From Thermococcus sp. 4557 (GTDB taxonomy: Archaea; Methanobacteriota_B; Thermococci; Thermococcales; Thermococcaceae), in contig NC_015865.1 of the NCBI RefSeq assembly GCF_000221185.1, forward strand, positions 496,001 through 560,000: a stretch of DNA of 64,000 nt, given 5' to 3'. Positions 1 through 64,000 of this stretch are shown piece by piece (within the stretch, counting starts at the first letter, position 1; each line of letters starts with the position of its first letter). The position numbers and the translations under genes were made by a program. A model generated the notes under the pieces. That model worked only from the letters and a program-made list of their open reading frames with translations. It made no database searches and was not told where the DNA came from.

Positions 1-1451
1 TTTGCTATCTCACCCAGCTTTCCTGTGACGATAATCTTGCCCTCCTCCTTGCTGGCGGCGGGGGGGACGACCGCCTCTATCGGCAGGACTATACCGCTCT
101 GCTCGCCTATGACGGCGAGACCGTTCACGCGGCCGATTCCCTTGCCCTCCGCCTTGATGACCTGGTACTCCTTCTTCCTCTCGATGTACCAGTCTGCGAG
201 CTGCTTCTCGAGCGGCTTTGCCATCCTGACGGCCTCTATCACGTCCTCCCTCTCGACGTGCTTTTTGCCTTTCTTTATGGCTATGTCGCCCGCGGCCCTA
301 ACGATACCGCCGAGGTCGCGGAGGCGGAGGGTGAGGTGTCCCTTTCTGCCGGCCCGCTTCTGGGCCTCCCTGACTATCTCCTCAACGGCCTCCCTGGTGA
401 AGTGGGGTATCTTTCCGTCGCGGATTACCTCCTGTGCGACGAACTGGACGAGCTTCTTCCTGTTCTCCAGGGTGTCCGGCATCGTCGTGCGCATGTAAAC
501 CTCGTAGCCGTAGCCCCTTATACGGGAGCGCAATGCCGGGTGCATCTTGTCAACGGTGTCGAGGTTTCCGGCCGCAACGAGGACGAAGTCGCACGGGACC
601 GGCTCGGTCCTGACCATCGCACCGCTCGACATCTCGCTTTGGCCGGTTATCGGGAACCTCTTCTCCTGCATCGCGGTGAGGAGGCTCTGCTGCATCTTGA
701 GGCTCAGGGTCGCCACCTCGTCTATGAACAGGACTCCCTTATGGGCACGGTGTATCATTCCCGGCTCCACCCTCTCGTGGGCGGGCGTTCCGAGGCCGCC
801 GGACTGGAACGGGTCGTGCCTGACGTCGCCGAGGAGCGCGCCCGCGTGCGCGCCTGTGGCGTCGATGAACGGTGCCTTGTTCCTGCCGCAGTTGTCCACG
901 AGAAGCTTCGGGACGAGAACGGAGCCCTTGAGGCGCATGTTTGAGAGCGCCATTATGGTGAGGATAACGACGAAGAGACCCATCAGGAGCGTCGTCGAGT
1001 TGAAGTCTATGAAAAGGGCGAGCATGACGGTGAACATAACGAACAGAAGGATGTACGATTTTATATTCTCCTGGCCCTTGGCCTTCTCCCGGTACTTCTC
1101 GACTATCCGTCTTCCCTGGCAGGCGGGAACGGTCTTTATCTTGGGCATGTTCTCGTCTTCCGGGTTCGGGAAGACCAGTATGTCTTCGAGGTTCTCCGTC
1201 GGGAGAAGCTCCGCCATGGCCTGACCGAGCATGGACTTGCCGGTTCCAGGTTCTCCGATTAAAAGAACGTGCCTCTTCTGGTTTGCCGCGGTTCTGATGA
1301 CCTCAACGGCATGCTCCTGGCCGATGACCTGGTCTATTAGCTTCTCCGGAACCTTGATCTCCTCTGTGGTGCTGAAATCCACGCCCAGCTCCAGGCTCTC
1401 GCCGTACTCCCTGGGGGCCAGGGCCTCTTCAATCTTTTCTTTGTCCCCCAT
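1..1451 (-). CDS. lonB: Archaeal LonB ATP-dependent protease (5' part; C-terminus off the window)
   Basis: Membrane-anchored AAA+ protease that unfolds and degrades damaged or regulatory proteins. The visible part starts at the ATG at 1451 ([13 protein letters not shown]) and contains a Walker A loop (GEPGTGKS), two hydrophobic membrane spans after the conserved NIKSY stretch, the [12 protein letters not shown] segment, Walker B (LFIDEV) and the beginning of the Lon protease domain ([10 protein letters not shown]). The window ends before the catalytic Ser-Lys dyad, so activity cannot be judged. No intein interrupts the Walker A or Walker B regions, although inteins are known in LonB of some relatives. 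A TATA-like element (ttataa) lies about 45 bp upstream. Identification of the family is secure. Confidence 0.96.
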
Positions 1452-1568
1452 TTTTCTTCCCTCTTTCGTTCTCTCAACTCTGAATGCTCGGGGCGATTTA
1501 TAACTTTTTTGAGGCACCTGAGAAAAAGCTAAAATAGTGCATAGAATCCATAATGAATGGTGAAAGCG

Positions 1569-2372
1569 ATGAGGGTAGAGGATCAGATAGTGTTTACGGC
1601 GCATCACGGGAACTGGAAGGTGGCGGACAGGCTCCTCGATATGAACGATGAGAAGGTGGCTCACTTCATAGCGAGCATCGCCAACACGGTCAACGCGAAG
1701 ATACCGGAGTACCTCACGGAGGTCATGAACGTCGCGGGAATAGCGAGCCTCGCCGAGGAGCTGGCACAGAAGAACCTGAGCGATGCCGTTGTGGCGCTCA
1801 AGTCGCCCGGAACCGCGAGGAAGCTGGGTCAGCTCGTCTTCGAGGACGACAAGAAGCTCAGGAAGCACCTCGTTGACGTCGCCAAGGCACTCCTCGTCAG
1901 GGAGGTTCTCTCCAAGAAAGTCCCCGTGGACTACCCCGAAGAGCAGCTGAGCGAGGTCAGGATAGTCTTCCCGTACAACGAGGACCACGTCAACTTCACG
2001 GCGTTCCACCTCAGCGCGGAGCACGGCAAGTGGAGAGCTGTTAGGAGGCTCATAATCGATGACAAGACGCCGATGGCAGACGTCGCAAGGCTCCTCGCAA
2101 GCATAAACGAGAGCATAACCCTGAAGCTCCCCGTCTACGCCGGCATCGACGTGGACGGGATAGACGCATGGTTCGGGGAGTTCAAGAAGGTTAAAAAGGC
2201 CGAGATTCCGGCGGTCGTTGAGAAGTACATGCACTTCCCGGCCGAGAACTACGCCCCCAGGCCGTTCGTTGAGCATGCCCGTGTTTACGCCCTGAGGAAG
2301 GCCCTGGAGAAGATAGGCCTGCCGCTCGACGTTCCGGCCAAGAGCCTTGAGAAGTACCTGGAGAAGAAGTGA
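1569..2372 (+). CDS. DUF2666-type tandem-repeat protein
   Basis: Protein of about 267 residues built from two similar halves. Each half starts with a strand-rich stretch followed by a GNWKV/GKWRA motif and an arginine-rich helix (residues about 5-25 and 155-180), then a helix containing ASIxxxxxxK-PEY/PVY. This matches the archaeal DUF2666 family, whose function is unknown. I chose the ATG at 1569 because GGTGA lies 5 nt before it; the in-frame ATG at 1557 has no such site. No signal peptide or membrane span is visible, so it is probably cytoplasmic. It is followed by a C/D sRNA gene and then ridA on the same strand. Confidence 0.75.
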
Positions 2373-2380
2373 ACCCGAGG

Positions 2381-2449
2381 AGAGTGATGAAGCCGAGGAC
2401 ACCCGAGCGGTGCCCCAGCCGCGATGAGGAGTCTTCGCTTCGCTGATTC
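2381..2449 (+). ncRNA. C/D-box sRNA (2'-O-methylation guide), candidate 1
   Basis: Between the DUF2666 gene and ridA there is an ordered set of boxes: C (GTGATGA, 2384-2390), a 12-nt guide, D' (CCGA, 2403-2406), a spacer that can form a GCGG/CCGC hairpin (2407-2422), C' (ATGAGGA, 2424-2430), a second 12-nt guide (2431-2442) and D (CTGA, 2443-2446). Two guides of exactly 12 nt are typical of archaeal sRNAs bound by L7Ae, Nop5 and fibrillarin. The outer stem is weak (A-U and G-U pairs), and the D'-C' spacer is longer than usual. Targets were not determined. Confidence 0.68.
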
Positions 2450-2467
2450 ATTTTGGGGTGTGGGAGA

Positions 2468-2851
2468 ATGGAAAAGGAAACCGTCTTTACCGAGAGGGCC
2501 CCCAGGCCGATAGGCCCCTACAGCCAGGGGATCATCGCGGAAGGAAGGCTCCTCTTCGTCTCAGGACAGATACCGATAAACCCCGAAACCGGGGAACTTG
2601 TGGAGGGAGACATAGAGGAGCAGGCCAGGGTGGCCATTGAGAACCTCCTGGCGGTGGTCGAGGCCGCCGGGGGAAGCGCCGAGAACGTGGTGAAGGTCAC
2701 GGTTTACATCAGGAACATGGGCGACTACGCCAGGTTCAACGAGGTTTACAACCGCTACTTCTCCAGCTCCAAGCCCGCCAGGGCGGTTGTTGAGGTCTCA
2801 AACCTGCCCAAGGGCGTGGCGGTCGAGATAGAGGCCGTCGCCGTCCTCTGA
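2468..2851 (+). CDS. ridA: RidA family enamine/imine deaminase
   Basis: Small trimeric YjgF/YER057c/UK114 family protein that hydrolyses reactive 2-aminoacrylate and related enamine/imine by-products of PLP enzymes to 2-keto acids and ammonia. The 127-residue product has the family signature: PIGPYSQ near residue 15, VSGQIPxNPxTGE near residue 35, the substrate-carboxylate arginine in PARAVVEV, and the acidic residue in VEIEAVAV at the C-terminus. Length is normal for the family. Start is the ATG at 2468, after a GGGGTGTGGGAG leader. The next gene (JAMM protease) begins 35 bp downstream on the same strand. Confidence 0.93.
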
Positions 2852-2886
2852 GTTTTTCCTATTTTCATGGACAAGAAGGTGAAAGC

Positions 2887-3258
2887 ATGGACGTCGTGAG
2901 AATACGGAGGGAACTGCTCGAATACCTGCTGGAGCTGGCGCGAGAGTTCTACCCAAACGAGTTCGCCGGTTTCCTGAGGGAGAAAGCTGGGGTCTTCGAG
3001 GAGGTTCTAATAGCCCCCAACCCGCACTTCGGCACGAGTTCGGCTTTCTTCGACACCTGGATGCTGCCCTACGACGAGAGCATAAAGGGAACCGTCCACT
3101 CACACCCCGGCCCGAGCGCCTGGCCCTCACAGGCGGACCTCCACTTCTTCTCGAAGTTCGGGGGCGTTCACCTGATAATAGCGTATCCCTTCACGGAAGA
3201 CGCCGTTAGGGCATACTCAAGCAGCGGCGAGCGCATCAGGATGGAGATAGTGGACTAA
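2887..3258 (+). CDS. JAMM/MPN+ metalloprotease (desampylase-like)
   Basis: Single-domain JAB1/MPN+ zinc protease of 123 residues. The full JAMM metal site is visible: Glu25 in NEFAGFL, His71 and His73 in VHSHPGPS, Ser81 and Asp84 (HSHP-x6-PSxxD). In archaea such stand-alone JAMM enzymes remove ubiquitin-like SAMP proteins from conjugates or mature SAMP precursors; that role is inferred from the family. No membrane segment is present. The start ATG at 2887 has GGTGA 5 nt upstream. It lies close behind ridA and may be co-transcribed. Confidence 0.88.
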   Translation: MDVVRIRRELLEYLLELAREFYPNEFAGFLREKAGVFEEVLIAPNPHFGTSSAFFDTWMLPYDESIKGTVHSHPGPSAWPSQADLHFFSKFGGVHLIIAYPFTEDAVRAYSSSGERIRMEIVD

Positions 3259-3339
3259 AGCCACCGCTCAAGAAACCGACGCCTGTTCATATGAAAATTC
3301 TTAAAAAGGTGGGCCGCACTAAGAGTTTTGGTGTTGGAC

Positions 3340-3717
3340 ATGAAGGTGCGTGACGTCCTAGACAAGCTGGACGAGAAGCAGAAGAGGACAGTAATGCAGT
3401 GTTCTGAGACATGCAGCATGCCAGACCTCGACAGGGAAGTGGACATCCACATCGATGACGAGATGATAAGGTTCCTCAAGGCGATATCCAACCCCCTGAG
3501 GTTCAGGATACTCAAGCTCCTGAGGGACAACTGGATGTGCGTGTGCCTGATCTCCAAGATACTCGAGCAGGACCAGACCCTGATAAGCCACCACCTCCGC
3601 ACCCTAAAGACCCTGAACCTGATAGACGAGCGCAAGGAGGGCAAGATGCACTTCTACAGAATCAACAGAGATGTGCTCGAGGAATACCTTGCAAAGGTCC
3701 GCGAGGGGCTGGTGTGA
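3340..3717 (+). CDS. ArsR-family winged-helix regulator with cysteine metal site
   Basis: A 125-residue ArsR/SmtB-type repressor. The winged helix covers residues about 40-110 (ISNPLRFRILKLL, then QTLISHHLRTLK as recognition helix and the RKEGKMHFYRI wing). Cys67 and Cys69 form a CVC motif at the position used by ArsR proteins for arsenite or soft metals; an additional Cys21/Cys25 pair lies in the N-terminal arm. This suggests metal or thiol sensing, an inference. A TATA-like tract at 3299-3306 and a 10-bp palindrome (TTCATATGAA, 3286-3295) sit upstream. I chose the ATG at 3340; GTG at 3331 is an alternative. It is followed by mazG with 1 bp separation. Confidence 0.85.
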   Translation: MKVRDVLDKLDEKQKRTVMQCSETCSMPDLDREVDIHIDDEMIRFLKAISNPLRFRILKLLRDNWMCVCLISKILEQDQTLISHHLRTLKTLNLIDERKEGKMHFYRINRDVLEEYLAKVREGLV

Positions 3718-3718
3718 C

Positions 3719-4033
3719 GTGAACGAGCACCAGGAAAAAGTTGACATACTCGTCAGGGAGTTCGGCGGCTACTGGGGCCCCTTTGAGATGCTCGCGGCGC
3801 TGGTGGAGGAGGTCGGGGAGCTGGCTGACGAGCTTCTGAAGGTCGAGGGCGTCAAAGGCACGGGGGAGAAGGAAGGTCTGGAGGAGGAAATCGGCGACGT
3901 GGTCTTTGCACTCGCCTGCATCGCGAACCACTACGGCATCGACCTCCTCAACGCGCTGGAGAAAAGCGTGAACAAGTACCGGGTCAGGGACAAGAATCGA
4001 TGGGGAGAACCCGATGAGGACATTGAGGGATAA
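3719..4033 (+). CDS. MazG-like nucleotide pyrophosphohydrolase
   Basis: All-alpha NTP pyrophosphatase of 104 residues that would hydrolyse (d)NTPs to monophosphates and pyrophosphate, removing aberrant nucleotides. The EExxE...ExxD Mg2+-binding signature is present as LVEEVGELADELL followed by GLEEEIGDVVFAL. Only one MazG domain is present, as in short archaeal versions. Start is GTG at 3719, one base after the arsR stop, with GGTG just upstream; ATG codons further upstream would lie inside arsR. The tight spacing implies co-expression with the regulator. Confidence 0.82.
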   Translation: MNEHQEKVDILVREFGGYWGPFEMLAALVEEVGELADELLKVEGVKGTGEKEGLEEEIGDVVFALACIANHYGIDLLNALEKSVNKYRVRDKNRWGEPDEDIEG

Positions 4034-4190
4034 AGATCTTCCACTGTAACAACTGGTTCCACCGTATAACCGGGTTTTAGGGCGATTGGGTGCCCATAGA
4101 GTGACCGGAGGGTTAGAAATAATCCAACTTATAGAAACATTTTTATAATCGAATGACCAACCAGGACTAAAAACACTGGGGGGTGAAGAG

Positions 4191-4643
4191 ATGGCCGATA
4201 AAATAAACGGAATCGACATCCGCATTTTAAAGCTCCTCTCAAAGAACGCCCGCCTTACCTATAAGGAGCTCGCTGAGATTCTCGGCACCACCAGGCAGAG
4301 GATATCAAGGAGAATGGACCGCCTTGAGAGGAACGGCGTCATAAAGAAGTACACCGTCATACCCGACTACGATGCCCTCGGCTACGTCCACGTGATCCTC
4401 AGAATAACCCTCAAGCCGTCGGTCAACATCGACGAGATAATCCCCATCCTGGTCGAGGACGAGAACATCAAGATCATCCAGCGCGCCATTGGCTCCCACA
4501 GCCTGGTCGTCCACATAGTTGGGCCGAAGGACATGAAGGAGGAGCTCGAGAGAATCATCGCAGAGGTCTCCAGGAAGATACCCGGAATCGACAAGCTCGA
4601 CATAACCTTCGTGACCGAGACCGTCAAGTTCGAGGTTCTCTGA
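4191..4643 (+). CDS. Lrp/AsnC family transcriptional regulator
   Basis: Classical 150-residue Lrp/AsnC protein: N-terminal helix-turn-helix (residues about 8-55, TYKELAEILGTTRQRISRRMDRLERNGVI) and a C-terminal RAM/ACT-like ligand and oligomerisation domain (residues about 65-145). Such proteins regulate amino-acid or energy metabolism in archaea; the ligand is not predictable here. It has its own promoter with a TATA-like element (tttttataatc, about 4140-4150) and a strong GGGGGGTGAAGAG leader before the ATG. It is not obviously in an operon with neighbours. Confidence 0.92.
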   Translation: MADKINGIDIRILKLLSKNARLTYKELAEILGTTRQRISRRMDRLERNGVIKKYTVIPDYDALGYVHVILRITLKPSVNIDEIIPILVEDENIKIIQRAIGSHSLVVHIVGPKDMKEELERIIAEVSRKIPGIDKLDITFVTETVKFEVL

Positions 4644-4722
4644 TTTCCTTTACTTCCTTCGTCAACCGCCGAGAGAAAGAATAATAAACGCCCCGCAGCA
4701 CTTCTTCACCAAGGTGGCAACG

Positions 4723-5442
4723 ATGCTCGAAAGAATCGCCGTGGACGTGGCAGTGGTCGCTGGGCTGGGCCTCGGCTCGTACCGGTTCAAGGCCCTCGAC
4801 GCAAAGGGTGCCGCAGCGGCGGCGGCGCTGGGGCTTGTCGTCATAGAGCTCGGCGGGATTTATCCGTTCCTGGCCATGGTGGCCTTCGTTGTCATCGGCG
4901 TTCTTGCAACTAAATACAGGTTTATGGAGAAGGTCAAACTCGGCACGGCCCAGAGCAGAAACGGAGTCCGGAGCTGGGGCAACGTCCTCGGAAACGGACT
5001 CGCTGCCGCCATCTTTCTCGCCTTCGAGTACCTGTCCCAGAGGGATGTTTTCTGGGCGGCCACGTTCGCGGCCATCGCAACAGCAAACGGGGATACCCTC
5101 GCCAGCGAGCTTGGAAAGGTCTTCGGAAGAAGCCCGAAACTGATAACCAACTTCAAACCCGCCAGACCCGGAACCAACGGCGCTGTATCATGGGCAGGCG
5201 AGCTCTTCGCCCTCGCAGGAGCGCTGGCGATAGCACCCTTTGCCCTCCCACTGACCTCGGACAAGGGCCTCATGCTCCTCGCGGTGACCCTCGGCGGTTT
5301 CATCGGGGTCAATCTGGACAGCCTAATAGGCGCCACCCTGGAGAACGAGGGCATCACCAACAACAACTCCACCAATTTCCTAGCCTCGCTCCTGGGCGGC
5401 TTCGTGGGCGCTGGCTTGTTCTACCTCCTCGGTGGAGCGTGA
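4723..5442 (+). CDS. DUF92 family integral membrane protein (VTE6/TMEM19-like)
   Basis: Polytopic membrane protein of 239 residues with about six hydrophobic segments. It has the DUF92 hallmarks: RNGVRSWGNVLGNG near residue 85, ATANGDTLASELGK near residue 120, RPGTNGAVSWAGE near residue 150 and LENEGITNNNSTNFLASLLG at the C-terminus. Plant relatives (VTE6) phosphorylate phytyl phosphate with CTP; a related polyprenyl-phosphate role in archaea is possible but is an inference. Start is ATG 4723, with GGTGG 5 nt upstream. A C/D sRNA gene follows immediately. Confidence 0.86.
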   Translation: MLERIAVDVAVVAGLGLGSYRFKALDAKGAAAAAALGLVVIELGGIYPFLAMVAFVVIGVLATKYRFMEKVKLGTAQSRNGVRSWGNVLGNGLAAAIFLAFEYLSQRDVFWAATFAAIATANGDTLASELGKVFGRSPKLITNFKPARPGTNGAVSWAGELFALAGALAIAPFALPLTSDKGLMLLAVTLGGFIGVNLDSLIGATLENEGITNNNSTNFLASLLGGFVGAGLFYLLGGA

Positions 5443-5473
5443 GATTTTAAAACCTCCACGGGGATCCTCCCCT

Positions 5474-5532
5474 GGCGGATGATGACTACGGCGGATTCCC
5501 GAGCGGTGAGGACGACCTTAGGGTCTGACGCC
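5474..5532 (+). ncRNA. C/D-box sRNA (2'-O-methylation guide), candidate 2
   Basis: A textbook archaeal C/D sRNA of about 59 nt: terminal stem GGCG (5474-5477) pairing with CGCC (5529-5532), box C ATGATGA (5479-5485), a 13-nt guide, D' CCGA (5499-5502), a 3-nt spacer, C' GTGAGGA (5506-5512), a 12-nt guide (5513-5524) and box D CTGA (5525-5528). It lies in the gap between two convergent genes (DUF92 and trmTS). It should guide fibrillarin to two rRNA or tRNA positions, five bases upstream of D and D' in the duplex. Targets were not resolved. Confidence 0.86.
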
Positions 5533-5574
5533 TCGCCAAAGCATAATTCGAGAATTGAAGAATTGAAGAAAAAC

Positions 5575-6630
5575 TCAGGTTTTTTCCTCCCCTTTACCCG
5601 CGTATTCCTCGTAAACCTCCCAGAGGGACACGAGTGCCGCTGGAATGCCGTGCTCTGTGGCGAAGGTCATGTACGGGGCAAGGTCGATCACGTAATCCGC
5701 GAACCTGAAGAGGCCCCTCGGGATACCCTCACGGGAGCCGATGAACACCACGACCTCCTTTGCATGGAACATGTCGCGCGCAAGTTTCTCCCCAACCTGT
5801 GCTATGGTGGGACCCTTGGGATCCGTTATTATGAGGAGTCTTTTGTCCCTCTTTTTGTCGCGAACCACCTGGTAAAGGTCCCACACGCTGACGGGAACCT
5901 TCTCAACCTTCCAGGGATAGCTCTCACGCTGTATTCTGTGCCTGCTCTCCCGACCAACCCTGACCCCTTTGATGAACTCGGCCAGCTCAAGGGCGTCCAT
6001 CTTCCCCTTCGGGGCTATTATGAGCTCCTTCACCTCGAAGGCCTGGGCGGCCCTTCCGATCTTCTCCCCGAAGGAGCGGCAGACCTTAAGGCCTCCCCAG
6101 TACGGCATCTGAACCACGGTGACCTTGCGGAAGAGCTCCCTTGCGTCCCTCTTGTCGGGAGTGAACTTCCTGAACTCTTCGCCCGGGAGAACCGAAACGT
6201 ATGCCCTGTCCCCGATTATCTCGACCCGAACAACCTTGTCCGGCCAGCTGAGGTTCACGTCGGCGCCCGTGAGCTCGCGCACCTTTGCCCCGAGTTCCCT
6301 GTTGACGTCGATGCTTGAGAACCCATGCTTTCCGCGCCTCTTCGTCTTCACCGCGAAGGTCTCGTTTTCCCCTATGAGCGGGGCCACCTTCTCGGCGGTC
6401 TCAACGATCCTCTCGAGCTCGGCCGGAACCTCCGCGAGAACGGGAATGATCCTCTCGATCTCGGGAATACCGAGCATCACCTCGCCCGCGTTCTCGTCCT
6501 CAGCCTCCACGATGACGAGTCCGTAGTAGCCCATCGGGGAGATCCATATCTCCGCGTCCGGAAGTGCCTCCCTTATATAATTGGCCGCGACACCCTCCAT
6601 ACCCTTCTGGGTCTTCACGAGAAACTTCAC
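5575..6630 (-). CDS. THUMP-related plus SPOUT tRNA 2'-O-methyltransferase (TrmTS-like)
   Basis: About 351 residues. The N-terminal third (VKTQKGMEGVAANYIRE...) and the middle (NETFAVKTKRRGKHGFSSIDVNRELG...) form a THUMP-related RNA-binding module; the C-terminal half (KELIIAPKGKMDALELAEFI..., VVVFIGSREGIPRGLF...) looks like a SPOUT methyltransferase with its knotted SAM site. From memory, the Thermococcus kodakarensis protein of this architecture and gene neighbourhood makes 2'-O-methylcytidine at position 6 of tRNA. I prefer the GTG at 6630 because GGGGTGAG precedes it and a TATA tract lies further upstream. It is the last gene of a minus-strand translation-related cluster. Confidence 0.82.
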   Translation of the reverse strand: MKFLVKTQKGMEGVAANYIREALPDAEIWISPMGYYGLVIVEAEDENAGEVMLGIPEIERIIPVLAEVPAELERIVETAEKVAPLIGENETFAVKTKRRGKHGFSSIDVNRELGAKVRELTGADVNLSWPDKVVRVEIIGDRAYVSVLPGEEFRKFTPDKRDARELFRKVTVVQMPYWGGLKVCRSFGEKIGRAAQAFEVKELIIAPKGKMDALELAEFIKGVRVGRESRHRIQRESYPWKVEKVPVSVWDLYQVVRDKKRDKRLLIITDPKGPTIAQVGEKLARDMFHAKEVVVFIGSREGIPRGLFRFADYVIDLAPYMTFATEHGIPAALVSLWEVYEEYAGKGEEKT

Positions 6631-6716
6631 ACTCTCACCCCCAGAGAACACTCGCGGGGGTATTTAAAAGCATGTGGGCGCGGCAGAAGATCGGAGAATA
6701 GAGAATTGAGAGGCCA

Positions 6717-7319
6717 TCAGGCCTCCGGCTCGGCGAGAACCTTGATCTTCCTGATCTCGGCCCTCTTGATCGGGTAGATCTTCCTGGCTTCCTTGGCCAT
6801 CTCGGCGGCCATCTTGCCGCTGACGGCCTCAAGAACGAAGTCCTTGTAGTTAAGCTCCTCGGCCTTCTTGTAGATGATGTCCCTGATGATCTCCCTGATG
6901 GCCCTCTCCTGGCTGGTCTGAATCCTGCGGTAGGCGATGACCATGCCCATGACGCGGAGCTTGTAGCCGTCCTTGGTGGTGACGTTGTAGATGCCGTCAA
7001 CGCGGGTTGTCCTCCTCCTGACGAGGCTCCTTATGTAGCTCCTCGAGAGGGTGTGGCCCTTGAACTTGGTGTAGGCGTTCTGGCCCTTGACGTCGTAGAC
7101 CTGGAAGTAGAGCTTGACCTGGCCCTTGGTGAAGTCGCCGGTGAGGTCCTTGAGGGTGGTCTCGATGACCCTTCCTATGACCTTCTCCGGCTCGTCGGCC
7201 GGGGTAAGGCCTATCTCCTTGCTCCCGAAGAAGTCCGGAGCGTAAACTATATACCACTCCTTGCTCTTCCACTTATCCTTGGTAGCGGCAGCCTTCTTCC
7301 TTGGGTTAACTTTTGCCAT
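6717..7319 (-). CDS. rps3ae: 30S ribosomal protein S3Ae (eS1)
   Basis: Archaeal/eukaryotic small-subunit protein eS1 (S3Ae), located near the mRNA exit region of the 30S platform. The 200-residue product begins [20 protein letters not shown], contains [17 protein letters not shown] and ends in a charged tail, all typical of the family. Start at 7319 is preceded by GGAGGTG. It sits 15 bp downstream of pcc1 in a minus-strand cluster with gan and rps15, an arrangement common in Thermococcales. Confidence 0.97.
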
Positions 7320-7334
7320 CTTAACACCTCCACT

Positions 7335-7595
7335 TCACACCTTTTCGGTTACATCTTCGGCGATTTTGATTGAAAACACCAAATCGTCCAGCGCTTTGAT
7401 GAGTGTTTCAATCTCACCCGAGTATTTAACCTTTGTTATGACGTCCCCATTTTCCCATCGGGTCAGCACATTTAAACTTTTCTTTAGGCCACCCGGAATG
7501 CTGGCGTTGTCCACCTCGAGGGACCGGGCTATGGCCTCCGCCCTCTTCGGATCGCCGTAGTGCCAGACCATCTCCACCCTGGCGTCAATCCTCAC
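7335..7595 (-). CDS. pcc1: KEOPS complex subunit Pcc1
   Basis: Dimerising subunit of KEOPS, the complex that transfers threonylcarbamoyl to A37 of ANN-decoding tRNAs. The 86-residue product from the GTG at 7595 matches usual archaeal Pcc1 length; it has the alpha/beta pattern with [12 protein letters not shown] near the N-terminus and the [26 protein letters not shown] dimer helix. The GTG is preceded by GGTGGGGGG about 7 nt upstream; a start at 7622 would add nine unusual residues. Its first 11 bases overlap the 3' end of gan, implying coupled translation. Confidence 0.86.
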
Positions 7596-9012
7596 CGGAT
7601 TTTCCCCCCACCTGCTTTCCAAGGGCCTCGTTGAAGAGCCTGATGAACTCCTCGATCCTGTCCCTCGGGAAGCGGATTCCTGCGGCTATCGCATGCCCTC
7701 CGCCCTCTCCGCCGAGCTTCTCCGCAACCTCGCGCAGTGCATCGCCGAGGTGGTAGCCCTTAGCCAGGGCCTTCTCGGTTGTCCTTGCGGAGCCCTTCAC
7801 GAGGCTCTCATCCTCGTCGCTGTCGGCCAGCACCACGACCGGCTTCTCTGGGTCAACCAGCCCGGCGTTTATCGCTATGTTGGCGGCGATGCCGACGAGA
7901 GTGTCCCTGATGCTCCTGCCCGCGTAGAAGACGTAGGCGTGCTCTCCCTCATCCGCCATGCTCCAGTTCTGGATTATGAACTTCCTGGCCTCTATCTGTT
8001 CCCGCTTGTAATCGTCAAGCATCTTCCTGGCGCGCCTGTAGGCATCCTCGTCGCCGAGGCATATCGCAACTCCCAGCGTCCCGGCGTTCAGCCTGCCTGT
8101 GGCGTTGAGGAGCGTGGCGAACTCCCTTGCCTCGTGCCGGGGGTCGCCCTCCGGGTAGAGCGGGCTTACCACCACGTCCCCGATGAGCCTGTCTATGGCC
8201 TCCTTGGGGGCGCCGTGTTTGATGAGATGTATCACAAGTGCATCGTGGAGCTTCCGCTTCTCCTCCTCGCGGAGCTGCCAGTATTTCATGTCCGGATCGA
8301 AGCCCTTGGCGCGGAGCCACTCTATGGCCTTCCGCTCATCGCCGGTTACCTCGGGAATCTCCGGGTTGGTGGAGTAGGCCAGCATCTGGCGCAGAGGCCG
8401 GCTTTCGCGTCCGAAGAGGCGAAGCTCCTTCCGGATCTCCAGGATGCCGAGAGCCTTTCCATCCTCTATGATGTCCGTGTTCATGCCGTGGAACGTGCCG
8501 TCTATCTCCTGCATGTCGCCGACTGCACCGACGAGGGCGATATAGGCCAGATCACGGTTCTTCTCGTTCATCTCCCTGGCGACGAAGTAGGCAACGCCCG
8601 AGCCGCTGAGATCGCGGACGCTGTTGGCGCCGAAGGGGACTGGGTTAACGAGAACGTGGGACTCCGTGGAGAAGCTCTCCTTCTCGGGCGGGTGGTGGTC
8701 AGCAACAACGACCGTGGCGCCTTCAAGGTACTTCTCGATGAGACCCATCGAGCCGCTCCCCAGGTCGCTGAAGACGTATATCCTGTGCTTTTCAGCGGCC
8801 AGGTCCTTGATGAGTTCCTCGCTCACCTGTTTGACGATGCTGAGCTGGAAGGTTCCGCCCTCGCGCGCAACAGCCCTTGCCAGGATCGCCCCGGCGGTTA
8901 TGCCGTCAGCGTCGCGGTGGGAGATTATGCGGATGGTGTGCCCTAACTCAATGTGCATCTTGATCAGTTCGGCGCCTTCCCTGGCCCGCTCCAAAAACGC
9001 CTCTCTATCCAC
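7585..9012 (-). CDS. gan: GINS-associated nuclease GAN (RecJ/DHH family)
   Basis: Archaeal RecJ-like 5'-3' single-strand DNA exonuclease that binds GINS and so belongs to the CMG-like replisome (Cdc45 relative). The 475-residue product has the DHH phosphoesterase motifs: HRDADG at residues 32-37, the second metal-binding aspartates in the FSDLGSG region, DHHPPE near residue 105, and a DHHA1 nucleic-acid domain with [12 protein letters not shown] near the C-terminus. All metal ligands appear intact, arguing for an active nuclease. Start is GTG 9012, with GGTGGTGA upstream. It sits between rps15 and pcc1 in one minus-strand cluster. Confidence 0.93.
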
Positions 9013-9052
9013 GGCAGGTTCACCACCGCAGGTTTAAGAAGAAGGAAAGGGA

Positions 9053-9508
9053 TCAGCGGACCAGGAGCTTGGCCTGCTCCGGATCGTAGCGCCACTTGGC
9101 CGGAAGCTTGCCGGTCCTGCGGTAGTACTTGACGAGGCGCCTGATCTTGCTCTCGGTGAGCTGGAGACCGCGCCTTGAGTGCTTGTCCTTCGGGTGCATC
9201 TCGAGGTGCTTCCTGAGCTTGACGGCCTTCCTGATGAGGGCCATGAGGTCCTCCGGGATGTTCGGCGCGAGGCCGTTCTCCTCAAGGATCTTGGTTATCT
9301 TCTTACCGGTGACGAGCTTGACGCTCGGTATTCCGTACTGGTCCCTGAGGATGGTTCCTATCATGGCAGCGCTGTAGCCTTCCTTCCTGAGCTTAACAAC
9401 GAGCCCCTCAACCTCCTCCGCCGTGTACTCGACCCAGGTCGGCGGAGCGGTCCTCGGTGGCCTCTTAGAACCTGATTTACCCCTCTTTCTCGCGTGTATC
9501 CTTGCCAT
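9053..9508 (-). CDS. rps15: 30S ribosomal protein S15 (uS15)
   Basis: Archaeal S15/eukaryotic S13-type protein of 151 residues that binds 16S rRNA in the central domain. It starts [20 protein letters not shown] and contains [34 protein letters not shown], the diagnostic S15 rRNA-binding region. The ATG at 9508 follows GGGAGGTGT. A TATA element (ctttttaaacc, plus coordinates about 9573-9583) lies upstream, and that promoter region is also read in another frame as the 3' end of the neighbouring homing endonuclease gene. Confidence 0.97.
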
Positions 9509-10490
9509 ACCATACACCTCCCGGTGACGGCCAGCTCCCGCCAGCCGCCCCTTCGCGTTGGGAATTGAGGGTAGGTTTAAAAAGGTTTGCCCTCGGGACG
9601 TATCCCCTGCTTCCCTTCTCGTACTCCTCATGCCATAACCTTACGGCCTTCCTATTTGGGTAATGGAGTTTTAATTCAATCGCTCGCCTGAGTTTTGCTT
9701 CTTTTCTCCATGCAGTGAAACCAATCTCCCTGGCAAACCTCATGACGTCCTCAAAGCGAGAAATCCACAGGATAAACATATCAACGTTTGACGAGTACTC
9801 CTCACCGCGGATAACGACTCTATGCCCCTTCGAATACAGTTTGGATATTTTGGAGCCTATCCCGAGTACTCCCAACAGCTTTCCAACGAACTCCAAAACC
9901 ACCAGATCAGAGTTGACCGCGGCAACCTGTACTGCAAAGGTCTTTCCGGCGGATATTGTCGGGAACCCCTCACTGTCAAAGAACCCCTTGAGGAATTCAA
10001 CCGGATATTCGCCGGCCAGAGAAAGCAGCCTCTCCCGAGAACCACTCAGGAGCCGAAATAGGGCCTTATTGCTTCCTTCCACGTAAAATCTATCCACGCG
10101 GGTTGAGTCCCTTTCAAATCCCATCGTGGCCTTAATCCCGAGTTTGTCTAAAGCGTTGGCAAACGCCTCCGCAAATTCCCGGTCAATGACCTTAAGTTTA
10201 ACCACGTACCGTCCGTTGTCCTTCATGTGGATGCTACCATCCCCCAAGTAAACACCGATTATGTAGGAAAGCTCGGAGGAGGGCTCCATGGAAATAGCTT
10301 TGATTCGGTTAAATGGACTATGCGTACCTTTAGACCACCGAATCACAGTTGCCTTTGATAGTCGGACATTGTATTCATCAGAAATCATTCTCACAATTCC
10401 CCCGTAGCTGTGTCCCTCAGAACGCAGTGCCTTCACACGTTCTACAATCTCACGAAGTTCATCAATATCCAGATCCTTAATTCGCCGCAT
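9477..10490 (-). CDS. Free-standing LAGLIDADG homing endonuclease with N-terminal HTH
   Basis: Selfish DNA endonuclease of about 337 residues. Residues 8-60 form a helix-turn-helix-like region ([22 protein letters not shown]). Two LAGLIDADG helices are present, [11 protein letters not shown] (77-87) and [11 protein letters not shown] (167-177), each ending in a catalytic acidic residue, so a monomeric active enzyme is plausible. The last 35 or so codons run through the rps15 promoter and leader and into the first codons of rps15, so this tail is probably not conserved. The start at 10490 fits a TATA tract at 10522-10532 that would initiate near 10500; an ATG at 10520 sits on the TATA. The gene is more AT-rich than its neighbours, a sign of transfer. 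Confidence 0.88.
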
Positions 10491-10619
10491 GACTACCAAT
10501 AGCAGTAACAACGGAACCATAAAAATATTTCGCTCTCCGATGAAAGGGATTCAAGAGCCCAATGACTGAAAAAGAACACTAGTAACCATACAAGGGCCAG
10601 CAATGCACAAAATAGTTGG

Positions 10620-10694
10620 TAGCGGGGGGAAGATTTGAACTTCCGACCTCCGGGTTATGAGCCCGGCGGGCACTCCTAGCTGCCCCACCCCGCT
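10620..10694 (-). tRNA. Initiator tRNA-Met (CAT)
   Basis: A 75-nt cloverleaf on the minus strand with acceptor stem AGCGGGG/CCCCGCT, discriminator A, TPsiC arm containing GTTCAAATC and anticodon loop CTCATAA. The A1-U72 first pair and the three consecutive G-C pairs at the bottom of the anticodon stem (CCGGG/CCCGG) identify it as the initiator, not elongator, tRNA-Met. No intron is present, and the CCA end is not encoded. Confidence 0.95.
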
Positions 10695-10783
10695 GCTCGA
10701 CCCGTTAGTTAGTGAACCGTGGAGGGTTTATAAATTTTGCGGATGCTCCCCGAGGCAGGCAAAAATAAAAAGAGCGAACAGGA

Positions 10784-11491
10784 TTACTCCTCCGGGGTGA
10801 TGTGAATCACCATGTGGGCGTCGGGGTCCGTGTACTCGAACTCCACCGGGACGCCCCTGGACGTTACAAGCACCCGCCACTCCTTTCCGCTTCCGACCTG
10901 AATGCGGTACTTGAAGAGCTTCTCCTTCAGCCCGAGACCCATCAGGATCCTGTCCATCAGGGATGGGGAGTCTCCGACTATCTGGACGTTTCCGGAGTTA
11001 ACGGCGACATTGCGAAGTAGCAGGGTGGGAAGGTTCGCTTTAATCGCCTCAAGCGCCTGCTCCTGACTGATACCATAGTACTTCTCCCAGAATGTTACTA
11101 TGTCCATGCTCGTTCCATCCGCCAGGGTCACGGTTCCCGAGATCCTCCCCGTGTTGAGGTCAACGAGCGCATCTCCCTCCATGACCAGTGAACCGTTTAT
11201 GTAAAACTCCTCGTGCTCCTGGACTCTGCCAGAGGTAAGATCCACGCTGCCCGTCGCCATCATTCTGCCGGTGTACAGAAACTGTTTCCTGATGCTCCTT
11301 GAATCTCCGTTATCAACTACATAGACCCGGTACTGGTTGAAGTTGACCTCACGGGTAAAACGGTACGTTTTCATGTTCTCCAGGGCTACCACAAGCGTCT
11401 TCTGTGCCGGCGGCTGGGAAAGGGCGTAGGCCGTGCTCAACACTCCCCCAAGGAGCACCAGCGCAACTATCGGGACCAGATACCTTCTCAT
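10784..11491 (-). CDS. Exported/membrane-anchored protein of unknown function
   Basis: About 235 residues, starting with a basic tip and hydrophobic helix (MRRYLVPIVALVLLGG) that is a signal peptide or membrane anchor. The rest is a beta-rich extracytoplasmic domain with repeated TSGRVQ/NTGRIS turns. I do not recognise a family. Start at 11491 is favoured because AGGAGG lies 7 nt upstream; the ATG at 11497 is too close to it. It begins 12 bp after another exported protein gene, so the two probably form an operon acting at the cell surface. Confidence 0.72.
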   Translation of the reverse strand: MRRYLVPIVALVLLGGVLSTAYALSQPPAQKTLVVALENMKTYRFTREVNFNQYRVYVVDNGDSRSIRKQFLYTGRMMATGSVDLTSGRVQEHEEFYINGSLVMEGDALVDLNTGRISGTVTLADGTSMDIVTFWEKYYGISQEQALEAIKANLPTLLLRNVAVNSGNVQIVGDSPSLMDRILMGLGLKEKLFKYRIQVGSGKEWRVLVTSRGVPVEFEYTDPDAHMVIHITPEE

Positions 11492-11503
11492 ATTCATCCC
11501 TCC

Positions 11504-11953
11504 TCAGTATCCCCCTCCCCCGATGAATTTGTAGTGCCACCTCATTGTAAGGGTGGAGCTCGGTCCGCCGTCGGCGTCGTCTAGGAACGGGTAGTAGAAG
11601 TTCGCCGTGAACGTGGCCGAAGAGTACGTCCTGTACATGGAATACCCCGCGGTGTTCGTGAGCTTCGCCGAGGCATAGTCGAGGTCGTATGTCCCGAGCA
11701 CAATCACCGCAATATGTGAAGTTCCTGAGCCCGAGTACCAGGAGGTCGAGTAGGACTCCACCCTGCCCTTCATCTCGAAAGGATAGTAGTAGGGCCATTC
11801 ACCGACCACCGTGTTGTCGTAGAACGTTGGGCCATTGTCTGATAACACAACGTCATAGGTGGGGCCCGCTATTGTTCCAGTTGCTGGGGTCGCACCCATC
11901 CCAAATAGCACTAAAAATAACAACACCACTGCACCCTTTCTTATAGCTCCCAT
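11504..11953 (-). CDS. Secreted protein of unknown function
   Basis: A 149-residue protein with an N-terminal signal peptide (basic start, hydrophobic core VVLLFLVLFGMGA, small residues before TGTIAG). The mature part is rich in Tyr, Ser and Thr (YYYPFEMKGRVESYSTSWYSGSG) and ends in GGGGY, suggesting a beta-sandwich surface or extracellular protein. No family recognised. ATG at 11953 has a G-rich site 7 nt upstream. It is the first gene of a two-gene unit with the exported protein downstream. Confidence 0.7.
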   Translation of the reverse strand: MGAIRKGAVVLLFLVLFGMGATPATGTIAGPTYDVVLSDNGPTFYDNTVVGEWPYYYPFEMKGRVESYSTSWYSGSGTSHIAVIVLGTYDLDYASAKLTNTAGYSMYRTYSSATFTANFYYPFLDDADGGPSSTLTMRWHYKFIGGGGY

Positions 11954-12096
11954 CACAAGTCCCCCCTTAAAGTGGCATTAGTATTATCATCAAACATCAA
12001 ATAACGGTTTCTGTTGGTCAATACCCATGTACTAACTTTCAAAAATGGAAGGGAGGGCTTATAAGAGTGGATGCCCTCCAGATAACAGGTGGTATC

Positions 12097-13257
12097 ATGT
12101 ACCTGACTAAAGAGGAGGAGCTGATTCTGGCGGGGGAGTACGGCTACGCCCTCCAGAAGGCGATGGAGATACTCGTCGCTCTCGGTGAAATTTACGGTGC
12201 CGATAGACTCATCCCGATAAAGAGCGCCCAGATTGCAGGCGTTTCCTACAAGAACATCGGCGATGCTGGGATGGAGTTCCTGAGGGACTTCACCGACGCC
12301 GGCGCAAAGGTCAGCGTCTACACGACCCTCAACCCCGCGGGCATAGGCGACGATGAATTCATGGAGAAACAGAGGGAAGTTCTCGAGCTCTACAGGAGGA
12401 TGGGAATCGAGATCACCTCAACCTGCACCCCCTACTACGGCGCGAACCTTCCGAAGTTCGGCGACCACATAGCATGGAGCGAAAGCTCGGCCGTCAGCTT
12501 CGCCAACTCCATCCTGGGCGCAAGGACGAACAGAGAAGGCGGCCCCTCAAGCCTGGCCGCCGCTATAGTCGGCAAGACCCCCAACTACGGCCTCCACCTG
12601 GACGAGAACAGGAAAGCGACGGTGATTGTCAGCGTTAACGCGGAGGTGGAGACCTTCGTTGACTACGCGGCCCTCGGCTACCACCTGGGCAGGACGCTCG
12701 GCAACGATGTGCCCTACCTCAGGAGGCTGAAACCCGAGAGAACCGAGTTCCTCAAGGAGATGGGGGCGGCGATGGCAGCGAGCGGGTCGATAGCACTCTA
12801 CCACGTGGAGGGCGAGACCCCAGAGTACCGCACCGCAATAGCGGAGGAACTTGAGACGATAACCGTTGAGGATTCCGATATTAGGGCCGTACGGGAGGAG
12901 TTCAGGGACGACTGGGCGGACATAGACATGATCCTCATCGGCTGTCCCCACGCGTCCCTCGGCGAGGTGAAGGAGATTGCGGAGCTCCTCAGGATGCGCG
13001 GGAGGCCCCTCAGGATACCCCTGTTCATCACGGCAAGCGGCGCTGTCAAGGCTTTGGCCGATGCCCTCGGCTACACGGAGATAATAGAGCGCTACAACGG
13101 GAGAATAATAGCGGACGTCTGCTTCGTTGTCTCCCCGATAAAGGGATGGTATTCGGGTATAGCAACCAACAGCGGAAAATCCGCGTTTTACTTCCGCTCA
13201 TTCGGTTTCAAGGTCAGGCTTGACGATGCAGAGAACCTGATAAGGGAGGCGCCGTGA
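12097..13257 (+). CDS. Phosphomevalonate dehydratase large subunit (aconitase X type)
   Basis: Catalytic subunit of the Fe-S enzyme that dehydrates 5-phosphomevalonate to trans-anhydromevalonate 5-phosphate in the modified mevalonate pathway of most archaea, feeding isoprenoid lipid synthesis. The 386-residue product belongs to the aconitase X family: SAQIAGVSYKNIGDAG near residue 38, TPYYGANLPKFGDHIAWSESSAV near 110-130, IGCPHASLGE near 285 and a C-terminal SGKSAFYFR motif. Cysteines in these motifs would hold the cluster. ATG 12097 follows AGGTGG. A TATA element (gcttataag) lies about 40 bp upstream. The small subunit follows directly. Confidence 0.9.
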   Translation: MYLTKEEELILAGEYGYALQKAMEILVALGEIYGADRLIPIKSAQIAGVSYKNIGDAGMEFLRDFTDAGAKVSVYTTLNPAGIGDDEFMEKQREVLELYRRMGIEITSTCTPYYGANLPKFGDHIAWSESSAVSFANSILGARTNREGGPSSLAAAIVGKTPNYGLHLDENRKATVIVSVNAEVETFVDYAALGYHLGRTLGNDVPYLRRLKPERTEFLKEMGAAMAASGSIALYHVEGETPEYRTAIAEELETITVEDSDIRAVREEFRDDWADIDMILIGCPHASLGEVKEIAELLRMRGRPLRIPLFITASGAVKALADALGYTEIIERYNGRIIADVCFVVSPIKGWYSGIATNSGKSAFYFRSFGFKVRLDDAENLIREAP

Positions 13258-13267
13258 GGTGGCGGGA

Positions 13268-13669
13268 ATGAAGCTCAGGGGAAGGAAGATAGTTGGGGGA
13301 AAGGCAGAGGGGGAGCTGATAGTTTCCAGGAAAGCCCTTTCGTTCCTCGGCGGCGTTGACCCCGAAACGGGCATCGTCACCGATGCGGAGAGCGACATAA
13401 GGGGGCAGAGCATAGCCGGGAAGATACTCGCGTTCCCCCGCGGGAAGGGCTCGACGGTCGGTTCCTACGTCATCTACGCCCTGAAAAAGAACGGGAAGGC
13501 ACCGAAGGCAATAATCGTTGGTGAAGCGGAGACCATAGTCGCGACGGGTGCAATAATAGCCGGCATCCCCATGGTCGATGGCATCGACGTTTCGAGACTG
13601 AGGAGCGGGGAGCGAGTTAAGGTCGATGCGGACTCCGGGGAGGTGGAGGTTCCCGAACCCGGGGAGTAG
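13268..13669 (+). CDS. Phosphomevalonate dehydratase small subunit (DUF126)
   Basis: Swivelling small subunit that completes the active site of phosphomevalonate dehydratase with the large subunit encoded just upstream. The 133-residue product carries the family motif FPRGKGSTVGSYVIY near residue 60, whose serine contacts substrate in aconitase-like enzymes, and ends in a short acidic tail. ATG 13268 follows AGGTGG; the alternative GTG at 13259 lies on the ribosome-binding site. The adjacency of the subunits supports a functional heterodimer. Confidence 0.9.
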   Translation: MKLRGRKIVGGKAEGELIVSRKALSFLGGVDPETGIVTDAESDIRGQSIAGKILAFPRGKGSTVGSYVIYALKKNGKAPKAIIVGEAETIVATGAIIAGIPMVDGIDVSRLRSGERVKVDADSGEVEVPEPGE

Positions 13670-13709
13670 GGTTTTTAACCCCTCCCGACTCTTTATTCTG
13701 GGAGGAAAA

Positions 13710-14987
13710 ATGTCGAGGGGAATTTACGAGTGCGTCAGGTGCGGCCACAGGGAGGTCGTCGATTCCAGCGAGCCGGTTCTGGAGAAAAGCTGCCCCGCAT
13801 GCGGCGGAGACATGGTTCTGGTGGGCTTTGAGGCAGGAATCCCCGGAGCCACGAACGAACCACCAGTCTCTTCGCGCGTTCCTATCCACACCGTTCATCC
13901 CGCGGCACTTCCGCCTGCCGTGGAGGCAAAGCTGAGTGAGTTCTACGTCATCGAGCCCCGCGGGGTCGAGGGCAACGTCTTCACATTTGAGGTCAGGGAG
14001 ATTCTGGAGGGGGACTTTGAAAGGGTCCTGAGGGAGCTCGAGGAGCTCGGCTACTGGGCGGCCCTCAAGAGGCGCGGGGGGAAGGTTCTCCTCTACGTCT
14101 TCCCCGCCGGAGAGGTCAAGGAGGACAACCGCTGGCTCCCCTGGGTCTTCCTAATCGCGACGATATTCACCACGTTCCTCGCAGGGTACTGGCTCTCCCT
14201 GAGCTACATCTCCCTCCTCGACGAATACGGCCTGCCGGGGATAAGAAACCCCTACGTCAACGCGCTGGCATTTTCAATAAGCGTCATGGCGATACTCGGA
14301 ACCCACGAGCTGGGTCACAAGATAGCTGCGGCATACCACGGCGTCCGCGCCACGATGCCCTACTTCATCCCGTTCCCCAGCATGCTCGGAACGATGGGCG
14401 CTGTGATAAGGGTGAAATCCCCCCTGCCAACGAGGGACGCCGCCATCGACCTCGGCGTGAGCGGCCCGATAGCGGGTTTTCTCGTTGCCATCCCCGTCAG
14501 CATAATAGGACTAAAGCTGTCGGTTCCGATTCCCATCAGCATGGTACCCCCAACGGAAGGGGGAATAACCTTCGGCGAGAACCTCTTTTTCATGTTCATA
14601 GAGAAGTACGTGGTGACGTTCCCTGAGACCAGCGGCGTGTTCCTCCATCCGATCGCCATAGCGGGATGGGTCGGAATACTGGTAACCTTCCTGAACCTCA
14701 TCCCCGCTGCCCAGCTCGACGGGGGCCACATAGCGAGGGCGTTCCTGGGCGAGAGAACGCACCGCTACCTGACCACGGCCGTTGGGCTCGTGCTCATAGG
14801 CATGAGCTTCCTCTGGGTGGGATGGCTGATATGGGGAATCCTCGTCCTCATGATGGGGGCCATGGGCAACCCCGGCGCCCTTGACGAGGTGTCCCCGATA
14901 TCGAAGAAGAGAATCGCCCTGGCGCTGGCGGCGCTGGTGCTCTTCATACTGTCAGCAACCCCTGCCCCGATAAGCGCTACCGGCTGA
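13710..14987 (+). CDS. Site-2 protease (M50) membrane metalloprotease with zinc-ribbon N-terminus
   Basis: Intramembrane zinc protease of 425 residues. The N-terminus has a zinc ribbon with Cys8/Cys11 (CVRC) and Cys28/Cys31 (CPAC), then a soluble domain to residue about 140. The membrane domain has the catalytic HELGH at 199-203 and the third ligand in NLIPAAQLDGGH (336-340), with six or more spans. Such enzymes cleave membrane proteins inside the bilayer, often releasing regulators; no anti-regulator is evident nearby. GGAGG lies just before the ATG. The 3' end overlaps the convergent HTH gene by 11 bp. Confidence 0.9.
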   Translation: MSRGIYECVRCGHREVVDSSEPVLEKSCPACGGDMVLVGFEAGIPGATNEPPVSSRVPIHTVHPAALPPAVEAKLSEFYVIEPRGVEGNVFTFEVREILEGDFERVLRELEELGYWAALKRRGGKVLLYVFPAGEVKEDNRWLPWVFLIATIFTTFLAGYWLSLSYISLLDEYGLPGIRNPYVNALAFSISVMAILGTHELGHKIAAAYHGVRATMPYFIPFPSMLGTMGAVIRVKSPLPTRDAAIDLGVSGPIAGFLVAIPVSIIGLKLSVPIPISMVPPTEGGITFGENLFFMFIEKYVVTFPETSGVFLHPIAIAGWVGILVTFLNLIPAAQLDGGHIARAFLGERTHRYLTTAVGLVLIGMSFLWVGWLIWGILVLMMGAMGNPGALDEVSPISKKRIALALAALVLFILSATPAPISATG

Positions 14988-15549
14988 TCCGTCCCTTCTT
15001 TTTCTCCTTAAGTATCTGCTCGATGTCGTAGTATATCGAGTCCCTCGAGACCCCGAACATCCTCGCTATTTCGGAGATGTTGAGGACGCGGGGGTTGTGG
15101 TTGAACGTCTCCAGAATTCTCGCCAGGAGCTCCCTGCGCTCCTTTATTGTGAACTCGTTGAGGGGCTTCTCAGAGGGGGGCGCGTTGTAGACCACGACCA
15201 CGACGGCGTAGGTTCTCCTGGTCACGGGGGTTGTATATGTACCTACCTCGAAGTCAACGACCCTGGCGTTCTTCGGGAGGAGCCTGTTGATCTTGTCCAT
15301 TGTCTTGCTTATGGCGTCTTCCTTGTTTTTTCCGTGGGCGTAGTCTGCAAGGATACCTTTTTTCATATCATCCCGGTCGTCCAGCAACATTGTTACCGTG
15401 AGGTTCATGAAAGCACCGAACGTGAGGTTTATTTTGGAGGAAACAATAGACCCCGGCAGGGGGGACAGCAGTTCCCTTGACTTTGATAGCATATTGTTTA
15501 TACAATCTTCAATGCTCGATGATTCACATTGGACGCTTACCAACTCCAC
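14977..15549 (-). CDS. HTH-domain protein, probable transcriptional regulator
   Basis: A 190-residue protein from GTG 15549 (GGTGG 4 nt upstream). The C-terminal 50 residues form a helix-turn-helix (NISEIARMFGVSRDSIYYDIEQILKE), like DNA-binding domains of archaeal regulators. The N-terminal 130 residues hold an alpha/beta domain with a hydrophobic strand (RTYAVVVVVYNAP) and a conserved-looking cysteine region at the start (VQCESSSIEDCINNM). The family of the sensor part is not recognised. It is transcribed divergently from the two small pilin genes, across about 115 bp of shared promoter DNA, which makes them plausible targets. Confidence 0.75.
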   Translation of the reverse strand: MELVSVQCESSSIEDCINNMLSKSRELLSPLPGSIVSSKINLTFGAFMNLTVTMLLDDRDDMKKGILADYAHGKNKEDAISKTMDKINRLLPKNARVVDFEVGTYTTPVTRRTYAVVVVVYNAPPSEKPLNEFTIKERRELLARILETFNHNPRVLNISEIARMFGVSRDSIYYDIEQILKEKKKGRISR

Positions 15550-15666
15550 GAAACCACCCCTGCAGTTTCCGCAGTATTGTGGGGCATCTCCCTAAATTTG
15601 GGGAGAAAGCTATATAAGCTTTTTCGGTGCATTTATGTATGAAGTAATCCTTTGGAGGTGGATAAC

Positions 15667-15840
15667 ATGAAGAGGAAGGCCCAGGGTGCGATTGAGTACC
15701 TGTTTATGATCGCCGCTGCCCTGGTTATAGTTCTCATTGTCTGGAGGCAGCTCAAGAACAGGGGGCAGAGCGCTAGCGACATAGCTGACACTGCAGAGCA
15801 GCAGATAAGTGAGGAACTCAACAGTGAGATCGGTAGCTGA
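15667..15840 (+). CDS. Class III signal-peptide pilin-like protein 1
   Basis: A 57-residue product with the archaeal class III (type IV pilin-like) signal: MKRKAQG then AIEYLFMIAAALVIVLIV, matching the charged leader, Q at +1 context and Glu at +5 followed by a hydrophobic helix. Cleavage by an EppA/FlaK-type prepilin peptidase would leave a mini-pilin with an acidic C-terminal tail rich in Glu and Asp. GGAGGTGG precedes the ATG, and a TATA box (gctatataagc, about 15609-15619) lies upstream. It is paired with a similar gene 60 bp downstream. Confidence 0.88.
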   Translation: MKRKAQGAIEYLFMIAAALVIVLIVWRQLKNRGQSASDIADTAEQQISEELNSEIGS

Positions 15841-15899
15841 AGTTCTGTTCTAAACTTTTTTAAACTTTTAATACTTCTTAGGGTATTGGGTGATTTGGA

Positions 15900-16094
15900 A
15901 TGAAAAGAAAAGCTCAGGGGGCAGTGGAGTACCTTTTTATGATAGCCATAGCTATCGTCATGATATTCGTGTTCGTACGCAAGTTCTTTGACCCTCGCTT
16001 CGGCACCATTCATAAGACCGGGGAGCTTCAAAACACTATTGAAAGCGAAATATCCGAGGACATAGAGAGCGCTATGAACGGACAGAACGGGTGA
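15900..16094 (+). CDS. Class III signal-peptide pilin-like protein 2
   Basis: A 64-residue paralogue of the preceding gene; the first 13 residues are the same apart from one Ile-to-Val change (MKRKAQGAVEYLF). The hydrophobic helix runs to about residue 27, followed by RKFFDPRF and an acidic tail (ESEISEDIESAMNG). It has its own TATA-like element (cttttaatactt) in the 59-bp gap, and GGTGA upstream of the ATG. Likely a minor or major subunit of an adhesion pilus. The 3' end overlaps the convergent glycosyltransferase gene by 23 bp. Confidence 0.87.
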   Translation: MKRKAQGAVEYLFMIAIAIVMIFVFVRKFFDPRFGTIHKTGELQNTIESEISEDIESAMNGQNG

Positions 16095-18306
16095 CCTTGG
16101 TAATCTCCAGGAGTTTGCCCCTCACAAGAACCCGACCCCTTGAGGTGTAGTGCAGTTCTTTCCCGACCATCCGGAATTTCTCGGTACCAACGTATATATT
16201 CAAGGCATCCTCACGCGTGTCGGGATTGGGGAGGTTTCCATTATCATCTATGGCAATCCCAGAAAACGTCACGACAAGCTGAGCGGTGTCATTTTTAAGA
16301 GAGATTATGAAGCCACTGGCATTCGCCACAGCGGTAGCAGCCACATAAGCACCATCTTCGTTATACCATCTAACAAGAAAACTATCCCCCTCTAGCCTTT
16401 CCAGAACCATGCTGAAATTAAAGCTCTGGTTCGAGACAATTGGATAAACCTCAAAGGCCTCGTGTATTCCATCCAGGAGCCATAATTTTCCTTCCCCCGA
16501 TTCAGGGGTGAGCATCCTCGCAGGATAGTCAATCCGGGATACCAGGATTAAATCCCCATTCGAATAAGAGCCCGAAAAGATGGGGGTTCCATTTACCAAT
16601 GCAAACGATTTGATCGGGGAGTAGAGCGTATTTAAGTCAGAGTTTCTATCCGAGATCTTATCCATCCAGGTACCCAGTACGATGCAATCCACGCCGATTT
16701 TTTTAAGCTCTTCCACCAGCTGGTCTGAAGGGTATTCAGCCATGTACAGCAACCCAAATGAGTCAACGAACCACGGCGGAACATTGAGATCCAGATAATA
16801 AGCGTTCATCGGGTTTATTGAATATGCCACATTGCACGGATGGGACTTAAGGTAAGCATCAGCACCGTCTCTCAGGGATTTTGAGTGAATGCTCATGGGG
16901 AGTTCCAGGTTGCCGTGGGGGGCGTTGATGAGGAGTCCATAGTCGGTCATGGACATAAGCAGGAGAAACACTGTTCCAAACACCATGAGGTTCCTAAAGT
17001 TGACCATCGAACCGGCGGACATTATCACATCAAGGGCAAACAGATAAAACACCAGGATGAGAGGGATCAAAAACCTAAGGTTGGGGATTATTGGGAACAG
17101 CAGCAGATACATCACGAAATTCAACAGAAACAGGAGTGAGACGGCACTATCCCGTTTAAGCTGATTTCTCCTGAGCAGCAGCACTAGGATGACAGCGGTT
17201 AGGAAAAACATCGGAACGAAGACCGATGCACGTTCCTGAACGCCGGAATAGAATGTATTAATAACACTGCTGGAGAGCTGGAAGAGAGCGGCGAACGAGA
17301 AGTACCTGCTGCTCTGGAGAAGGTATGTCTGGTTTAGGTAATCGGTAGACACCCCGTATCCAAGCAGGAGCTCAACCACCGCCTTGGGGATCAGGAGAGA
17401 AAGCAGCAGGTACGCCGCAGGTTTTAAGTGCCCCATCGTCTCCCGGGTTATATGCACCAACTTCCCAACATATCTACAGCTGAATACGTAAATCGTCAGG
17501 AATGCCCATGCAACGACGATGAGCCCTCCAACGTATTTATGCCCCACTAGAGAAAACGGATGTACCCCCAGGAGCACGAGGATTTTCTCGGTAAACCACG
17601 AAGGCCAGGCCATTCGGAGCGAGACGAATGCAGCGGCAAGGAGCAGGTATAGCGCCATGACAACGAGGATCTGAGAGCTGGAAAGGACCGTCCGAAGGCC
17701 GGATTCGATGTACTCCCAGGATTTTTCCCCCAGCAGCATAAGCACGAACACAATGTACAGGGCCACAATATACGGTATAATCGTGAACTTGATGGCGCTT
17801 CCAATCCCAGCCAAGGCAAGGGAGAGATAGGCGTATTTAATCAAGCGGGTCTTTTTATATCTGACAAAATAATACATTGAAGAAATCACGAAAAGTTCCA
17901 CAAAGGTATCGTGCAGAACCAATCGATTGACGCGAAGTATCGTTGGGTCAAGAACCAAAGCAAGCGCGAACAGTGTTCCCAGTTTTTCGTCCCTAAGCTC
18001 GCTCCCAATTTTATACGCCAGGGCGATGGAAACTCCCCCTGCCACCACCGAAAGCATCCGTCCAACGATGTAGCTATCCCCAAAAACACGCAGCCATAAA
18101 GCCAGGATGTAGTAGTAGAGGGGAGGATGAACGGCAAAGATATCCCTGTATGGAAGGTATCCCTGGTTGATAAGTCTGGCTATTAAAAGGTAGGTGCCTT
18201 CATCGTAGTCGATGTATTCGTTCATCTGACTGATACTCATAGTCCGCAATACAATATAACCCGCCAAAATCATTAAAATTGCTGGAAGATAGTACTTCCT
18301 ATTCAT
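16072..18306 (-). CDS. GT-C fold membrane glycosyltransferase (ArnT/PMT-like)
   Basis: Large membrane protein of 744 residues with around a dozen hydrophobic spans and a beta-rich C-terminal domain. The first extracytoplasmic loop contains YIDYDEGTYLLIARL, the acidic motif expected for GT-C enzymes, and then VHPPLYYYILA, typical of the ArnT/PMT superfamily that uses lipid-phosphate-linked sugars. It probably glycosylates surface proteins or lipids; acceptor unknown. The ATG at 18306 overlaps the stop of the upstream gene (ATGA), implying translational coupling. Base composition is more AT-rich than the surrounding core genes, consistent with acquisition. Confidence 0.8.
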   Translation of the reverse strand: MNRKYYLPAILMILAGYIVLRTMSISQMNEYIDYDEGTYLLIARLINQGYLPYRDIFAVHPPLYYYILALWLRVFGDSYIVGRMLSVVAGGVSIALAYKIGSELRDEKLGTLFALALVLDPTILRVNRLVLHDTFVELFVISSMYYFVRYKKTRLIKYAYLSLALAGIGSAIKFTIIPYIVALYIVFVLMLLGEKSWEYIESGLRTVLSSSQILVVMALYLLLAAAFVSLRMAWPSWFTEKILVLLGVHPFSLVGHKYVGGLIVVAWAFLTIYVFSCRYVGKLVHITRETMGHLKPAAYLLLSLLIPKAVVELLLGYGVSTDYLNQTYLLQSSRYFSFAALFQLSSSVINTFYSGVQERASVFVPMFFLTAVILVLLLRRNQLKRDSAVSLLFLLNFVMYLLLFPIIPNLRFLIPLILVFYLFALDVIMSAGSMVNFRNLMVFGTVFLLLMSMTDYGLLINAPHGNLELPMSIHSKSLRDGADAYLKSHPCNVAYSINPMNAYYLDLNVPPWFVDSFGLLYMAEYPSDQLVEELKKIGVDCIVLGTWMDKISDRNSDLNTLYSPIKSFALVNGTPIFSGSYSNGDLILVSRIDYPARMLTPESGEGKLWLLDGIHEAFEVYPIVSNQSFNFSMVLERLEGDSFLVRWYNEDGAYVAATAVANASGFIISLKNDTAQLVVTFSGIAIDDNGNLPNPDTREDALNIYVGTEKFRMVGKELHYTSRGRVLVRGKLLEITKVTRSVRS

Positions 18307-19883
18307 CGCATATCCCCTGAGCATTGATGTATGACCGTCTCCACTTTGTTGTCAATACAATTAATAAATTTCGTATAGTTGTCCCCGGTTTTGTTGTAGC
18401 AGGATAACATAATCGCATTGGCATCAAGTAGGGTGTATGAGACATTGTGAAGAGCAGTGTAATTATGAAAGTATTCCATTGTAATATTATAATCCGGGAG
18501 AGATCTAACTACCAGCACAACAGAGCCGTTGGGCACATACACAGATTCAAAAGGCGTTACAATATAATACGTATGTACCCTATTAGCAAGATGTGGAAAT
18601 ACCATATTCTGGGTCGTTACTATACAGTCTGTTTCAGATAACTGCATTACAATGTTATCCAATACATTAAAATATGGTCCCCACTCACGATAAAGAGCCC
18701 CCAGTTCGTAAAAAGACTTACCCCTGACATATGGAGAAACATCAACTACATGGAACATTGGCGAGAATATTAGCGTAACCACAATTGTCATTGCGACAAT
18801 TTTTTTCAAGGTGATCTCAAAGTTATAACGCTTCTCTCTATTATTGGTTGAAAAACCAATATTTAATCTAAAGCTTTTGACGTCCTTTAGGTTATAAACT
18901 GAAAGTATGAAAAGCATTGGAATTAGCATGTAAGGATATTGGTATCCCAATATTAGCATTTCCGGTTTAGTAGAGGGTAGCAACTCAAACCATAATGGAA
19001 GTGAAGCCAAAAATGTATTAACATTCAATATAGACAGAAAACCTGTGCTTAAAATAGCCACAGTAAAGTAAACAATCACGTTACTAATATAAATGCGGCT
19101 TCCGTATCTTTTAAGCTTCCCATCACTAAGGTATGGATACTCACCACCATTGTAGTGTGGGATAATCACCAGCAGGCTAAAAAGTATCCAGAGGAATCCC
19201 ATCAGAGCCAATAGAGCAGAATACGGATCGTTCTTTACAATGTGTTTCCAGTTCTTGATTCTAAGCAGATCTGTAAACTTGTGTCTCCTCAGTATAAACA
19301 TTAACCCCAGACTTATTAGTATTAACCCAGCATCTTCTTTCACGGATAGAATTACCAACGAGACCAGAAAGAGCTTGGCATGCTCTTTTTTCTCATAATA
19401 ATATGGGATCAAAAAAATAAATGGTACTGCCAGGCTAACGGGATGAAAGTCAAACCGATTAATTCCATGGATAAACGGATTAACAATGTACATAACAGCA
19501 ATATAGAAAGCTTTCCTATCATCGAGAACAAACCGTGCAAATTTAAATAACATAACTGCTCCAAAACCCAACGCAATTGGCTGGATAATTAACAAGGTTT
19601 CAGCGTAAGGAAGAACCTTGTAAATTGGTACCAGGATAAGTAGCACTGGGCTATTATGAACACCAAAATGGGAATATGTCCCAATATCCTGCCATTCACC
19701 AGTGTTAAAAAGTAATCCCATTCTCTCGGCGGTTGTCCACAAAGACTGCATAAAAATACCTAAGTCGTAGCCAGAACTTAAATACATATAATGCCGAAGT
19801 ACTGAATACAGTGAAGCTACTACCACATAGATCATTACGATGACGTTTAAATACGTAACGTATTTGTTATTAATATCCCTCAT
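18303..19883 (-). CDS. DUF2079 family membrane protein (GT-C-like)
   Basis: A 526-residue protein with about 10-12 membrane spans. It has the DUF2079 signatures SSGYDLGIFMQSLW near residue 36, HFGVHNSPVLLILVPIYKVLPYAETLL near residue 72-98 and INRFDFHPVSLAVPF near residue 145. The family is distantly related to GT-C glycosyltransferases; substrate unknown. The C-terminal 100 residues carry several NxS/T sequons and an extracytoplasmic cysteine-containing tail. The gene is strikingly AT-rich compared with the GC-rich window and is coupled by an ATGA overlap to the following glycosyltransferase gene. Confidence 0.83.
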   Translation of the reverse strand: MRDINNKYVTYLNVIVMIYVVVASLYSVLRHYMYLSSGYDLGIFMQSLWTTAERMGLLFNTGEWQDIGTYSHFGVHNSPVLLILVPIYKVLPYAETLLIIQPIALGFGAVMLFKFARFVLDDRKAFYIAVMYIVNPFIHGINRFDFHPVSLAVPFIFLIPYYYEKKEHAKLFLVSLVILSVKEDAGLILISLGLMFILRRHKFTDLLRIKNWKHIVKNDPYSALLALMGFLWILFSLLVIIPHYNGGEYPYLSDGKLKRYGSRIYISNVIVYFTVAILSTGFLSILNVNTFLASLPLWFELLPSTKPEMLILGYQYPYMLIPMLFILSVYNLKDVKSFRLNIGFSTNNREKRYNFEITLKKIVAMTIVVTLIFSPMFHVVDVSPYVRGKSFYELGALYREWGPYFNVLDNIVMQLSETDCIVTTQNMVFPHLANRVHTYYIVTPFESVYVPNGSVVLVVRSLPDYNITMEYFHNYTALHNVSYTLLDANAIMLSCYNKTGDNYTKFINCIDNKVETVIHQCSGDMR

Positions 19884-20027
19884 TTAACCACCATTCAACA
19901 GATATCAAATGACTTAAAAATCTTATCGTTATATTCCCAAGTGTAACTCAACTTCTGTTATTAGCAAAGTATTTAAGTTAAAGAATAAGAAGTATAGGGC
20001 AAGGATACACGCATTAAGGTGATCCCC

Positions 20028-20588
20028 ATGCCGTTCCTCTCCTTCGGTTCGAAGAAGGATAAAATAAAAAAGCTCATCGAAGCGGAGCGCTTTGATGAGA
20101 TAGTTTCGATGGCAGTGAAGGACAAGAAGGCACTTAACGGACTCATCGAACTTCTCGACGACACTGCGCCGGGTATCAGGGGAGATGCTCTGCTGATTCT
20201 GGGAATGGTGGTTGAGCAGAGGGCAGATGTTGTCGAACCCCATGTCGAGAAGATATTCCCCAAAGCCATTGAGCTCACCAGAAACAGAAATCCCTACGTG
20301 AAGGAAAACGCCATGATCCTCTCTTACGAGCTTGCCCACAGGTTCCCGGACAGGATTAGAGACCTGAAGGGTACCATAATCGACGATCTAATCAACGAGC
20401 TCAGTGAAGGCGACAAGAACACGAAGGGGTTCGCTTTGCTACTGATTGGCGAGCTCGGGGCCAAAGAGGCAAAGGGTCACGTTGAAGAGCTCGTCAGCGT
20501 CGAGGACAAGGTTATACTCCCGTTCGAGGGCAAGAAATGGGTTCCGCTTGGGGAGATAGCCAAAGAGGTCCTTGAAAAACTTTCATGA
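20028..20588 (+). CDS. HEAT-repeat protein
   Basis: A 186-residue all-alpha protein with about four HEAT-like helical pairs, for example LIELLDDTAPGIRGDALLILGMVVE, KAIELTRNRNPYVKENAMILSYEL and NELSEGDKNTKGFALLLIGELG. HEAT arrays act as protein-interaction scaffolds; no enzymatic motif is present. GGTGA lies 5 nt before the ATG at 20028. It stands alone between a divergent membrane gene and a BofA-like gene; function unknown. Confidence 0.8.
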   Translation: MPFLSFGSKKDKIKKLIEAERFDEIVSMAVKDKKALNGLIELLDDTAPGIRGDALLILGMVVEQRADVVEPHVEKIFPKAIELTRNRNPYVKENAMILSYELAHRFPDRIRDLKGTIIDDLINELSEGDKNTKGFALLLIGELGAKEAKGHVEELVSVEDKVILPFEGKKWVPLGEIAKEVLEKLS

Positions 20589-20680
20589 ACTGAAATCGAA
20601 TTGATGTATTTCTTCCATCATTCCATTTCTGTTGCGAAAGATTAATAAGCCCGTTCGTTTTAACTACTTAAGGTGATACC

Positions 20681-20917
20681 ATGATAGCGGAGTTGCTGTT
20701 CCTGTTTTTCCTGCTCCTGGCCATCATGCTGGTGGTCAAGGTGGGCTTTGGCATAGTCAAGTACCTTGTGGCCAACGCCGTAATAGGCCTGATAATTCTG
20801 TGGTTCACGAACTGGATAGGAATATCGGACGTGCCGCTGACGGCGCTGAACGTTCTGGTGGTAGCCATAGGCGGAATCCTGGGCGTCATAGCCCTGATAA
20901 TAGTCTACTGGTTCTAA
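20681..20917 (+). CDS. BofA-like small membrane protein
   Basis: A 78-residue protein with two or three membrane spans and the SigmaK-processing inhibitor BofA family pattern: two N-terminal hydrophobic helices around KVGFGIVKYLVANAVIGLIILW, then PLTALNVLVVAIGGILGVIALIIVYWF. In Bacillus, BofA inhibits the site-2 protease SpoIVFB; archaeal homologues have no known role, though a site-2 protease gene lies 6 kb away. TATA element (gattaataagc) and GGTGA precede the ATG. Confidence 0.8.
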   Translation: MIAELLFLFFLLLAIMLVVKVGFGIVKYLVANAVIGLIILWFTNWIGISDVPLTALNVLVVAIGGILGVIALIIVYWF

Positions 20918-21018
20918 CCACATTCCCTTCCCGTTCCTAAACTTTTATAAATTCCCCGCTTTTTCATTCTCAAGTAGCGGAAACTGGCTGAAAAACGTTC
21001 TGAAGGGGAGTGATGCTC

Positions 21019-22266
21019 ATGTCTCACAAGTCAGCCGAGATGTATGAACTCAAAAAGAAGGTCGAGGAGCTGAAGGGTTATCGAGGTCGGGCCACCGAAC
21101 TGGTGAGCCTCTATGTTCCGGCCGGATACGACCTGAACAAGGTCATGCAGCAGCTGAGGGAGGAGTACGGAACGGCTCAGAACATCAAGAGCAAGTCAAC
21201 CCGAAAGAACGTCCTTGGTGCCCTTGAGAGGGCAATGCAGCACCTCAAGCTCTACCGTAAGACCCCCGAGACCGGTCTGGCCCTCTTCGTCGGAAACGTC
21301 AGCGAGCAGGAGGGCGTCAGCGACATAAAGCTCTGGGCGATAATCCCGCCGGAACCGCTTAAGGTCAGGCTCTACCGATGCGACCAGACTTTCATCACCG
21401 AGCCGCTGGAGGAGATGCTCCGCGTCAAGGACGCCTACGGCCTCATAACCGTTGAGAAGAACGAGGCCACCATCGGAGTTCTCCGCGGAAAGCGCATTGA
21501 CGTCATAGACGAGCTGACCTCCAACGTCCCGGGCAAGACGAGGGCAGGTGGTCAGTCGGCCAGGCGTTACGAGCGCATCCGTGAGCAGGAGACCCACGAG
21601 TTCATGAAGCGCATCGCAGAACACGCCAACAAGGCCTTCCTCCCCCTCCTCGAGAAGGGCGAGCTGAGGGGCATCATCATAGGCGGCCCCGGACCGACCA
21701 AGGAGGACTTCATAGACGGCGAGTACCTCCACCACGAGCTCAGGAAGAAGATAATCGGCGTCGTTGACATCAGCTACAGCGGAGCCTACGGCCTCAAGGA
21801 GCTCGTCGAGAAGGCCAGCGACATCCTGAAGGACCACGAGGCCATAAAGGAGCGCCACCTCATACAGAACTTCTTCAGGCACCTCGTCAAGGACACCGGA
21901 ATGATAACGTACGGTGAGAACGAAGTCAGGAAGGCCCTCGAACTCGGCGCCGTCGATACGCTCCTCATCAGCGAGGGCTACGACAGGGTCAGGGTCAGGG
22001 TCAAGTGCAACAGCTGCGGCTGGGAAGAGCTCAAGACCATGAGCGAGTCCGAGTTCCACGTTTACAAGAAAAAGCTGACCCACTGCCCCAAGTGCGGCAG
22101 TCAGAACCTCAGCTTCGAGAAGTGGGACGTCGCGGAGGAGCTAATAAAAATGGCGGAGGAAGCCGGCTCCGAGGTGGAGGTCATCTCCCTCGACACCGAG
22201 GAGGGCCAGCAGTTCTACAAGGCCTTCGGCGGAATAGCGGCGTTCCTGAGGTACAAGATTCAGTGA
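21019..22266 (+). CDS. prf1: Peptide chain release factor aRF1
   Basis: Archaeal class-1 release factor of 415 residues that reads all three stop codons and triggers peptidyl-tRNA hydrolysis. The stop-codon recognition motif NIKS is at 55-58, the catalytic GGQ at 177-179 ([15 protein letters not shown]), and the C-terminal domain has a zinc-binding-like CNSCG...CPKCG insertion near residues 331-358. I chose ATG 21019 ([12 protein letters not shown]), which matches the family N-terminus; other starts lie 6-9 bases upstream. A TATA box (cttttataaattc) lies in the preceding gap, and a T-rich tract follows the stop. Confidence 0.97.
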
Positions 22267-22276
22267 GTTCCTGTGC

Positions 22277-22292
22277 GTCTTCTTTTTTCTTC
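22277..22292 (+). terminator. T-rich terminator after prf1
   Basis: A pyrimidine run dominated by T, with six consecutive T residues, begins 10 bases after the prf1 stop and precedes a convergent gene. Archaeal RNA polymerase terminates at such T tracts. No hairpin is required or seen. Confidence 0.5.
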
Positions 22293-22325
22293 AACCGCAA
22301 GGGAATTCAGGGAGGAGGCTTGAAC

Positions 22326-23207
22326 TCAGCCCAGCACCTCGGCGAGCAGCTTTCTTATATTCTCCCTCACCTCATCCCCGTCCATCATGTACGGGGGCCT
22401 GAGGATGGGTTTTATTGAGAAGCCGCGGAGCGACATGGCGAGCTTTATTGCCGAGCCAAAGGATGAGGCAACGTCGTAGACCCTGGACAGCTTTGCCAGC
22501 CTTCTGGCGTGCTCAAAAGCATCCTCGAACCTCTTTTCCTGGAACGTCTTCCAGAGGGCCAGGTGAACCTCTGGGGCGAAGTTGGCGCAGGCCATTATTC
22601 CCCCGTCCCCACCCAGGACGAGCGTGTTCAGGAAGTGCTGGTCGAGGCCTGTGAAGACCATGAAATCCTTTCTCTCGCCCTTTACCTCGAGGATTACGTC
22701 GCGGACATGGTTGACGCTGTCAATCGTCTCCTTCACGCCGGAGATGTTCGAATACTCGAGGGCGAGGCGCTTGATGAGGGAAACGCTGAGCGGGTTGGCG
22801 CAGGAGGGGATGTTGTAGAGGATGATCGGTATGTCAGTGCTCTCGGCCACGGTCGAGTAGTGGGCGAACAGGGCGTCGTCGTTCAGGGGGCAGTAGTAGG
22901 GGGGCGCTATCACGACGTAGTCGGCCCCTATGTCCTGGGCGTGCTTCGTAAGCTCAACGACCTCGAAGGTGTTTGAGGAGGCCGTACCGACCAGGTAGAA
23001 CGCCGACTTGACCAGCTCCCTGCCCCTCTCGGCGAGGAGCTTCCGCTCGTTCAGGCTCAGGCTCGTGAACTCGCCGGTCGTCGCGTTGATGAATATCCCG
23101 TGGACGCCGACCTTCTGGAGAAACTCGATGTGCTCCTCGAGGGCGGGGAAGTCAATTGAGTAGTCCTCGTTGAAGGGCGTTACAAGGGGCACCACAACAC
23201 CGCGCAT
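22326..23207 (-). CDS. DHDPS/N-acetylneuraminate lyase family aldolase
   Basis: Schiff-base class I aldolase of 293 residues with a TIM-barrel pattern. The catalytic tyrosine (Tyr131 in IILYNIPSC) and Schiff-base lysine (Lys159 in ISGVKET) are present, as is the FINATTGEFTSLSLNERKLL segment that corresponds to the GTTGE active-site loop. Substrate is open: dihydrodipicolinate synthesis, 2-keto-3-deoxy-sugar-acid cleavage or another pyruvate aldol reaction. No lysine-pathway genes are adjacent, which argues for a sugar-acid or other lyase role. ATG 23207 follows GGTGA. It is divergent from the ATPase gene. Confidence 0.85.
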   Translation of the reverse strand: MRGVVVPLVTPFNEDYSIDFPALEEHIEFLQKVGVHGIFINATTGEFTSLSLNERKLLAERGRELVKSAFYLVGTASSNTFEVVELTKHAQDIGADYVVIAPPYYCPLNDDALFAHYSTVAESTDIPIILYNIPSCANPLSVSLIKRLALEYSNISGVKETIDSVNHVRDVILEVKGERKDFMVFTGLDQHFLNTLVLGGDGGIMACANFAPEVHLALWKTFQEKRFEDAFEHARRLAKLSRVYDVASSFGSAIKLAMSLRGFSIKPILRPPYMMDGDEVRENIRKLLAEVLG

Positions 23208-23264
23208 GGGATCACCGAAGATTTTGGGGGAAGGGGGTATTTTAGGGTTCCGGGAAGTTTTTAA

Positions 23265-23299
23265 GTATCGGTACCGATACCAAGTATCGGGGGCGATAC
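23265..23299 (+). promoter_or_regulatory. Paired 16-bp palindromes in the ATPase promoter
   Basis: A perfect 16-bp palindrome GTATCGGTACCGATAC (23265-23280) is followed after 3 bp by a second element, GTATCGGGGGCGATAC (23284-23299), with the same 6-bp arms GTATCG/CGATAC. They lie directly after a TATA-like tract (tttttaag, 23257-23264) and end 2 bp before the ATG. Their centres are 19 bp apart, almost two helical turns. This placement suits a repressor site, or a site for the ATPase itself through its C-terminal winged helix. Confidence 0.7.
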
Positions 23300-23301
23300 C
23301 T

Positions 23302-24375
23302 ATGCTCTTTGACCCGAGACCAAAAGAGAGGAGGGAGGAGATGTTTGACAGAGAGGCTGAGCTTGATGCCATTCTCATGGGTATGGAGGAGTATCCGATA
23401 ACCCTTATCATAGGAATCCGCCGTGTGGGCAAGAGCTCCCTTCTAAAGGCGGCCCTCAACGAATATCGGGGAATCGGGCTCTACCTCGATGCCCGCAGGC
23501 TCTACGCGGCAGGGGGCGGAAACATAAGCGCCTCGGTGATGACTGACGAGCTTGGTAGAATACTCCTGGGAAGGGGTCGTTTTGGGTTCCTCAGGGGCAT
23601 AAGCGTTGAGAGGGTGAATCTCGGGGGGATTCAGATCAAACCCCGTGACATGGGGTTCATGGACGTCCTTGAGATTATCAACGGAATCGGGGAAAGAACA
23701 GGCCAAAAAGTCATCCTGGCCTTTGATGAGGCCCAGTATCTAAGATTCTACGGTTCCCGGGGCGGAAAGGACCTGCTGGCCGGCATAGCCCACGCCTATG
23801 ACTCAATGCCGAATCTGGGTTTCATATTCACCGGCTCGGAGGTTGGACTCCTCCACGACTTTCTGGGACTGGATGATTACTCAAGCCCCCTCTACGGAAG
23901 AATCTACGAGGAGGTTGAGGTCAGGCCGTTCCCGAGGGAGCTTTCCGAGGAGTTCCTCAGGGCGGGCTTCTCGGAGGTTGGGTTGGACGTACCGCAGGAT
24001 GACATCAAAAGAGCTGTTGATGAGCTGGATGGAATCCCCGGATGGCTAGTTGAGTTTGGATTCAATTACTGGAAAAAGGGAGACCCCAAAAAGGCCCTGG
24101 AAGCCACGATAGCAAAGGCGAGGAACATGATACGGGAGGAACTGCTAGAACTTGAAAAGCGCTCCCCGAGGTACACCCTCATCCTGCGTGGGGTCTCCAT
24201 CGGACTGTCAAGGTGGTCCGAGATACGGGACTATGTGGAGGCAAAGAGTGGCCCCATAACGAACGCCAGGCTGGGCAGCCTTATCAGGAACCTGGAAAAG
24301 ATGGGATGGATAAAGAAGGAGAACGGGGGGTACCGGATAATAGACCCCGTGGTGGAAAAAGTGTTGAGGGAGTGA
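23302..24375 (+). CDS. Archaeal STAND-type ATPase with C-terminal winged helix
   Basis: P-loop ATPase of the archaeal ATPase group (Pfam ATPase_2/AAA_14 type), 357 residues. Walker A is GIRRVGKSS (38-46), Walker B LAFDEAQYLRF near residue 178, sensor-like FIFTGSEVGLL near 215; residues 285-355 form a winged helix (RWSEIRDYVE...LIRNLEKMGWIKK). The N-terminus LFDPRPKERREEMFDREAE matches the conserved family start, so ATG 23302 is preferred over ATG 23341, though the latter has a strong GGAGG. Such genes are multicopy in Thermococcales and often linked to mobile or defence loci; function unknown. Confidence 0.86.
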   Translation: MLFDPRPKERREEMFDREAELDAILMGMEEYPITLIIGIRRVGKSSLLKAALNEYRGIGLYLDARRLYAAGGGNISASVMTDELGRILLGRGRFGFLRGISVERVNLGGIQIKPRDMGFMDVLEIINGIGERTGQKVILAFDEAQYLRFYGSRGGKDLLAGIAHAYDSMPNLGFIFTGSEVGLLHDFLGLDDYSSPLYGRIYEEVEVRPFPRELSEEFLRAGFSEVGLDVPQDDIKRAVDELDGIPGWLVEFGFNYWKKGDPKKALEATIAKARNMIREELLELEKRSPRYTLILRGVSIGLSRWSEIRDYVEAKSGPITNARLGSLIRNLEKMGWIKKENGGYRIIDPVVEKVLRE

Positions 24376-26394
<2,019 letters not shown>

Positions 26395-26408
26395 TTAGGG
26401 GATCTGGT

Positions 26409-27173
26409 ATGAAGAGGGTCGCCGTCCTGCTTGTGATGATCCTTCTGGTGTCCTCGACTGGATGCATCGGGGAAAAGGAGCAGGTTGAAACCACAGGGAA
26501 GCTGGAAGCCATGATCATGGAAGCCGAAGCCCTGGGGTGGGTCAAAACAGGAGAGGGGTACTCTGAAACATACGAACTCTCGATTTATCGGTTGCCCCTT
26601 GTGAAAATTCCCTACAGAATACTGCTCTTCAGAAAGCCCGCTTATGAGAACCGGCGAATGAAAGAGCTGGAGGGGCTTTTTGAATTCCTCAACATCAGCG
26701 AATCCATGAAAACTACCGAGTTCACCACTATGGCGATTGGATGGATTGACACGTCAGATGTGCCGGCCAAGGGGGCTCTGGAGCCCGTTCTCGAGAAGGA
26801 GATAAAAGATTCCCTCGATTCAGAAGTCGCGGGGATGTTGAATAAAATGGGACTCTCGATAATCTCAGAAGGGGGATGGAAGGAAAAGGATGGATTGATG
26901 CTTAAAAAACTGTCCGCAGGGTATCCCGTAGGAACGTTCAGGACTCCATATGGCACCGTTGATATGGGGAATGTGAAAGTGGAGATACGTGAATACATCA
27001 TCCAATCAACCAGCGGGTATGGTATTGTTATAGTCGCCGTTCCCGAGGACTACCACAGGAGGGTCACGCTGCGTCCCCTCGAGTTCGTTGAGGTCGAGGT
27101 CGAGATCGACTGGAACCTCCATGACGGTTCCCTGGTGTCGGACGCGGAGAGTGTGGCAGGGGTGGTTAAATGA
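26409..27173 (+). CDS. Putative surface lipoprotein of unknown function, paralogue of the next gene
   Basis: A 254-residue exported protein with an N-terminal lipoprotein signal: basic start, hydrophobic core VLLVMILLV, lipobox SSTGC (Cys near residue 19) followed by IGEKEQ. The mature part has a long alpha/beta domain with WIDTSDVP...LEKEIKDSLDSEV. The following gene has the corresponding VVDLSSVP...KVEKEVMGFIEDEV, so the two appear to be diverged duplicates. I chose ATG 26409 because it puts the signal at the N-terminus; an ATG at 26361 would add 16 hydrophilic residues. Stop and next start overlap (ATGA). Confidence 0.72.
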   Translation: MKRVAVLLVMILLVSSTGCIGEKEQVETTGKLEAMIMEAEALGWVKTGEGYSETYELSIYRLPLVKIPYRILLFRKPAYENRRMKELEGLFEFLNISESMKTTEFTTMAIGWIDTSDVPAKGALEPVLEKEIKDSLDSEVAGMLNKMGLSIISEGGWKEKDGLMLKKLSAGYPVGTFRTPYGTVDMGNVKVEIREYIIQSTSGYGIVIVAVPEDYHRRVTLRPLEFVEVEVEIDWNLHDGSLVSDAESVAGVVK

Positions 27174-27892
27174 GGGCGCTGAAAATCATCGGAATCATCC
27201 TCGCGGTGATAGCGCTGGTTTCCATCCTAACAGTGGGCACAATGGACGAACCGCGAACCCTTGTGCCATCCACTGCCCCAGACGAATGGAGCCCCAAAGG
27301 AACACAGGTGAATACCATTCCCTACGGCCCAATAGATGTTAGGTACACCATAACTGAGTACTCCTACACTGGATTCGCCCGTGACATGGAAAACCTTTCA
27401 CGGCTGGCCGACGTGAGTGTGTCCCTGGAAAATGGAGTTGTGGGATACGTGGCGGTTGTCGATCTCTCCTCGGTTCCATCTACGATGCTTCCCCTGGCCC
27501 GTGGAAAGGTGGAGAAGGAGGTCATGGGGTTCATTGAGGACGAGGTTTTCTCCATGGCGGGAGAACTGGGGCTGGAATTTAGGGAAAGGTACACATCCGG
27601 GAAAGACGTTGTGTGGCGCTTCTCGTTTCCCCTGGAGCTTCCGGGAGTGTTCGGTGGGAATGCCACAGAGGAAGAGCTGCCCGTGTACGTAAGGGCACGC
27701 AAGATATGGCACGGAAAAGTCCTGGTGGTGGCCCTTGTGGCGTATCCCAACGGCACTCTGGAGGTATCAGGGGGAAAACATTCCTTCGGAAGCCTGTCGA
27801 TATCGATAACCGCCAGGATACATCTGGAATATTCAGACGAGGCCAAGGACTTTCTCCTGTGGGCGGGCGATGCCGAACTCAAAGAAACATGA
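27170..27892 (+). CDS. Membrane-anchored protein of unknown function, paralogue of the previous gene
   Basis: A 240-residue protein with an N-terminal hydrophobic anchor (IIGIILAVIALVSILTVG) and no lipobox, followed by an extracytoplasmic alpha/beta domain. Similarity in order of motifs to the upstream lipoprotein (VVDLSSVP, KVEKEVMGFIEDEV, then a beta-strand segment) suggests gene duplication. It starts within the stop codon of its neighbour (ATGA), so the two are translated together and may form a heteromeric surface complex. No family is recognised. Confidence 0.7.
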   Translation: MRALKIIGIILAVIALVSILTVGTMDEPRTLVPSTAPDEWSPKGTQVNTIPYGPIDVRYTITEYSYTGFARDMENLSRLADVSVSLENGVVGYVAVVDLSSVPSTMLPLARGKVEKEVMGFIEDEVFSMAGELGLEFRERYTSGKDVVWRFSFPLELPGVFGGNATEEELPVYVRARKIWHGKVLVVALVAYPNGTLEVSGGKHSFGSLSISITARIHLEYSDEAKDFLLWAGDAELKET

Positions 27893-27941
27893 CCCAACCT
27901 TTAAAAACTTCTCCCGCTAATTTACTCTGGAGGTGGGTAGA

Positions 27942-28220
27942 ATGAAACACCATGTGGGCGAGCACAAGGCGAAGAAGGGACTCATCAGGATAGAGTTCGA
28001 TGAGAGGGACGGCAGGGCCGAGCACGTCAGGATCACGGGAGATTTCTTCATGCATCCCGAGGAGGCGGTCCATGAGCTGGAGCAAAAGCTCGAGGGGCAC
28101 GGGATCGACGAGCTGGAATCCCTGATGGACGAGTTCTTTGCGATGAGGATGGACATTGAGATGCCCTACGTAAACATCGAGGACTTCAAAATCGCACTCA
28201 AAAACGCGCTGAAGGAGTGA
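27942..28220 (+). CDS. Lipoate-protein ligase C-terminal domain protein (LplB-like)
   Basis: A 92-residue stand-alone version of the LplA C-terminal accessory domain: KKGLIRIEFDERDGRAEHVRITGDFFMHPEEAVHELEQKLEG corresponds to the GKL-x-RVEI...ITGDFF-PEE signature. In some archaea a separate small subunit of this type is needed with the catalytic LplA for lipoate activation. No catalytic LplA gene is adjacent here, so its partner or function is uncertain. GGAGGTGGGT precedes ATG 27942. Its stop overlaps the next start (TGATG). Confidence 0.78.
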   Translation: MKHHVGEHKAKKGLIRIEFDERDGRAEHVRITGDFFMHPEEAVHELEQKLEGHGIDELESLMDEFFAMRMDIEMPYVNIEDFKIALKNALKE

Positions 28221-28789
28221 TGGGCGTGCTCGATGTGAAGGTTCCGAGGAGAACCCTGGGGCACCTGCTGCTGGTGTTCCTGCTCTCCGCCATTGGGGGA
28301 TACTGGGCCGGGGCCGCCAGCCCGGACACGGCCCTCGAGGCGGTTCGCAAGATAATCGAGCAGATCGGGCCCATCTCTGACTCCAGCTTCCACAACTTCG
28401 TCAAAATATTCACCAACAACTCTATGGTGGCACTCCTCACCTTCATATCGGGCCTTTTCTTCGGTCTCGGTCCGTGGTTTATAATGGCCTTCAACGGCTT
28501 CGTCGTTGGACTAGTTGTGCTTGCGGTTCACCGGATGGGCGGGATGCCGATGGGCCAGATAATCCTGGGCCTGATACCCCACGGCGTCGTCGAGATACCC
28601 GCGATAGCCCTCGCCGGCGTCGCCGGTATCGTCTGGTACAGGGAGATAATCTCAGGAGAAGGCGATGGGGGAGAAAGGTTCAGAAGAGGGGCAGTTAAGG
28701 GCCTGAAGCTTTTCGCCCTGTCAGTTCTGCTCCTTTTCGTCGCGGCCCTCATTGAGGCCTACGTAACCCCCAGGGTTGCGGGCCTCTGA
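28220..28789 (+). CDS. Stage II sporulation protein M (SpoIIM) family membrane protein
   Basis: A 189-residue integral membrane protein with about five spans and the SpoIIM/DUF95 family signature: a long extracellular loop after the first helix, then FTNNSMVALLTFISGLFFGLGPWFIMAFNGFVVG and LIPHGVVEIPAIALAGVAG. Archaeal homologues are common; no sporulation is implied and the role is unknown. The start overlaps the stop of the LplA-C-domain gene. The last 69 bp overlap the 3' end of the convergent DUF354 gene. Confidence 0.85.
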   Translation: MGVLDVKVPRRTLGHLLLVFLLSAIGGYWAGAASPDTALEAVRKIIEQIGPISDSSFHNFVKIFTNNSMVALLTFISGLFFGLGPWFIMAFNGFVVGLVVLAVHRMGGMPMGQIILGLIPHGVVEIPAIALAGVAGIVWYREIISGEGDGGERFRRGAVKGLKLFALSVLLLFVAALIEAYVTPRVAGL

Positions 28790-29860
28790 GGTCCCCGCCT
28801 CCCCAATCTTCACCGCGCTGAACGTTCCGAACTCTTCGTACGTCTCAATCTCGTTGAGTATGACGTCCATGGGGTTCTCAAAGCCGCTCACGACGCTCCT
28901 GAGGTACGCCCGGTAGCTTCCGTTCATCTCCATCATGCGCTCTGCCATCATTGCGACCTTCACGGGGTCAGTTGAGTGGAACTTGACGCCCTTCTCGACG
29001 AGCCACCGCGTCACCGCGAGCAGTCTGCCCGGATATGTGGAGATCGTTGGAGTTCCGAGGGCTATGGCCTCGCGGTTCATCGTTCCACCGGCCCCTATCA
29101 TAAGCCTGGCGTAGTAGAGCAGGCTGAGGCTGTCAACGGGCTCCTCCGGCATGATAACGTTGTCAAAGCGCTCGAAGCGCTCCCTCTGCTCCGGGGTCCT
29201 GGGGAAGAGGACTATCGGCACCTCTGGAAGGAGAGGTATAACGTCCTCAAGTATGCTCTTCCCGTTCCCGTTGAAGTAGTTGGCCTTCACGGGCTCGGTG
29301 CGCATGACGATGTACCCGTTCCTCCTAACGCCGAGCTTATTCAGGACCTTTCTGTTGGGAACGAAGCCGTAGAGGTGAGACAGCTCGGAGAAGCCGTTTA
29401 TCGGCCTCATACCGTTGGGGTCGGCGCCGCACCTGATCAGTTCGTAGGCGTCTATGGCCTTGGGGAACACCAGGAGTTCGGTGTAGGGGAGTATGAGTTT
29501 GTTCTGGCCAACGGCGGTTTCGTTGTCCACGAAACCTATCGAAGGAATCTGGAGGCCAAAGGCGACGCGCGGTGCCTCAGCGGAGTGCTTATAGAGGGCC
29601 AGGTCCGGCTTCTCCTCCACAATGAGCTTGCTGAGGCGGTACATCCTCTCGGTACCGGCCACGAGCTTGCCCTCGAGGGTGGCACCCCCGTGCCTTCCGA
29701 CGACGTAGTAATCAAACCCGTACATGTCGAGGATGCCGGTGAGGCCGTCGAATTCGCGCGTGGTTATTAAAACCTCATGTCCGGCCTTTTCGAGTTCCCT
29801 GATTATACCCTTGAAGAAGTGAACGTGAGGGGAGTTTGTTATGTCGATCCATACCTTCAT
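28721..29860 (-). CDS. DUF354 protein (GT-B fold, sugar epimerase/glycosyltransferase-like)
   Basis: A 379-residue cytoplasmic protein of the archaeal DUF354 family. It starts MKVWIDITNSPHVHFFKGIIRELEKAGHEV, the usual family N-terminus, and has two Rossmann-like halves with MIGAGGTMNREAIALGTPTIS in the second, resembling the nucleotide-sugar site of UDP-GlcNAc 2-epimerases and GT-B transferases. A wecC/wecB-like pair starts divergently about 280 bp away, which supports a role in surface glycan precursor metabolism. ATG 29860 follows GGTGGG. The 3' 69 bp overlap spoIIM. Confidence 0.84.
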   Translation of the reverse strand: MKVWIDITNSPHVHFFKGIIRELEKAGHEVLITTREFDGLTGILDMYGFDYYVVGRHGGATLEGKLVAGTERMYRLSKLIVEEKPDLALYKHSAEAPRVAFGLQIPSIGFVDNETAVGQNKLILPYTELLVFPKAIDAYELIRCGADPNGMRPINGFSELSHLYGFVPNRKVLNKLGVRRNGYIVMRTEPVKANYFNGNGKSILEDVIPLLPEVPIVLFPRTPEQRERFERFDNVIMPEEPVDSLSLLYYARLMIGAGGTMNREAIALGTPTISTYPGRLLAVTRWLVEKGVKFHSTDPVKVAMMAERMMEMNGSYRAYLRSVVSGFENPMDVILNEIETYEEFGTFSAVKIGEAGTSEARNPGGYVGLNEGRDEKEQN

Positions 29861-30143
29861 TCTACCCACCATGTTACTGAACAGCTCTGTTCAATATAAG
29901 GCTTTCCCAAAAACGGTTGTGAAGCCTTCTTTTCAAAGCTTTAACAGTATGTTTTCAGACAAAAGAACGTTTAGAACGCTTTCTTTCCATGAAAACAGCT
30001 CTGGCCAAAGACAAAAACCCTGTAAACATGTCCTAGGCCCGTAAAATAGTCTGGAAACACCTGCATCCCAAGAAACCGGTTCGGAAACCGTTTTCTGGAA
30101 AAGGCTTTTATTCATGCGGGAAAAGCGTTGATGGGTGACACGA
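29861..30143. other. Divergent promoter region between DUF354 and wecC-like genes
   Basis: 283 bp with no credible gene. It holds an AT-rich TATA-like element (caatataag near 29892-29900) suited to the minus-strand gene and another (ggcttttattcatg, about 30102-30115) suited to the plus-strand gene, and it is visibly lower in GC than the coding DNA. A short imperfect palindrome around 30075-30095 (aaaccggttcggaaaccgttt) is present. No C/D sRNA box order was found. Confidence 0.6.
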
Positions 30144-31430
30144 ATGCGGGACAGGATAGAGAAGAGAACGGCAGAGATAGCTGTCATCGGCCTCGGGTAC
30201 ATCGGCCTCCCAACTGCGATAATGTTCGCCAACGCGGGCTTCAATGTTACCGGATATGAAATAAGGACTGACGTTGTTGAGAGAATAAACTCCGGAAAGG
30301 CCCACATAGTCGAGCCGGATATAGACGATCTCCTCAGGAAGGCCATTGAGAGCGGAAAGCTGCGGGCAACGTCGAACCCCGATGACATCAGAGAAAAAGA
30401 CGTTTACATAATCTGTGTCCAAACGCCTCTGAGGGAGGACAGGACGCCCAACCTCACATACCTGGAAAGCGCCGTTGAAACCGTCGCAAAGGCAATGAAG
30501 CCGGGCGCACTTATCGTTATCGAGAGCACCATTCCCCCGCTCACGACGGTTAGAATGGCCGAGCTCATAGAGGAGCTGACCGGGTTGAAGCCTGGAAGAG
30601 ATTTCCACATGGTTCACGCGCCGGAGAGGGTGATGCCGGGCAGGATATTCAAAGAGCTGGTGTACAACTCGCGCATCCTCGGTGGGATAACCCCCGAAAG
30701 CGCCGAGCTTGCCGAAAGGCTCTACCGCTCCTTCGTCAAAGGACAGATATTCAGGACGAAATCGACCGTCAGTGAGGTCGTCAAGCTCATGGAGAACACG
30801 TTCAGGGACGTCAACATAGCCCTCGCGAACGAGTTTGCCTACCTCGCCCATCAGTACGGGATAAACGTCTTCGAGGCAATAGAACTGGCCAACAGCCACC
30901 CGCGCGTTAAAATCCACGTTCCGGGAATAGGGGTTGGCGGCCACTGCCTTCCGAAGGACCCCCACCTTCTCGTCTGGCCGGCGAAGGACGACTTCGGCCT
31001 CATAAGGCTCGCGAGGGAGATAAACGACGGCATGCCCCTGCTCGTCAAGGACCTTCTTTTCGAGGCGCTGAGAACCATCAACCTCCCACCGGAAAAGGCC
31101 GTGGTCGCGGTGCTTGGGCTGGCTTACAAGGGCGACAGCGACGACACCAGGAACTCCCCCGCCTCTGCGTTCGTGGAAGCCATAGCGGATGACGTGGCGG
31201 AGGTAAGGACGTACGACCCGTTCGTGGAAGGAACCCACGGAAGCCTCGAGGAGGCCCTGAGGGGCGCCGATGCGGTGGTAATAGCGACGGACCACACGGT
31301 CTTCAAATCCCTCGACTGGGAAACCCTCGGGAAGCTCATGCGGAACCGCGTTCTCATCGATGGCCGCCGCGTGGTCGAGGTGCCGCCCGAAGGGTTCGTC
31401 TTCAAAGGCGTTGGGAGGGGTGAGTATTGA
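30144..31430 (+). CDS. wecC: UDP-N-acetyl-D-mannosamine dehydrogenase (WecC-like nucleotide-sugar dehydrogenase)
   Basis: NAD-dependent four-electron oxidation of UDP-ManNAc to UDP-ManNAcA. The 428-residue product has the Rossmann motif VIGLGYIGLPTA (14-25), the substrate region VHAPERVMPGR, PGIGVGGHCLPKDPHLL with the catalytic cysteine in GGHCLP, and the C-terminal domain GLAYKGDSDDTRNSPA. The exact sugar is inferred from the adjacent 2-epimerase gene, which overlaps it. ATG 30144 is preceded by GGTGA at about 5 nt. Confidence 0.88.
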   Translation: MRDRIEKRTAEIAVIGLGYIGLPTAIMFANAGFNVTGYEIRTDVVERINSGKAHIVEPDIDDLLRKAIESGKLRATSNPDDIREKDVYIICVQTPLREDRTPNLTYLESAVETVAKAMKPGALIVIESTIPPLTTVRMAELIEELTGLKPGRDFHMVHAPERVMPGRIFKELVYNSRILGGITPESAELAERLYRSFVKGQIFRTKSTVSEVVKLMENTFRDVNIALANEFAYLAHQYGINVFEAIELANSHPRVKIHVPGIGVGGHCLPKDPHLLVWPAKDDFGLIRLAREINDGMPLLVKDLLFEALRTINLPPEKAVVAVLGLAYKGDSDDTRNSPASAFVEAIADDVAEVRTYDPFVEGTHGSLEEALRGADAVVIATDHTVFKSLDWETLGKLMRNRVLIDGRRVVEVPPEGFVFKGVGRGEY

Positions 31431-32560
31431 AACCCGCCTTTGTATTCGGAACCCGGCCGGAGATAATAAAGCTCGCGCCGGTAATACGGGCGTTCCTTGA
31501 TATGGGCGTTAAGCCGCTCCTGATTCACACCGGACAGCACTACGACTACGAGATGAGTAGCGTCTTTCTGGAAGAGCTGGAGATGCCCCCAATAGACCAC
31601 CACCTCGAGGTCGGTTCGGGAACGCAGGCCGAGCAGACGGGTCTAGCGATGATTAAGATCGAGAAGGTTCTGATGGATGAGAGGCCGGACGTCGTGCTCG
31701 TTCAGGGGGACACCAACACCGTCCTGGCCGGGGCCCTCGCCAGCGTCAAGCTCAAAATCCCAGTTGCCCACGTGGAGGCAGGCCTCAGAAGTTTTGACCG
31801 GACGATGCCGGAGGAGATAAACAGGATTCTTGCAGACCACGCGAGCGAGGTTCTCTTCCCTCCAACGGAGGAGGCCAGGAAAAACCTGGAGCGCGAGGGC
31901 ATAACGGAGAACGTTTACGTCGTTGGCAACACCGTTGTGGATGCAGTTCTCCAGAACGCGGAGGTGGCGGAGAGAAAGAGCGATGTGCTCGAGAGGCTTG
32001 GGCTGAAGCCGAAGGAATACGTGCTCATAACCGCCCACCGCGCCGAGAACACCGACAGCAGGGAGAACCTCGAGAGGCTCATTGAGATTCTGGAAGGGCT
32101 TCCAATAAGGGCGGTCTACCCGATGCACCCCCGCACGAGGGGCAGGCTGGAGGAGTTCGGCCTCTGGGAGCGAGTAGCATCGATAGAAAACCTGACCGTG
32201 ACGAAGCCCCTCGGCTACCTCGACTTCCTGAAGCTCGAGAGGAACGCCTTCGCGATAATGACCGACTCGGGCGGCGTCCAGGAGGAGGCGATAATCCTGA
32301 ACGTGCCCTGCATAACGCTCCGCTACAACACCGAGAGGCCGGAAACCGTCGCCGCGGGCGGCAACGTTCTCGTGGGCCTGGAGAAGGAGCGCGCCCTGGG
32401 GTATCTTCAGAGACTCCTGGAGGATGAGGAGTTCTACCGGAAAATGGCAGGGGCGGCGAATCCGTTCGGCGACGGAAAGGCCGGGGAGAGGATAGCGGAA
32501 ATTCTGCTGGAGCTCCATAAGAAGGGCGAGCTGATGGTTAAGGGCTCAAGGTTCATCTGA
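31427..32560 (+). CDS. wecB: UDP-N-acetylglucosamine 2-epimerase, non-hydrolysing (WecB-like)
   Basis: Interconverts UDP-GlcNAc and UDP-ManNAc, supplying the upstream dehydrogenase. The 377-residue product has FGTRPEIIKLAPVI (8-21), HTGQHYDYEMSSVFL, LVQGDTNTVLAGALAS, VEAGLRS and the C-terminal TDSGGVQEEA and CITLRYNTERPE signatures. Start is a TTG whose last bases overlap the wecC stop (TTGA), with GGTGA just upstream. The 3' end overlaps the convergent secreted-protein gene by 15 bp. Confidence 0.94.
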   Translation: MKPAFVFGTRPEIIKLAPVIRAFLDMGVKPLLIHTGQHYDYEMSSVFLEELEMPPIDHHLEVGSGTQAEQTGLAMIKIEKVLMDERPDVVLVQGDTNTVLAGALASVKLKIPVAHVEAGLRSFDRTMPEEINRILADHASEVLFPPTEEARKNLEREGITENVYVVGNTVVDAVLQNAEVAERKSDVLERLGLKPKEYVLITAHRAENTDSRENLERLIEILEGLPIRAVYPMHPRTRGRLEEFGLWERVASIENLTVTKPLGYLDFLKLERNAFAIMTDSGGVQEEAIILNVPCITLRYNTERPETVAAGGNVLVGLEKERALGYLQRLLEDEEFYRKMAGAANPFGDGKAGERIAEILLELHKKGELMVKGSRFI

Positions 32561-33151
32561 GGTGTGGAGGACAGGTTTCTTACCCTCTTCTTTTGAGAGC
32601 CCTTCGACCCTTTCCACCACGGCCCGGGCCGCTTCCTTCAGCAGGTGCTGCATGTAGCCTGAGTATCCCATCAGGCCCTTCGATTCGTCGGAGACATCAA
32701 CCACGAGGTATGCCCGAACCTGGGGCTCGGAGGTTATCCCGGATGAGCCAGGGACATCTTCTCCAGTGCTGTTTCGGTAGTGGGGGTAGTCCGCGGGGTC
32801 GCCGGCACTGGAGTAAACGGCAACCACCCGGATGGAGCCTTTTGAGAGAACCGGAGAATATTCCACGTCCGTGTAGTTCACCCAGACGGCCAGAAACTGG
32901 CCGTCGCATTCCACCGGAGCAGCCAGGAGGAGAACCTTGTGTCCCCGGTTCATGAGTTCACCTGCCACGATCTTTCCGAAGGGGGAGTCGGGATAGACAC
33001 AGAATCCCCGGTTAAACGTCGCGTTGGCTGATGAAGCTACCTCCGAGTGAACTTCGGAGCGGGATTCAGACCTCCCGAGGGTAAACGTGCCGAAGTAGAA
33101 AACGAGGGAGAAAACCAAGACGACCAGCAGCAGGACGGCGGCTTTTCTCAT
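32546..33151 (-). CDS. Exported protein of unknown function, paralogue of the upstream gene
   Basis: A 201-residue protein with an N-terminal membrane anchor (AAVLLLVVLVFSLVFYFG) and an extracytoplasmic alpha/beta domain. The segment ILSKGSIRVVAVYSSAGD-like (here VLSKGSIRVVAVYSSAGD) corresponds to LLSKTYLASIVVYYSTSGD in the gene just upstream, so both look like diverged duplicates; both also end in a helical segment with VE and LL pattern. No known family. It lies 9 bp behind the paralogue, indicating an operon. Confidence 0.68.
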   Translation of the reverse strand: MRKAAVLLLVVLVFSLVFYFGTFTLGRSESRSEVHSEVASSANATFNRGFCVYPDSPFGKIVAGELMNRGHKVLLLAAPVECDGQFLAVWVNYTDVEYSPVLSKGSIRVVAVYSSAGDPADYPHYRNSTGEDVPGSSGITSEPQVRAYLVVDVSDESKGLMGYSGYMQHLLKEAARAVVERVEGLSKEEGKKPVLHTSDEP

Positions 33152-33160
33152 GGGGACACC

Positions 33161-33826
33161 TCACGAACCCCTTAGAAGGTTCTCAACTCCCATCCTGACC
33201 TTAAGCACCATCTCCCTGTATGGATCCCCCTTCGCGAGGTAGCCCTTGTGAACTTTCAGGTTCTTCCACCAGGAAATCCCGACGGTTCCCTCCAGCAGAT
33301 TCTCCGTCAGATACCTGTTGGCGTTCTCCGAAAGCTTCTCGGCGAATTCCTCGGTATCCTCCGTATGGGCAGAATTGTATGTGGTGATGAAGCTCAATAT
33401 ATCGCCGGATGTGGAGTAATAGACCACAATGCTGGCTAGGTAGGTCTTTGACAGCAGGCCGGGCTCTTCCCCCCTGAACGGCACGTAAACCACGAGAACC
33501 CTGCCTTTGAACTGGAGCTTCATCAAATCCTCAGTCCCTGATGGTGTCGGAACAACGGTCGGGTTCAATCCATTCTCCCTGGCGACCTCCTCAAGCATCC
33601 CGGTCAGCAGGCTGTACAGAGGATCGCTTGCAATCACAACGATGTAGAGGGTATCCTCGCTGGAGGGAATTGCAGTGGCGTTTAAAGTGCCGTTGATGAG
33701 CACAGGACCGTTGGAGAACACTCGCTCCCCGGAATAATCCGCGATAACTGTGTTCTGGGACGCGATGAGCACGGCCGGAACAATGAGAAGCAGGACGATG
33801 ACAACTACCACAAGTGCCCTCTTCAT
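33161..33826 (-). CDS. Exported protein of unknown function, paralogue of the downstream gene
   Basis: A 221-residue protein starting with a signal/anchor (RALVVVVIVLLLIVPAVLI) and continuing as a soluble alpha/beta domain facing outside the cell (TLYIVVIASDPLYSLLTGMLEEVARENG, then FKGRVLVVYVPFRGEEPG). Similarity to the next gene suggests tandem duplication. TATA element (attatttaagg) lies about 30 bp upstream of the chosen ATG at 33826, preceded by GTGGT. Function unknown. Confidence 0.68.
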   Translation of the reverse strand: MKRALVVVVIVLLLIVPAVLIASQNTVIADYSGERVFSNGPVLINGTLNATAIPSSEDTLYIVVIASDPLYSLLTGMLEEVARENGLNPTVVPTPSGTEDLMKLQFKGRVLVVYVPFRGEEPGLLSKTYLASIVVYYSTSGDILSFITTYNSAHTEDTEEFAEKLSENANRYLTENLLEGTVGISWWKNLKVHKGYLAKGDPYREMVLKVRMGVENLLRGS

Positions 33827-33891
33827 AACCACGCCCCAGGGTAGAATCTGAAGGAGGACCTTAAATAATTTTTGGACAGAGGGATGTAAAA

Positions 33892-35151
33892 TCAAACGGG
33901 CGTTCCGATGTAGATTCCGTGCCTCGTCCTGACTATCCTGACCCTAATCCTGTCCCCGACTTCGGCGTCGGTGTTGATGACCTCAATGAGGCGGTTGCGG
34001 GCCTTCGCGAGCATCTCGCCCTTTATCCTTCCCGGGAGGACGACCTCCGCCTTGACGATTTCTCCAGGCCGGAAGGAAAGGGGGATGAACTCGCGCTTTT
34101 CCATACCGAAGTGCTTGGACTTCAGGACGAGCGGCTTCATGCCGGTTTTCTCCTCAAGCTTTCTGAGCCAGGCGTAGAAGTCCTTGAAGGGAACGAGCTT
34201 CGCTATTGTGGGGTTCCTGCCGAACTTGTAGGGGATGTAGTTCTGGAAGCCGAGGGCCGGCCAGCGCTTCCCGGCGCCGATTTTCCTTGCAAACTCGATG
34301 AAGGCCTCGGCCTCGTCGTCGTTTATGCCGAATATTATGACAGGGGCGATGAGGACGTCGATTCCAGCGTTCACCATGGCCTCCGCCATGTCCAGAACGT
34401 GCTGGAGGTCGTAGCTCTTCATTCCCATGAGCATCCTCGCCTTGTCCGGGTCGAGGGAGTGGATGGAGAGGTTCACCCTGTCAAGGCCGGCCTCCGCCAG
34501 CTCCTCGACGAGTTTGTCCGTGAGGAGTGTCCCGTTGCTCTGCATCGAGATTACGGACACGTTAGGGTGCTCCCTGAGCGCCTGGACGAGCTCAACGCGG
34601 AAGGGGTAGATGAGCGGCTCGCCCTGTCCGTCGAGGTGGGCCTCGAGGTTCCTCCCCTTTATTCTCGCGACCTCGTCGAACCATTTCATCAGGTAGTCAA
34701 CATCAACCACATAGTCGAGCTTCCGCGTCCTCGAATACGGCCCCTCATCAACGGAGCAGAAGACGCAGCTGAGGTTGCAGCCGCTCACGCCGCGAATCTG
34801 AATCAGGTTGGTCCCCCTGTCAATCAGGCCGAAGGCGTTGTAGCCCAGGAGCGGGACGTCAAGCCCCTCGTGGATATAAAAAACCCGTCTGTTGGTGTAG
34901 CGGTTTCTCAGGAGGGCGCCGAGGTTGTTCTGGATGTATATTGAGATGTACTGCTCGATGCCGGGGTAGTCCGTGTCGATGACCATGACCCCGTTGCGCA
35001 CCGTTATCTCGGGCTCAACGCGGTACTTCCGCCGTATAACCCTCGCCAGCTCGGCCTTGTCGAAGTCGGCATAGAGGGTCTCTCTCCATATCAGCCTGAT
35101 GCTCTCGCCGGCATCCTCAAAGGTGACGTGGGGAAGGTGAACCTCGATCAT
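33892..35151 (-). CDS. Radical SAM protein with possible TRAM-like C-terminus
   Basis: A 419-residue radical SAM enzyme with CxxxCxxC at Cys125, Cys129 and Cys132 (SGCNLSCVFCSVDEG), followed by the barrel motifs HLDGQGEPLIYP, VSVISMQSNGTLL and RVNLSIHSLDP. The C-terminal 60 residues (FRPGEIVKAEVVLPGRIKGEMLAKARNRL...VGDRIRVRIVRTRHG) look like an RNA-binding TRAM domain. This is an archaeal group of uncharacterised Fe-S oxidoreductases; an RNA or protein modification role is inferred only from the TRAM-like end. A TATA element lies upstream of ATG 35151. Confidence 0.82.
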   Translation of the reverse strand: MIEVHLPHVTFEDAGESIRLIWRETLYADFDKAELARVIRRKYRVEPEITVRNGVMVIDTDYPGIEQYISIYIQNNLGALLRNRYTNRRVFYIHEGLDVPLLGYNAFGLIDRGTNLIQIRGVSGCNLSCVFCSVDEGPYSRTRKLDYVVDVDYLMKWFDEVARIKGRNLEAHLDGQGEPLIYPFRVELVQALREHPNVSVISMQSNGTLLTDKLVEELAEAGLDRVNLSIHSLDPDKARMLMGMKSYDLQHVLDMAEAMVNAGIDVLIAPVIIFGINDDEAEAFIEFARKIGAGKRWPALGFQNYIPYKFGRNPTIAKLVPFKDFYAWLRKLEEKTGMKPLVLKSKHFGMEKREFIPLSFRPGEIVKAEVVLPGRIKGEMLAKARNRLIEVINTDAEVGDRIRVRIVRTRHGIYIGTPV

Positions 35152-35340
35152 GTTCCGGGGTTTGGGGCCCCTCTTAAAAATCCGACGATGGATAAAACAT
35201 CCCCCACATGGGTGGGCCTCCAGGGGCGTCACTGCCCAAAGGTTTTTAAGGGAAGACCTGTTGGCATCATGCGGGCATGGAAACATTTTAATATTATTGA
35301 ATTAAACAGTCTAACAATGGACTAGTGTGGGTGATATGGA

Positions 35341-35841
35341 ATGTGGGGAAAGATCGAGCATTATTTTGACGAATATCCAGTCAGGAAGCAGATAGCCAAG
35401 ACCCTCCTCAAGTACGGCCTCAAGGTCTCCGATGACCTCAAGATCAAGGCCGGTGACATAGAGGTTCCGTACACCAAGATCGCCAAGGCCCTCGACGTGG
35501 ACAGGAGGGTCGTCAAGGAGACCGTCGGCATGATACTCAAGATACCCGAGCTGAAGGAGATATACACCAACCTCGAGCCGACGGTTCACATGAAGTACGT
35601 CGGCAGGCACGTCGGCTACGGCGTCATAGAGATAGAGCCCGAGCCGAGGGCCATTGGAATACTCGCCAAGATAGCCCTCAAGATAGCCGATCGCGACATC
35701 AACATCGTCCAGGTCGTCGCGGAGGATCCGGAGCTCTACCCAGAGGCAACCCTCACGATAATCACCGAGAAGCCCATCCCCGGAGACCTCATCAACGACC
35801 TCTCCAAGCTTGAGGGCGTCAAGAGGATTTCAATATACTGA
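35341..35841 (+). CDS. ACT-domain regulator of amino-acid metabolism (HTH + ACT)
   Basis: A 166-residue protein of the archaeal family described as regulators of amino-acid metabolism with an ACT domain. Residues 10-75 form an HTH-like segment (EVPYTKIAKALDVDRRVVKETVGMIL); residues 95-166 form an ACT domain (GYGVIEIEPEPRAIGILAKIALKIADRDINIVQVV...) that would bind an amino acid. A promoter element (attttaatattat, about 35286-35298) and GGTGA before the ATG are visible. No operon partner; the MBS operon begins 349 bp downstream. Confidence 0.84.
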   Translation: MWGKIEHYFDEYPVRKQIAKTLLKYGLKVSDDLKIKAGDIEVPYTKIAKALDVDRRVVKETVGMILKIPELKEIYTNLEPTVHMKYVGRHVGYGVIEIEPEPRAIGILAKIALKIADRDINIVQVVAEDPELYPEATLTIITEKPIPGDLINDLSKLEGVKRISIY

Positions 35842-36189
35842 TGGTTTGTTTCTACCTTCTCCCCTTTATCATCATTTTTGAGCACCTCGATTCCTGTTCA
35901 ACTTCTCAGCGGAGCACGGTCATCGGAACACACTTTTCTAAACGCAGCCCCTGGGGTTTCCCACGGCCGCATATGGGGATGAACAACTGGACATATTGGC
36001 TCCTATAAAGCGGTGCTCCATGAAGAACCCCTCTTGTCATCAAAGAACAAATCTGATGCCCCTATTTTAACCAAAAGTTTTAAACCTTTGTTATTCGCAG
36101 GTAAGGTTTATAAGCCAATGTTAAAAACCAAAGATTAGCTTCCCTTAACTCTGTTCGGACATGTCCACCAACCGCTGGAGGTTGATGAT
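35842..36189. other. Intergenic region upstream of the MBS operon
   Basis: 348 bp without a credible gene. The last 120 bp are AT-rich and hold the MBS promoter with its TATA box and two SurR-type sites (listed separately). The first 220 bp contain no recognisable sRNA box order or repeat; a T-rich stretch just after the ACT-protein stop (ctcccctttatcatcattttt) may terminate that transcript. Confidence 0.6.
36077..36128 (+). promoter_or_regulatory. MBS operon promoter with two SurR-like GTTnnnAAC sites
   Basis: A TATA box tttataag (36107-36114) lies about 80 bp before mbxA. A GTTTTAAAC element (36077-36085) followed four bases later by GTT sits just upstream of it, and GTTAAAAAC (36120-36128) lies just downstream, near the expected start site. 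SurR of Pyrococcus recognises GTTn3AACn5GTT and is reported to switch hydrogenase genes off and S0-response genes on when sulfur is present. The downstream site is placed where a bound repressor would block transcription. The match is to the core only, and spacing to the third half-site is not exact. Confidence 0.55.
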
Positions 36190-36720
36190 ATGGGAGAAGC
36201 AAGCAAAATAAGCAGATACCTGTACACGGTGATCGTACTGTTCTTGATATGGCTGGCCATAACCGCCAGCCTGGACGTGCAGGAGCTGGGATTCGGCCTA
36301 CTGCTGTCGCTCATAGTCGCGGCATTCACCTACGAGATATTCACCACCAACGGCCTGGCGAACCTCCACCCCAAGAGGATAGCCTACATGATAGCGTACA
36401 TCCCCTACTTCCTGTGGGCCATGATCATGGCCAACCTCGACGTTGCCTACAGGGTCCTCCACCCCAAGAGGCCCATAAAGCCCGGAATAGTGAAGTGCAA
36501 GACCGTTCTCAGCAGCGATGTCGGAAAGCTCGCCCTTGCCAACTCGATAACACTGACCCCGGGAACAATAACCCTCGATGTGGACGAAGACGAGTACTTC
36601 ATCCACTGGATATGGGTTCCGGATGAGGCCCTGACCGAGAGCGAAGAGGAGCACGTTAAGGCCTCCTCCGAGGGAATAACCGTTCCCTTCGAAAAGTTCC
36701 TGAAGGTGATCTTCGGATGA
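36190..36720 (+). CDS. mbxA: MBS complex subunit A (MrpE/MnhE-like)
   Basis: Small antiporter-type membrane subunit, 176 residues, of the MrpE family: two N-terminal spans, an IAYMIAYIPYFLWAMIMANLDVAYRVLHPKRPIKPGIV stretch and a cytoplasmic alpha/beta tail (LANSITLTPGTITLDVDEDEYFIHWIWV) typical of MnhE. First gene of a 13-gene operon encoding the membrane-bound sulfane sulfur reductase, which oxidises ferredoxin, reduces polysulfide and pumps ions. GGAGG lies upstream of the ATG. The stop overlaps the next start (ATGA), as in most junctions of this operon. Confidence 0.9.
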   Translation: MGEASKISRYLYTVIVLFLIWLAITASLDVQELGFGLLLSLIVAAFTYEIFTTNGLANLHPKRIAYMIAYIPYFLWAMIMANLDVAYRVLHPKRPIKPGIVKCKTVLSSDVGKLALANSITLTPGTITLDVDEDEYFIHWIWVPDEALTESEEEHVKASSEGITVPFEKFLKVIFG

Positions 36721-36971
36721 TAGGGATAAACATCTACCTCGCCCTGATAGCGGTAGCAACGCTGCTCAGCATGTACAGGGTTTTCAGGGGACCGACCACC
36801 GTCGACAGGCTCGTTGCTGTTGATATCATGACCACCATCACCGCGGGACTCATGGTGCTCTTCGCACTCTACTACGAGCGCATGATATTCCTCGACGTGG
36901 CCCTGGTCTACGCGATACTCGCCTTCGGTGGAGTCATAGCATTCGCGCGCTACATGGAGGGAGGACTATGA
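36717..36971 (+). CDS. mbxB: MBS complex subunit B (MrpF/MnhF-like)
   Basis: An 84-residue, three-span membrane subunit of the MrpF family, with the characteristic FRGPTTVDRLVAVDIMTTITAGLMVLFALYYER sequence after the first span and DVALVYAILAFGGVIAFARYME at the end. It forms part of the ion-translocating module next to subunits A and C. Coupled to both neighbours by ATGA overlaps. Confidence 0.92.
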   Translation: MIGINIYLALIAVATLLSMYRVFRGPTTVDRLVAVDIMTTITAGLMVLFALYYERMIFLDVALVYAILAFGGVIAFARYMEGGL

Positions 36972-37369
36972 ACGCTCTGACTGCGATAGGAGAAGCCCTC
37001 GTCCTCATAGGAACGTTCTTCTACTTCCTGTCGGCCCTGGGTCTCATCAGGATGCCCGACGTGTACAACAGGATGCAGACTTCAACCAAGAGCGCGACCC
37101 TCGGAAGCCTCGGCGTCATGGTAGGTGTCGGCATCTGGGCGCTCGGCACCGACTTCGGAAGCGCGGCATGGCTCACCAAGACCGTGGTCATCGCGATCTT
37201 CCTCCTGCTCACCAACCCGATAAGCGCCCACGCCCTCATCAGGGCCGCCTACAAGAGGGGGATCCCGCTCTGGGAGGGCAGCGTTGTCGATAAGTACCGC
37301 GAGCACATTGAGGCTAAGGAGAGGGAGGAAGTTGAAGAAACACCCGCCGAGGAGGGTGGTGAGGAATGA
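36968..37369 (+). CDS. mbxC: MBS complex subunit C (MrpG/MnhG-like)
   Basis: A 133-residue membrane subunit of the MrpG family: three spans with ALGLIRMPDVYNRMQTSTKSATLGSLGVMVG, the diagnostic MnhG motif, and LLLTNPISAHALIRAAYKRGIPLW. The C-terminal 25 residues form an acidic tail (EAKEREEVEETPAEEGGEE) that faces the cytoplasm. Part of the antiporter-like module. Confidence 0.93.
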   Translation: MNALTAIGEALVLIGTFFYFLSALGLIRMPDVYNRMQTSTKSATLGSLGVMVGVGIWALGTDFGSAAWLTKTVVIAIFLLLTNPISAHALIRAAYKRGIPLWEGSVVDKYREHIEAKEREEVEETPAEEGGEE

Positions 37370-37650
37370 ACTGCATAACCTGCATCGAGTACATCATAGT
37401 GGGAATAATGATAATCTCCGCAATACTTGCCGTTGAGTGGCGCGACCTGCTCGCGGCGGTCGTTGGAATGGCGGCGGTGAGTCTGTTCGCGTCGCTGCTG
37501 TTCTTCATGCTGCAGGCGCCGGACGTCGCGATGACAGAGGCTGCAATAGGCGCAGCGCTCAGCGGTGCGATATTCATCTTCGCCATCAAGAGAACCCAGC
37601 GCTTTGAGACCGAGGAAGAGGAGAAGCCCGGCTGGTGGGTGAGGTGGTGA
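37366..37650 (+). CDS. mbxD: MBS complex subunit D (DUF4040 antiporter subunit)
   Basis: A 94-residue, three-span protein matching the DUF4040/MbhD type (corresponding to the C-terminal part of MrpA): AVVGMAAVSLFASLLFFMLQAPDVAMTEAAIGAALSGAIFIFAIKRTQRF, with the QAPDVAMTEAAIG motif diagnostic of the family. It contributes to the ion path between the small and H subunits. Starts on the mbxC stop (ATGA). Confidence 0.92.
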   Translation: MNCITCIEYIIVGIMIISAILAVEWRDLLAAVVGMAAVSLFASLLFFMLQAPDVAMTEAAIGAALSGAIFIFAIKRTQRFETEEEEKPGWWVRW

Positions 37651-37652
37651 AA

Positions 37653-38360
37653 ATGCTCAAGCGTGCGCTCGCGATAATTTCCCTGCTCCTCATAGGCTAC
37701 TGGATTGCCCAGGGACTCGCCGGAGTCCCCTTCGGGCAGGACAGGATGCTCGTTGCCCAGTACTACCTTGACCACGTTAAGGAACAGACCGGCGCGGTCA
37801 ACGCCGTCACCGCAATAGTCGTTAACTACCGTGGATTCGATACCCTCGGTGAGGTCACCGTTCTGTTCATAGCCTCAACCGGCGTGGGTGCCCTCCTCTG
37901 GAGGAGGAAGAAGCAGAGGACCGCCAAGACCGAGGGCTCGATAGTTCTCACGACCGGAACCAGGCTCCTCGTGCCGTTTGTGATGCTCTTCGGTGCGTAC
38001 ATCTTCATCCACGGACACCTCACCCCGGGTGGAGGATTCCCCGGCGGAGCCACCATAGCCACCGCGTTCCTGCTGCTCTACATGGCCTTCACCGCCTACG
38101 AGATACCGCACAAGGCCTTCGAGAAGACCGAGGGAGCGGTCGGAATGGCCTACGTGCTCGTCGGCCTCATCGGCCTTGTCATAGGCGGCTACTTCCTCTA
38201 CGACTGGATATGGCAGGACTGGGGCTTCGGCGTTGACAACATCGGCAGGCTCCTCAGCGGAGGATTCATCCCGATAATCTACACCATCATCGGCCTCAAG
38301 GTCGGCACCGAGCTGAGCGGAATCATCGACAACATGCTCAAGGAGGAGGTGAGCGAATGA
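37653..38360 (+). CDS. mbxF: MBS complex subunit F (fused MbhE-type and MrpB/MbhF-type)
   Basis: A 235-residue membrane protein combining an MbhE-like N-terminal part (VNAVTAIVVNYRGFDTLGEVTVLFIASTGVGALLW, residues about 45-85) and an MrpB-like C-terminal part (LVPFVMLFGAYIFIHGHLTPGGGFPGGATIATAFLLLYMAF). In the related hydrogenase MBH these are two separate genes, so the fusion is a mark of the MBS/MBX type of operon. I chose ATG 37653, three bases after the mbxD stop, over the in-frame GTG at 37635. Confidence 0.9.
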   Translation: MLKRALAIISLLLIGYWIAQGLAGVPFGQDRMLVAQYYLDHVKEQTGAVNAVTAIVVNYRGFDTLGEVTVLFIASTGVGALLWRRKKQRTAKTEGSIVLTTGTRLLVPFVMLFGAYIFIHGHLTPGGGFPGGATIATAFLLLYMAFTAYEIPHKAFEKTEGAVGMAYVLVGLIGLVIGGYFLYDWIWQDWGFGVDNIGRLLSGGFIPIIYTIIGLKVGTELSGIIDNMLKEEVSE

Positions 38361-38701
38361 TTTCAGTCTACTACTTCGGTGCCATCTCCCTCATACTGAT
38401 AGGCCTCTACGCAGTCCTCGTTAAGAAGAACCTCCTTAAGATGCTCATCGGGCTGAGCATAATGGAGACCGGCGTGAACCTCCTCCTGGTCAGCGTTGGC
38501 TACGTTGCCGGAAGGAGCGCGCCCATACTGAGCGAGGGAATCGGGCCGAACCAGGCTGTTGATCCGATTCCCCAGGCGCTGGTTCTCACGGCGATAGTCA
38601 TAGGCGTTGCCACCACAGCCATGGCCCTTAGCGTCGCCATGATACTCCACGAGAAGTACGGAACCCTTAACGTTGAGGAGATAAGGAGGTTGAGAGGATG
38701 A
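38357..38701 (+). CDS. mbxG: MBS complex subunit G (MrpC/NuoK-like)
   Basis: A 114-residue, three-span subunit homologous to MrpC and complex I NuoK. It includes LLKMLIGLSIMETGVNLLLVSVGYV, with the conserved glutamate in the second span that lies in the proton or sodium path, and VDPIPQALVLTAIVIGVATTAMALSVAMILHEKYGT. Coupled to neighbours by ATGA overlaps. Confidence 0.93.
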   Translation: MISVYYFGAISLILIGLYAVLVKKNLLKMLIGLSIMETGVNLLLVSVGYVAGRSAPILSEGIGPNQAVDPIPQALVLTAIVIGVATTAMALSVAMILHEKYGTLNVEEIRRLRG

Positions 38702-40185
38702 ACGGGCAGTACGCTTCACTCCTCATAGCATTGCCCCTCATAAGCGCCTTCTTCGTGCCCCTGATAAAGGGCGCCGGAAAGAAGGCCGTTAAGTACTACC
38801 TCATAGCCGTTACCGCAGTCCAGACCGGAATCGCGGCGTGGGTTTTCCAGCAGGTTTACACCACCGGACAGCCGATAATAGTCATGGCCGGCGCCTGGAG
38901 ACCGCCCGTTGGAATCAACCTCTACATCGGCCACTTCGCGGCCCTCTTCGTGCTCATCGTCGCGGTCGTCAGCTTCCTCATGGCAGTCTTCAGCCTTAGG
39001 GCAGTCAAGGTCGAGCCGATAGACAAGTACGCCATGCTGTTCCTCCTGCTGATGCTCGGAGCCACCGGCATGATAGCGACGGGAGACCTCTTCAACCTCT
39101 TCGTCTTCATGGAGATAACCGCAATCAGCGCCTACGCCCTCACCGCCTACAACAAGACCGGTGAGGCGGCCGAGGCCTCGATGAAGTACATCGTCCTGGG
39201 AGGAATAGGCTCAAGCTTCTTCCTCATCGGCATAGCCCTCATCTACGGCTCGCTCGGAACCCTCAACATGGCCCAGATAGCCCAGCTCGCCGGTGGAATG
39301 GACGCCACCGTTGCCCAGGTCGGGCTGGCGCTTATAGTCTTCGGCCTGGCCGTTGAGGCGGAACTGTTCCCGCTCAACGCCTGGGCGCCCGACGCCTACC
39401 AGGCCGCGCCACACCCGATAACTGCCATGTTCTCGGCCTTTGTCGTCAAGGCCGGCCTCTACGCGATGGCCAGGCTGCTCTACCTCATGCAGGCCGTCGA
39501 GAGCTGGCACAGCGTCCTCAAGCTGCTCATAATAATGGCCACCCTCACCGTCTTCGTCGCCGAGTTCGCGGCACTCAGGCAGAGGAACGTCAAGAGAATG
39601 ATAGCGTACTCCAGTATAGCCCAGATAGGCCTCATCGCACTCGCCTTCGCCCTCGGAACCCAGAGCGGCGTCGATGCCGGAGTCTTCCACATGGTGAACC
39701 ACGCCATAGTCAAGGCCCTCCTGTTCCTCGCCGTCGGGCACGTCGCGGTGACCCTCGGTGGGGCGGAGATGGAGAGGTTTGAGGGCCTTGGAAAGAAGAT
39801 GCCCCTGACCGCCTTCGCCATAACCGTCGGAGCGGTGGCCGCCGTTGGAATACCGCTGTTCAACATATTCTGGAGCAAGCTCAGAATCCTCCTCGCCGCC
39901 ATCGGCGCGGGCTACGCCTGGGCCGCCGCAATAGTGCTCATTGCCAGCGTCGTCGAGGCGGTCTATTACTTCAGGCTGATACACACGATGTGGTTCGCCG
40001 GAGAGGGCGAGAGGATAAGCGAGGGACTTGCCGTCAGCCTCATGCTGCTCTTCCTCGCGGCCCTCGTGATAGTCATAGGCGTTTACCCCGACTACGCCTG
40101 GAACATCGCCCAGAAGGCTGGAAACGACATCTTCAATGTGGCCCAGTACATTAAGAACGTTCCACTGATGGGGGTGGGAGCATGA
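38698..40185 (+). CDS. mbxH: MBS complex subunit H (MrpD/NuoN-like ion pump)
   Basis: A 495-residue antiporter-like subunit with about 14 spans. It has the conserved VFMEITAISAYALTAYNKTGEAAEASMKYIVLGGIGS region with the key glutamate, lysines in broken helix 7 (FSAFVVKAGLYAMARLL), and AYSSIAQIGLIALAF, followed by NHAIVKALLFLAVGH. These residues form the ion-translocation channel in Mrp antiporters and complex I. The order of this operon places it before a second H-like subunit. Confidence 0.95.
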   Translation: MNGQYASLLIALPLISAFFVPLIKGAGKKAVKYYLIAVTAVQTGIAAWVFQQVYTTGQPIIVMAGAWRPPVGINLYIGHFAALFVLIVAVVSFLMAVFSLRAVKVEPIDKYAMLFLLLMLGATGMIATGDLFNLFVFMEITAISAYALTAYNKTGEAAEASMKYIVLGGIGSSFFLIGIALIYGSLGTLNMAQIAQLAGGMDATVAQVGLALIVFGLAVEAELFPLNAWAPDAYQAAPHPITAMFSAFVVKAGLYAMARLLYLMQAVESWHSVLKLLIIMATLTVFVAEFAALRQRNVKRMIAYSSIAQIGLIALAFALGTQSGVDAGVFHMVNHAIVKALLFLAVGHVAVTLGGAEMERFEGLGKKMPLTAFAITVGAVAAVGIPLFNIFWSKLRILLAAIGAGYAWAAAIVLIASVVEAVYYFRLIHTMWFAGEGERISEGLAVSLMLLFLAALVIVIGVYPDYAWNIAQKAGNDIFNVAQYIKNVPLMGVGA

Positions 40186-42026
40186 TTAACGAGCTGCTTA
40201 TCATCCTCTTCGCGCCCCTGATCGCCGGTGTCATCGCATGGGCGCTTGACATCAGGGGCCTCAGAGAGGGAATCGGCATCATCGGTGCCGCGGTACCTCT
40301 GGCCATGCTGGCCAAGCTTTACTCGACCGTCCTCAGCGAGCCAGTTGAATACTCGCTCACCGTCAGCGGGTTCACCCTCCAGTTCCAGCTCAACACCATG
40401 AGCTGGTACTTCGCGGCCGTCGCTTCCCTCGTCGGCCTCGCGATGGCCTTCGGAATGGCCGTCACCTCCAGGGAGAGCTACGACTGGCTCTTCGCCCTGA
40501 TGAGCTTCACCGGAGTGCTCGGCGTCTTCCTGAGCCAGGACTTCGTGGGCTTCTTCCTGCTCTGGGAGCTCATGACCTTCGCCAGCTTCATGATGGTGCT
40601 CAGGAGGAACAGGCACGAGTCCCTCAAGTACTTCGTGCTCAGCGTCATAGGCGCCTACGCCATGCTCATAGCCATTGGAATGCTCTACGCCAAGACCGGT
40701 GCCCTTGACTTCGCATCCATCAGGCAGGTGCTCTACATGGACGCTGCCATGGGCACCATAACGACCAGGGGGATGGCGGTGATATTCGGTCTCTTCCTGA
40801 CCGCATTCGGTGTCAAGGCCGGTGCCTTCCCGCTCCACGTCTGGGCGCCGGGAGCTTACAGCGAGACCGACCAGAGCTACACCGCCTTCTTCAGCGGCGC
40901 CCTCAGCAAGGCGGGAGCCTACGGTTTCCTCCTGCTCTACATCCTCATGGGCTACAAGCTCTACGCCGCCTTCGGAACCTTCCACAACCACCTGGTCTTC
41001 GCGTACATAATCGCCTGGATAGGCGCCCTAACCGTCGTGATAGCCAGCTTTCTGGCCGTGCTCCAGGAGGACATCAGGAAGCTCTTCGCCTACTCCTCCG
41101 TTGGTCAGGTTGGCTACATACTGCTCGCCTTCGGCCTCGGAAGCACCCTGGGATTCGCGGGAGGTCTCTTCCACGTGCTCAGCCACGCGGTCTTCAAGGG
41201 CCTCTTCTGGCTCGTCACCGCGGCGATAATACTCCAGACCGGCAAGACCCAGTTCAAGGACATGGGCGGCCTCGCCGAGAAGATGCCGTTCACCTTCGCG
41301 ATGGGCCTCATAGCCGTCCTCAGCCTCGCCGGAATCCCGCCGATGGCAGGCTTCGCGAGCAAGTGGCTCATCTACGAGGCTGCCATCAGCGCCCACATGC
41401 CCCTCGTTGCGGGGGCAATATTCCTCGGAAGCGGTCTGGCCTTTGCCTACGTTGTCAGGTTCCTCTACTCCGTCTGGTTCGGCCAGAGGCCGAGCGACCT
41501 TGAGGACGTCAGGGAGGCCCCGCTTCCGCTCCTGATAGCCATGGCCATACTGGCCATCCCGAACCTGCTCTTCGGCGTGGCTCCGGGCCTGGTCACTGGA
41601 TACATCAACAAGATGCTCGGTGGAGAGGTAGTCGGCGGCGACTACTACAAGCTCGTTACCCCGACCGGAACCTACAACGCCCTGCTCGTGACCATAGTGC
41701 TTGTCATAGGCCTCGCCATAGCCGGGCTGATATACCTCTACGGCGCAAAGGTGAGGAAGATACCGGTCACCAACACCTACCAGTCCGGTAACCCTGTCAC
41801 CGAGGAGTTCAACCTGAGCATCAGGAAGAACTTCTATAAACCGCTGGCAGAGGCCCTTGACTTCTGGCTCAAGAGGAGCTTCGACAGGTTCTACGAGCGC
41901 GTTGCCGGAATGGCGGAGGACTTCGCGGACTCCCTCAGGCAGGCGTTCTACAACGGAAACGTCCAGAGCTACTCATGGTATCTGGTGATAGTGCTGCTCA
42001 TACTCGCGCTGTGGGGGGTGCTGTGA
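40182..42026 (+). CDS. mbxH': MBS complex subunit H' (second NuoL/MrpD-like pump subunit)
   Basis: A 614-residue second antiporter-like subunit with about 15 spans, distinguished by a long C-terminal amphipathic helix and final span (residues about 540-614, GNPVTEEFNLSIRKNFYKPL...LVIVLLILALWGVL). It contains VGFFLLWELMTFASFMMVL with the conserved glutamate and FSGALSKAGAYGFLLLY with the conserved lysine. The presence of both H and H' distinguishes the MBX/MBS operon from the MBH hydrogenase operon. ATGA overlap with mbxH. Confidence 0.94.
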   Translation: MINELLIILFAPLIAGVIAWALDIRGLREGIGIIGAAVPLAMLAKLYSTVLSEPVEYSLTVSGFTLQFQLNTMSWYFAAVASLVGLAMAFGMAVTSRESYDWLFALMSFTGVLGVFLSQDFVGFFLLWELMTFASFMMVLRRNRHESLKYFVLSVIGAYAMLIAIGMLYAKTGALDFASIRQVLYMDAAMGTITTRGMAVIFGLFLTAFGVKAGAFPLHVWAPGAYSETDQSYTAFFSGALSKAGAYGFLLLYILMGYKLYAAFGTFHNHLVFAYIIAWIGALTVVIASFLAVLQEDIRKLFAYSSVGQVGYILLAFGLGSTLGFAGGLFHVLSHAVFKGLFWLVTAAIILQTGKTQFKDMGGLAEKMPFTFAMGLIAVLSLAGIPPMAGFASKWLIYEAAISAHMPLVAGAIFLGSGLAFAYVVRFLYSVWFGQRPSDLEDVREAPLPLLIAMAILAIPNLLFGVAPGLVTGYINKMLGGEVVGGDYYKLVTPTGTYNALLVTIVLVIGLAIAGLIYLYGAKVRKIPVTNTYQSGNPVTEEFNLSIRKNFYKPLAEALDFWLKRSFDRFYERVAGMAEDFADSLRQAFYNGNVQSYSWYLVIVLLILALWGVL

Positions 42027-42920
42027 ATGATAGACTGGAAGCTGATACTCGAAGTCATTGGGATGCTGATATACGCCACCTTCATGGGCTTCATCTTCAT
42101 GGGCATTGAGAGAAAGGCAATGGCCAGGATACAGAGGCGTGTCGGACCTCCGATATACCAGCCGATCATAGACACCCTCAAGCTCCTCGGCAAGAAGGAG
42201 AGCGTCAGCCACGGCTTCATCTACGACTTCGGACCGATATTCGCGCTTGGGGCCAGCATAGCTGCGCTCCTCTTCATACCCATTGCCAACTTCCAGCTCT
42301 TCAGCTCGAACGCCGACCTCATCGTTGTCGCCTACCTCCTTGAGGTGCCGATGCTCGGTATAATGCTCGGTGCGATGAGCTCGGGCAACCCGTACTCGGC
42401 GGTCGGTGTCCAGCGTGGTCTGCTCACCATGGTGGCCATGCAGCTGCCCTACGGTCTCGCCCTGATAGCCCTCATTCAGCACTGGGGAACCTTCAAGCTC
42501 AGTGAGATAGTGGCCCTTCAGCAGACCCAGGGATGGAGCATCCTCGTTCCCGCGCTGCTCCTCGCCCTGATAGTCTTCGACATAGTCTTCCAGGCGATGC
42601 TCGGACTGGAGCCGTTCGACATCATCACTGCCCCGGCGGAAATCTCCATGGGTCCGATGGTCGAGTACGGCGGCAAGCACGCGGCGTTGCTCTTCACCCA
42701 GCACGCGGTTCAGCTCTTCGCTGAGACGGCGTTCTTTGCCGTGCTCTTCCTCGGCGGAGCTGGCAACCTGCTCGAGCTGCTGGTCAAGCAGATAGCGGTG
42801 CTCTTCATAGCGATATTCGTGGCCAGCATCTACCCGAGGTTCACCATAGACCAGGCGGCCAAGTTCTTCTGGAAGTGGCCGACCATACTGGGAATAATAG
42901 CCGTGCTCCTGACTGTGTGA
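42027..42920 (+). CDS. mbxM: MBS complex subunit M (NuoH-like membrane anchor)
   Basis: A 297-residue membrane protein of the complex I NuoH/HyfC family that anchors the peripheral arm. Signatures: FMGIERKAMARIQRRVGPPIYQPIIDTLKLLGKKE near residues 25-60, LEVPMLGIMLGAMSSGNPYSAVGVQRGLLTMVAMQLPY and DIITAPAEISMGPMVEYGGKHAALL. It connects electron transfer in J/K/L/N to ion pumping. Its position between H' and J, not at the end, matches MBX gene order. Confidence 0.95.
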   Translation: MIDWKLILEVIGMLIYATFMGFIFMGIERKAMARIQRRVGPPIYQPIIDTLKLLGKKESVSHGFIYDFGPIFALGASIAALLFIPIANFQLFSSNADLIVVAYLLEVPMLGIMLGAMSSGNPYSAVGVQRGLLTMVAMQLPYGLALIALIQHWGTFKLSEIVALQQTQGWSILVPALLLALIVFDIVFQAMLGLEPFDIITAPAEISMGPMVEYGGKHAALLFTQHAVQLFAETAFFAVLFLGGAGNLLELLVKQIAVLFIAIFVASIYPRFTIDQAAKFFWKWPTILGIIAVLLTV

Positions 42921-42930
42921 GGTGATGTGG

Positions 42931-43521
42931 ATGAGCGAGAGGAAGAATGACGAGTTCATAAACTACGAGCTCCAGGAGTTCAAGCTCTTCGAGCCCCTGT
43001 TCAAGTGGGCCAGGAAGAAGAGCCTCTGGATAGTGGCCTTCTGTACCGGATGCGGCGGTATCGAGATGCCGCCGCTGGCCACTGCCAGGTACGACTTCGA
43101 GCGCTTCGGAATAATGCCGAACCCGGCACCGAGGATGGGTGACCTGTTCCTCATCACGGGTTACGTTACCCCGAAGACCCTCAAGAGGATAATCATAACC
43201 TACGAGATGATGCAGGATCCCAAGTACGTCCTTGCCCACGGCTCCTGCCCCATCAACGGTGGAGTTTACTGGGACTCCTACAACGTGGTGAAGCAGCTCG
43301 ACAAGTACATCCCGATTGATGTGGCCATAGCAGGCTGCATGCCGAGGGCTGAAGCAGTCATGGACGGAATAATGGAGATAATGCGCAGGATAGAGAGCGG
43401 AGAGGCCGATGGCTGGAAGAGGTACAGGGAGAACTACGAGTACTACAGGAAGAATCAGGACGAGCTGTTTGGAGAAGGATGGCGCGAGAAGGACGCCAGG
43501 AGGTGGCTGGCATGGATATGA
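42931..43521 (+). CDS. mbxJ: MBS complex subunit J (NuoB-like, proximal Fe-S subunit)
   Basis: A 196-residue NuoB/hydrogenase-small-subunit homologue. The four cysteines for one [4Fe-4S] cluster are visible: Cys38 and Cys41 (FCTGCGG), Cys106 (HGSCPINGG) and Cys136 (AGCMPRAEA). It passes electrons from the ferredoxin-like subunit N to the site in subunit L. ATG 42931 is 5 nt after GGTGA; upstream in-frame GTG/ATG codons overlap that site. Confidence 0.94.
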   Translation: MSERKNDEFINYELQEFKLFEPLFKWARKKSLWIVAFCTGCGGIEMPPLATARYDFERFGIMPNPAPRMGDLFLITGYVTPKTLKRIIITYEMMQDPKYVLAHGSCPINGGVYWDSYNVVKQLDKYIPIDVAIAGCMPRAEAVMDGIMEIMRRIESGEADGWKRYRENYEYYRKNQDELFGEGWREKDARRWLAWI

Positions 43522-44111
43522 ACGAGAAGCCCAAAGTCGAGGAGAAGGTTGAGGAGCAGAAGCCCCAGGAGGTTCCGGAAGTGGAGGCTCCAAAGCTCCC
43601 CGACACTAAGGAGGGGAAGCTGGTCGCGGGGATGCTTGAGAGGGCACCCTACGCAGAGGGTAACGTCAGGCGCGAGAGGCGCGTTGAGTTCAAAGTTCCC
43701 GCGGACAGGATAAAGGAGTTCCTCGAGCTCGCGAGCGAGAAGTTCGAGATGCTCCTCCAGATAAGCGTCGTCGACTGGCTCAAGGAGGGCGAGTTCGAGC
43801 TCGTCTACCAGCTCTGGAGCGTCAGCGAAACGACCCACGCCTTCGTGAGGACCAGGGTTCCGAGGGAGAACGCGAAGCTGCCGACCGTCATGGACATCTG
43901 GCCGGTCGCCGAGACCTACGAGAGGGAGGCGCACGAGTTCTTCGGCATAATATTCGAGGGCAACCCGAGGCTCGGTCCGTTCATCCTCGAGCCGAGGGAG
44001 TACGAGAAGCACCCGCTCAGGAAGGACTTCAACACTCTGAGCTATGCCAAGACTATCTACGGCGAGGATTTCGACAGATACGACGAGAGCAAAACCAATT
44101 ACGTGATATGA
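43512..44111 (+). CDS. mbxK: MBS complex subunit K (NuoC-like)
   Basis: A 199-residue NuoC/30-kDa subunit homologue. The N-terminal 50 residues are charged and low in complexity (NEKPKVEEKVEEQKPQEVPEVEAPK), then the NuoC domain follows with VVDWLKEGEFELVYQLWS and TVMDIWPVAETYEREAHEFFGIIFEGNPRLGPFILEP. ATG 43512 follows AGGAGGTGG and overlaps the last 10 bases of mbxJ. A structural subunit of the peripheral arm. Confidence 0.93.
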   Translation: MDMNEKPKVEEKVEEQKPQEVPEVEAPKLPDTKEGKLVAGMLERAPYAEGNVRRERRVEFKVPADRIKEFLELASEKFEMLLQISVVDWLKEGEFELVYQLWSVSETTHAFVRTRVPRENAKLPTVMDIWPVAETYEREAHEFFGIIFEGNPRLGPFILEPREYEKHPLRKDFNTLSYAKTIYGEDFDRYDESKTNYVI

Positions 44112-44121
44112 GGTGAGGATA

Positions 44122-45306
44122 ATGGCAAATTTGGAAGTTCCGAAGGAGCTTAAAACCGAGGCAAAGGCCCACGATATGTACCTTCACCCCATCGACAAGG
44201 ATACCTACGAGCTGTTCTTCGGTCCGCAGCACATGGCGACCGAGAACTTCAGCATAATCCTCAAGATGGACGGCAACAGGATAGAGAGGGCCATCGTTAA
44301 TCCCGGTTTCCTCCACAGAGGATTCGAGAAGCTCTCAGAGCACAGGCCGTACTTCAGCAACATAGCCCTCATCCTCCGTATCTGTGTTCCGGAGAGCGAC
44401 GTGCCGGAGAACATATACTCAATGGCCGTTGACGAGATAGTCGGCTGGGAGGTTCCCGAGAGGGCCCAGTGGATAAGGACGGTAGTCCTCGAGATGGCAA
44501 GGATGAGCGCATGGATGTTCTGGATTATGGGCTTTGGAAACGAGATAGGTCTCTACACCGCCGGCCAGTGGGCTGCAGCTTACCGTGAGAGGTTCATGCG
44601 CCTCTTCGAGGAGCTCACGGGCGGCAGGGTTTACCACATCTACACCGTGCCCGGAGGAGTCAGGAGGGACATACCGGGCGACAGGTGGCTCCGCCAGCTC
44701 AGGGACACCGTCGAGTACCTCAAGGGCAAGATGAAGGACTTCGACGAGATACTCTTTGACAACTACATAATGTTCGAGAGGACTGAGGGAGTCGGAGTGA
44801 TGGACAAGCGCTTTGCACTCAAGCACGCCGTCACCGGTCCGAACCTCAGGGCCGTCGGCGTTCCCTACGACGTCAGGAAGGACGACCCGTACCTGTTCTA
44901 CCCCGAGCTCGAGTTCGAGGTTCCGGTGCTCAAGGAGGGCGACAGCCTGGCCAGGGTCCTCGTCAGGAGGTACGAGATGGAGCAGGACCTCTACATCCTA
45001 GAGCAGCTCCTCGACATGGGGCCACCGAGCGGACCGCACATGGTGCAGGACGCCAGGCTCAAGGCCCTGCCGAGGTTCAAGCCGCCGAAGGGAGACGCCT
45101 ACGCCCACGTCGAGAGCACGAAGGGAGACTTCGGAGTTTACGTCGTCAGCGACGGAACCCACAAGCCGTACAGGGCTCACTTCCGCGGACCGAGCCAGAG
45201 CCACGGTGTCACGGTGCTCGAGGAACTGCTCAAGGGAGCCCGCCTTGCGGACGTTCCGGTCATCCTGAAGACCCTTGACAACTGCCCGCCGGACATAGAC
45301 AGGTGA
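44122..45306 (+). CDS. mbxL: MBS complex subunit L (NuoD/hydrogenase-large-subunit-like, no [NiFe] site)
   Basis: A 394-residue catalytic-arm subunit homologous to NuoD and [NiFe]-hydrogenase large subunits. In hydrogenases two CxxC motifs bind NiFe; here the first reads RICVPE with only Cys88 left, and the second DNCPPD with only Cys388 left. This loss of two of four ligands is the expected signature of MBS, which reduces sulfane sulfur and does not make H2. ATG 44122 follows GGTGA by 5 nt. Confidence 0.95.
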   Translation: MANLEVPKELKTEAKAHDMYLHPIDKDTYELFFGPQHMATENFSIILKMDGNRIERAIVNPGFLHRGFEKLSEHRPYFSNIALILRICVPESDVPENIYSMAVDEIVGWEVPERAQWIRTVVLEMARMSAWMFWIMGFGNEIGLYTAGQWAAAYRERFMRLFEELTGGRVYHIYTVPGGVRRDIPGDRWLRQLRDTVEYLKGKMKDFDEILFDNYIMFERTEGVGVMDKRFALKHAVTGPNLRAVGVPYDVRKDDPYLFYPELEFEVPVLKEGDSLARVLVRRYEMEQDLYILEQLLDMGPPSGPHMVQDARLKALPRFKPPKGDAYAHVESTKGDFGVYVVSDGTHKPYRAHFRGPSQSHGVTVLEELLKGARLADVPVILKTLDNCPPDIDR

Positions 45307-45311
45307 TGAAA

Positions 45312-46049
45312 ATGGAGAGCGTTGAGAAGCCAAAGGTTAGGGTCGTCGGCGAGGAGAAGGTCAAGCTCAAGAAGTCATTCGTTAAGCCGTGGATGGGCAT
45401 CAAGTACCTCTTCAAGAAGCCGGTGACCATCAAGATACCCTTCGAGAAGATAGAGCCTGCACCGAAGTACAGGGGATTCCACACGCTGAACTGGAAGACC
45501 TGCGTCGGCTGTAACTTCTGCGGCCAGATATGCCCGGCCAGAGCCATAGAGATGACCTGGATAGAAGTGGACGGCAAGATGGAGAAGAGGCCGCACCCGA
45601 AGGTGGACTACGGCAGATGCACCTTCTGCCAGTTCTGTGTCGACGTCTGCCCGACCGGCGCGCTCGGCTTCAGCGAGAACTACTACCTCACCACCGGCGG
45701 CTTTGAGGAGGACCTGGAGCTCTACGACTGGGTGCCCATAGACCCGAAGAAGGTCAAGGAGCTCAACGAGAAGTTCAGGGACTACCGCTTCCCGGTGGTC
45801 AAGATCGAGAAGCGTGAGGACGGCACGCACATCTACCACCTCCGCGACGGCGACAAGATAGAGTTCAAGATACTCGGCTACGGTCTGAGGCCGCCCAAGA
45901 AGCCGACGCCGGCCAAGCCGGCGGCAAAGCCTGCCACGGCCCAGGAAAAGAAAGAGGCCCCCAAGCCGGCCGAAAAGAAGGAAGCCAAGCCTGCAGAGAA
46001 GGCCGAGGAAAAGGCCCAGGCCAAGCCCGAGGAGAAGAAGACCGAGTGA
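45312..46049 (+). CDS. mbxN: MBS complex subunit N (NuoI-like 2[4Fe-4S] ferredoxin subunit)
   Basis: A 245-residue polyferredoxin-type subunit with two CxxCxxCxxxCP motifs (CVGCNFCGQICP and CTFCQFCVDVCP), accepting electrons from reduced ferredoxin. The last 55 residues are a repetitive Lys/Ala/Pro/Glu tail (for example KPAAKPATAQEKKEAPKPAE), longer than needed for the fold and perhaps a docking or solubility element. ATG 45312 follows GGTGA. Last gene of the operon. Confidence 0.94.
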   Translation: MESVEKPKVRVVGEEKVKLKKSFVKPWMGIKYLFKKPVTIKIPFEKIEPAPKYRGFHTLNWKTCVGCNFCGQICPARAIEMTWIEVDGKMEKRPHPKVDYGRCTFCQFCVDVCPTGALGFSENYYLTTGGFEEDLELYDWVPIDPKKVKELNEKFRDYRFPVVKIEKREDGTHIYHLRDGDKIEFKILGYGLRPPKKPTPAKPAAKPATAQEKKEAPKPAEKKEAKPAEKAEEKAQAKPEEKKTE

Positions 46050-46163
46050 GCGTTTTGTTATTCCCCCTCTTTTCTATTCTCTCCAGATTAAGATGCCCAT
46101 ACCGCATCCTCCAGCGCAACCCTTTAAAGTGATAATCGCACACAACTATCGGAGGGAGGCAAC

Positions 46164-46754
46164 GTGGCTGTGAACCTGAAGAATGAAAAGAACTACGGGT
46201 TGATAGGTTCGGTTCTCGTGCTCGCAGGAGGATTCCTCGGGATAATCCCGTACATCGGGACGTTCATGGGGGCCGTCTCCCTCGTCGGGCAGGTGCTTAT
46301 TCTGCTCGCCCTCAAGGGGATAGGCGACAAGCTGGGTGACGACAGACCCTTCAGGTACTACCTCTACTCCGTCATCGCTGGAATAGCTGGACTGATACTG
46401 GCAGCGGTTCTGGTCATAATCGGCGCCCTGTCCGTACCAGCGTTCGTCGAGGAAGGGGACTCCGTGTCCCTGGCCGGCATAGGCCTTCTCGGTACCGGAT
46501 TGCTGGTGCTCCTGGCCGCGGCAATAATCGGCATATACTTCACCATCAAGGCCTGGCGCACTACGTACGAACTCACCGGCGTCGAGGAGTTCGACAAGAC
46601 CGCCACGTGGCTCATGTGGGGCGCGATACTGGCGATAGTCCTCATCGGCCTCGTCCTGCTCCTCGTCGCGGCGGTGTACCAGATACTGGCCTTCGCCAAC
46701 CTCCCGGAGGAGCTCGAGGGGCGGATGAAGGAGGAATTCAATCCCATTGGCTGA
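46164..46754 (+). CDS. DUF996 family membrane protein (copy 1)
   Basis: A 196-residue membrane protein with about five spans. It matches archaeal DUF996: GLIGSVLVLAGGFLGIIPYIG, LVGQVLILLALKGIGDKLGDDRPFRYYLYSVIAG, and YELTGVEEFDKTATWLMWGAILAIVLIG. Function unknown. Start is GTG 46164 after GGAGGGAGG, with a TATA-like element (ctttaaagtg) in the gap after the MBS operon. A paralogue follows. Confidence 0.83.
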   Translation: MAVNLKNEKNYGLIGSVLVLAGGFLGIIPYIGTFMGAVSLVGQVLILLALKGIGDKLGDDRPFRYYLYSVIAGIAGLILAAVLVIIGALSVPAFVEEGDSVSLAGIGLLGTGLLVLLAAAIIGIYFTIKAWRTTYELTGVEEFDKTATWLMWGAILAIVLIGLVLLLVAAVYQILAFANLPEELEGRMKEEFNPIG

Positions 46755-46817
46755 ACTTTCCCACCTTTTTATGTAAGGTTTTTAAGCTTGAGGTTGATTT
46801 TTCATACGGTGGTCTCG

Positions 46818-47393
46818 GTGCCTGTTGTTGACGTTAGCAGCGAAAAGAGCATGGGAATGTGGGGTGCAATCCTCAGCCTCGTCGGCAGCTTTGTACCATA
46901 CATCGGCAGTTTGATATCGCTGATCGGCTTCGTCCTGATGCTGCTGGCACTTAAGGGCATAAGCGATGCCGCAGGCGACGAGAGGCCCTTCAAGAACTAC
47001 CTCTACGGTGTCATCTTTGCGATAGGGGGTCTGGTAGTCATCCTCGCCCTTGTCTTCGGAACCTTTGCCCTCGTTCCGGCGGGGTGGCACCCCAGCGAAT
47101 CGGCAGGAATAGGCCTTGCGATACTGTTCTTCATGCTGTTCGTGGCCATGATAATCGGAGCAGCATACTTCCAGAAGAGGGCCTGGCTCGCGATGTACGA
47201 GATAACCGGCACCAGTGAGTTCAAGGACGCAGCCACGTGGGTGTGGTGGGGCGCACTGACCGCCATAATCCTCGTTGGATTACTGCTGCTCCTGATAGCG
47301 CGCGTCTTCGTCATAATAGCCTTCAACAAGATGCCCGCGGAGCTTGGGAAAGAGTCAGAGCCAACCCCCTCCGAGGAAGGGGTAATCTGGTGA
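46818..47393 (+). CDS. DUF996 family membrane protein (copy 2)
   Basis: A 191-residue paralogue of the preceding gene with the same motif order: LVGSFVPYIGSLISLIGFVLMLLALKGISDAAGDERPFKNYLYGVIF and YEITGTSEFKDAATWVWWGALTAIILVG. It has its own promoter (aggtttttaagc, about 46777-46788). I chose GTG 46818, 5 nt after GGTGG; upstream in-frame TTG/GTG codons overlap the promoter. T-rich termination sequence follows the stop. Confidence 0.82.
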   Translation: MPVVDVSSEKSMGMWGAILSLVGSFVPYIGSLISLIGFVLMLLALKGISDAAGDERPFKNYLYGVIFAIGGLVVILALVFGTFALVPAGWHPSESAGIGLAILFFMLFVAMIIGAAYFQKRAWLAMYEITGTSEFKDAATWVWWGALTAIILVGLLLLLIARVFVIIAFNKMPAELGKESEPTPSEEGVIW

Positions 47394-47416
47394 CCCCTTT
47401 TCTTTTGTCTTTTTGT
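47394..47416 (+). terminator. T-rich terminator after the DUF996 pair
   Basis: Immediately after the stop of the second DUF996 gene the sequence is almost all T and C, with runs of four, four and five T residues, and it precedes a convergent permease gene. This is a typical archaeal intrinsic terminator. Confidence 0.5.
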
Positions 47417-47435
47417 GTTGTAAAAAAAGAAGAAC

Positions 47436-48737
47436 TCAGAGGAGCCTGTCGAGCACTATCGCCGTAAGCGCCCCGACCGCCATCCCGGACTCAAGGATGC
47501 TGGCGATTATCTTCGGGAAGGCCGCCAGGAACTCCGCCGGGAGCTGGGGTGCGCCGAGGCCGGCTATCAGCGCGGCGGCCAGTATCAGCGTGTTCCTGTC
47601 GTTGAACTCGACCCTCTCCTTTATCAGTCTCAAACCCGTGACGCTTATCATTCCGTAGAGGGCAAGCGTCAGCCCCCCGAGGACAGGGGCCGGCATCGAG
47701 GCGAGTATCCCCGCGAACTTTGGCAGGAGGGAAAGGAATATCAGTATCACCGCGCCCACCCGTACCACGTGCCTGCTGCCAACCTTCGTGAGGGCGACGA
47801 CGCCTATGTTCTCAGAGTAGCTCGTCGTCCCGCAGGCGCCTAAGAGGCCGGCTATCGAGCACGCCAGCCCCTCACTTCCTATGCCCCTCGTTATGTGCTT
47901 CTCGGTTATTTCAGAGCCTGTCACGGTCGCTATCGCGTGGTAGTCCCCGACGCTCTCTATGATGCTCACCATGAAGGCGAAGAGGAGCAGGACTATCGCC
48001 GTTGTGTCGAAGGCAGGCTCGCCCCACGGGAAGGGCCTCGGGATGCTCACAACCGGCAGGCTCTTTACGAGCCCGAAGTCCGTGAGGCCGAGGGGAACGC
48101 TCACAAGGTATCCAACCGCGGCACCCACAACGACGGGCATCGCCTTCAGGCTTCCCTTCGCCCTTAGGGCGACCATAACGATCGTGAGGAAAGTTATGAC
48201 CGCCACCAGGGTTGCCCTGGCGATGCTCCCCCCTGACGGGTCCGCGTAGAAGTTGAAGAAGTTCTTAACTGCGACGTCGGCCAGGCTGAAGCCTATCAGC
48301 GTTATCGTAACCCCCGTGACCAGCGGGGTGAAGAGCTTCCTGACCTTCCCGATTATCCCGAGCCATCCAATGGCTGCCTCTACCAGGCCCCCAACGATCA
48401 GCGCACCCTGAACCGCAGCCATTCCGAGGCTTGAACCAATCGCTATGAGGCCCGGGATGAAGGCGAAGCTTGAGCCCTGCACTATCGGATAACGGGAGCC
48501 TATCGTCGTCTGGAGCAGCGTCGCGATGCCCATCGCCAGCAGAACGGCCTGTATCATGAGGGCAATCTCGGAGCCGCTCAGACCAACTGCGCCCCCAACC
48601 ACCAGGGGCACGGTGACGGTGGCACCGAACATCGCGAGAACATGCTGAAGGCCAAAAACCAAAGCCTTTGAAGGTTCAACCTTATCCTCGATTCCAACCT
48701 TGAGTACCGGTCCTTTCATCGTCTCAAGGGTTTCCAT
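47436..48737 (-). CDS. NCS2 family nucleobase permease (UraA/xanthine permease-like)
   Basis: A 433-residue transporter with about 12-14 spans importing uracil, xanthine or a related base by proton or cation symport. Family motifs: FGLQHVLAMFGATVTVPLVVGG at the start, PIVQGSSFAFIPGLIAI, IESVGDYHAIATVTG with the substrate-binding glutamate, and TTSYSENIGVVALTKVGSRHVVRVG. The NIGVVALTKV form is nearer to uracil permeases than to xanthine ones; substrate is inferred. A single-gene unit, convergent with the DUF996 pair. Confidence 0.88.
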   Translation of the reverse strand: METLETMKGPVLKVGIEDKVEPSKALVFGLQHVLAMFGATVTVPLVVGGAVGLSGSEIALMIQAVLLAMGIATLLQTTIGSRYPIVQGSSFAFIPGLIAIGSSLGMAAVQGALIVGGLVEAAIGWLGIIGKVRKLFTPLVTGVTITLIGFSLADVAVKNFFNFYADPSGGSIARATLVAVITFLTIVMVALRAKGSLKAMPVVVGAAVGYLVSVPLGLTDFGLVKSLPVVSIPRPFPWGEPAFDTTAIVLLLFAFMVSIIESVGDYHAIATVTGSEITEKHITRGIGSEGLACSIAGLLGACGTTSYSENIGVVALTKVGSRHVVRVGAVILIFLSLLPKFAGILASMPAPVLGGLTLALYGMISVTGLRLIKERVEFNDRNTLILAAALIAGLGAPQLPAEFLAAFPKIIASILESGMAVGALTAIVLDRLL

Positions 48738-48813
48738 TGAAGCCCGCTCAACCTGTGTAAAGGTTTGTTTAAAAAGCTTTCGGAAGCAGGGGAAATAAAC
48801 AGAAAAATGTCAA

Positions 48814-50157
48814 TCACCAGCCTTGAACCTTCGTCAGAACCTCGTCCGGAACCCTGCCCTCCTCGACGTCCGCTATGGCCCGCTCCAGCCTGTTGAGGCC
48901 CTCCTCCAGGAGCTCCTCCTCTATCGTGAGGGGCGGCTGAATCCTCAGCACGTTGCCCTGGAGGAACGCGAGAACTAAACCCAGCTCGTAGGCGCGCCAG
49001 ACGACCTTCCTGGCCTCCTCGTAGGCCCTCTCCTTCGTCTCCCTGTCCTTGACGAGGTCAACGCCGAGCATCAGACCAAGGCCGCGAACGTCGCCGATGA
49101 GCTCGTGCTCCTCCTTCATCTTCTCGAGCCTCTTTCTGGTGTACTTTCCGAGCTTCTCCGCCCTCTTGAGCAGGTCTTTCTCCTCTATCTCCTCGATAAC
49201 CGCCAGGGCCGCCCTGCTCGTCACGGGATTGCCGCTGAGGGTGAAGGTGTGTCCAAGCGACGGGAGGGAGTCCATAACCTCGGAGCGCCCTATTATCGCA
49301 CTTATGGGCAGTCCGCCGCCGAGGGGTTTGGCTATCGTTATGACATCGGGGGTGATCCCAAAGTGCTCTATCGCGAACCATCTGCCCGTCCTCCCCATGC
49401 CGCTCTGAACCTCGTCCACTATGAAGAGAATCCCGTGCTCGTCGAGTATCCTCTTGACCCTCCTGAAGTAGCCCTCCGGCGGAACGACCATTCCGGCGTC
49501 GCCCTGTATCGGCTCGGCGAAGAGGGCCGCGACGCCGTCGGCGTAGACTTCCCCCTCGAACTTCTCCTTGATGTAGGAGACGCACTCCATTTTGCATGTC
49601 TTTGGGTCCTTCCCGAAGGGGCAGCGGTAGCAGTTGGGGTACGGGATGTAGTGGACACCGCTCAGCTCACCGACTATTGAGCGAACCTCAAAGTCGAGAC
49701 CCGTTATACTCATCGCGCCGTAGGTTGCCCCGTAATAGCTCCTGAGATAGCTGAGTATCGTTCTCCTCCGCGTGTAGGCCCTCGCGAGCTTTATCGCCCC
49801 ATCGTTGGCATCGCTCCCGCTCATCCCGAAGCTCACCTTTGGGCTCTCGATGGGCGATATCTCGGCGAGCTTCTCAGCCAGGAGGAGCGGCTCAACCGGG
49901 AAGCCGTAGATGAAGGTGAAGTGTATCAGCCTCTCCGCCTGCTCCCTTATCGCGTTCACAACCCTGGGGTTGTTGTGCCCAACGTTCTGAACGGCGGCGT
50001 CGCTCAGGAAGTCTATGTACTCCCTGCCCTCGATGTCCCAGACGCGGGCGTTCTCAGCCTTGACGCCCACTATCGGCGCGTAGGTGACGCGAGCCGACCT
50101 CGGAAAAACCCGTGAATAGCGCTCCACAACCTCCTCCTTGTTCCGGGGGTAGTCCAT
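48814..50157 (-). CDS. Class III aminotransferase-fold PLP enzyme (alanine/serine racemase-like)
   Basis: A 447-residue fold-type I PLP enzyme. The PLP lysine is Lys277 in [12 protein letters not shown]; the pyridine-nitrogen aspartate lies in [14 protein letters not shown] (Asp248). A cysteine cluster, Cys176, Cys179, Cys188 and Cys192 (CYRC...CKMEC), is present. In Thermococcales members of this subgroup act as amino-acid racemases (Ala/Ser, broad specificity) or omega-aminotransferases; from memory the T. kodakarensis counterpart next to an Lrp gene is an Ala/Ser racemase. It is divergent from an Lrp/AsnC regulator sharing a 117-bp promoter region. Confidence 0.85.
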
Positions 50158-50192
50158 GCTCTCACCGTACTGCTATACGCGTTTGGAATTAA

Positions 50193-50250
50193 TAGCAATT
50201 TCGCCCAGATTTTGCTAATTTCGCAGAAAAAATTAAAAAGATAGCAAAAT
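50193..50250. promoter_or_regulatory. Repeat-rich divergent operator between racemase-like and Lrp genes
   Basis: The 117-bp gap contains an inverted pair ATTTTGCTA (50209-50217) and TAGCAAAAT (50242-50250), and a direct repeat AATTTCGC at 50197-50204 and 50217-50224, spaced 20 bp apart (about two helical turns). A TATA-like tract (aaattaaaaag) lies between the arms. Lrp proteins commonly bind such phased degenerate repeats and autoregulate. Confidence 0.55.
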
Positions 50251-50274
50251 ACTGACAAAAATTGAGGTGAAAAA

Positions 50275-50736
50275 ATGCGAACTAGTGAGCATCTTGACGA
50301 ACTGGACAGGATGATACTCCACATCCTCCAGGAGGACGGGCGGGCCAGCTACTCCGAGATAGCGAGACGCCTCAAGGTGCCGGAATCGACTGTCAGGCTC
50401 AGGGTGAAGAAGCTCGTCGAGAGGGGCGTTATAAGAAAGTTCTCGGCGCTCATAAATCCATTCAAGGCAGGCTACTCGATAGTCGCGTTCATAGCGGTCG
50501 ACGTTGAGCCGAGCAGGGTGAAGAAGGCCGCGGAGGAGCTGAGCAAGCTGCCGGAAGTGGATGTCCTCGGAATCGCCACCGGGGCGCACGATATACTCAT
50601 GCAGGTAACCGTTAAGGACCTTCAGGAGCTCGAGAGCTTCCTCATAGAAAAGCTGGGAAGAATAGAGGGGCTGAGGAGCACGGAAACGTCAATCCTGACG
50701 AGCGTAAGGAAGTGGGGCTACGCGAGGGTGTTCTAA
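50275..50736 (+). CDS. Lrp/AsnC family transcriptional regulator
   Basis: A 153-residue Lrp-type regulator: HTH at residues about 8-55 (DRMILHILQEDGRASYSEIARRLKVPESTVRLRVKKL) and RAM domain at 65-145 with the GIATGAHDILMQV motif. The divergent arrangement with the racemase-like enzyme gene suggests it controls that gene and itself in response to an amino acid. GGTGA precedes the ATG by 6 nt. The 3' end overlaps the convergent M24-fold gene by 4 bp. Confidence 0.92.
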   Translation: MRTSEHLDELDRMILHILQEDGRASYSEIARRLKVPESTVRLRVKKLVERGVIRKFSALINPFKAGYSIVAFIAVDVEPSRVKKAAEELSKLPEVDVLGIATGAHDILMQVTVKDLQELESFLIEKLGRIEGLRSTETSILTSVRKWGYARVF

Positions 50737-51809
50737 GTCACCCTCTCGAGCCCATCTTTTTTGACGATGTACGTGTCCTCGTGCTTTATCGCCCCCTCCG
50801 GAATCATCAGCGGCGAATGGATAACCGCTAGGACCATGTTCTCCTGAACCTTCGCGGCCCTCTGCGGGACGACTATGGTGGAAATGGGGGGTTCCTCTAT
50901 GAGCAGGCCAACGCCGTGGGTGTAGCCGGCTATGTAAGCCTCGCCGAATCCCCGCTCCCTGAAGAAGTTCGCGAGCTTCTTCTCGACGGTGTTCAGTGCA
51001 ACACCCACTCTCGTCTCCTCAAGCGCGATTCTGTAGGCCTCTTCCTTGGTCTCAATGGCCCTCCCGACCCTCTCGCCCGGCTCGCCGACCACAAAGGTTC
51101 TCGCCACGTTGGCGTAGTAGTTGTTCCAGTCTGCACCGATGACGACTGTAACGACACCGTTTCCGGGGACTTTCAGGTCGCGGAAGGGCTCGGCGTGCGC
51201 CCTCGGCGTCGTTGAAACGTAGACCTTCGGGTCTTCGCTGCCGCTCAGCATGAGCTCCCTCACAACTTCAGCCGCTATCTCCAGCTCGCTGAGGCCAGGT
51301 TTTATAACCTCCTCGGCGACCTTCATACCGCGCCCTGCGATTTTCCCGGCTTTCCTGATGTTGTCGAGCTCCCATTCTTCCTTTATCATCCTCAGTCCCA
51401 TCGTGAGGTCGAGGATGTCCACTATCTCCATGGTCGGGTTGAGGCGCTCGAATATCTTGAGGAATATAAGGTAGGCGTCGCGCTCTATGCCGAATTCGAG
51501 TCCAACGCGGCTCATCCCGTTGCGGTGTATCCAGCCCACAACGCCGGCCATCAGGTCCTCCACCTTCTGGAACTCCACGACGTTCTCGATCCAGCTCTTC
51601 TCCCTGAAAAGGCCGGCCTCGCCCTTGACGACGTAGACCACCGGCTCGCCCTCGGCGGGAATGAGGAGGCTCGGCGGGAGCCACTTGGTTCCGGTGAAGT
51701 ATGTGAAGCTGGAGAGGGTTCTTATCACCGCCCCGTCTATCTCGTTCTCCCTCAACAGCCCCTGAAAGCGCTCCACCCTTCTTCTGAATATCTCTCTGTC
51801 CCCGCGCAC
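50733..51809 (-). CDS. M24-fold (Xaa-Pro peptidase-like) protein lacking metal ligands
   Basis: A 358-residue protein with creatinase-like N-domain and pita-bread C-domain. Of the five M24 metal ligands (D, D, H, E, E), the first Asp is Val223, the second is Asn234, and the fourth Glu is Ile330; only His298 (YTHGVGL) and Glu344 (KHEDTY) remain. It is therefore unlikely to be a dinuclear metalloaminopeptidase and may be a creatinase-like hydrolase (metal-free) or a non-enzymatic protein. GTG 51809 follows GGTGA; GTG 51818 is possible. Starts 10 bp after the DUF438 gene. Confidence 0.8.
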   Translation of the reverse strand: MRGDREIFRRRVERFQGLLRENEIDGAVIRTLSSFTYFTGTKWLPPSLLIPAEGEPVVYVVKGEAGLFREKSWIENVVEFQKVEDLMAGVVGWIHRNGMSRVGLEFGIERDAYLIFLKIFERLNPTMEIVDILDLTMGLRMIKEEWELDNIRKAGKIAGRGMKVAEEVIKPGLSELEIAAEVVRELMLSGSEDPKVYVSTTPRAHAEPFRDLKVPGNGVVTVVIGADWNNYYANVARTFVVGEPGERVGRAIETKEEAYRIALEETRVGVALNTVEKKLANFFRERGFGEAYIAGYTHGVGLLIEEPPISTIVVPQRAAKVQENMVLAVIHSPLMIPEGAIKHEDTYIVKKDGLERVT

Positions 51810-51819
51810 ATGAATCACC

Positions 51820-53160
51820 TCAGTCCCTCCAGTCCAGCAGTCTCTTCTCGCCCTCAATCCTTTTATATGGCTCGATGTCCATCGTCATCTCAAGGGTGCC
51901 GAGGTACTCGCCGTCCCTCCCGAACAGCGGGACGTACCTGATGTAGACGTACTTCGGTCCGAGCCTGAGCCAGAAGGCTGCCTCCTTCTTCCTGCCCTCC
52001 TTGAAGGCCTTGAGGATTTTGTTCACTATGTGGACGCTCTTCGGGGGATGGCAGAGCTGGACGGGCCTTCCGAGCACGGAGGGGGTTCTCGCGAATATCC
52101 TCTCCCCCGGCGAGAAGAAGCGAACGCGGTCGTCCCTGTCAATGAACGTCACGTCCACCGGAAGGGCCTCGAATATCGCCTTCAGCTCCTCCAGGCTGAC
52201 GAAGCCCGTTCCGAGGTCTATGTCGCCCTCGCGCTTCAGTTCGGTCTTGTCGAACTCCAACGGCTGGCCCCTCAATGCCTGCTGAACCTCCTTCGGAAGG
52301 TTCAAAAGTTCCTCGACACTCAGCTCCGGGTTGATCTCCCACGGATGGAGCGGTTTAACGTCCTCCCCGGGGTCCCAGGCTGGAGGGTTGACCTTGTAGT
52401 AGCCAATCTCGTCCTCCTGCATCCTTATTGCCTTCCACTCCCCATCGCTCAGCAGGGCCTTTAATGTGGGGTAGTAGATGTTGTTCTCCCTGAAGACCAT
52501 ATCGCTCAGCGCGAATGAAGTCTCGCCCGCCTTTTCCTTAAAGCGCTCAACGAACTCCTCCCAGGGCATCCCATCCCTTTTTCTCAAAAGCTCGGCAAGC
52601 CTCTTTACCATGAACCTGATTTCGTCGTGCTTCGTCCAGAGGACGGTAGCTATCGCTGTTAATCCCCTCCGCTCGATGTAGGGGAAGGTGAGCATCTCCT
52701 CGCGGTTGTAGTGGGTGAAGCCGACCTTCCTGAGGTTGCCCACTATCTCCTCCAGGACACCGAGGATTTCCTCCCTCATGCGCTCGTCCCTGGTGGTTGC
52801 CAAGGTTCTCGCGTAGAGGTTGAGCATCTCGGAGTCCTTCATTATCTCCTTGTTCTCGAGGTAGAGCGTCTTGAGCGGGTGTCCGTCGGGCAGGTCTTTC
52901 TCCTCAAGCTCCTCCGTTCCGGCAACCGCTTCCCTGAACAGCTCAACGTGCAGGTCGCACATCTTCGCTATGTCCTTGGCGGAAACGCCTTCCTTCACGA
53001 GCTCCTGCTCTATGATTGGAATCTCAAGGGGTGAGATACCGCTCAAAACCCTGCGGAATTCTTCCTTAAGTTTATTCACGTCCTCGCCCTCGTGGATTCT
53101 AAGGAGAAGCTTCTTCAGCTGCTCCTTCTTGTATTCGCGATTGTCCAGCAATTCAGTCAT
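51820..53160 (-). CDS. DUF438/hemerythrin-like/PAS domain protein
   Basis: A 446-residue protein in three parts: an N-terminal DUF438 helical domain (residues about 1-70), a hemerythrin-like four-helix bundle with DGHPLKTLYLENKEI, HYNREEMLTFPYIE, TVLWTKHDEIR and FRENNIYYPTL holding the iron ligands, and a C-terminal PAS domain (residues about 330-440, LPVDVTFIDRDDRVRFFSPGERIF...). It probably senses or handles NO, O2 or related redox signals; the partner is unknown. ATG 53160 follows GGTGG. An ATGACnnnnGTCAT palindrome lies 14-27 bp upstream. Confidence 0.85.
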   Translation of the reverse strand: MTELLDNREYKKEQLKKLLLRIHEGEDVNKLKEEFRRVLSGISPLEIPIIEQELVKEGVSAKDIAKMCDLHVELFREAVAGTEELEEKDLPDGHPLKTLYLENKEIMKDSEMLNLYARTLATTRDERMREEILGVLEEIVGNLRKVGFTHYNREEMLTFPYIERRGLTAIATVLWTKHDEIRFMVKRLAELLRKRDGMPWEEFVERFKEKAGETSFALSDMVFRENNIYYPTLKALLSDGEWKAIRMQEDEIGYYKVNPPAWDPGEDVKPLHPWEINPELSVEELLNLPKEVQQALRGQPLEFDKTELKREGDIDLGTGFVSLEELKAIFEALPVDVTFIDRDDRVRFFSPGERIFARTPSVLGRPVQLCHPPKSVHIVNKILKAFKEGRKKEAAFWLRLGPKYVYIRYVPLFGRDGEYLGTLEMTMDIEPYKRIEGEKRLLDWRD

Positions 53161-53173
53161 CTTTACCACCTTC

Positions 53174-53187
53174 ATGACAAGTGTCAT
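53174..53187. promoter_or_regulatory. ATGAC-N4-GTCAT palindrome, copy 1 (DUF438 promoter)
   Basis: Perfect palindromic arms (ATGACAAGTGTCAT) located about where transcription of the DUF438 gene should start, downstream of a TATA-like tract on the minus strand (gcttaaaagta). The position fits a repressor. Confidence 0.65.
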
Positions 53188-53236
53188 ATTGAGTACTTTT
53201 AAGCGTTTCTGGGCAAATTTGCCCAATAACCTTTAT

Positions 53237-53250
53237 ATGCCGCATGTCAT
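53237..53250. promoter_or_regulatory. ATGAC-N4-GTCAT palindrome, copy 2 (TusA-like gene promoter)
   Basis: ATGCCGCATGTCAT, one mismatch in the left arm (C for A). It overlaps the TATA-like tract (tttatatg, 53233-53239) of the TusA-like gene. Confidence 0.6.
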
Positions 53251-53271
53251 AATTGGGAGCGGTGATGAAAA

Positions 53272-53751
53272 ATGATGCTTGACGTTCGTGGATTGAAGGC
53301 ACCCCAGCCCGCGCTTATGATAATAGAAAGCCTTGGAAAGCTCCAAGTGGGGGAAACGCTTGAGGTCATAGGCGATAAGCCCTTCGTTGACATGCTGGGA
53401 AAGCTTGAGGAAGCCGGTTATCAGGTTGAACTGAAAGAAGTTGGCGGGTCATTCGTGCTCAGGATAACCAAGACCGAGAACTCCAAGGAGCTTACGATGG
53501 AAGTCAAGGAGTGCGACGATAAGCTGGACGAAATAACGGAGGAAACCAACGTGGGCAAGCTCCTAAAGGCCTATCCGGAATCCCTCAAAATACTGGTGAA
53601 GTACGGTTTCTCGCCCCTTGAGAACCCCGTGATGAGGAAAACCCTCGCGAGGACGATAACCCTGAGGGGGGCAAAGAAGCTCATTGGGATGAGCGACGAG
53701 AGGTTCAAAGAGATGATGAAGGAGCTGAAAGAGCTGGAAAAGAAAAATTAA
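53272..53751 (+). CDS. TusA-like domain fused to DUF1858-type domain, catalytic Cys missing
   Basis: A 159-residue protein. The N-terminal 70 residues follow the TusA/SirA sulfur-carrier fold (LDVRGLKAPQPALMIIESLGKLQVGETLEVIGDKP), but the invariant CPxP cysteine is replaced: the motif reads KAPQP. The C-terminal 75 residues (ETNVGKLLKAYPESLKILVKYGFSPLENPVMRKTLARTITLRGAKKL) match DUF1858, often found with DUF438 and hybrid-cluster genes. Sulfur transfer by a persulfide is therefore not expected; a binding or sensing role is possible. Two ATG codons are adjacent (53272, 53275), and GGTGA lies upstream. Confidence 0.82.
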   Translation: MMLDVRGLKAPQPALMIIESLGKLQVGETLEVIGDKPFVDMLGKLEEAGYQVELKEVGGSFVLRITKTENSKELTMEVKECDDKLDEITEETNVGKLLKAYPESLKILVKYGFSPLENPVMRKTLARTITLRGAKKLIGMSDERFKEMMKELKELEKKN

Positions 53752-53754
53752 AAA

Positions 53755-55122
53755 TCAATCAAGCTCCTCAGCGAGGGGTGAACCCTCTTCTACCTTTATT
53801 CCTTTGCTCAGCATGTCCCTGAGGTCGGCCTCCGGGTCACCGGTGAGCCTGAGGTCAAACTGCCTCCTGAGGATTTCAAAGACCCCGGGAGTCAGGAACT
53901 CCGGCGGCTTCGGTCCGATGTAGATGCCCTTAATGCCCAGGTAGAGGAGCGAGTAGAGTATTGCTATAGCCTTCTGCTCCATCCAGCTCAGGACTATGCT
54001 TACCGGCAGGGAGTTTACATCCGTTCCGAGCTCGTTCGCGAGTGCTATTGCAATCTCGATTATTGAGTACACGTTGTTGCACTGGCCGAAGTCAAGGAAG
54101 CGCGGGATTCCCTCGATGGTGCCGTAGTCCCTCGCGTTGTAGCGGAACTTGCCGCAGGCAGCGGAGAGTATCAGTGCATCCTTTGGAATAAGCTCGGTGA
54201 GTCTCTCGTAGTAGCCCATACCCTTGTGCGGCGTATCACAGCCGCCCACGACGAAGATGTGCCTTATTTTGCCTTCCTGGATGAGCTCTATCAGCCTGTC
54301 CTTCATAGCTAAAACGTTGGTGTGGTGGAAGCCGGTGAGGAGCTTTCCACCGTCGTAAGCCTTCATCCTGGGGGTCTCAAGGGCGCGCTTTATGAGCGGC
54401 TCGAAGTTGTAGTCCTTGATGTGGGGAACCCCCTCAAGGCCCGCTATTCCGACGGTGAAGATTCTATCCTGATACGCCTTCGTCGGCTGCTGGACACAGT
54501 TGCTTGTTCCCAAGATTACTCCCGGGAACTCCGCGAATTCCTTCTTCTGGTATAGCCACGAGCCTCCCCAGTTGCCGTAGAGGGCTTTGAACTTCCTCAG
54601 CTCGGGGTATGCATGTGCTGGAAACATCTCCGCGTGGGTGTAGACCTCCAGCTCCTCCCCAAGGCCCATCTCCTCAATCTGCCTGAGGAGTTCGTACAGG
54701 GCCTTGTAGCTGTGGCCGGTAACGAGTATGCCGTGACCCTCAGCGGTTCCGGTGGGCACTTCGACCGGCTCTGGCCTGCCGAAGGTCTCAACGTAAGCCC
54801 TATCAAGGAGCTTCATGGCCTCAAGGTGAACCCTTCCGTTTTCAAGGATAAGTTCAAGGAAGCGGTTTTTGTCGAAGTTCACGTTGGTCAGGGTCGAGTA
54901 AAGCGCTTCAGCCAGAAAGTGGCCTATCCTCGGGTCGTCGTAGCCGACCTCAAGGGCGTGGTGGTAGTATGCCGCGGTTCCCTTTATGCCGTAAATCAGG
55001 GCCTCCTGAAGGGAGTTGAGGTCGGGGTCTTTACCGCAGACTCCCCTTATCGTACATCCTCCGGCCAAACTCATCGAGCACTGGTTGCAGAGCATGTCCA
55101 ATTTCTCAGGCACCCTTATCAT
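53755..55122 (-). CDS. hcp: Hybrid cluster protein (hydroxylamine/NO reductase family, short form)
   Basis: A 455-residue hybrid-cluster protein. Cys12, Cys15, Cys23 and Cys29 (CNQCSMSLAGGCTIRGVC) form the N-terminal cubane with the class-typical spacing CX2CX7CX5C; further cysteines and Glu/His ligands for the Fe-S-O hybrid cluster are in GTSNCVQQPTKAY, FVVGGCDTPHKG, SAACGKFRYN and DFGQCNNVYS. The length is that of the short archaeal/thermophile class. HCPs reduce hydroxylamine or NO and protect against nitrosative stress. ATG 55122 is 7 nt after GGGAGGG. A palindrome at 55140-55153 covers its promoter. Confidence 0.94.
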   Translation of the reverse strand: MIRVPEKLDMLCNQCSMSLAGGCTIRGVCGKDPDLNSLQEALIYGIKGTAAYYHHALEVGYDDPRIGHFLAEALYSTLTNVNFDKNRFLELILENGRVHLEAMKLLDRAYVETFGRPEPVEVPTGTAEGHGILVTGHSYKALYELLRQIEEMGLGEELEVYTHAEMFPAHAYPELRKFKALYGNWGGSWLYQKKEFAEFPGVILGTSNCVQQPTKAYQDRIFTVGIAGLEGVPHIKDYNFEPLIKRALETPRMKAYDGGKLLTGFHHTNVLAMKDRLIELIQEGKIRHIFVVGGCDTPHKGMGYYERLTELIPKDALILSAACGKFRYNARDYGTIEGIPRFLDFGQCNNVYSIIEIAIALANELGTDVNSLPVSIVLSWMEQKAIAILYSLLYLGIKGIYIGPKPPEFLTPGVFEILRRQFDLRLTGDPEADLRDMLSKGIKVEEGSPLAEELD

Positions 55123-55139
55123 CTTCAATCCCTCCCTTT

Positions 55140-55153
55140 ATGACGCGTGTCAT
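55140..55153. promoter_or_regulatory. ATGAC-N4-GTCAT palindrome, copy 3 (hcp promoter)
   Basis: ATGACGCGTGTCAT; the 14-bp sequence is a perfect palindrome except for the centre, 18 bp upstream of the hcp start on the minus strand, between its likely TATA tract and its ribosome-binding site. Confidence 0.66.
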
Positions 55154-55220
55154 ATTCTTCAATTAATGGATGAATCAATCTTCATAAAAACTTTGCGGTT
55201 TCTTAACCTAAAAAGCATAT

Positions 55221-55234
55221 ATGACTTATGTCAT
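55221..55234. promoter_or_regulatory. ATGAC-N4-GTCAT palindrome, copy 4 (regulator gene upstream region)
   Basis: ATGACTTATGTCAT, perfect arms, in the hcp-regulator divergent gap. A degenerate copy (ATTCCGCCCGTCAT, 55272-55285) overlaps the regulator's own TATA/start region. Confidence 0.62.
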
Positions 55235-55295
55235 ATAAAGAAAGGTGGGCGCTTGGCAGAAAGGCTTAAATATTCCGCCCGTCATAAAACCCCTC

Positions 55296-55682
55296 ATGAA
55301 GACCAACGCCTTTGAAGTGGCCTCGCGCTACGTGTACCCCTCACTCAGGCGGAGGCTTGTGGAGATACTCTACGAAAACGGCCTGAAGCAGACGGAGATA
55401 GCCGAACTCCTCCACATAACCCAGTCGGCGGTTTCCAGATATCTTCGGATGGACAGGGGTGCATTGATGGACGTTTCCAGTTATCCCGACATAGAGGAGG
55501 AACTCCAGTCCCTCGCCCGGGAGATCGTCGAGAGAAAACCGAATGAGTATAAGATACATAGAAAAATAGTGGAAATCTCCGTCGAGATGCTTGGAAAGGG
55601 CTACGTCTGCCAGTTCCATTCAAAAATCGACCCGGAGGTCGATCCCGCCAAGTGCAGGGTCTGCCTGGAACTTTTCGGCTGA
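55296..55682 (+). CDS. HTH transcriptional regulator with C-terminal Cys cluster (likely redox/NO sensor)
   Basis: A 128-residue protein with an N-terminal helix-turn-helix (GLKQTEIAELLHITQSAVSRYLR, residues 29-51) and a C-terminal Cys105...Cys120-x2-Cys123 arrangement (YVCQFH, KCRVC) that could bind an Fe-S cluster or zinc. No ribosome-binding site precedes ATG 55296, and a TATA tract (cttaaatatt, about 55264-55273) lies about 25 bp upstream, which suggests a leaderless mRNA. It is divergent from hcp; the four palindromes near hcp, DUF438, the TusA-like gene and itself make it the likely regulator, an inference. Confidence 0.82.
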   Translation: MKTNAFEVASRYVYPSLRRRLVEILYENGLKQTEIAELLHITQSAVSRYLRMDRGALMDVSSYPDIEEELQSLAREIVERKPNEYKIHRKIVEISVEMLGKGYVCQFHSKIDPEVDPAKCRVCLELFG

Positions 55683-55753
55683 ACTAAGGCTTCTAGGGCG
55701 CTCTAAGGGAAGGTTTAATATCTTTCGACGCCTATTTTAGCCCGGTGATTTCT

Positions 55754-56566
55754 GTGAAAAGAGCACTCGTAACTCTCACACCCCCAGAGAGCAAGAGACT
55801 GATAGCCAGGGCGGTCGTGGCCATGCCGGAAGTTCAGCATGCGCTGAAGCACGGCTTCGTTTACATAGCCACCGGAACTACCGCCGCATACATAGCCGAG
55901 GAGATTCTGGGGGAGAGGATAGAGAAGGAGAAGTGGACTGTTGGCATAATAAGCAAGGGGCGGACGTGCGTCACGCCCAAGCAGACGTGGCCCAAGCACC
56001 TCGTCCTCTGCAGGGGCAAACCGTTTGATGATCCACTGGAAGCCCTCAAGCGTATGGGCCCGAAGGACGTCTTCATCAAGGGTGCCAACGCGATAGACAT
56101 CAACTGGAACGTTGCAGTTTTTGCAGCGGCTCCCGACGGCGGGACGATAGGCAAGACCTTCGGCTGGACGATAACGAAGGGTGTCTTCACGATAACGCCG
56201 GTGAGCCTTGAGAAGTTCGTGCCGACACCGGTCGAGGAGAGCGCCAAGTTAACCGGCATCTACTCATTCGACTGGGGAACCGGGCTTTACTCGGCCCTCG
56301 TGCCAATACCGCATTCACATCCCGTCACCGAGGTCGAGGCGTACAGAATACTCGCGGGAGTCGAGGCAATTCCGATAGCGGCAGGCGGTGCCGGCGGAGC
56401 TGAAGGAAGCGTTACCCTCGTCCTTGAGGGCGATGACGAAGCCATGGAAAAGGCGAAGGAGATAACGAAGGCCGTTAAGGGCGAGCCTTACCTCGAGCCC
56501 TACACCGAGGACTGCTCGATATGTCCGTTCGCGAACATCTGCGGCCTTGGAAGTGGCGCTTTTTGA
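55754..56566 (+). CDS. Conserved protein of unknown function with C-terminal CxxC-x5-C
   Basis: A 270-residue soluble protein, alpha/beta in appearance. Notable motifs: ATGTTAAYIAEEILGE near residue 35, KGANAIDINWNVAVFAAAPDGGTIG near residue 110 and IPIAAGGAGGAEGSVTLVLEGDDEAME near 210, which resemble a nucleotide- or phosphate-binding fold, and a C-terminal DCSICPFANICG that could hold a metal. No family recognised with confidence. GTG 55754 follows GGTGA by 6 nt. It has its own TATA-like tract (ggtttaatatc). Confidence 0.7.
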   Translation: MKRALVTLTPPESKRLIARAVVAMPEVQHALKHGFVYIATGTTAAYIAEEILGERIEKEKWTVGIISKGRTCVTPKQTWPKHLVLCRGKPFDDPLEALKRMGPKDVFIKGANAIDINWNVAVFAAAPDGGTIGKTFGWTITKGVFTITPVSLEKFVPTPVEESAKLTGIYSFDWGTGLYSALVPIPHSHPVTEVEAYRILAGVEAIPIAAGGAGGAEGSVTLVLEGDDEAMEKAKEITKAVKGEPYLEPYTEDCSICPFANICGLGSGAF

Positions 56567-56606
56567 GCGGTATCCATTCTTCTTCCTTATAAAACCACAT
56601 CGAGCA

Positions 56607-57335
56607 TCAAAGCGAAGCACCGGTCAGAACCCAGACCCCTATCGCGATCAGCAGAATCCCCGCAACGACCGAAAGCTCCCGGCTCCTCCTCACCATGGCC
56701 TGGGAGAAGCGCTTGCTCTCCGTGACACTGCCCATGGCAAGCAGTATGATCACCAGCGGCAGCACAAACACTAGGTTGTAGAGAGCCAGCAGGAGGAAGG
56801 CGAGGACCTTCCCTGCCTTAGAGATTATTATCGCGTAGACCAGGTAGCTCCCGGCCGAGCATGGGAGGAGCGTGGTGGAGACTATGATGCCCAGTGTGAA
56901 TGCCCCCACGGCCGTGGCGTCGCTGCTGAATATCCTCTTCTTGACGCCTTTCTTGTCGGCTATGCGCGACTTTTCCATCAGGCCTGTGACTATGGTGTAG
57001 GCCCCGAAGATTATCGCGGCAACCCCCGCGACCCACAGGGGCAGGTAGCCGGCGAAGTAGAGCAGGCCGACTCCGAGGAGGTAGTAGGATATATAGACGG
57101 CGGCTATGAAGGCGGCGCCTATGAGGTAGAGCCGTCTCTTGGAAACCTCCCTGACCGAGAGAGCTATGAGGAGCATGGTGTATATGACGAACGTGCACGG
57201 GTTTATGGAGTCCGTCATCGCAAGGGTGAAGAACTGGGGGATGAAACCGGTCATGCCCAGTGCCCACAGCGCCAGGGAGCTTATCCCGAAGGATGCAAGG
57301 ACTATGAGCGCCAGACCCTTTATCTCACTCCTCAT
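56607..57335 (-). CDS. ccdA: CcdA/DsbD-type transmembrane thiol-electron transporter
   Basis: A 242-residue membrane protein with six or so spans. The two redox cysteines of the CcdA/DsbD-beta family are visible in TDSINPCTFVIY and TTLLPCSAGSYLVYA. It moves reducing equivalents across the membrane to an extracytoplasmic thioredoxin-like protein, probably the lipoprotein encoded just upstream. The MRSEIKGLALIV start is followed by a first span. Family identification is good; the physiological acceptor is inferred. Confidence 0.86.
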   Translation of the reverse strand: MRSEIKGLALIVLASFGISSLALWALGMTGFIPQFFTLAMTDSINPCTFVIYTMLLIALSVREVSKRRLYLIGAAFIAAVYISYYLLGVGLLYFAGYLPLWVAGVAAIIFGAYTIVTGLMEKSRIADKKGVKKRIFSSDATAVGAFTLGIIVSTTLLPCSAGSYLVYAIIISKAGKVLAFLLLALYNLVFVLPLVIILLAMGSVTESKRFSQAMVRRSRELSVVAGILLIAIGVWVLTGASL

Positions 57336-57402
57336 GGTAGAAAGTTATCGCGGGTCTTTTTGTGGCTTTCTAAAACAAAAAGTTGAGAACGAAAGTAGTA
57401 GT

Positions 57403-57984
57403 TCAGTCGGAAGTGGAGTTTGACTCCTGGGGAGGCATCTTGTGCTCGACGAAGAGAGTGTAGAGCTCGTCGATGACCTTGGCGGAGTCTTCTTTGTCCC
57501 TGGGTAGGAGGTACACCTTGCCCCCAACGGCCAGAATGGCCCCGTTATTCTTCATCCCGGTGTAGATTATCTTCGGGACTGCGGTGACGTTGAACTCCCC
57601 CTCCAGAACAGCGTAGAGCGTCCCGTTGTAGGTTATGGCTATAGCCGGAACGCCCTGGATTCCCGTTATCTGATATATCCTCTGGAACAGCTTTGAGTTC
57701 TCCTCGTTATCCACCAGTTCGTAGTAGGTTAAACTGTCCTCACCGTAGGTCTCCGAGATTTCCTCCCGCATTTTGTGGCAGTGGGGACAGGTTTTCATGC
57801 CGTACATGTAAAAATGGATGTCATCCAGGTAGATCTTCGTACCGTTCACGACGACGTAGTCGGATCCTCCGGAGGACGTTGTTTGAGTTGTAGACGACGT
57901 ATTCGAGCCGCCCGAGTTCGAAATACAGCCCGCCGCAAAGCCGGCGAGGAGTATAATGAGAAGCACTATTCCAAATTTTTTCAT
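57403..57984 (-). CDS. Thioredoxin-fold lipoprotein with CPHC motif
   Basis: A 193-residue exported protein: lipobox FAAGC (Cys20), a Ser/Thr/Gly-rich linker (residues 22-42), then a thioredoxin/glutaredoxin-like domain with the redox motif CPHC (Cys66-Cys69) and the cis-proline context QGVPAIAI near residue 115. It would act outside the cell in disulfide exchange or reduction, receiving electrons from the CcdA-like protein encoded next to it. A TATA element on the minus strand lies in the gap upstream. Confidence 0.86.
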   Translation of the reverse strand: MKKFGIVLLIILLAGFAAGCISNSGGSNTSSTTQTTSSGGSDYVVVNGTKIYLDDIHFYMYGMKTCPHCHKMREEISETYGEDSLTYYELVDNEENSKLFQRIYQITGIQGVPAIAITYNGTLYAVLEGEFNVTAVPKIIYTGMKNNGAILAVGGKVYLLPRDKEDSAKVIDELYTLFVEHKMPPQESNSTSD

Positions 57985-58105
57985 CCAACCACCCCTGTAA
58001 ACTTATCTCCGAAGGTTATAAAACCTTGCTCCCATTCAATCTCGGTTGAAGCTATTCGAACAGAATGCTTAAATCCTCTGGCGTCAAGGATGTTAGGGGA
58101 TGATC

Positions 58106-58570
58106 ATGCAGGAGTGGTACCGCTCCAGGGCGCTGTACGAGGCGGTTCTTAAACTCGTGGAATCCGGCAGGGTTAATGAGGCCCTCGATATGGCCGAGGG
58201 AATACCCGATGGCAACATACGCTCGAAGGCGTTCTCACACATAGCGGTAGAGGTGGCAAAGTCGGGGAGAGACTATACCGCGGCACTGGAGAGGGCGGTC
58301 AAGGCGGCCCTTGACATCGACAACCGCGACGAGAGCACGAAGGCCCTGATGAGCCTGGCCTTTGAGTTCCTGAACATGGGCAATCTGGAGGAAGCCCTCA
58401 GAATTTCCAGATACATAACTGACCTTTCGAACAAGTCAAAGGTCGAGGCGGAGGTGGCACTGGCCCTCGCCAAGAGCGGAAAGGTCGCAGAGGCGATGGA
58501 GATAATCAACGGCATCATGGACGAGGACGTCAAGACGTGGGCGATGTCCAGACTCGCCAGCCAGCTTTAG
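58106..58570 (+). CDS. Helical-repeat (TPR-like) protein
   Basis: A 154-residue all-alpha protein made of about four repeats of a 30-35-residue helix pair with a recurring ALxxAxxIxDxxxRSxAxxxIA pattern (ALDMAEGIPDGNIRSKAFSHIAVEVAKSG, ALRISRYITDLSNKSKVEAEVALALAKSG, AMEIINGIMDEDVKTWAMSRLA). Related solenoids mediate protein contacts. No catalytic motif. ATG 58106 is preceded by GGGG; ATG 58100 is equally possible. Confidence 0.75.
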   Translation: MQEWYRSRALYEAVLKLVESGRVNEALDMAEGIPDGNIRSKAFSHIAVEVAKSGRDYTAALERAVKAALDIDNRDESTKALMSLAFEFLNMGNLEEALRISRYITDLSNKSKVEAEVALALAKSGKVAEAMEIINGIMDEDVKTWAMSRLASQL

Positions 58571-58671
58571 CTCAAATTTGTCTATTCATCCAAACGTTTT
58601 ATTCGATTTTAACACGGGACCATCCACAAGGCTTTTTTACGCTCTTCCCTTCCCGTTGGCGGTGAGAGACC

Positions 58672-58923
58672 ATGGAGATCGGAGCGATAATTGGACTCAT
58701 CGGAATGCTGCTGCTGGTGGGCTCATGGGTGCCCCAGACGGTTGAGACATTGAGAACGAAGCACTGCCCCCTGAACCTGGAGTTCATCATAATCTACGTG
58801 GCCGCGGCAAGCATGCTGACCGTATACTCGTACATAATCGGGGACTGGATATTCTTCACCCTGAACTTCCTGTCCGCGTTCCAGAGCGCGGTGAACCTGG
58901 CAGTAAAGCTAATAGAAAAGTAA
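58672..58923 (+). CDS. PQ-loop/SemiSWEET-type small membrane protein
   Basis: An 83-residue, three-span protein with GSWVPQTVETLRTKHCPLNLEFIIIYVAAASMLTVYSYIIGDWIFFTLNFLSAFQSAVNL, which fits the SemiSWEET/PQ-loop fold: PQ in the first helix and a conserved N near the last span. Bacterial SemiSWEETs form dimers that transport sugars; substrate here is unknown. GGTGAGA precedes the ATG. Confidence 0.78.
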   Translation: MEIGAIIGLIGMLLLVGSWVPQTVETLRTKHCPLNLEFIIIYVAAASMLTVYSYIIGDWIFFTLNFLSAFQSAVNLAVKLIEK

Positions 58924-58936
58924 CGGGCGGACGGGC

Positions 58937-59491
58937 TCATTTCCGCTCGTAGAGCCCCACAAGCTCACCCATCTGAATGATGTGGCCGTTCATGGCCCTT
59001 TCCAGTTCTTTTCTGCTCGCTCCGGGATCGAGTTCCAGGACCGTGTCAAGGGCATAGACCTTGAAGTGGTAATGGTGCACCCCGTGCCCCCGCGGCGGAC
59101 AGGGCCCCCCGTATCCGATTCTCCCGAAGTCGTTCTTTCCCTGAACCATCCTAACCGGAGCGTCCACAACCCCCTGCGGCGGAACCCCCTTTGGTATCTC
59201 GCCCAGGGGCGGAATGTTCCACGCTATCCAGTGGGTGAAGGTTCCACCCGGAGCATCTGGGTCATCCATGATGATGACCAGGCTCTTTGCGTTTGGGTCA
59301 ACGTGCCCGATGAATATTGGCGGGTTCACGTCGTTCCCATCACAGGTGAACTCGACGGGTATGGTCTCCCCGTCGTGGAATACGGAACCAATCTCAAGAT
59401 CCATCCTAACATCCCCTCCGGAATCCTTTGAAGATATGCATCCCCCGCTCAGGGCCAGCAAAACCACCAGGAGCGGCGCTAACCACTTCAT
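58937..59491 (-). CDS. Exported PEBP/YbhB family (Raf kinase inhibitor-like) lipoprotein
   Basis: A 184-residue protein of the phosphatidylethanolamine-binding (YbhB/YbcL) family. After a lipobox signal (LSGGC, Cys near residue 18) the mature domain has IPVEFTCDGNDVNPPIFIG, VIIMDDPDAPGGTFTHWIAWNIPP and GYGGPCPPRGHGVHHYHFKVYALD, the family's ligand-pocket motifs (DPDxP, GxHRY equivalent). Function unclear; archaeal members may bind phospholipids or small anions. No ribosome-binding site before ATG 59491; a TATA tract about 25 bp upstream suggests a leaderless transcript. Confidence 0.88.
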   Translation of the reverse strand: MKWLAPLLVVLLALSGGCISSKDSGGDVRMDLEIGSVFHDGETIPVEFTCDGNDVNPPIFIGHVDPNAKSLVIIMDDPDAPGGTFTHWIAWNIPPLGEIPKGVPPQGVVDAPVRMVQGKNDFGRIGYGGPCPPRGHGVHHYHFKVYALDTVLELDPGASRKELERAMNGHIIQMGELVGLYERK

Positions 59492-59689
59492 GTAAACAGT
59501 ATACTCGACAGAACGTAAAAAGATTTCGGCACAATGCTTTATCAATAGCAACAATATTGGGGTGTTGATGATGGGGTAGCATTGGCCACATGACAAAGGA
59601 CTGACCAACCTATCCACAAGGATAATGCAAACGCCACTGCAATCATGGGTTGATTTTTAAGCTCCTTCCCCATCTTTTCTTGATGCCCC

Positions 59690-60151
59690 ATGAAGGTGCT
59701 GTGGGAGAGGGAGATTCCGGCGGATGAGATAGTCGTCTCGCCCAGACCGGTCTGGAAGTGCCGCTCCTGTCCGATGTACGGCAGGAGGCCGAGCTGTCCG
59801 CCCCACGCCCCGGACTGGAGGGAAGCGAGGGAGTGGGTGCGGCACTTCAGGAGGGCCCTAATAGTGAAGTTCGAGATAAACATGGAGCGCTTTGAGGAGG
59901 AAAAGAGGGAGGCCCTGCTGTACCTCCTGGCGAGGGAGGAAGAGTTCTTCAAGAGGGGAAAGATGTACGCAATGGCGCTGTTTCCCGGTTCCTGCAACCT
60001 CTGCGACGACTGCCCATTCGAGAGGGGCGAGCCGTGCAGGATGCCGACCAAGGTCAGACCGAGCATAGACGCTGTGGGCATCGAGATTGGAAAACTCGTG
60101 GAAATCAACTTCTCCGAAAGCGTTTTGTACGGGATGGTGCTAATTGAATAA
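59690..60151 (+). CDS. DUF2284 cysteine-rich metal-binding protein
   Basis: A 153-residue cytoplasmic protein with two cysteine clusters: CRSCPMYGRRPSCPPHAPD (Cys at residues about 24, 27, 36) and GSCNLCDDCPFERGEPCRMP near residue 105-122, as in the DUF2284 predicted metal-binding family, probably an Fe-S protein. It seems to begin as a leaderless gene (TATA tract gatttttaag, about 59652-59661, no ribosome-binding site). It is the first gene of a tight four-gene run leading to the CARF-like and PIN-like genes. Confidence 0.84.
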   Translation: MKVLWEREIPADEIVVSPRPVWKCRSCPMYGRRPSCPPHAPDWREAREWVRHFRRALIVKFEINMERFEEEKREALLYLLAREEEFFKRGKMYAMALFPGSCNLCDDCPFERGEPCRMPTKVRPSIDAVGIEIGKLVEINFSESVLYGMVLIE

Positions 60152-60163
60152 CGGTGCGAACGG

Positions 60164-60619
60164 ATGAAGGAAAACGTCTCCCCCGCCGGGACGAAGTGGG
60201 GAATCTCACTCATCATGACGCTCGTATACGCCTTCGGAGCCGCGTGGTTCTACTACCTACCGGCAAAGGGTGAACCTAATCTTGAGGTAGAGTTCTGGCA
60301 ACTGCTGCTCCACTTCACCGTCCTGAGCTTCCTCTTCTGGATAGTCCTGGTTCCGGAGAGGACATCGAGCAAATCCTCCAACGTTCTTATGTTCACGGTT
60401 CTAACGGTTCCCGTCGGAGTGTTCGCCGCACTCCTCTTTCTCTTCGCTGCGGGGGGAGTTGGAGTTCACGAAACCTACGGCCTCGGGTACATCGTAATGG
60501 CGCTGGTGCCATTCCTGATCGCCCACAAGACCGTTAAGGGACGGATTTCAGCGGTTCCATTCGTTTTGGCGCTGGTTTATGGAGTCATAGCGTACGTCTG
60601 GGGGAGTAGATTATGGTGA
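60164..60619 (+). CDS. Small membrane protein in the CARF/PIN gene run
   Basis: A 151-residue protein with four or five hydrophobic spans (SLIMTLVYAFGAAWFYYLPA, LLLHFTVLSFLFWIVLVP, VLMFTVLTVPVGVFAALLFLFAAGG, YGLGYIVMALVPFLIAH, FVLALVYGVIAYVWG). No family recognised. It starts 13 bp after the DUF2284 gene and its last 7 bases overlap the start of the CARF-like gene, so co-translation with the latter is likely. Membrane effectors occur in some signalling systems of this kind; here the link is positional only. Confidence 0.68.
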   Translation: MKENVSPAGTKWGISLIMTLVYAFGAAWFYYLPAKGEPNLEVEFWQLLLHFTVLSFLFWIVLVPERTSSKSSNVLMFTVLTVPVGVFAALLFLFAAGGVGVHETYGLGYIVMALVPFLIAHKTVKGRISAVPFVLALVYGVIAYVWGSRLW

Positions 60620-61095
60620 AGGTTGCGTACATAACCCTTCTCGGCCGCTCGCCGTGGGCGGTCGTTAACACCTACTACAAGCTCCTCACACGGGGAGAAA
60701 AGGCCGAGAGGATATACGTATTCACGGAGGAGCGCTACCGCCACAACCTGCCCAAGGTCGTCGAGGCGATTAGAGTAATTTCAGAGGCGTACAACCTCAA
60801 CCCGAGGATAGAAACAGAAGTCGTTCCGGACTACGGCTTCTTCGTCGCCGACAGAAAGTTCAGGGAGCTGTTCTCCAAGCTGGAGCGCGAGGGCTACAGG
60901 ATGGGTCTGGACATAACCTCAGGAAGGAAGGCCCTCGTTGCCGCCGCGATAGTTCAGATAAGGCAGTTCCCCGTGGCGTTCATCGTTTACATGGGGCTCC
61001 TCGACCTGGACTTCCCGGACAGGCCCTACATGATGATTCCAACCCACATGCAGCCGATAAAGAACTTCCTGGGTGATGAGAGTGAGGGAGACTAG
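60613..61095 (+). CDS. Stand-alone CARF-like nucleotide-sensing protein
   Basis: A 160-residue Rossmann-like protein. It begins VKVAYITLLGRSPWAVVNTYYKLL, the beta1-alpha1 element with LGxSP seen in CARF domains, continues AERIYVFTEE as beta2, and has MGLDITSGRKALVAAAIVQIR (residues 98-117), the counterpart of the D-(I/L)-T-G-G-x-K-x-M motif that binds cyclic oligoadenylate in CARF proteins. No effector domain is fused. It overlaps the downstream PIN-like gene by 20 bp and the upstream membrane-protein gene by 7 bp. It could sense cA4/cA6 for the PIN protein or act as a ring nuclease; both are inferences. Confidence 0.7.
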   Translation: MVKVAYITLLGRSPWAVVNTYYKLLTRGEKAERIYVFTEERYRHNLPKVVEAIRVISEAYNLNPRIETEVVPDYGFFVADRKFRELFSKLEREGYRMGLDITSGRKALVAAAIVQIRQFPVAFIVYMGLLDLDFPDRPYMMIPTHMQPIKNFLGDESEGD

Positions 61096-62077
61096 CGAGG
61101 TTATAGAGAAACCGGAGCTCCAGATACTCCTTAACGTTCTGGGGGACATCAGGGTGAGCTATCCGCTCTACGGACTGCCCCTGCTAAGGGCAAAGCCTGT
61201 GGAAACCGGCTACCGCGTTGAGCTCACGGTGAAGAGGCGGGAGTTCAACGAGCACGTTCCGGAGTACCTCTCCCATGAACTTCCCACCTGGACGGACTTC
61301 TACGAGTGCTTCATCTCCGCGGGCATCGTGAGGTACGCGAACATCGATGAGTTCGTCCAGAACCTGGAGCTCTACGAGAGGCTCAAGAAGGGCGTGGCCT
61401 TCGCTCCGGACACCAACCTCTTCTACCACCGCTTCATCTCGGGCTTCAAGCCCCTCGACAGGTACCAGATAGTCGTGGCGGAGGGCGTGAAGAAGGAGAT
61501 AGAGAACGCCATGAACTACAAGTACCGGCACAGGGAGCTGGAGGAAATCAGGCGCGAGGTTAGAAACGGAAGCCTCCTCCGGGAGTTCAGCAACAGGCGG
61601 ACGAAGAGGAGCAGAAAAGCCGCGTACATAGCCCTCAAGGAGTTCGAAAGGCTGAAGGACAGGATAATCATAGCCGAGAGCGTCAAAGAACCGGCCCACA
61701 ACAACGACGAGATAATAGTCAAGTCCCTCAAGCACTACGACAACATGACGCCAACTCTGCTCGTCTTCCTCACGGCGGACATAGCGATAACTGACGTGGC
61801 AGAGATGGAGGGGCTGGAGTACTTCCTCTTCAAGTACCCGCGCCAGGAGATTGGTCGGCACGACGTTACGGCCTATCAGCTCAGGACGCTCCTATTCAAC
61901 CTCGCGGCGGTTTTCGGCGTCATAGAGGTGAACGGAATAACGATTTTCGGCGAGTTCGGAGGCAAGAGCGGGCTGAACGAGCTGAAGCTGGTCTTTCCAA
62001 CCGAGAACAGGGGCTACCACGAGTTCGAGTTCCACCTGAAGCTCAGCAGGAAGCTGATGGAAATAATGGGGGGATAA
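61076..62077 (+). CDS. PIN-domain nuclease-like protein coupled to the CARF-like gene
   Basis: A 333-residue protein. Residues about 108-245 form a PIN-type nuclease core: Asp112 in FAPDTNLFYHRF, Glu136/Glu141 in VVAEGVKKEIENA, Asp211 in NNDEIIVKSL and Asp235 in FLTADIAI, giving the expected acidic Mg2+ site. The N-terminal 100 residues and C-terminal 80 residues are unrecognised alpha/beta extensions, perhaps binding the CARF partner or RNA. The start lies inside the CARF-like gene; ATG 61076 is used, though GTG 61082 has the better GGTGA spacing. Stop is 1 bp from a convergent gene. Confidence 0.76.
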   Translation: MRVRETSEVIEKPELQILLNVLGDIRVSYPLYGLPLLRAKPVETGYRVELTVKRREFNEHVPEYLSHELPTWTDFYECFISAGIVRYANIDEFVQNLELYERLKKGVAFAPDTNLFYHRFISGFKPLDRYQIVVAEGVKKEIENAMNYKYRHRELEEIRREVRNGSLLREFSNRRTKRSRKAAYIALKEFERLKDRIIIAESVKEPAHNNDEIIVKSLKHYDNMTPTLLVFLTADIAITDVAEMEGLEYFLFKYPRQEIGRHDVTAYQLRTLLFNLAAVFGVIEVNGITIFGEFGGKSGLNELKLVFPTENRGYHEFEFHLKLSRKLMEIMGG

Positions 62078-62365
62078 CTAAGCCCCCATCTTGAATTTAA
62101 TAAAGAGGGCCGTCATCACAAGGATAAAGATAAAGAGGGCCAGTATTTCGGCGATTGCCTCATGCAGGGGCAGAAGCAGGATGGACATGGAGACGCCGAG
62201 TGCAACCAGCTCTTCCCCTTCTTTGCTTTCTCCCCCGTACCTGTACTCCAGGGCGAAGGTTAGCCAGTTGAGGGCCACTATTATCAGCGGCGTTTCCCGG
62301 AAATCCACGAAGAGATACAGGACTCCGAGTATAAGAAATGGAAGGGCAAGAAGGAGGCGCCTCAT
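62078..62365 (-). CDS. Small membrane protein of unknown function
   Basis: A 95-residue protein with four hydrophobic segments (LLLALPFLILGVLYLFVDF, PLIIVALNWLTFALEY, LVALGVSMSILLLPLHEAIAEI, ALFIFILVMTALFIKF). No family recognised. It ends immediately beside the stop codon of the PIN-like gene (convergent). TIP49 lies upstream on the same strand beyond a 60-bp gap. Confidence 0.6.
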   Translation of the reverse strand: MRRLLLALPFLILGVLYLFVDFRETPLIIVALNWLTFALEYRYGGESKEGEELVALGVSMSILLLPLHEAIAEILALFIFILVMTALFIKFKMGA

Positions 62366-62425
62366 AATACCACCCAGCGTGTTTTCGGTCCCCTGAATGA
62401 AAGTTGGAAAAAGAGTTTAAGAGCT

Positions 62426-63751
62426 TTACTGAAGCATGCCCTCCAGCTTCTCCACGAACTCCATGCTCCTCCGGAGGTCCGCGAAGTACTCCTTCGCCCT
62501 CTCGATGTGCTCCTTCTCCACCCTTCCGCCCCTTGCCAGGACGCTGGCCGGAGCCAGGAGCTGCACCGCGTAGCGCAGGCTGGTCTTCTCGCCGAGCTCC
62601 GCGAGGTACTCTATCGCCTCCTCGCTCACCTCAATCCTCTCCTCCCTCGCGCGAATCTTGACTATCTCTCTGATTTCCTCCTTCCTGTAGGGCTCGGTGT
62701 TGATTATGAGCAGCCTGTCGAGCATGTCGATGGGTATCCCGTGCGGGGCTTCGAGGTCGGTGCCCCTTATCTTCGTCCTTCCGCGGTTCGTCGCGAGGAT
62801 GAGAATCGGCGCCAGCTCGCTCTCCATCGCCCTCGCGAGGAAGGAGAACGCCTCGATGTCGAGCATGTGGACCTCGTCTATGAAGAGAACCCCCGGCACG
62901 AGGCTGGCCTTCCCTTCCTCGATCCACTTCTTGACGGTCTCATCAACGCGCCCCCTTATCTCGTCGCTTATCTCCGCCCCAGTGCTGAAGAGCAGGCCGA
63001 AGATGTTGCCCCTTGCATTGGCAACGTCGAGGTCGTGGAGAGTGACGGTGTAGGTGAACTCCTTGATCTTGAGAACCGGTCCGCTCGGTAGGTTCACCTT
63101 GCGCTTGAAGAACAGCCCCTCTTCCTCCTTCGTTGTGCCTATCTTCGAAATCCTGCCGGTCTCGGCGTCAATCTGTATGACGTCGCCCTCCTCAACGCCC
63201 ATCTCCATGAGCTGATAGGCTATCTCCCTGCCGGCCCTGATGGTCTTCTGGTCATCCTTGGTGCGGAGGGTTATGACGACGCTCTCGGGGATCTCGACGT
63301 AGGGGTTGAACGGATGCCTGGTGCGGTTTATGCTTATCTCCCTGACCTCGCCCTCGTAGACCTTCCTCTCCTCGCTTATCCTAACGCCTATCGCCCTCCT
63401 GAGGGCCTCCTTCAGGAACTCGGTCTTCTTGACCTCGGCGGAATAAATCTCACTGCCCGCTATCTGGACGAAGGGCACGTCCTCACCGAGTTCCCTCGCT
63501 ATGCCCATAGCTATGGCCGTTTTACCGCTTCCCGTCGGGCCGACGAGAAGGATTCCCTTTCCGGCGAGCTTGCCGCGCTTGATGAGTTCAACCGCTATTC
63601 CCGCCGCTTCCCTAGCCTTAACCTGTCCGACCATTCCGTCGGCCATGAACTTCGCCTTTCCATTCTCGTCGAGACCAAGGCCCTTGATGTGAGAGTGGCT
63701 TCCAATCCTCTCGAAGCTCCTCGGTGCGGTCACTTCCTCTATAACTGGCAT
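62426..63751 (-). CDS. TIP49/RuvB-like AAA+ ATPase (Pontin/Reptin homologue)
   Basis: A 441-residue AAA+ ATPase of the TIP49 family: SHSHIKGLGLDENGKAKF start, Walker A GPTGSGKT (71-78), the large domain II insertion with an OB-like fold (residues about 125-240, ERKVYEGEVREISI...), Walker B LFIDEVHMLDIEAFSFL near 295 and ATNRGRTKIRGTD sensor region. Eukaryotic RuvBL1/2 act in chromatin remodelling and RNP assembly, including C/D snoRNP; archaeal function is unknown. The C/D sRNAs in this window make an RNP role an attractive but untested idea. TATA tract (aaatttttaaatc) upstream of ATG. Confidence 0.93.
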   Translation of the reverse strand: MPVIEEVTAPRSFERIGSHSHIKGLGLDENGKAKFMADGMVGQVKAREAAGIAVELIKRGKLAGKGILLVGPTGSGKTAIAMGIARELGEDVPFVQIAGSEIYSAEVKKTEFLKEALRRAIGVRISEERKVYEGEVREISINRTRHPFNPYVEIPESVVITLRTKDDQKTIRAGREIAYQLMEMGVEEGDVIQIDAETGRISKIGTTKEEEGLFFKRKVNLPSGPVLKIKEFTYTVTLHDLDVANARGNIFGLLFSTGAEISDEIRGRVDETVKKWIEEGKASLVPGVLFIDEVHMLDIEAFSFLARAMESELAPILILATNRGRTKIRGTDLEAPHGIPIDMLDRLLIINTEPYRKEEIREIVKIRAREERIEVSEEAIEYLAELGEKTSLRYAVQLLAPASVLARGGRVEKEHIERAKEYFADLRRSMEFVEKLEGMLQ

Positions 63752-63813
63752 GGCCCCACCCCCTTAATCTTTCCGGGGGTTACTAAAAGAGGGGAGATTT
63801 AAAAATTTGACGG

Positions 63814-63873
63814 CACGGCTCAGGCCGTCGATCCCGGGCATCGTTCACCCCAAAGGCCAATGTCATCATCGCC
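63814..63873 (-). ncRNA. Possible C/D-box sRNA, candidate 3
   Basis: On the minus strand, box C ATGATGA (63869 to 63863) and box D CTGA (63823 to 63820) are separated by 39 nt and flanked by sequences that can pair as GGC/GCC after a one-base offset. Internal C'/D' boxes are degenerate (a TGAACGA-like C' near 63840-63847 and no clear D'). It lies in a non-coding gap upstream of the TIP49 gene. Weaker than the two others. Confidence 0.4.
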
Positions 63874-63906
63874 GGAAAAAGTTATGACGGACCCTTAAAA
63901 ACCCTC

Positions 63907-64000
63907 TCAAAGCACGTGGAGGTACTTATGAACCTGGAAGCTCAGGCCGACGTTCTTCCGCCCCATGATGAGCGAAGCCTCGCGGTAGAGCTCCATGAGC
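63907..64000 (-). CDS. C-terminal fragment of an unidentified gene (continues beyond the window)
   Basis: An open minus-strand frame runs in from the right edge and ends at the TGA at 63909-63907. The 30 residues seen are ELYREASLIMGRKNVGLSFQVHKYLHVL plus two at the edge; codon use and composition look genuinely coding. The ending with QVHKYL recalls the C-terminus of 7-carboxy-7-deazaguanine synthase (QueE) proteins, but this is too short to call. T-rich sequence follows the stop on that strand. Confidence 0.5.
   Translation of the reverse strand, partial: LMELYREASLIMGRKNVGLSFQVHKYLHVL

Follow-up and report, generated by a model that had tools for sequence, protein, structure and literature searches.

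A phased palindrome pair as the probable private operator of an AAA+/winged-helix ATPase gene in Thermococcus

The promoter of an ATPase gene in the 64-kb window (the whole stretch of DNA that was analysed) contains two palindromes, P1 and P2, which repeat the pattern GTATCG-N4-CGATAC between the TATA box and the ATG. It is probable that this pair constitutes a private operator, where the ATPase would bind its own two palindromes by means of its winged helix and shut its own promoter. Relatives of the gene carry the same arrangement with site sequences of their own, and this points to proteins that each recognise and control no gene but their own. The ATPase family is widespread in archaea and includes two solved structures, and no described function was found for it in the literature searched. 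The conserved site before these genes is a direct handle on them, since the sequence by itself is enough to predict which DNA each member targets. Besides, the many diverged protein-operator pairs make up a natural data set on DNA reading by winged helices and on insulation among paralogues.

The elements of the promoter region, read from the sequence, are as follows.

23258..23265, + strand: TATA-like element TTTTTAAG of the ATPase gene, with a putative promoter function
23265..23280, no strand: palindrome P1, GTATCGGTACCGATAC, half-sites 1 and 2
23284..23299, no strand: palindrome P2, GTATCGGGGGCGATAC, half-sites 3 and 4

The TATA-like element and P1 overlap by one base, the last of the former being the first of the latter, and P2 ends 2 bp short of the ATG (23302), so that the 35 bp of the pair span the region from the TATA box to the start codon. 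The distance between P1 and P2 is 19 bp from start to start and likewise from centre to centre, and these positions agree with the preliminary description, which had placed the two centres 19 bp apart between the TATA tract and the ATG. It had also described one perfect 16-bp palindrome and a near-copy. The first part holds, as P1 is palindromic over its full 16 bp, but the term near-copy does not do justice to P2, where 12/12 arm bases match and the asymmetry is confined to the 4-bp centre GGGG. Over both palindromes, the arm bases are perfect (24/24). The half-sites follow one another at intervals of 10, 9 and 10 bp with alternating direction, which places all four on roughly one face of the DNA helix. 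The exact pattern occurs in the 2.01-Mb genome, a single contig, at P1 and P2 only. When the 64-kb window was scanned for two palindromes at 19-bp spacing, 12/12 arm pairs were reached at P1/P2 only and no other position attained 10.

The gene, the relevant parts of its product and the neighbouring genes are located as follows.

23302..24375, + strand: ATPase gene encoding P0001 (357 aa), with Pfam ATPase_2 and a C-terminal winged helix (profile matches, homology, structure model)
24154..24339, + strand: winged-helix domain, residues 285-346, the proposed reader of P1/P2 (Pfam MCM_C match, AlphaFold2 model)
24262..24300, + strand: recognition helix, residues 321-333 (AlphaFold2 model, comparison between operator types)
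22326..23207, - strand: dihydrodipicolinate-synthase-like gene, divergent neighbour (name predicted from sequence)
24376..26301, - strand: argS, arginyl-tRNA synthetase, convergent neighbour (name predicted from sequence)

P0001 is an intact member of the SSO1545/PAB2292 family of AAA+/winged-helix ATPases. Its match to Pfam ATPase_2 (PF01637) scored 73 bits, exceeding the curated cut-off of 33.2, and residues 285-346 matched the winged helix of MCM_C with 48 bits. The Walker A (GIRRVGKSS) and Walker B (FDEAQ) motifs are intact, and they are invariant or nearly so across the alignments. The closest solved structure is 2QEN, which we take to be PAB2292 (the PDB record says paby2304), with full-length homology at E 3e-107, 51% identity and a TM-score of about 0.9; it is followed by 2FNA (SSO1545), also full length, at E 1.5e-49. 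The AlphaFold2 model, built from 28 sequences, has a pLDDT of 91.5 and places the wing at residues 337-346. A Foldseek search with this model returned 2QEN, 2FNA and then archaeal Orc1/Cdc6 and CED-4/Apaf-1, in this order. Homology begins at MLFD, which supports the translation start at the ATG. The dN/dS values against relatives are 0.08-0.14, indicating that the gene is under purifying selection. As for the neighbours, argS is a constant landmark of the ATPase locus in Thermococcus, and the divergent dihydrodipicolinate-synthase-like gene is the left neighbour in many, not all, relatives. The stop codons of the ATPase gene and of the convergent argS adjoin without a spacer (24373-24376 of the window), an arrangement kept in many Thermococcus genomes.

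The preliminary description had proposed to look for the motif upstream of other genes of this kind, and in 94 Thermococcaceae genomes it was found to precede the orthologous ATPase genes instead of being scattered at random. The survey compared the exact forward palindrome pattern with a reversed control pattern; the former gave 75 exact matches in 46 of the 94 genomes, and the latter 0-2 per genome. Most of these matches (59) are located just upstream of the orthologous ATPase gene or its remnant, 15 at the argS-side locus without an ATPase gene, and a single one inside an unrelated coding region. The A-type pair, as the window's version is designated below, precedes orthologues at argS and, in Pyrococcus and more genera besides, at different loci. 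The 19-bp phase and a gap of 1-3 bp to the start codon are kept even where protein identity is 51-55% and the locus is different. In most Thermococcus orthologues, TTTAAG or TTAAG directly precedes P1. The control of a regulon in trans was rejected, as exact sites are found nowhere else in the genome and only one match lies outside the ATPase/argS loci in the 94 genomes; the control of neighbouring genes was rejected because the neighbours vary from locus to locus. One genome (G063:C68:14963-15035, L093) has four tandem GTATCGGGGGCGATAC palindromes before the ATPase gene in a perfect 19-bp series, as would be expected if the array scaffolds repeated binding.

The arrangement extends far beyond this family of genomes. 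A scan of one-per-species archaeal genomes, made with an alignment headed by SSO1545, gave 80 loci, which come from Vulcanisaeta, Caldivirga, Desulfurococcales, Metallosphaera, other Sulfolobales, Thermoplasmata, Bathyarchaeota, Thaumarchaeota, Thorarchaeota, Hadesarchaea and others. Most of these loci have two phased inverted repeats just 5′ of the start, often with a GGGG centre; an example is the pair AGTTACAGGGGTGTAACTAAGTTACAGGGGTGTAACT, shared by Metallosphaera javensis and another genome of the Sulfolobales. The 77 genes that were scored received a value combining both palindromes and their mutual repeat, and a score of >=20 was regarded as a strong pair. This level was reached by 50/77 genes and by 0/385 shuffled sequences, the shuffling having preserved base composition and not dinucleotides. 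Outside the Thermococci, 34/60 relatives from many archaeal phyla scored >=20. About a third of the genes in this broad set score low, with degenerate repeats or a different shape, which counts against the private operator; 50/77 is a lower bound, since the pattern score misses repeats of other shapes in distant relatives. The start-to-start spacing is 19 bp in 41/59 genes scoring >=18 and 17-22 bp in the remainder.

The paralogues demonstrate that the layout is kept and the sequence of the site is not. For 59 paralogues (40-56% identity with P0001), the sequence 5′ of the gene was read, and almost every one has inverted repeats between TATA box and start codon. Most of these form a palindrome pair in 19-bp phase, with a half-site that differs from one protein clade to another. 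The following operator types are distinguished.

Type A: half-site GTATCG
Type B: half-site ACTTAYG
Type C: half-site GTAAYG
Type D: half-site ACTTGCA
Type E: half-site ACTTACC, with TTG as gene start
Type F: longer dyad around ACCAGTAACTGGT, outside the 19-bp scheme
Type G (the gene of genome G093): half-site ACTTCTG

Seven changes are enough to account for the eight operator types on the maximum-likelihood tree, which comprises 89 proteins. There is good support for each of the clades B (with H as a variant), C, D, E and F; type A is spread over at least two groups whose mutual relations are weakly supported, and may be the older state. The motif around the start of the recognition helix changes with the operator type, type A having TNAR, B PEPR, C PNSR, D NDSN and E NDAK. 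In partial Mantel tests, operator distance correlated with recognition-helix distance given the ATPase domain (r 0.25, permutation p 0.0005); the corresponding r for the other parts of the winged helix was 0.12. As judged from sequence distances, the operator is thus tied more closely to the recognition helix than to the remainder of this domain. A correlation with the operator is also seen for the ATPase domain (partial r 0.37), so that the covariation of operator and helix is partly shared descent, which weakens the case for the private operator.

The diversity within a single genome can be considerable. One Pyrococcus genome (G011, L409-L428) counts about 15 members of the family, pseudogenes included, and many of these are broken; most have an upstream inverted repeat, and no two operators are alike. 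The assignment of a genus to such coded genomes is an inference from kinship groups. The genome of the window also contains ATPase_2 genes of about 465 aa, which, judged by length, are probably of the nuclease-fused type. Four of them (L194, L196, L199 and L205) have an inverted repeat near the start with a shuffle p of 0.003-0.01, and for two other ATPase_2 genes of the same genome (L195 and L200) the inverted repeat near the start was below significance.

The position of the pair in the gene's own promoter, and its conservation together with the gene, argue for the operator. The preliminary description had suggested a dimer-of-dimers site, perhaps bound by the ATPase's own winged helix, and this reading is strongly favoured by the clade-specific half-sites, by the closer tie of the operator to the recognition helix and by a genome in which the site has no further target. 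The fold, which outside the protein's own family comes nearest to that of the DNA-binding Orc1/Cdc6, is a further point in favour. According to the proposed mechanism, the ATPase would bind, probably in the form of two cooperating dimers, to the four half-sites, which face nearly the same side of the DNA. The bound protein would cover the region from the TATA box to the start codon, where TBP/TFB or the polymerase would be excluded, and transcription of its own gene would be shut off. Release would be brought about by the nucleotide state or by a ligand. Each paralogue clade would have evolved its own half-site together with its own recognition helix, with the result that no cross-regulation would take place within a genome. 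The role of the ATPase itself as the binder, repression rather than activation, the oligomer and the releasing signal are what we infer from these comparisons.

Two further groups of observations speak against the simplest form of the private operator. First, several gene-less Thermococcus loci keep a perfect pair, which a pure operator would be expected to lose in time. In several Thermococcus genomes, the pair is present at argS without any ATPase sequence. In five ATPase-less genomes (L077, L085, L086, L087 and L116), the argS pair is inverted in place; these pairs look like the product of a flip of the segment that the outer arms enclose. In pair-only genomes, a separate argS 3′ sequence is retained at the ATPase/argS junction. 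Two further gene-less A-type loci have lost one palindrome. Arm changes in A-type pairs number 17/288 at gene-less loci versus 8/528 at loci with the gene (Fisher p 0.001, to be regarded as indicative only, the genomes being related), and this excess, which speaks for the operator, would fit sites that decay once the gene is gone. A C-type pair without an ATPase gene was also noticed at about 8589-8623 of L121 (G008), followed by a putative IS605-type TnpB gene, assigned by eye.

Second, the E-, D-, F- and some B-type genes of Thermococcaceae have a same-type pair also after the stop codon, for which simple promoter repression does not account. The window gene, of A type, has no 3′ pair. Outside the Thermococcales, no convincing second pair was seen at the 3′ end of the genes, and 3′ pairs were rejected as a general feature of the family. 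A second family member in the genome of the window (L214), of E type, has pairs of CTTAC-N6-GTAAG palindromes on both sides (G000:1716341-1716375 and 1717468-1717502). At the E locus, close relatives have either P1-P2-gene-P3-P4 or a gene-less P1-P4. The simplest reading of such empty loci would be deletion by recombination between the direct-repeated palindromes, to which integration at a pre-existing pair is formally equivalent.

According to an extended reading, these would be pan-archaeal self-targeting ATPases, each gene having its own phased operator and a recognition helix to match, present as an orthogonal set in each genome and acting at their own locus only, which in Thermococcaceae would bind both gene ends and drive their own gain and loss. 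This is considered rather unlikely. It also seems unlikely, on balance, that the gene is primarily a cassette whose ATPase recognises the pairs at both gene ends, with gain and loss by recombination there and a secondary role in the promoter. The same-type pairs behind the stop codons, the filled and gene-less versions of one locus in close relatives, the pair-only argS loci without a coding remnant, the pairs inverted in place and the location of A-type genes at different loci in different genera would all suit a cassette. However, the unit is a single ATPase gene between unrelated neighbours with no transposase, recombinase or nuclease, the window gene has no 3′ pair, the 5′ pair stands alone outside the Thermococcales, and the empty sites can be explained by passive deletion between short direct repeats. 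Phage and plasmid records carry no copies either: a tblastn search of them revealed no relative, and PHROGs gave no match, so that a mobile element derived from a phage or a plasmid was rejected. A defence system was rejected as well, since the matches to PADLOC were weak (the best at 1.6e-05) and confined to the P-loop region. The suggestion in the preliminary description of a mobile or defence-linked gene family is thus not supported in that form; what bears on mobility is the repeat-flanked genes and the gene-less loci keeping the pair in Thermococcaceae.

Another reading, with little probability, is that the protein is an Orc1/Cdc6-like initiator, for which the pair it binds would be a small site of replication or DNA remodelling. 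Archaeal Orc1 genes adjoin their cognate origin boxes, and the layout resembles iterons next to an initiator, with private specificities. Beyond its own family, the protein is structurally closest to archaeal Orc1/Cdc6 proteins, one of them solved on origin DNA, but the TM-score is only about 0.5-0.6. Plasmid or phage carriers are absent, and in the archaea examined the position of the site is tied to the TATA box and the start codon, which fits a promoter better than an origin. It is similarly improbable that the pair serves another transcription factor of the host, for instance in the control of the ATPase gene or its neighbours. The sequence alone is compatible with a different DNA-binding protein, but a half-site for each paralogue clade would demand a matching factor for each, the A-type operator has no other target in the genome, and the neighbours vary between loci. 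A signal at the RNA level, with the inverted repeats forming hairpins in the mRNA leader, is very improbable: the dyads could give G+C-rich stems, but archaeal promoter geometry predicts a transcription start within P2, which would leave P1 untranscribed, and yet P1 is as symmetric as P2.

Among known proteins, the SSO1545/PAB2292-type ATPases (2FNA and 2QEN) belong to the same family as P0001 over the full length, and neither a function nor a DNA target was found for them in the literature searched. No description of the palindrome pattern was found in open-access full texts, an earlier mention in the SSO1545 structure paper being possible. The private operator proposed here resembles that of TrmB-family and other autorepressing archaeal winged-helix regulators, which have a palindromic operator over the region from TATA to the start. 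The mode proposed for the ATPase is alike, but its ATPase part is unrelated to these regulators, and it would act strictly on its own gene, each paralogue having an operator of its own. Archaeal Orc1/Cdc6 proteins resemble P0001 to some degree in their AAA+ and winged-helix fold and bind sequence-specifically to repeated sites, often near their own gene; the similarity (a TM-score in the range given above and about 14% identity) is far below that within the protein's own family. For a plant NLR, too, DNA binding in the manner of Cdc6/Orc1 has been argued (PMC4599002). IniR, a mycobacterial signal-transduction ATPase whose ATPase domain its authors compare with SSO1545, regulates transcription at a promoter and has a C-terminal DNA-binding domain; it is a trehalose-responsive activator of another operon and has a MalT-like domain (PMC5760070). 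P0001 differs in having no MalT-like domain and in having its only predicted site in its own promoter. In function, IniR is the nearest characterised relative.

Follow-up and report, generated by a model that had tools for sequence, protein, structure and literature searches.

A stand-alone CARF protein and a PIN-domain protein are encoded by two overlapping genes of Thermococcus sp. 4557, and we consider it slightly better than an even chance that they form a ligand-gated RNase split over two proteins, with a signal that is most likely not made by Cas10. The two folds (by prediction and sequence), the conservation of the operon and of its residues, and the independence from cas10 were established in this analysis. 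The DNA studied was a stretch of 64,000 nucleotides at genome positions 496001-560000, called the window here, and its relevant features are as follows, in window positions.

59649..59661, + strand: TTGATTTTTAAG element, probably a TATA-type promoter of the archaeal kind, some 30 bp 5' of the DUF2284 start
59690..60151, + strand: DUF2284 gene, 153 aa, a predicted cysteine-rich metal-binding protein (Pfam PF10050, E 1.9e-33)
60164..60619, + strand: membrane-protein gene, about 150 aa (151 here), a lineage-specific insertion as judged from gap sizes across 71 loci
60613..61095, + strand: stand-alone CARF protein of the CARF_m1 type, 160 aa (PADLOC PDLC01971, E 1.4e-78)
60640..60657, + strand: CARF motif I, LGRSPW, residues 10-15, with the signature G-R-[S/T]-x-W
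60910..60930, + strand: CARF motif II, DITSGRK, residues 100-106; T102, G104 and K106 invariant, R105 nearly so
61073..62077, + strand: PIN-domain protein, 334 aa, PIN_4 above the gathering score
61409..61417, + strand: PIN motif D113-T114-N115, invariant in 57 Thermococcaceae proteins and four Bathy/Asgard relatives
61496..61504, + strand: PIN acidic residues E142 and E144; E142 universal
61706..61708, + strand: PIN acidic residue D212, invariant, fused proteins included
61778..61795, + strand: PIN acidic residues D236 and D241, from the alignment

A four-gene run had been read here from the sequence alone, and all four ORFs were found on the + strand at 59690-62077 with both of the reported overlaps. 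The membrane-protein gene overlaps the CARF gene by 7 bp. The CARF gene overlaps the PIN gene by 23 bp when the latter is taken from its GTG start and by 20 bp, the figure first reported, when it is taken from the ATG one codon later. The close placement of DUF2284 also stood, but the spacing to the membrane-protein gene was measured as 12 bp and not the 13 bp that had been given. Both motifs noticed in the CARF-like product, LGRSP and DITSGRK, are present. When 18 genomes were aligned, the TTGATTTTTAAG element stood out in most as the sole well-conserved block 5' of DUF2284, the sequence farther upstream having diverged; conserved as it is in close relatives, the element looks like the operon promoter.

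Conservation was examined in a Thermococcaceae sample of 94 genomes from six genera, with a high-quality subset of 74, and the CARF and PIN genes were found in most genomes of five of the six genera. The locus comparison covered 72 loci; one of them runs off the end of its contig, and the three genes were readable in the other 71. The order DUF2284-CARF-PIN is kept in every one of these 71, across five genera, so the arrangement is far beyond chance. The CARF and PIN genes overlap by 1-41 bp across 72 measured pairs, the exceptions being two with a 2-bp gap. The prediction that the two genes are kept together was thus confirmed by their constant order, and the pairing recurs beyond Thermococcaceae. 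The flanks are scrambled, and no other family was common to more than half of 14 clustered loci. Downstream of the PIN gene, on the opposite strand, lies a gene for a TIP49/RuvB-like ATPase (window 62426-63751, - strand; Pfam E 2.8e-142), and the cluster to which it belongs was seen again at 7 of the 14 loci checked.

The split pair is missing from genus g3 (nine genomes; by inference Pyrococcus) and from genome G034, and DUF2284 is retained there. In genome G076 the PIN gene is split by an insertion bearing transposase-like ORFs (locus L075, G076:C4, 6094-7126), with CARF and DUF2284 intact beside it and Cas10 present in the genome. These absences, together with the insertion, indicate that the pair is dispensable. 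DUF2284, with invariant cysteines at C24, C27, C36, C102, C105, C108 and C116, is the constant third gene of the Thermococcaceae operon, a constancy that the sequence-only reading had not recognised, but since it survives without the pair in g3 and G034, its link to the pair is looser. The gap between DUF2284 and CARF is shorter than 20 bp in 44 of the 71 loci, 30-167 bp in six and greater than 400 bp, where it holds the membrane gene, in 21. In a few loci the gene is reduced to a short gap, and elsewhere it is absent; at one short-gap locus (G070), the N-terminal 27 residues of the membrane protein could still be matched. Because the gene is found in only 21 of 71 loci, the membrane protein was rejected as a component of the system, contrary to the possibility raised at the outset.

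The CARF protein matches PDLC01971 (minor clade m1) over residues 4-157, covering model positions 2-155 of 156, and a Pfam search with it gave no match. Its AlphaFold2 model, built from ortholog alignments, has a mean pLDDT of 86.3 and shows a Rossmann-like CARF fold with LGRSPW after strand 3-10 and GRK after strand 95-101. When this model was searched with Foldseek, 58 PDB chains were found at E <= 0.001, with CARF proteins nearly throughout among the matches listed. These matches, with E down to 9.8e-7, included Csm6, Cam1, Sso2081/Sis0455 and SiRe_0806, which supports the CARF assignment made from sequence alone. TAL-effector matches to the CARF profile (E 1e-11) were ignored, as they are sums of many sub-threshold repeat matches.

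Motif II of the CARF protein corresponds to G104-R105-K106 of Sso2081, a protein whose GTS motif matters in cleaving the ring and whose GRK matters in binding and in stabilising the intermediate (PMC10018336). GRK is common to the split CARFs and the cas10-linked fused proteins, but motif I is GR[S/T]xW in the former and GTS in the latter. In the CARF tree, the GR[S/T]xW proteins group as a single clade (one change, 100/100 support) spanning Thermococcaceae, Asgard archaea and Bathyarchaeia, and G11, R12 and W15 are invariant in the split proteins of the clade from all three. The frame of cyclic oligoadenylate signalling in which the gene was first placed is the weak part of that reading, since the pocket signature is unlike that of the cas10-linked relatives. 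With motif II (GRK) and the overall shape of the pocket retained, the CARF protein may still bind a cyclic oligoadenylate. The Crn1 ring nuclease Sso2081/Sis0455 has the CARF fold and GRK motif II in common with the split CARF, and Sso2081 is its nearest PDB match by sequence (E 1.5e-4). The split CARF differs from Crn1 in its replaced GTS (motif II agrees, whereas motif I has GR[S/T]), in having no predicted C-terminal helical insert, and in its PIN-gene partner, and it scored 17.7 bits with the Crn1 model (NCBIfam NF040581), for which the cut-off is 125.

In the PIN protein, the PIN core (about 108-253) lies between an N-terminal connector (residues 1-66) and a C-terminal region. Its match to PIN_4 (PF13638; E 8.7e-5, 23.3 bits against a gathering score of 21.9) places it in the PIN-domain nuclease family, and the fused model PDLC01973 aligns through its PIN half (positions 220-442 of 465) to residues 66-299 with E 4e-16. 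The AlphaFold2 model from ortholog alignments has a mean pLDDT of 91.9. The first five Foldseek matches were all chains of SiRe_0806, apo or cA4-bound (E about 1e-7 to 1e-6, best 1.4e-7; TM about 0.5). The next match was an isolated Thermus domain of unknown function. D113, E142, D212, D236 and D241 are all invariant in Thermococcaceae. D236 is also invariant in all aligned split and fused proteins, and D241 in most close split relatives. The intact acidic site that had been described is therefore real and conserved in homologues.

Fused CARF-PIN proteins (PDLC01973; SiRe_0806, PDB 9jxw/9jxx with cA4) have the same domain order as the split pair, which is collinear with them at at least 15 loci, and the PIN residues D113, E142, D212 and D236 are common to both forms. 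Both split halves match SiRe_0806 by fold and in order, so both map onto one known fused effector; SiRe_0806 was not found by sequence search from the split proteins, and thus the relation to it rests on fold. With the CARF fold, the conserved PIN site, the genes kept together and the collinearity with a fused effector, the proposal of a split sensor-effector is well founded. The fused form is a single polypeptide, whereas, in each of the Thermococcaceae loci read, the split pair is two overlapping genes whose stop and start are separate. The two forms also fall into separate clades in both the PIN and the CARF trees; within one family, the split form has a lineage of its own, distinct from that of the fused proteins linked to cas10. 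True fusions within the GR[S/T]xW CARF clade were found in two Asgard genomes (L172 and L180). Another candidate for a natural fusion, L199 (496 aa), was dropped, since in its DNA a small indel puts the C-terminal end of CARF out of frame, perhaps as a MAG error; it was not used as evidence.

The relation of the pair to Cas10 was examined next to that of the fused form. There is no cas1 in the window (the genome's copies are at 699524 and 130322), and searches of the whole genome with the PF22335 palm and TIGR02578 gave no Cas10, mCpol being likewise absent, which agrees with the earlier statement that no cas gene is close by in the window. Across the 94 genomes, the Cas10 palm PF22335 was found in 36 and TIGR02578 added one fragment over the cut-off (G010), counts made with models that could miss very divergent Cas10. 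TIGR02578 also gave matches in nearly every genome (model 4-77, frames of about 210 aa), which were rejected on account of their length, insufficient for Cas10, and of scores under the family cut-off. The Cas10 matches in G025 and G062 proved on examination to belong to mCpol (domains at G025:C1:888432-888779 and G062:C109:38165-38527; frames of 137-147 aa).

The pair is present in 65 of the 74 high-quality genomes. In 40 of these 65, this genome included, there is no Cas10/mCpol palm, and 10 of the 40 also have no Cas1; the pair and the PF22335 palm occur together in the other 25, two of which are mCpol. Co-occurrence of the pair with cas10 across Thermococcaceae, a prospect raised by the sequence-only reading, was not seen: there was no positive association in the 74 high-quality genomes (Fisher p = 0.15, negative direction), in contrast to the fused CARF-PIN form, the presence of which is tied to Cas10 (p = 4e-8), both p-values being descriptive since the genomes share ancestry and are not independent samples. 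Of 18 loci with the fused form, 17 have cas10 no farther away than about 16 kb, whereas only 1 of 29 split pairs in palm-bearing genomes is within 20 kb of a Cas10-type palm. By the usual test of cas10 co-occurrence and linkage, the pair is not a CRISPR accessory. Since most of its hosts have no Cas10, it probably answers to another signal.

The pair is also well preserved where cas10 is missing. No PIN-site residue examined varies among the 46-47 cas10-minus loci, and the CARF pocket is fixed except for S/T/F at 13, two G at 39 and one K at 105. The median dN/dS of PIN is 0.154 for cas10-minus pairs and 0.132 for cas10-plus pairs. For CARF the medians are 0.27 and 0.16 from pairs that are not phylogenetically independent, and the higher value in cas10-minus pairs would fit partial relaxation. 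No PIN relatives were found in a phage collection search or a viral-contig scan. With vertical conservation, no cas10 co-occurrence and no phage or viral-contig matches, the defence role first suggested for the genes was not borne out.

A possible sequence of events for a ligand-gated, two-protein RNase is the following. The CARF protein probably dimerises and forms a nucleotide pocket, and it would dock against the connector at the N terminus of PIN, like the CARF and PIN halves inside fused effectors. Ligand binding would then switch the PIN site, leading to RNA cleavage and to growth being slowed or stopped. The ligand is most likely an endogenous signal, RNA-derived or a nucleotide, that reports stress or infection, for instance an RNA end or fragment of the kind bound by the CARF domain of RtcR. 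DUF2284, presumably co-transcribed, may tune the system via metal or redox state. The CARF of RtcR, an RNA-repair regulator, has as its ligand tRNA halves with a terminal 2',3'-cyclic phosphate and is a precedent for a CARF ligand not made by Cas10 (PMC7790460); RtcR is bacterial, with its CARF fused to AAA+ and DNA-binding domains.

Outside Thermococcaceae, full-length PIN relatives with an overlapping upstream CARF gene were found in Lokiarchaeota, Sigynarchaeota and the phylum of one Bathyarchaeota genome. Cas10 is present in 3 of 12 non-Thermococcaceae genomes with close relatives; many of these are MAGs, so absence is weak evidence. The neighbours there include RNase-J-like MBL proteins, HFX_2341/DUF6293 CARF-winged-helix proteins and HAD proteins, of which the first two suggest an RNA theme that would favour the two-protein RNase with a ligand from a source other than Cas10. 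We also think it quite possible, at a little short of even confidence, that the GR[S/T]xW CARF clade is the receptor of a Cas10-free archaeal pathway in which a nucleotide or RNA-end signal switches on a two-subunit PIN RNase, and that Thermococcaceae would use this pathway, which would have relatives in both Asgard archaea and Bathyarchaeia, as a core stress or immune response.

Another possible explanation, although an unlikely one, is that the pair is a chromosomally fixed effector awaiting cA4 or another cyclic oligoadenylate from type III systems gained and lost through horizontal transfer or from an undetected cyclase. The CARF fold with its retained GRK, the binding of cA4 by the closest solved relatives and the 25 genomes that do hold both pair and palm would be expected of such an effector. 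The undecayed PIN site in the 40 genomes with no palm, 10 of them with no Cas1 either, would not, and neither would the Cas10-bearing genus g3 that has no pair, the lack of positive co-occurrence or a pocket signature unlike that of cas10-linked proteins.

In VapBC operons, a small upstream gene overlaps a PIN nuclease gene, as is seen for the CARF/PIN pair, and CARF always accompanies PIN. The CARF protein could thus be a standing inhibitor, with the PIN RNase freed when CARF is lost or occupied. This toxin-antitoxin-like arrangement appears improbable, since the antitoxin of VapBC binds DNA, whereas the upstream protein here is a CARF protein with no VapB-type DNA-binding domain by Pfam. Its conserved pocket residues would be needless for an inhibitor, the collinear fused forms suggest allostery and not a dissociable antitoxin, and the distribution is vertical and near-universal with few mobile occurrences.

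The near-core distribution and purifying selection, along with the RNase-J-like and HAD neighbours outside Thermococcaceae, might instead point to a constitutive housekeeping nuclease for RNA processing or decay, with CARF as a scaffold or RNA-end reader and not a switch. We regard this as more doubtful still, because the clean absence from g3 and G034 and the PIN insertion in G076 show the genes to be dispensable. That CARF is a ring nuclease merely co-transcribed with the PIN protein is very improbable, despite Sso2081 being its nearest relative by sequence in the PDB and a haloarchaeal homologue being annotated as a CRISPR-associated ring nuclease, given the Crn1 score far below the cut-off, the absent GTS motif I, the recurrence of PIN pairing in several archaeal lineages and in fusions, and the hosts being mostly without Cas10.

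CARF proteins are almost automatically taken as receptors of type III CRISPR cyclic oligoadenylates, and in a 2014 survey just 9 of 145 CARF-bearing genomes had neither cas1 nor cas10 (PMC4012209). Here, a CARF-RNase pair is near-core in a family where most sampled species have no Cas10, with a nearly fixed pocket and a distinct motif I. This suggests either that the CARF ligand is something besides the products of Cas10 or that the sensor is maintained in readiness for a usually absent signal, and the separate lineages of the fused cas10-linked and split forms bear on the origin of CARF signalling. Thermococcus is genetically tractable, so the ligand question is directly testable. The CARF clade is already catalogued in PADLOC and the fused relative SiRe_0806 has been solved. 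Our literature search, with the main CARF classification outside its range, found no paper on the split operon, its Cas10 independence or its motif, and a search on SiRe_0806 and CARF-PIN returned nothing relevant.

More distant overlapping CARF/PIN pairs were found on haloarchaeal plasmids (L224, 3851-5367; L225, 4022-5538), with a motif I that does not have the GR[S/T]xW signature. One of these CARFs is the protein annotated as a ring nuclease, and one pair is beside Csa3 and near a BREX-type ATP-binding protein. At three related loci (L207, L208 and L210), a gene for an HFX_2341 CARF-winged-helix protein separates the pair from a nearby DUF2284 gene. In Lokiarchaeota and Sigynarchaeota (L143, L144 and L145), the pair adjoins DNA-methylase-like genes, of the Eco57I type in L145, and the flanks also carry a gene for a RACo-type corrinoid activator.
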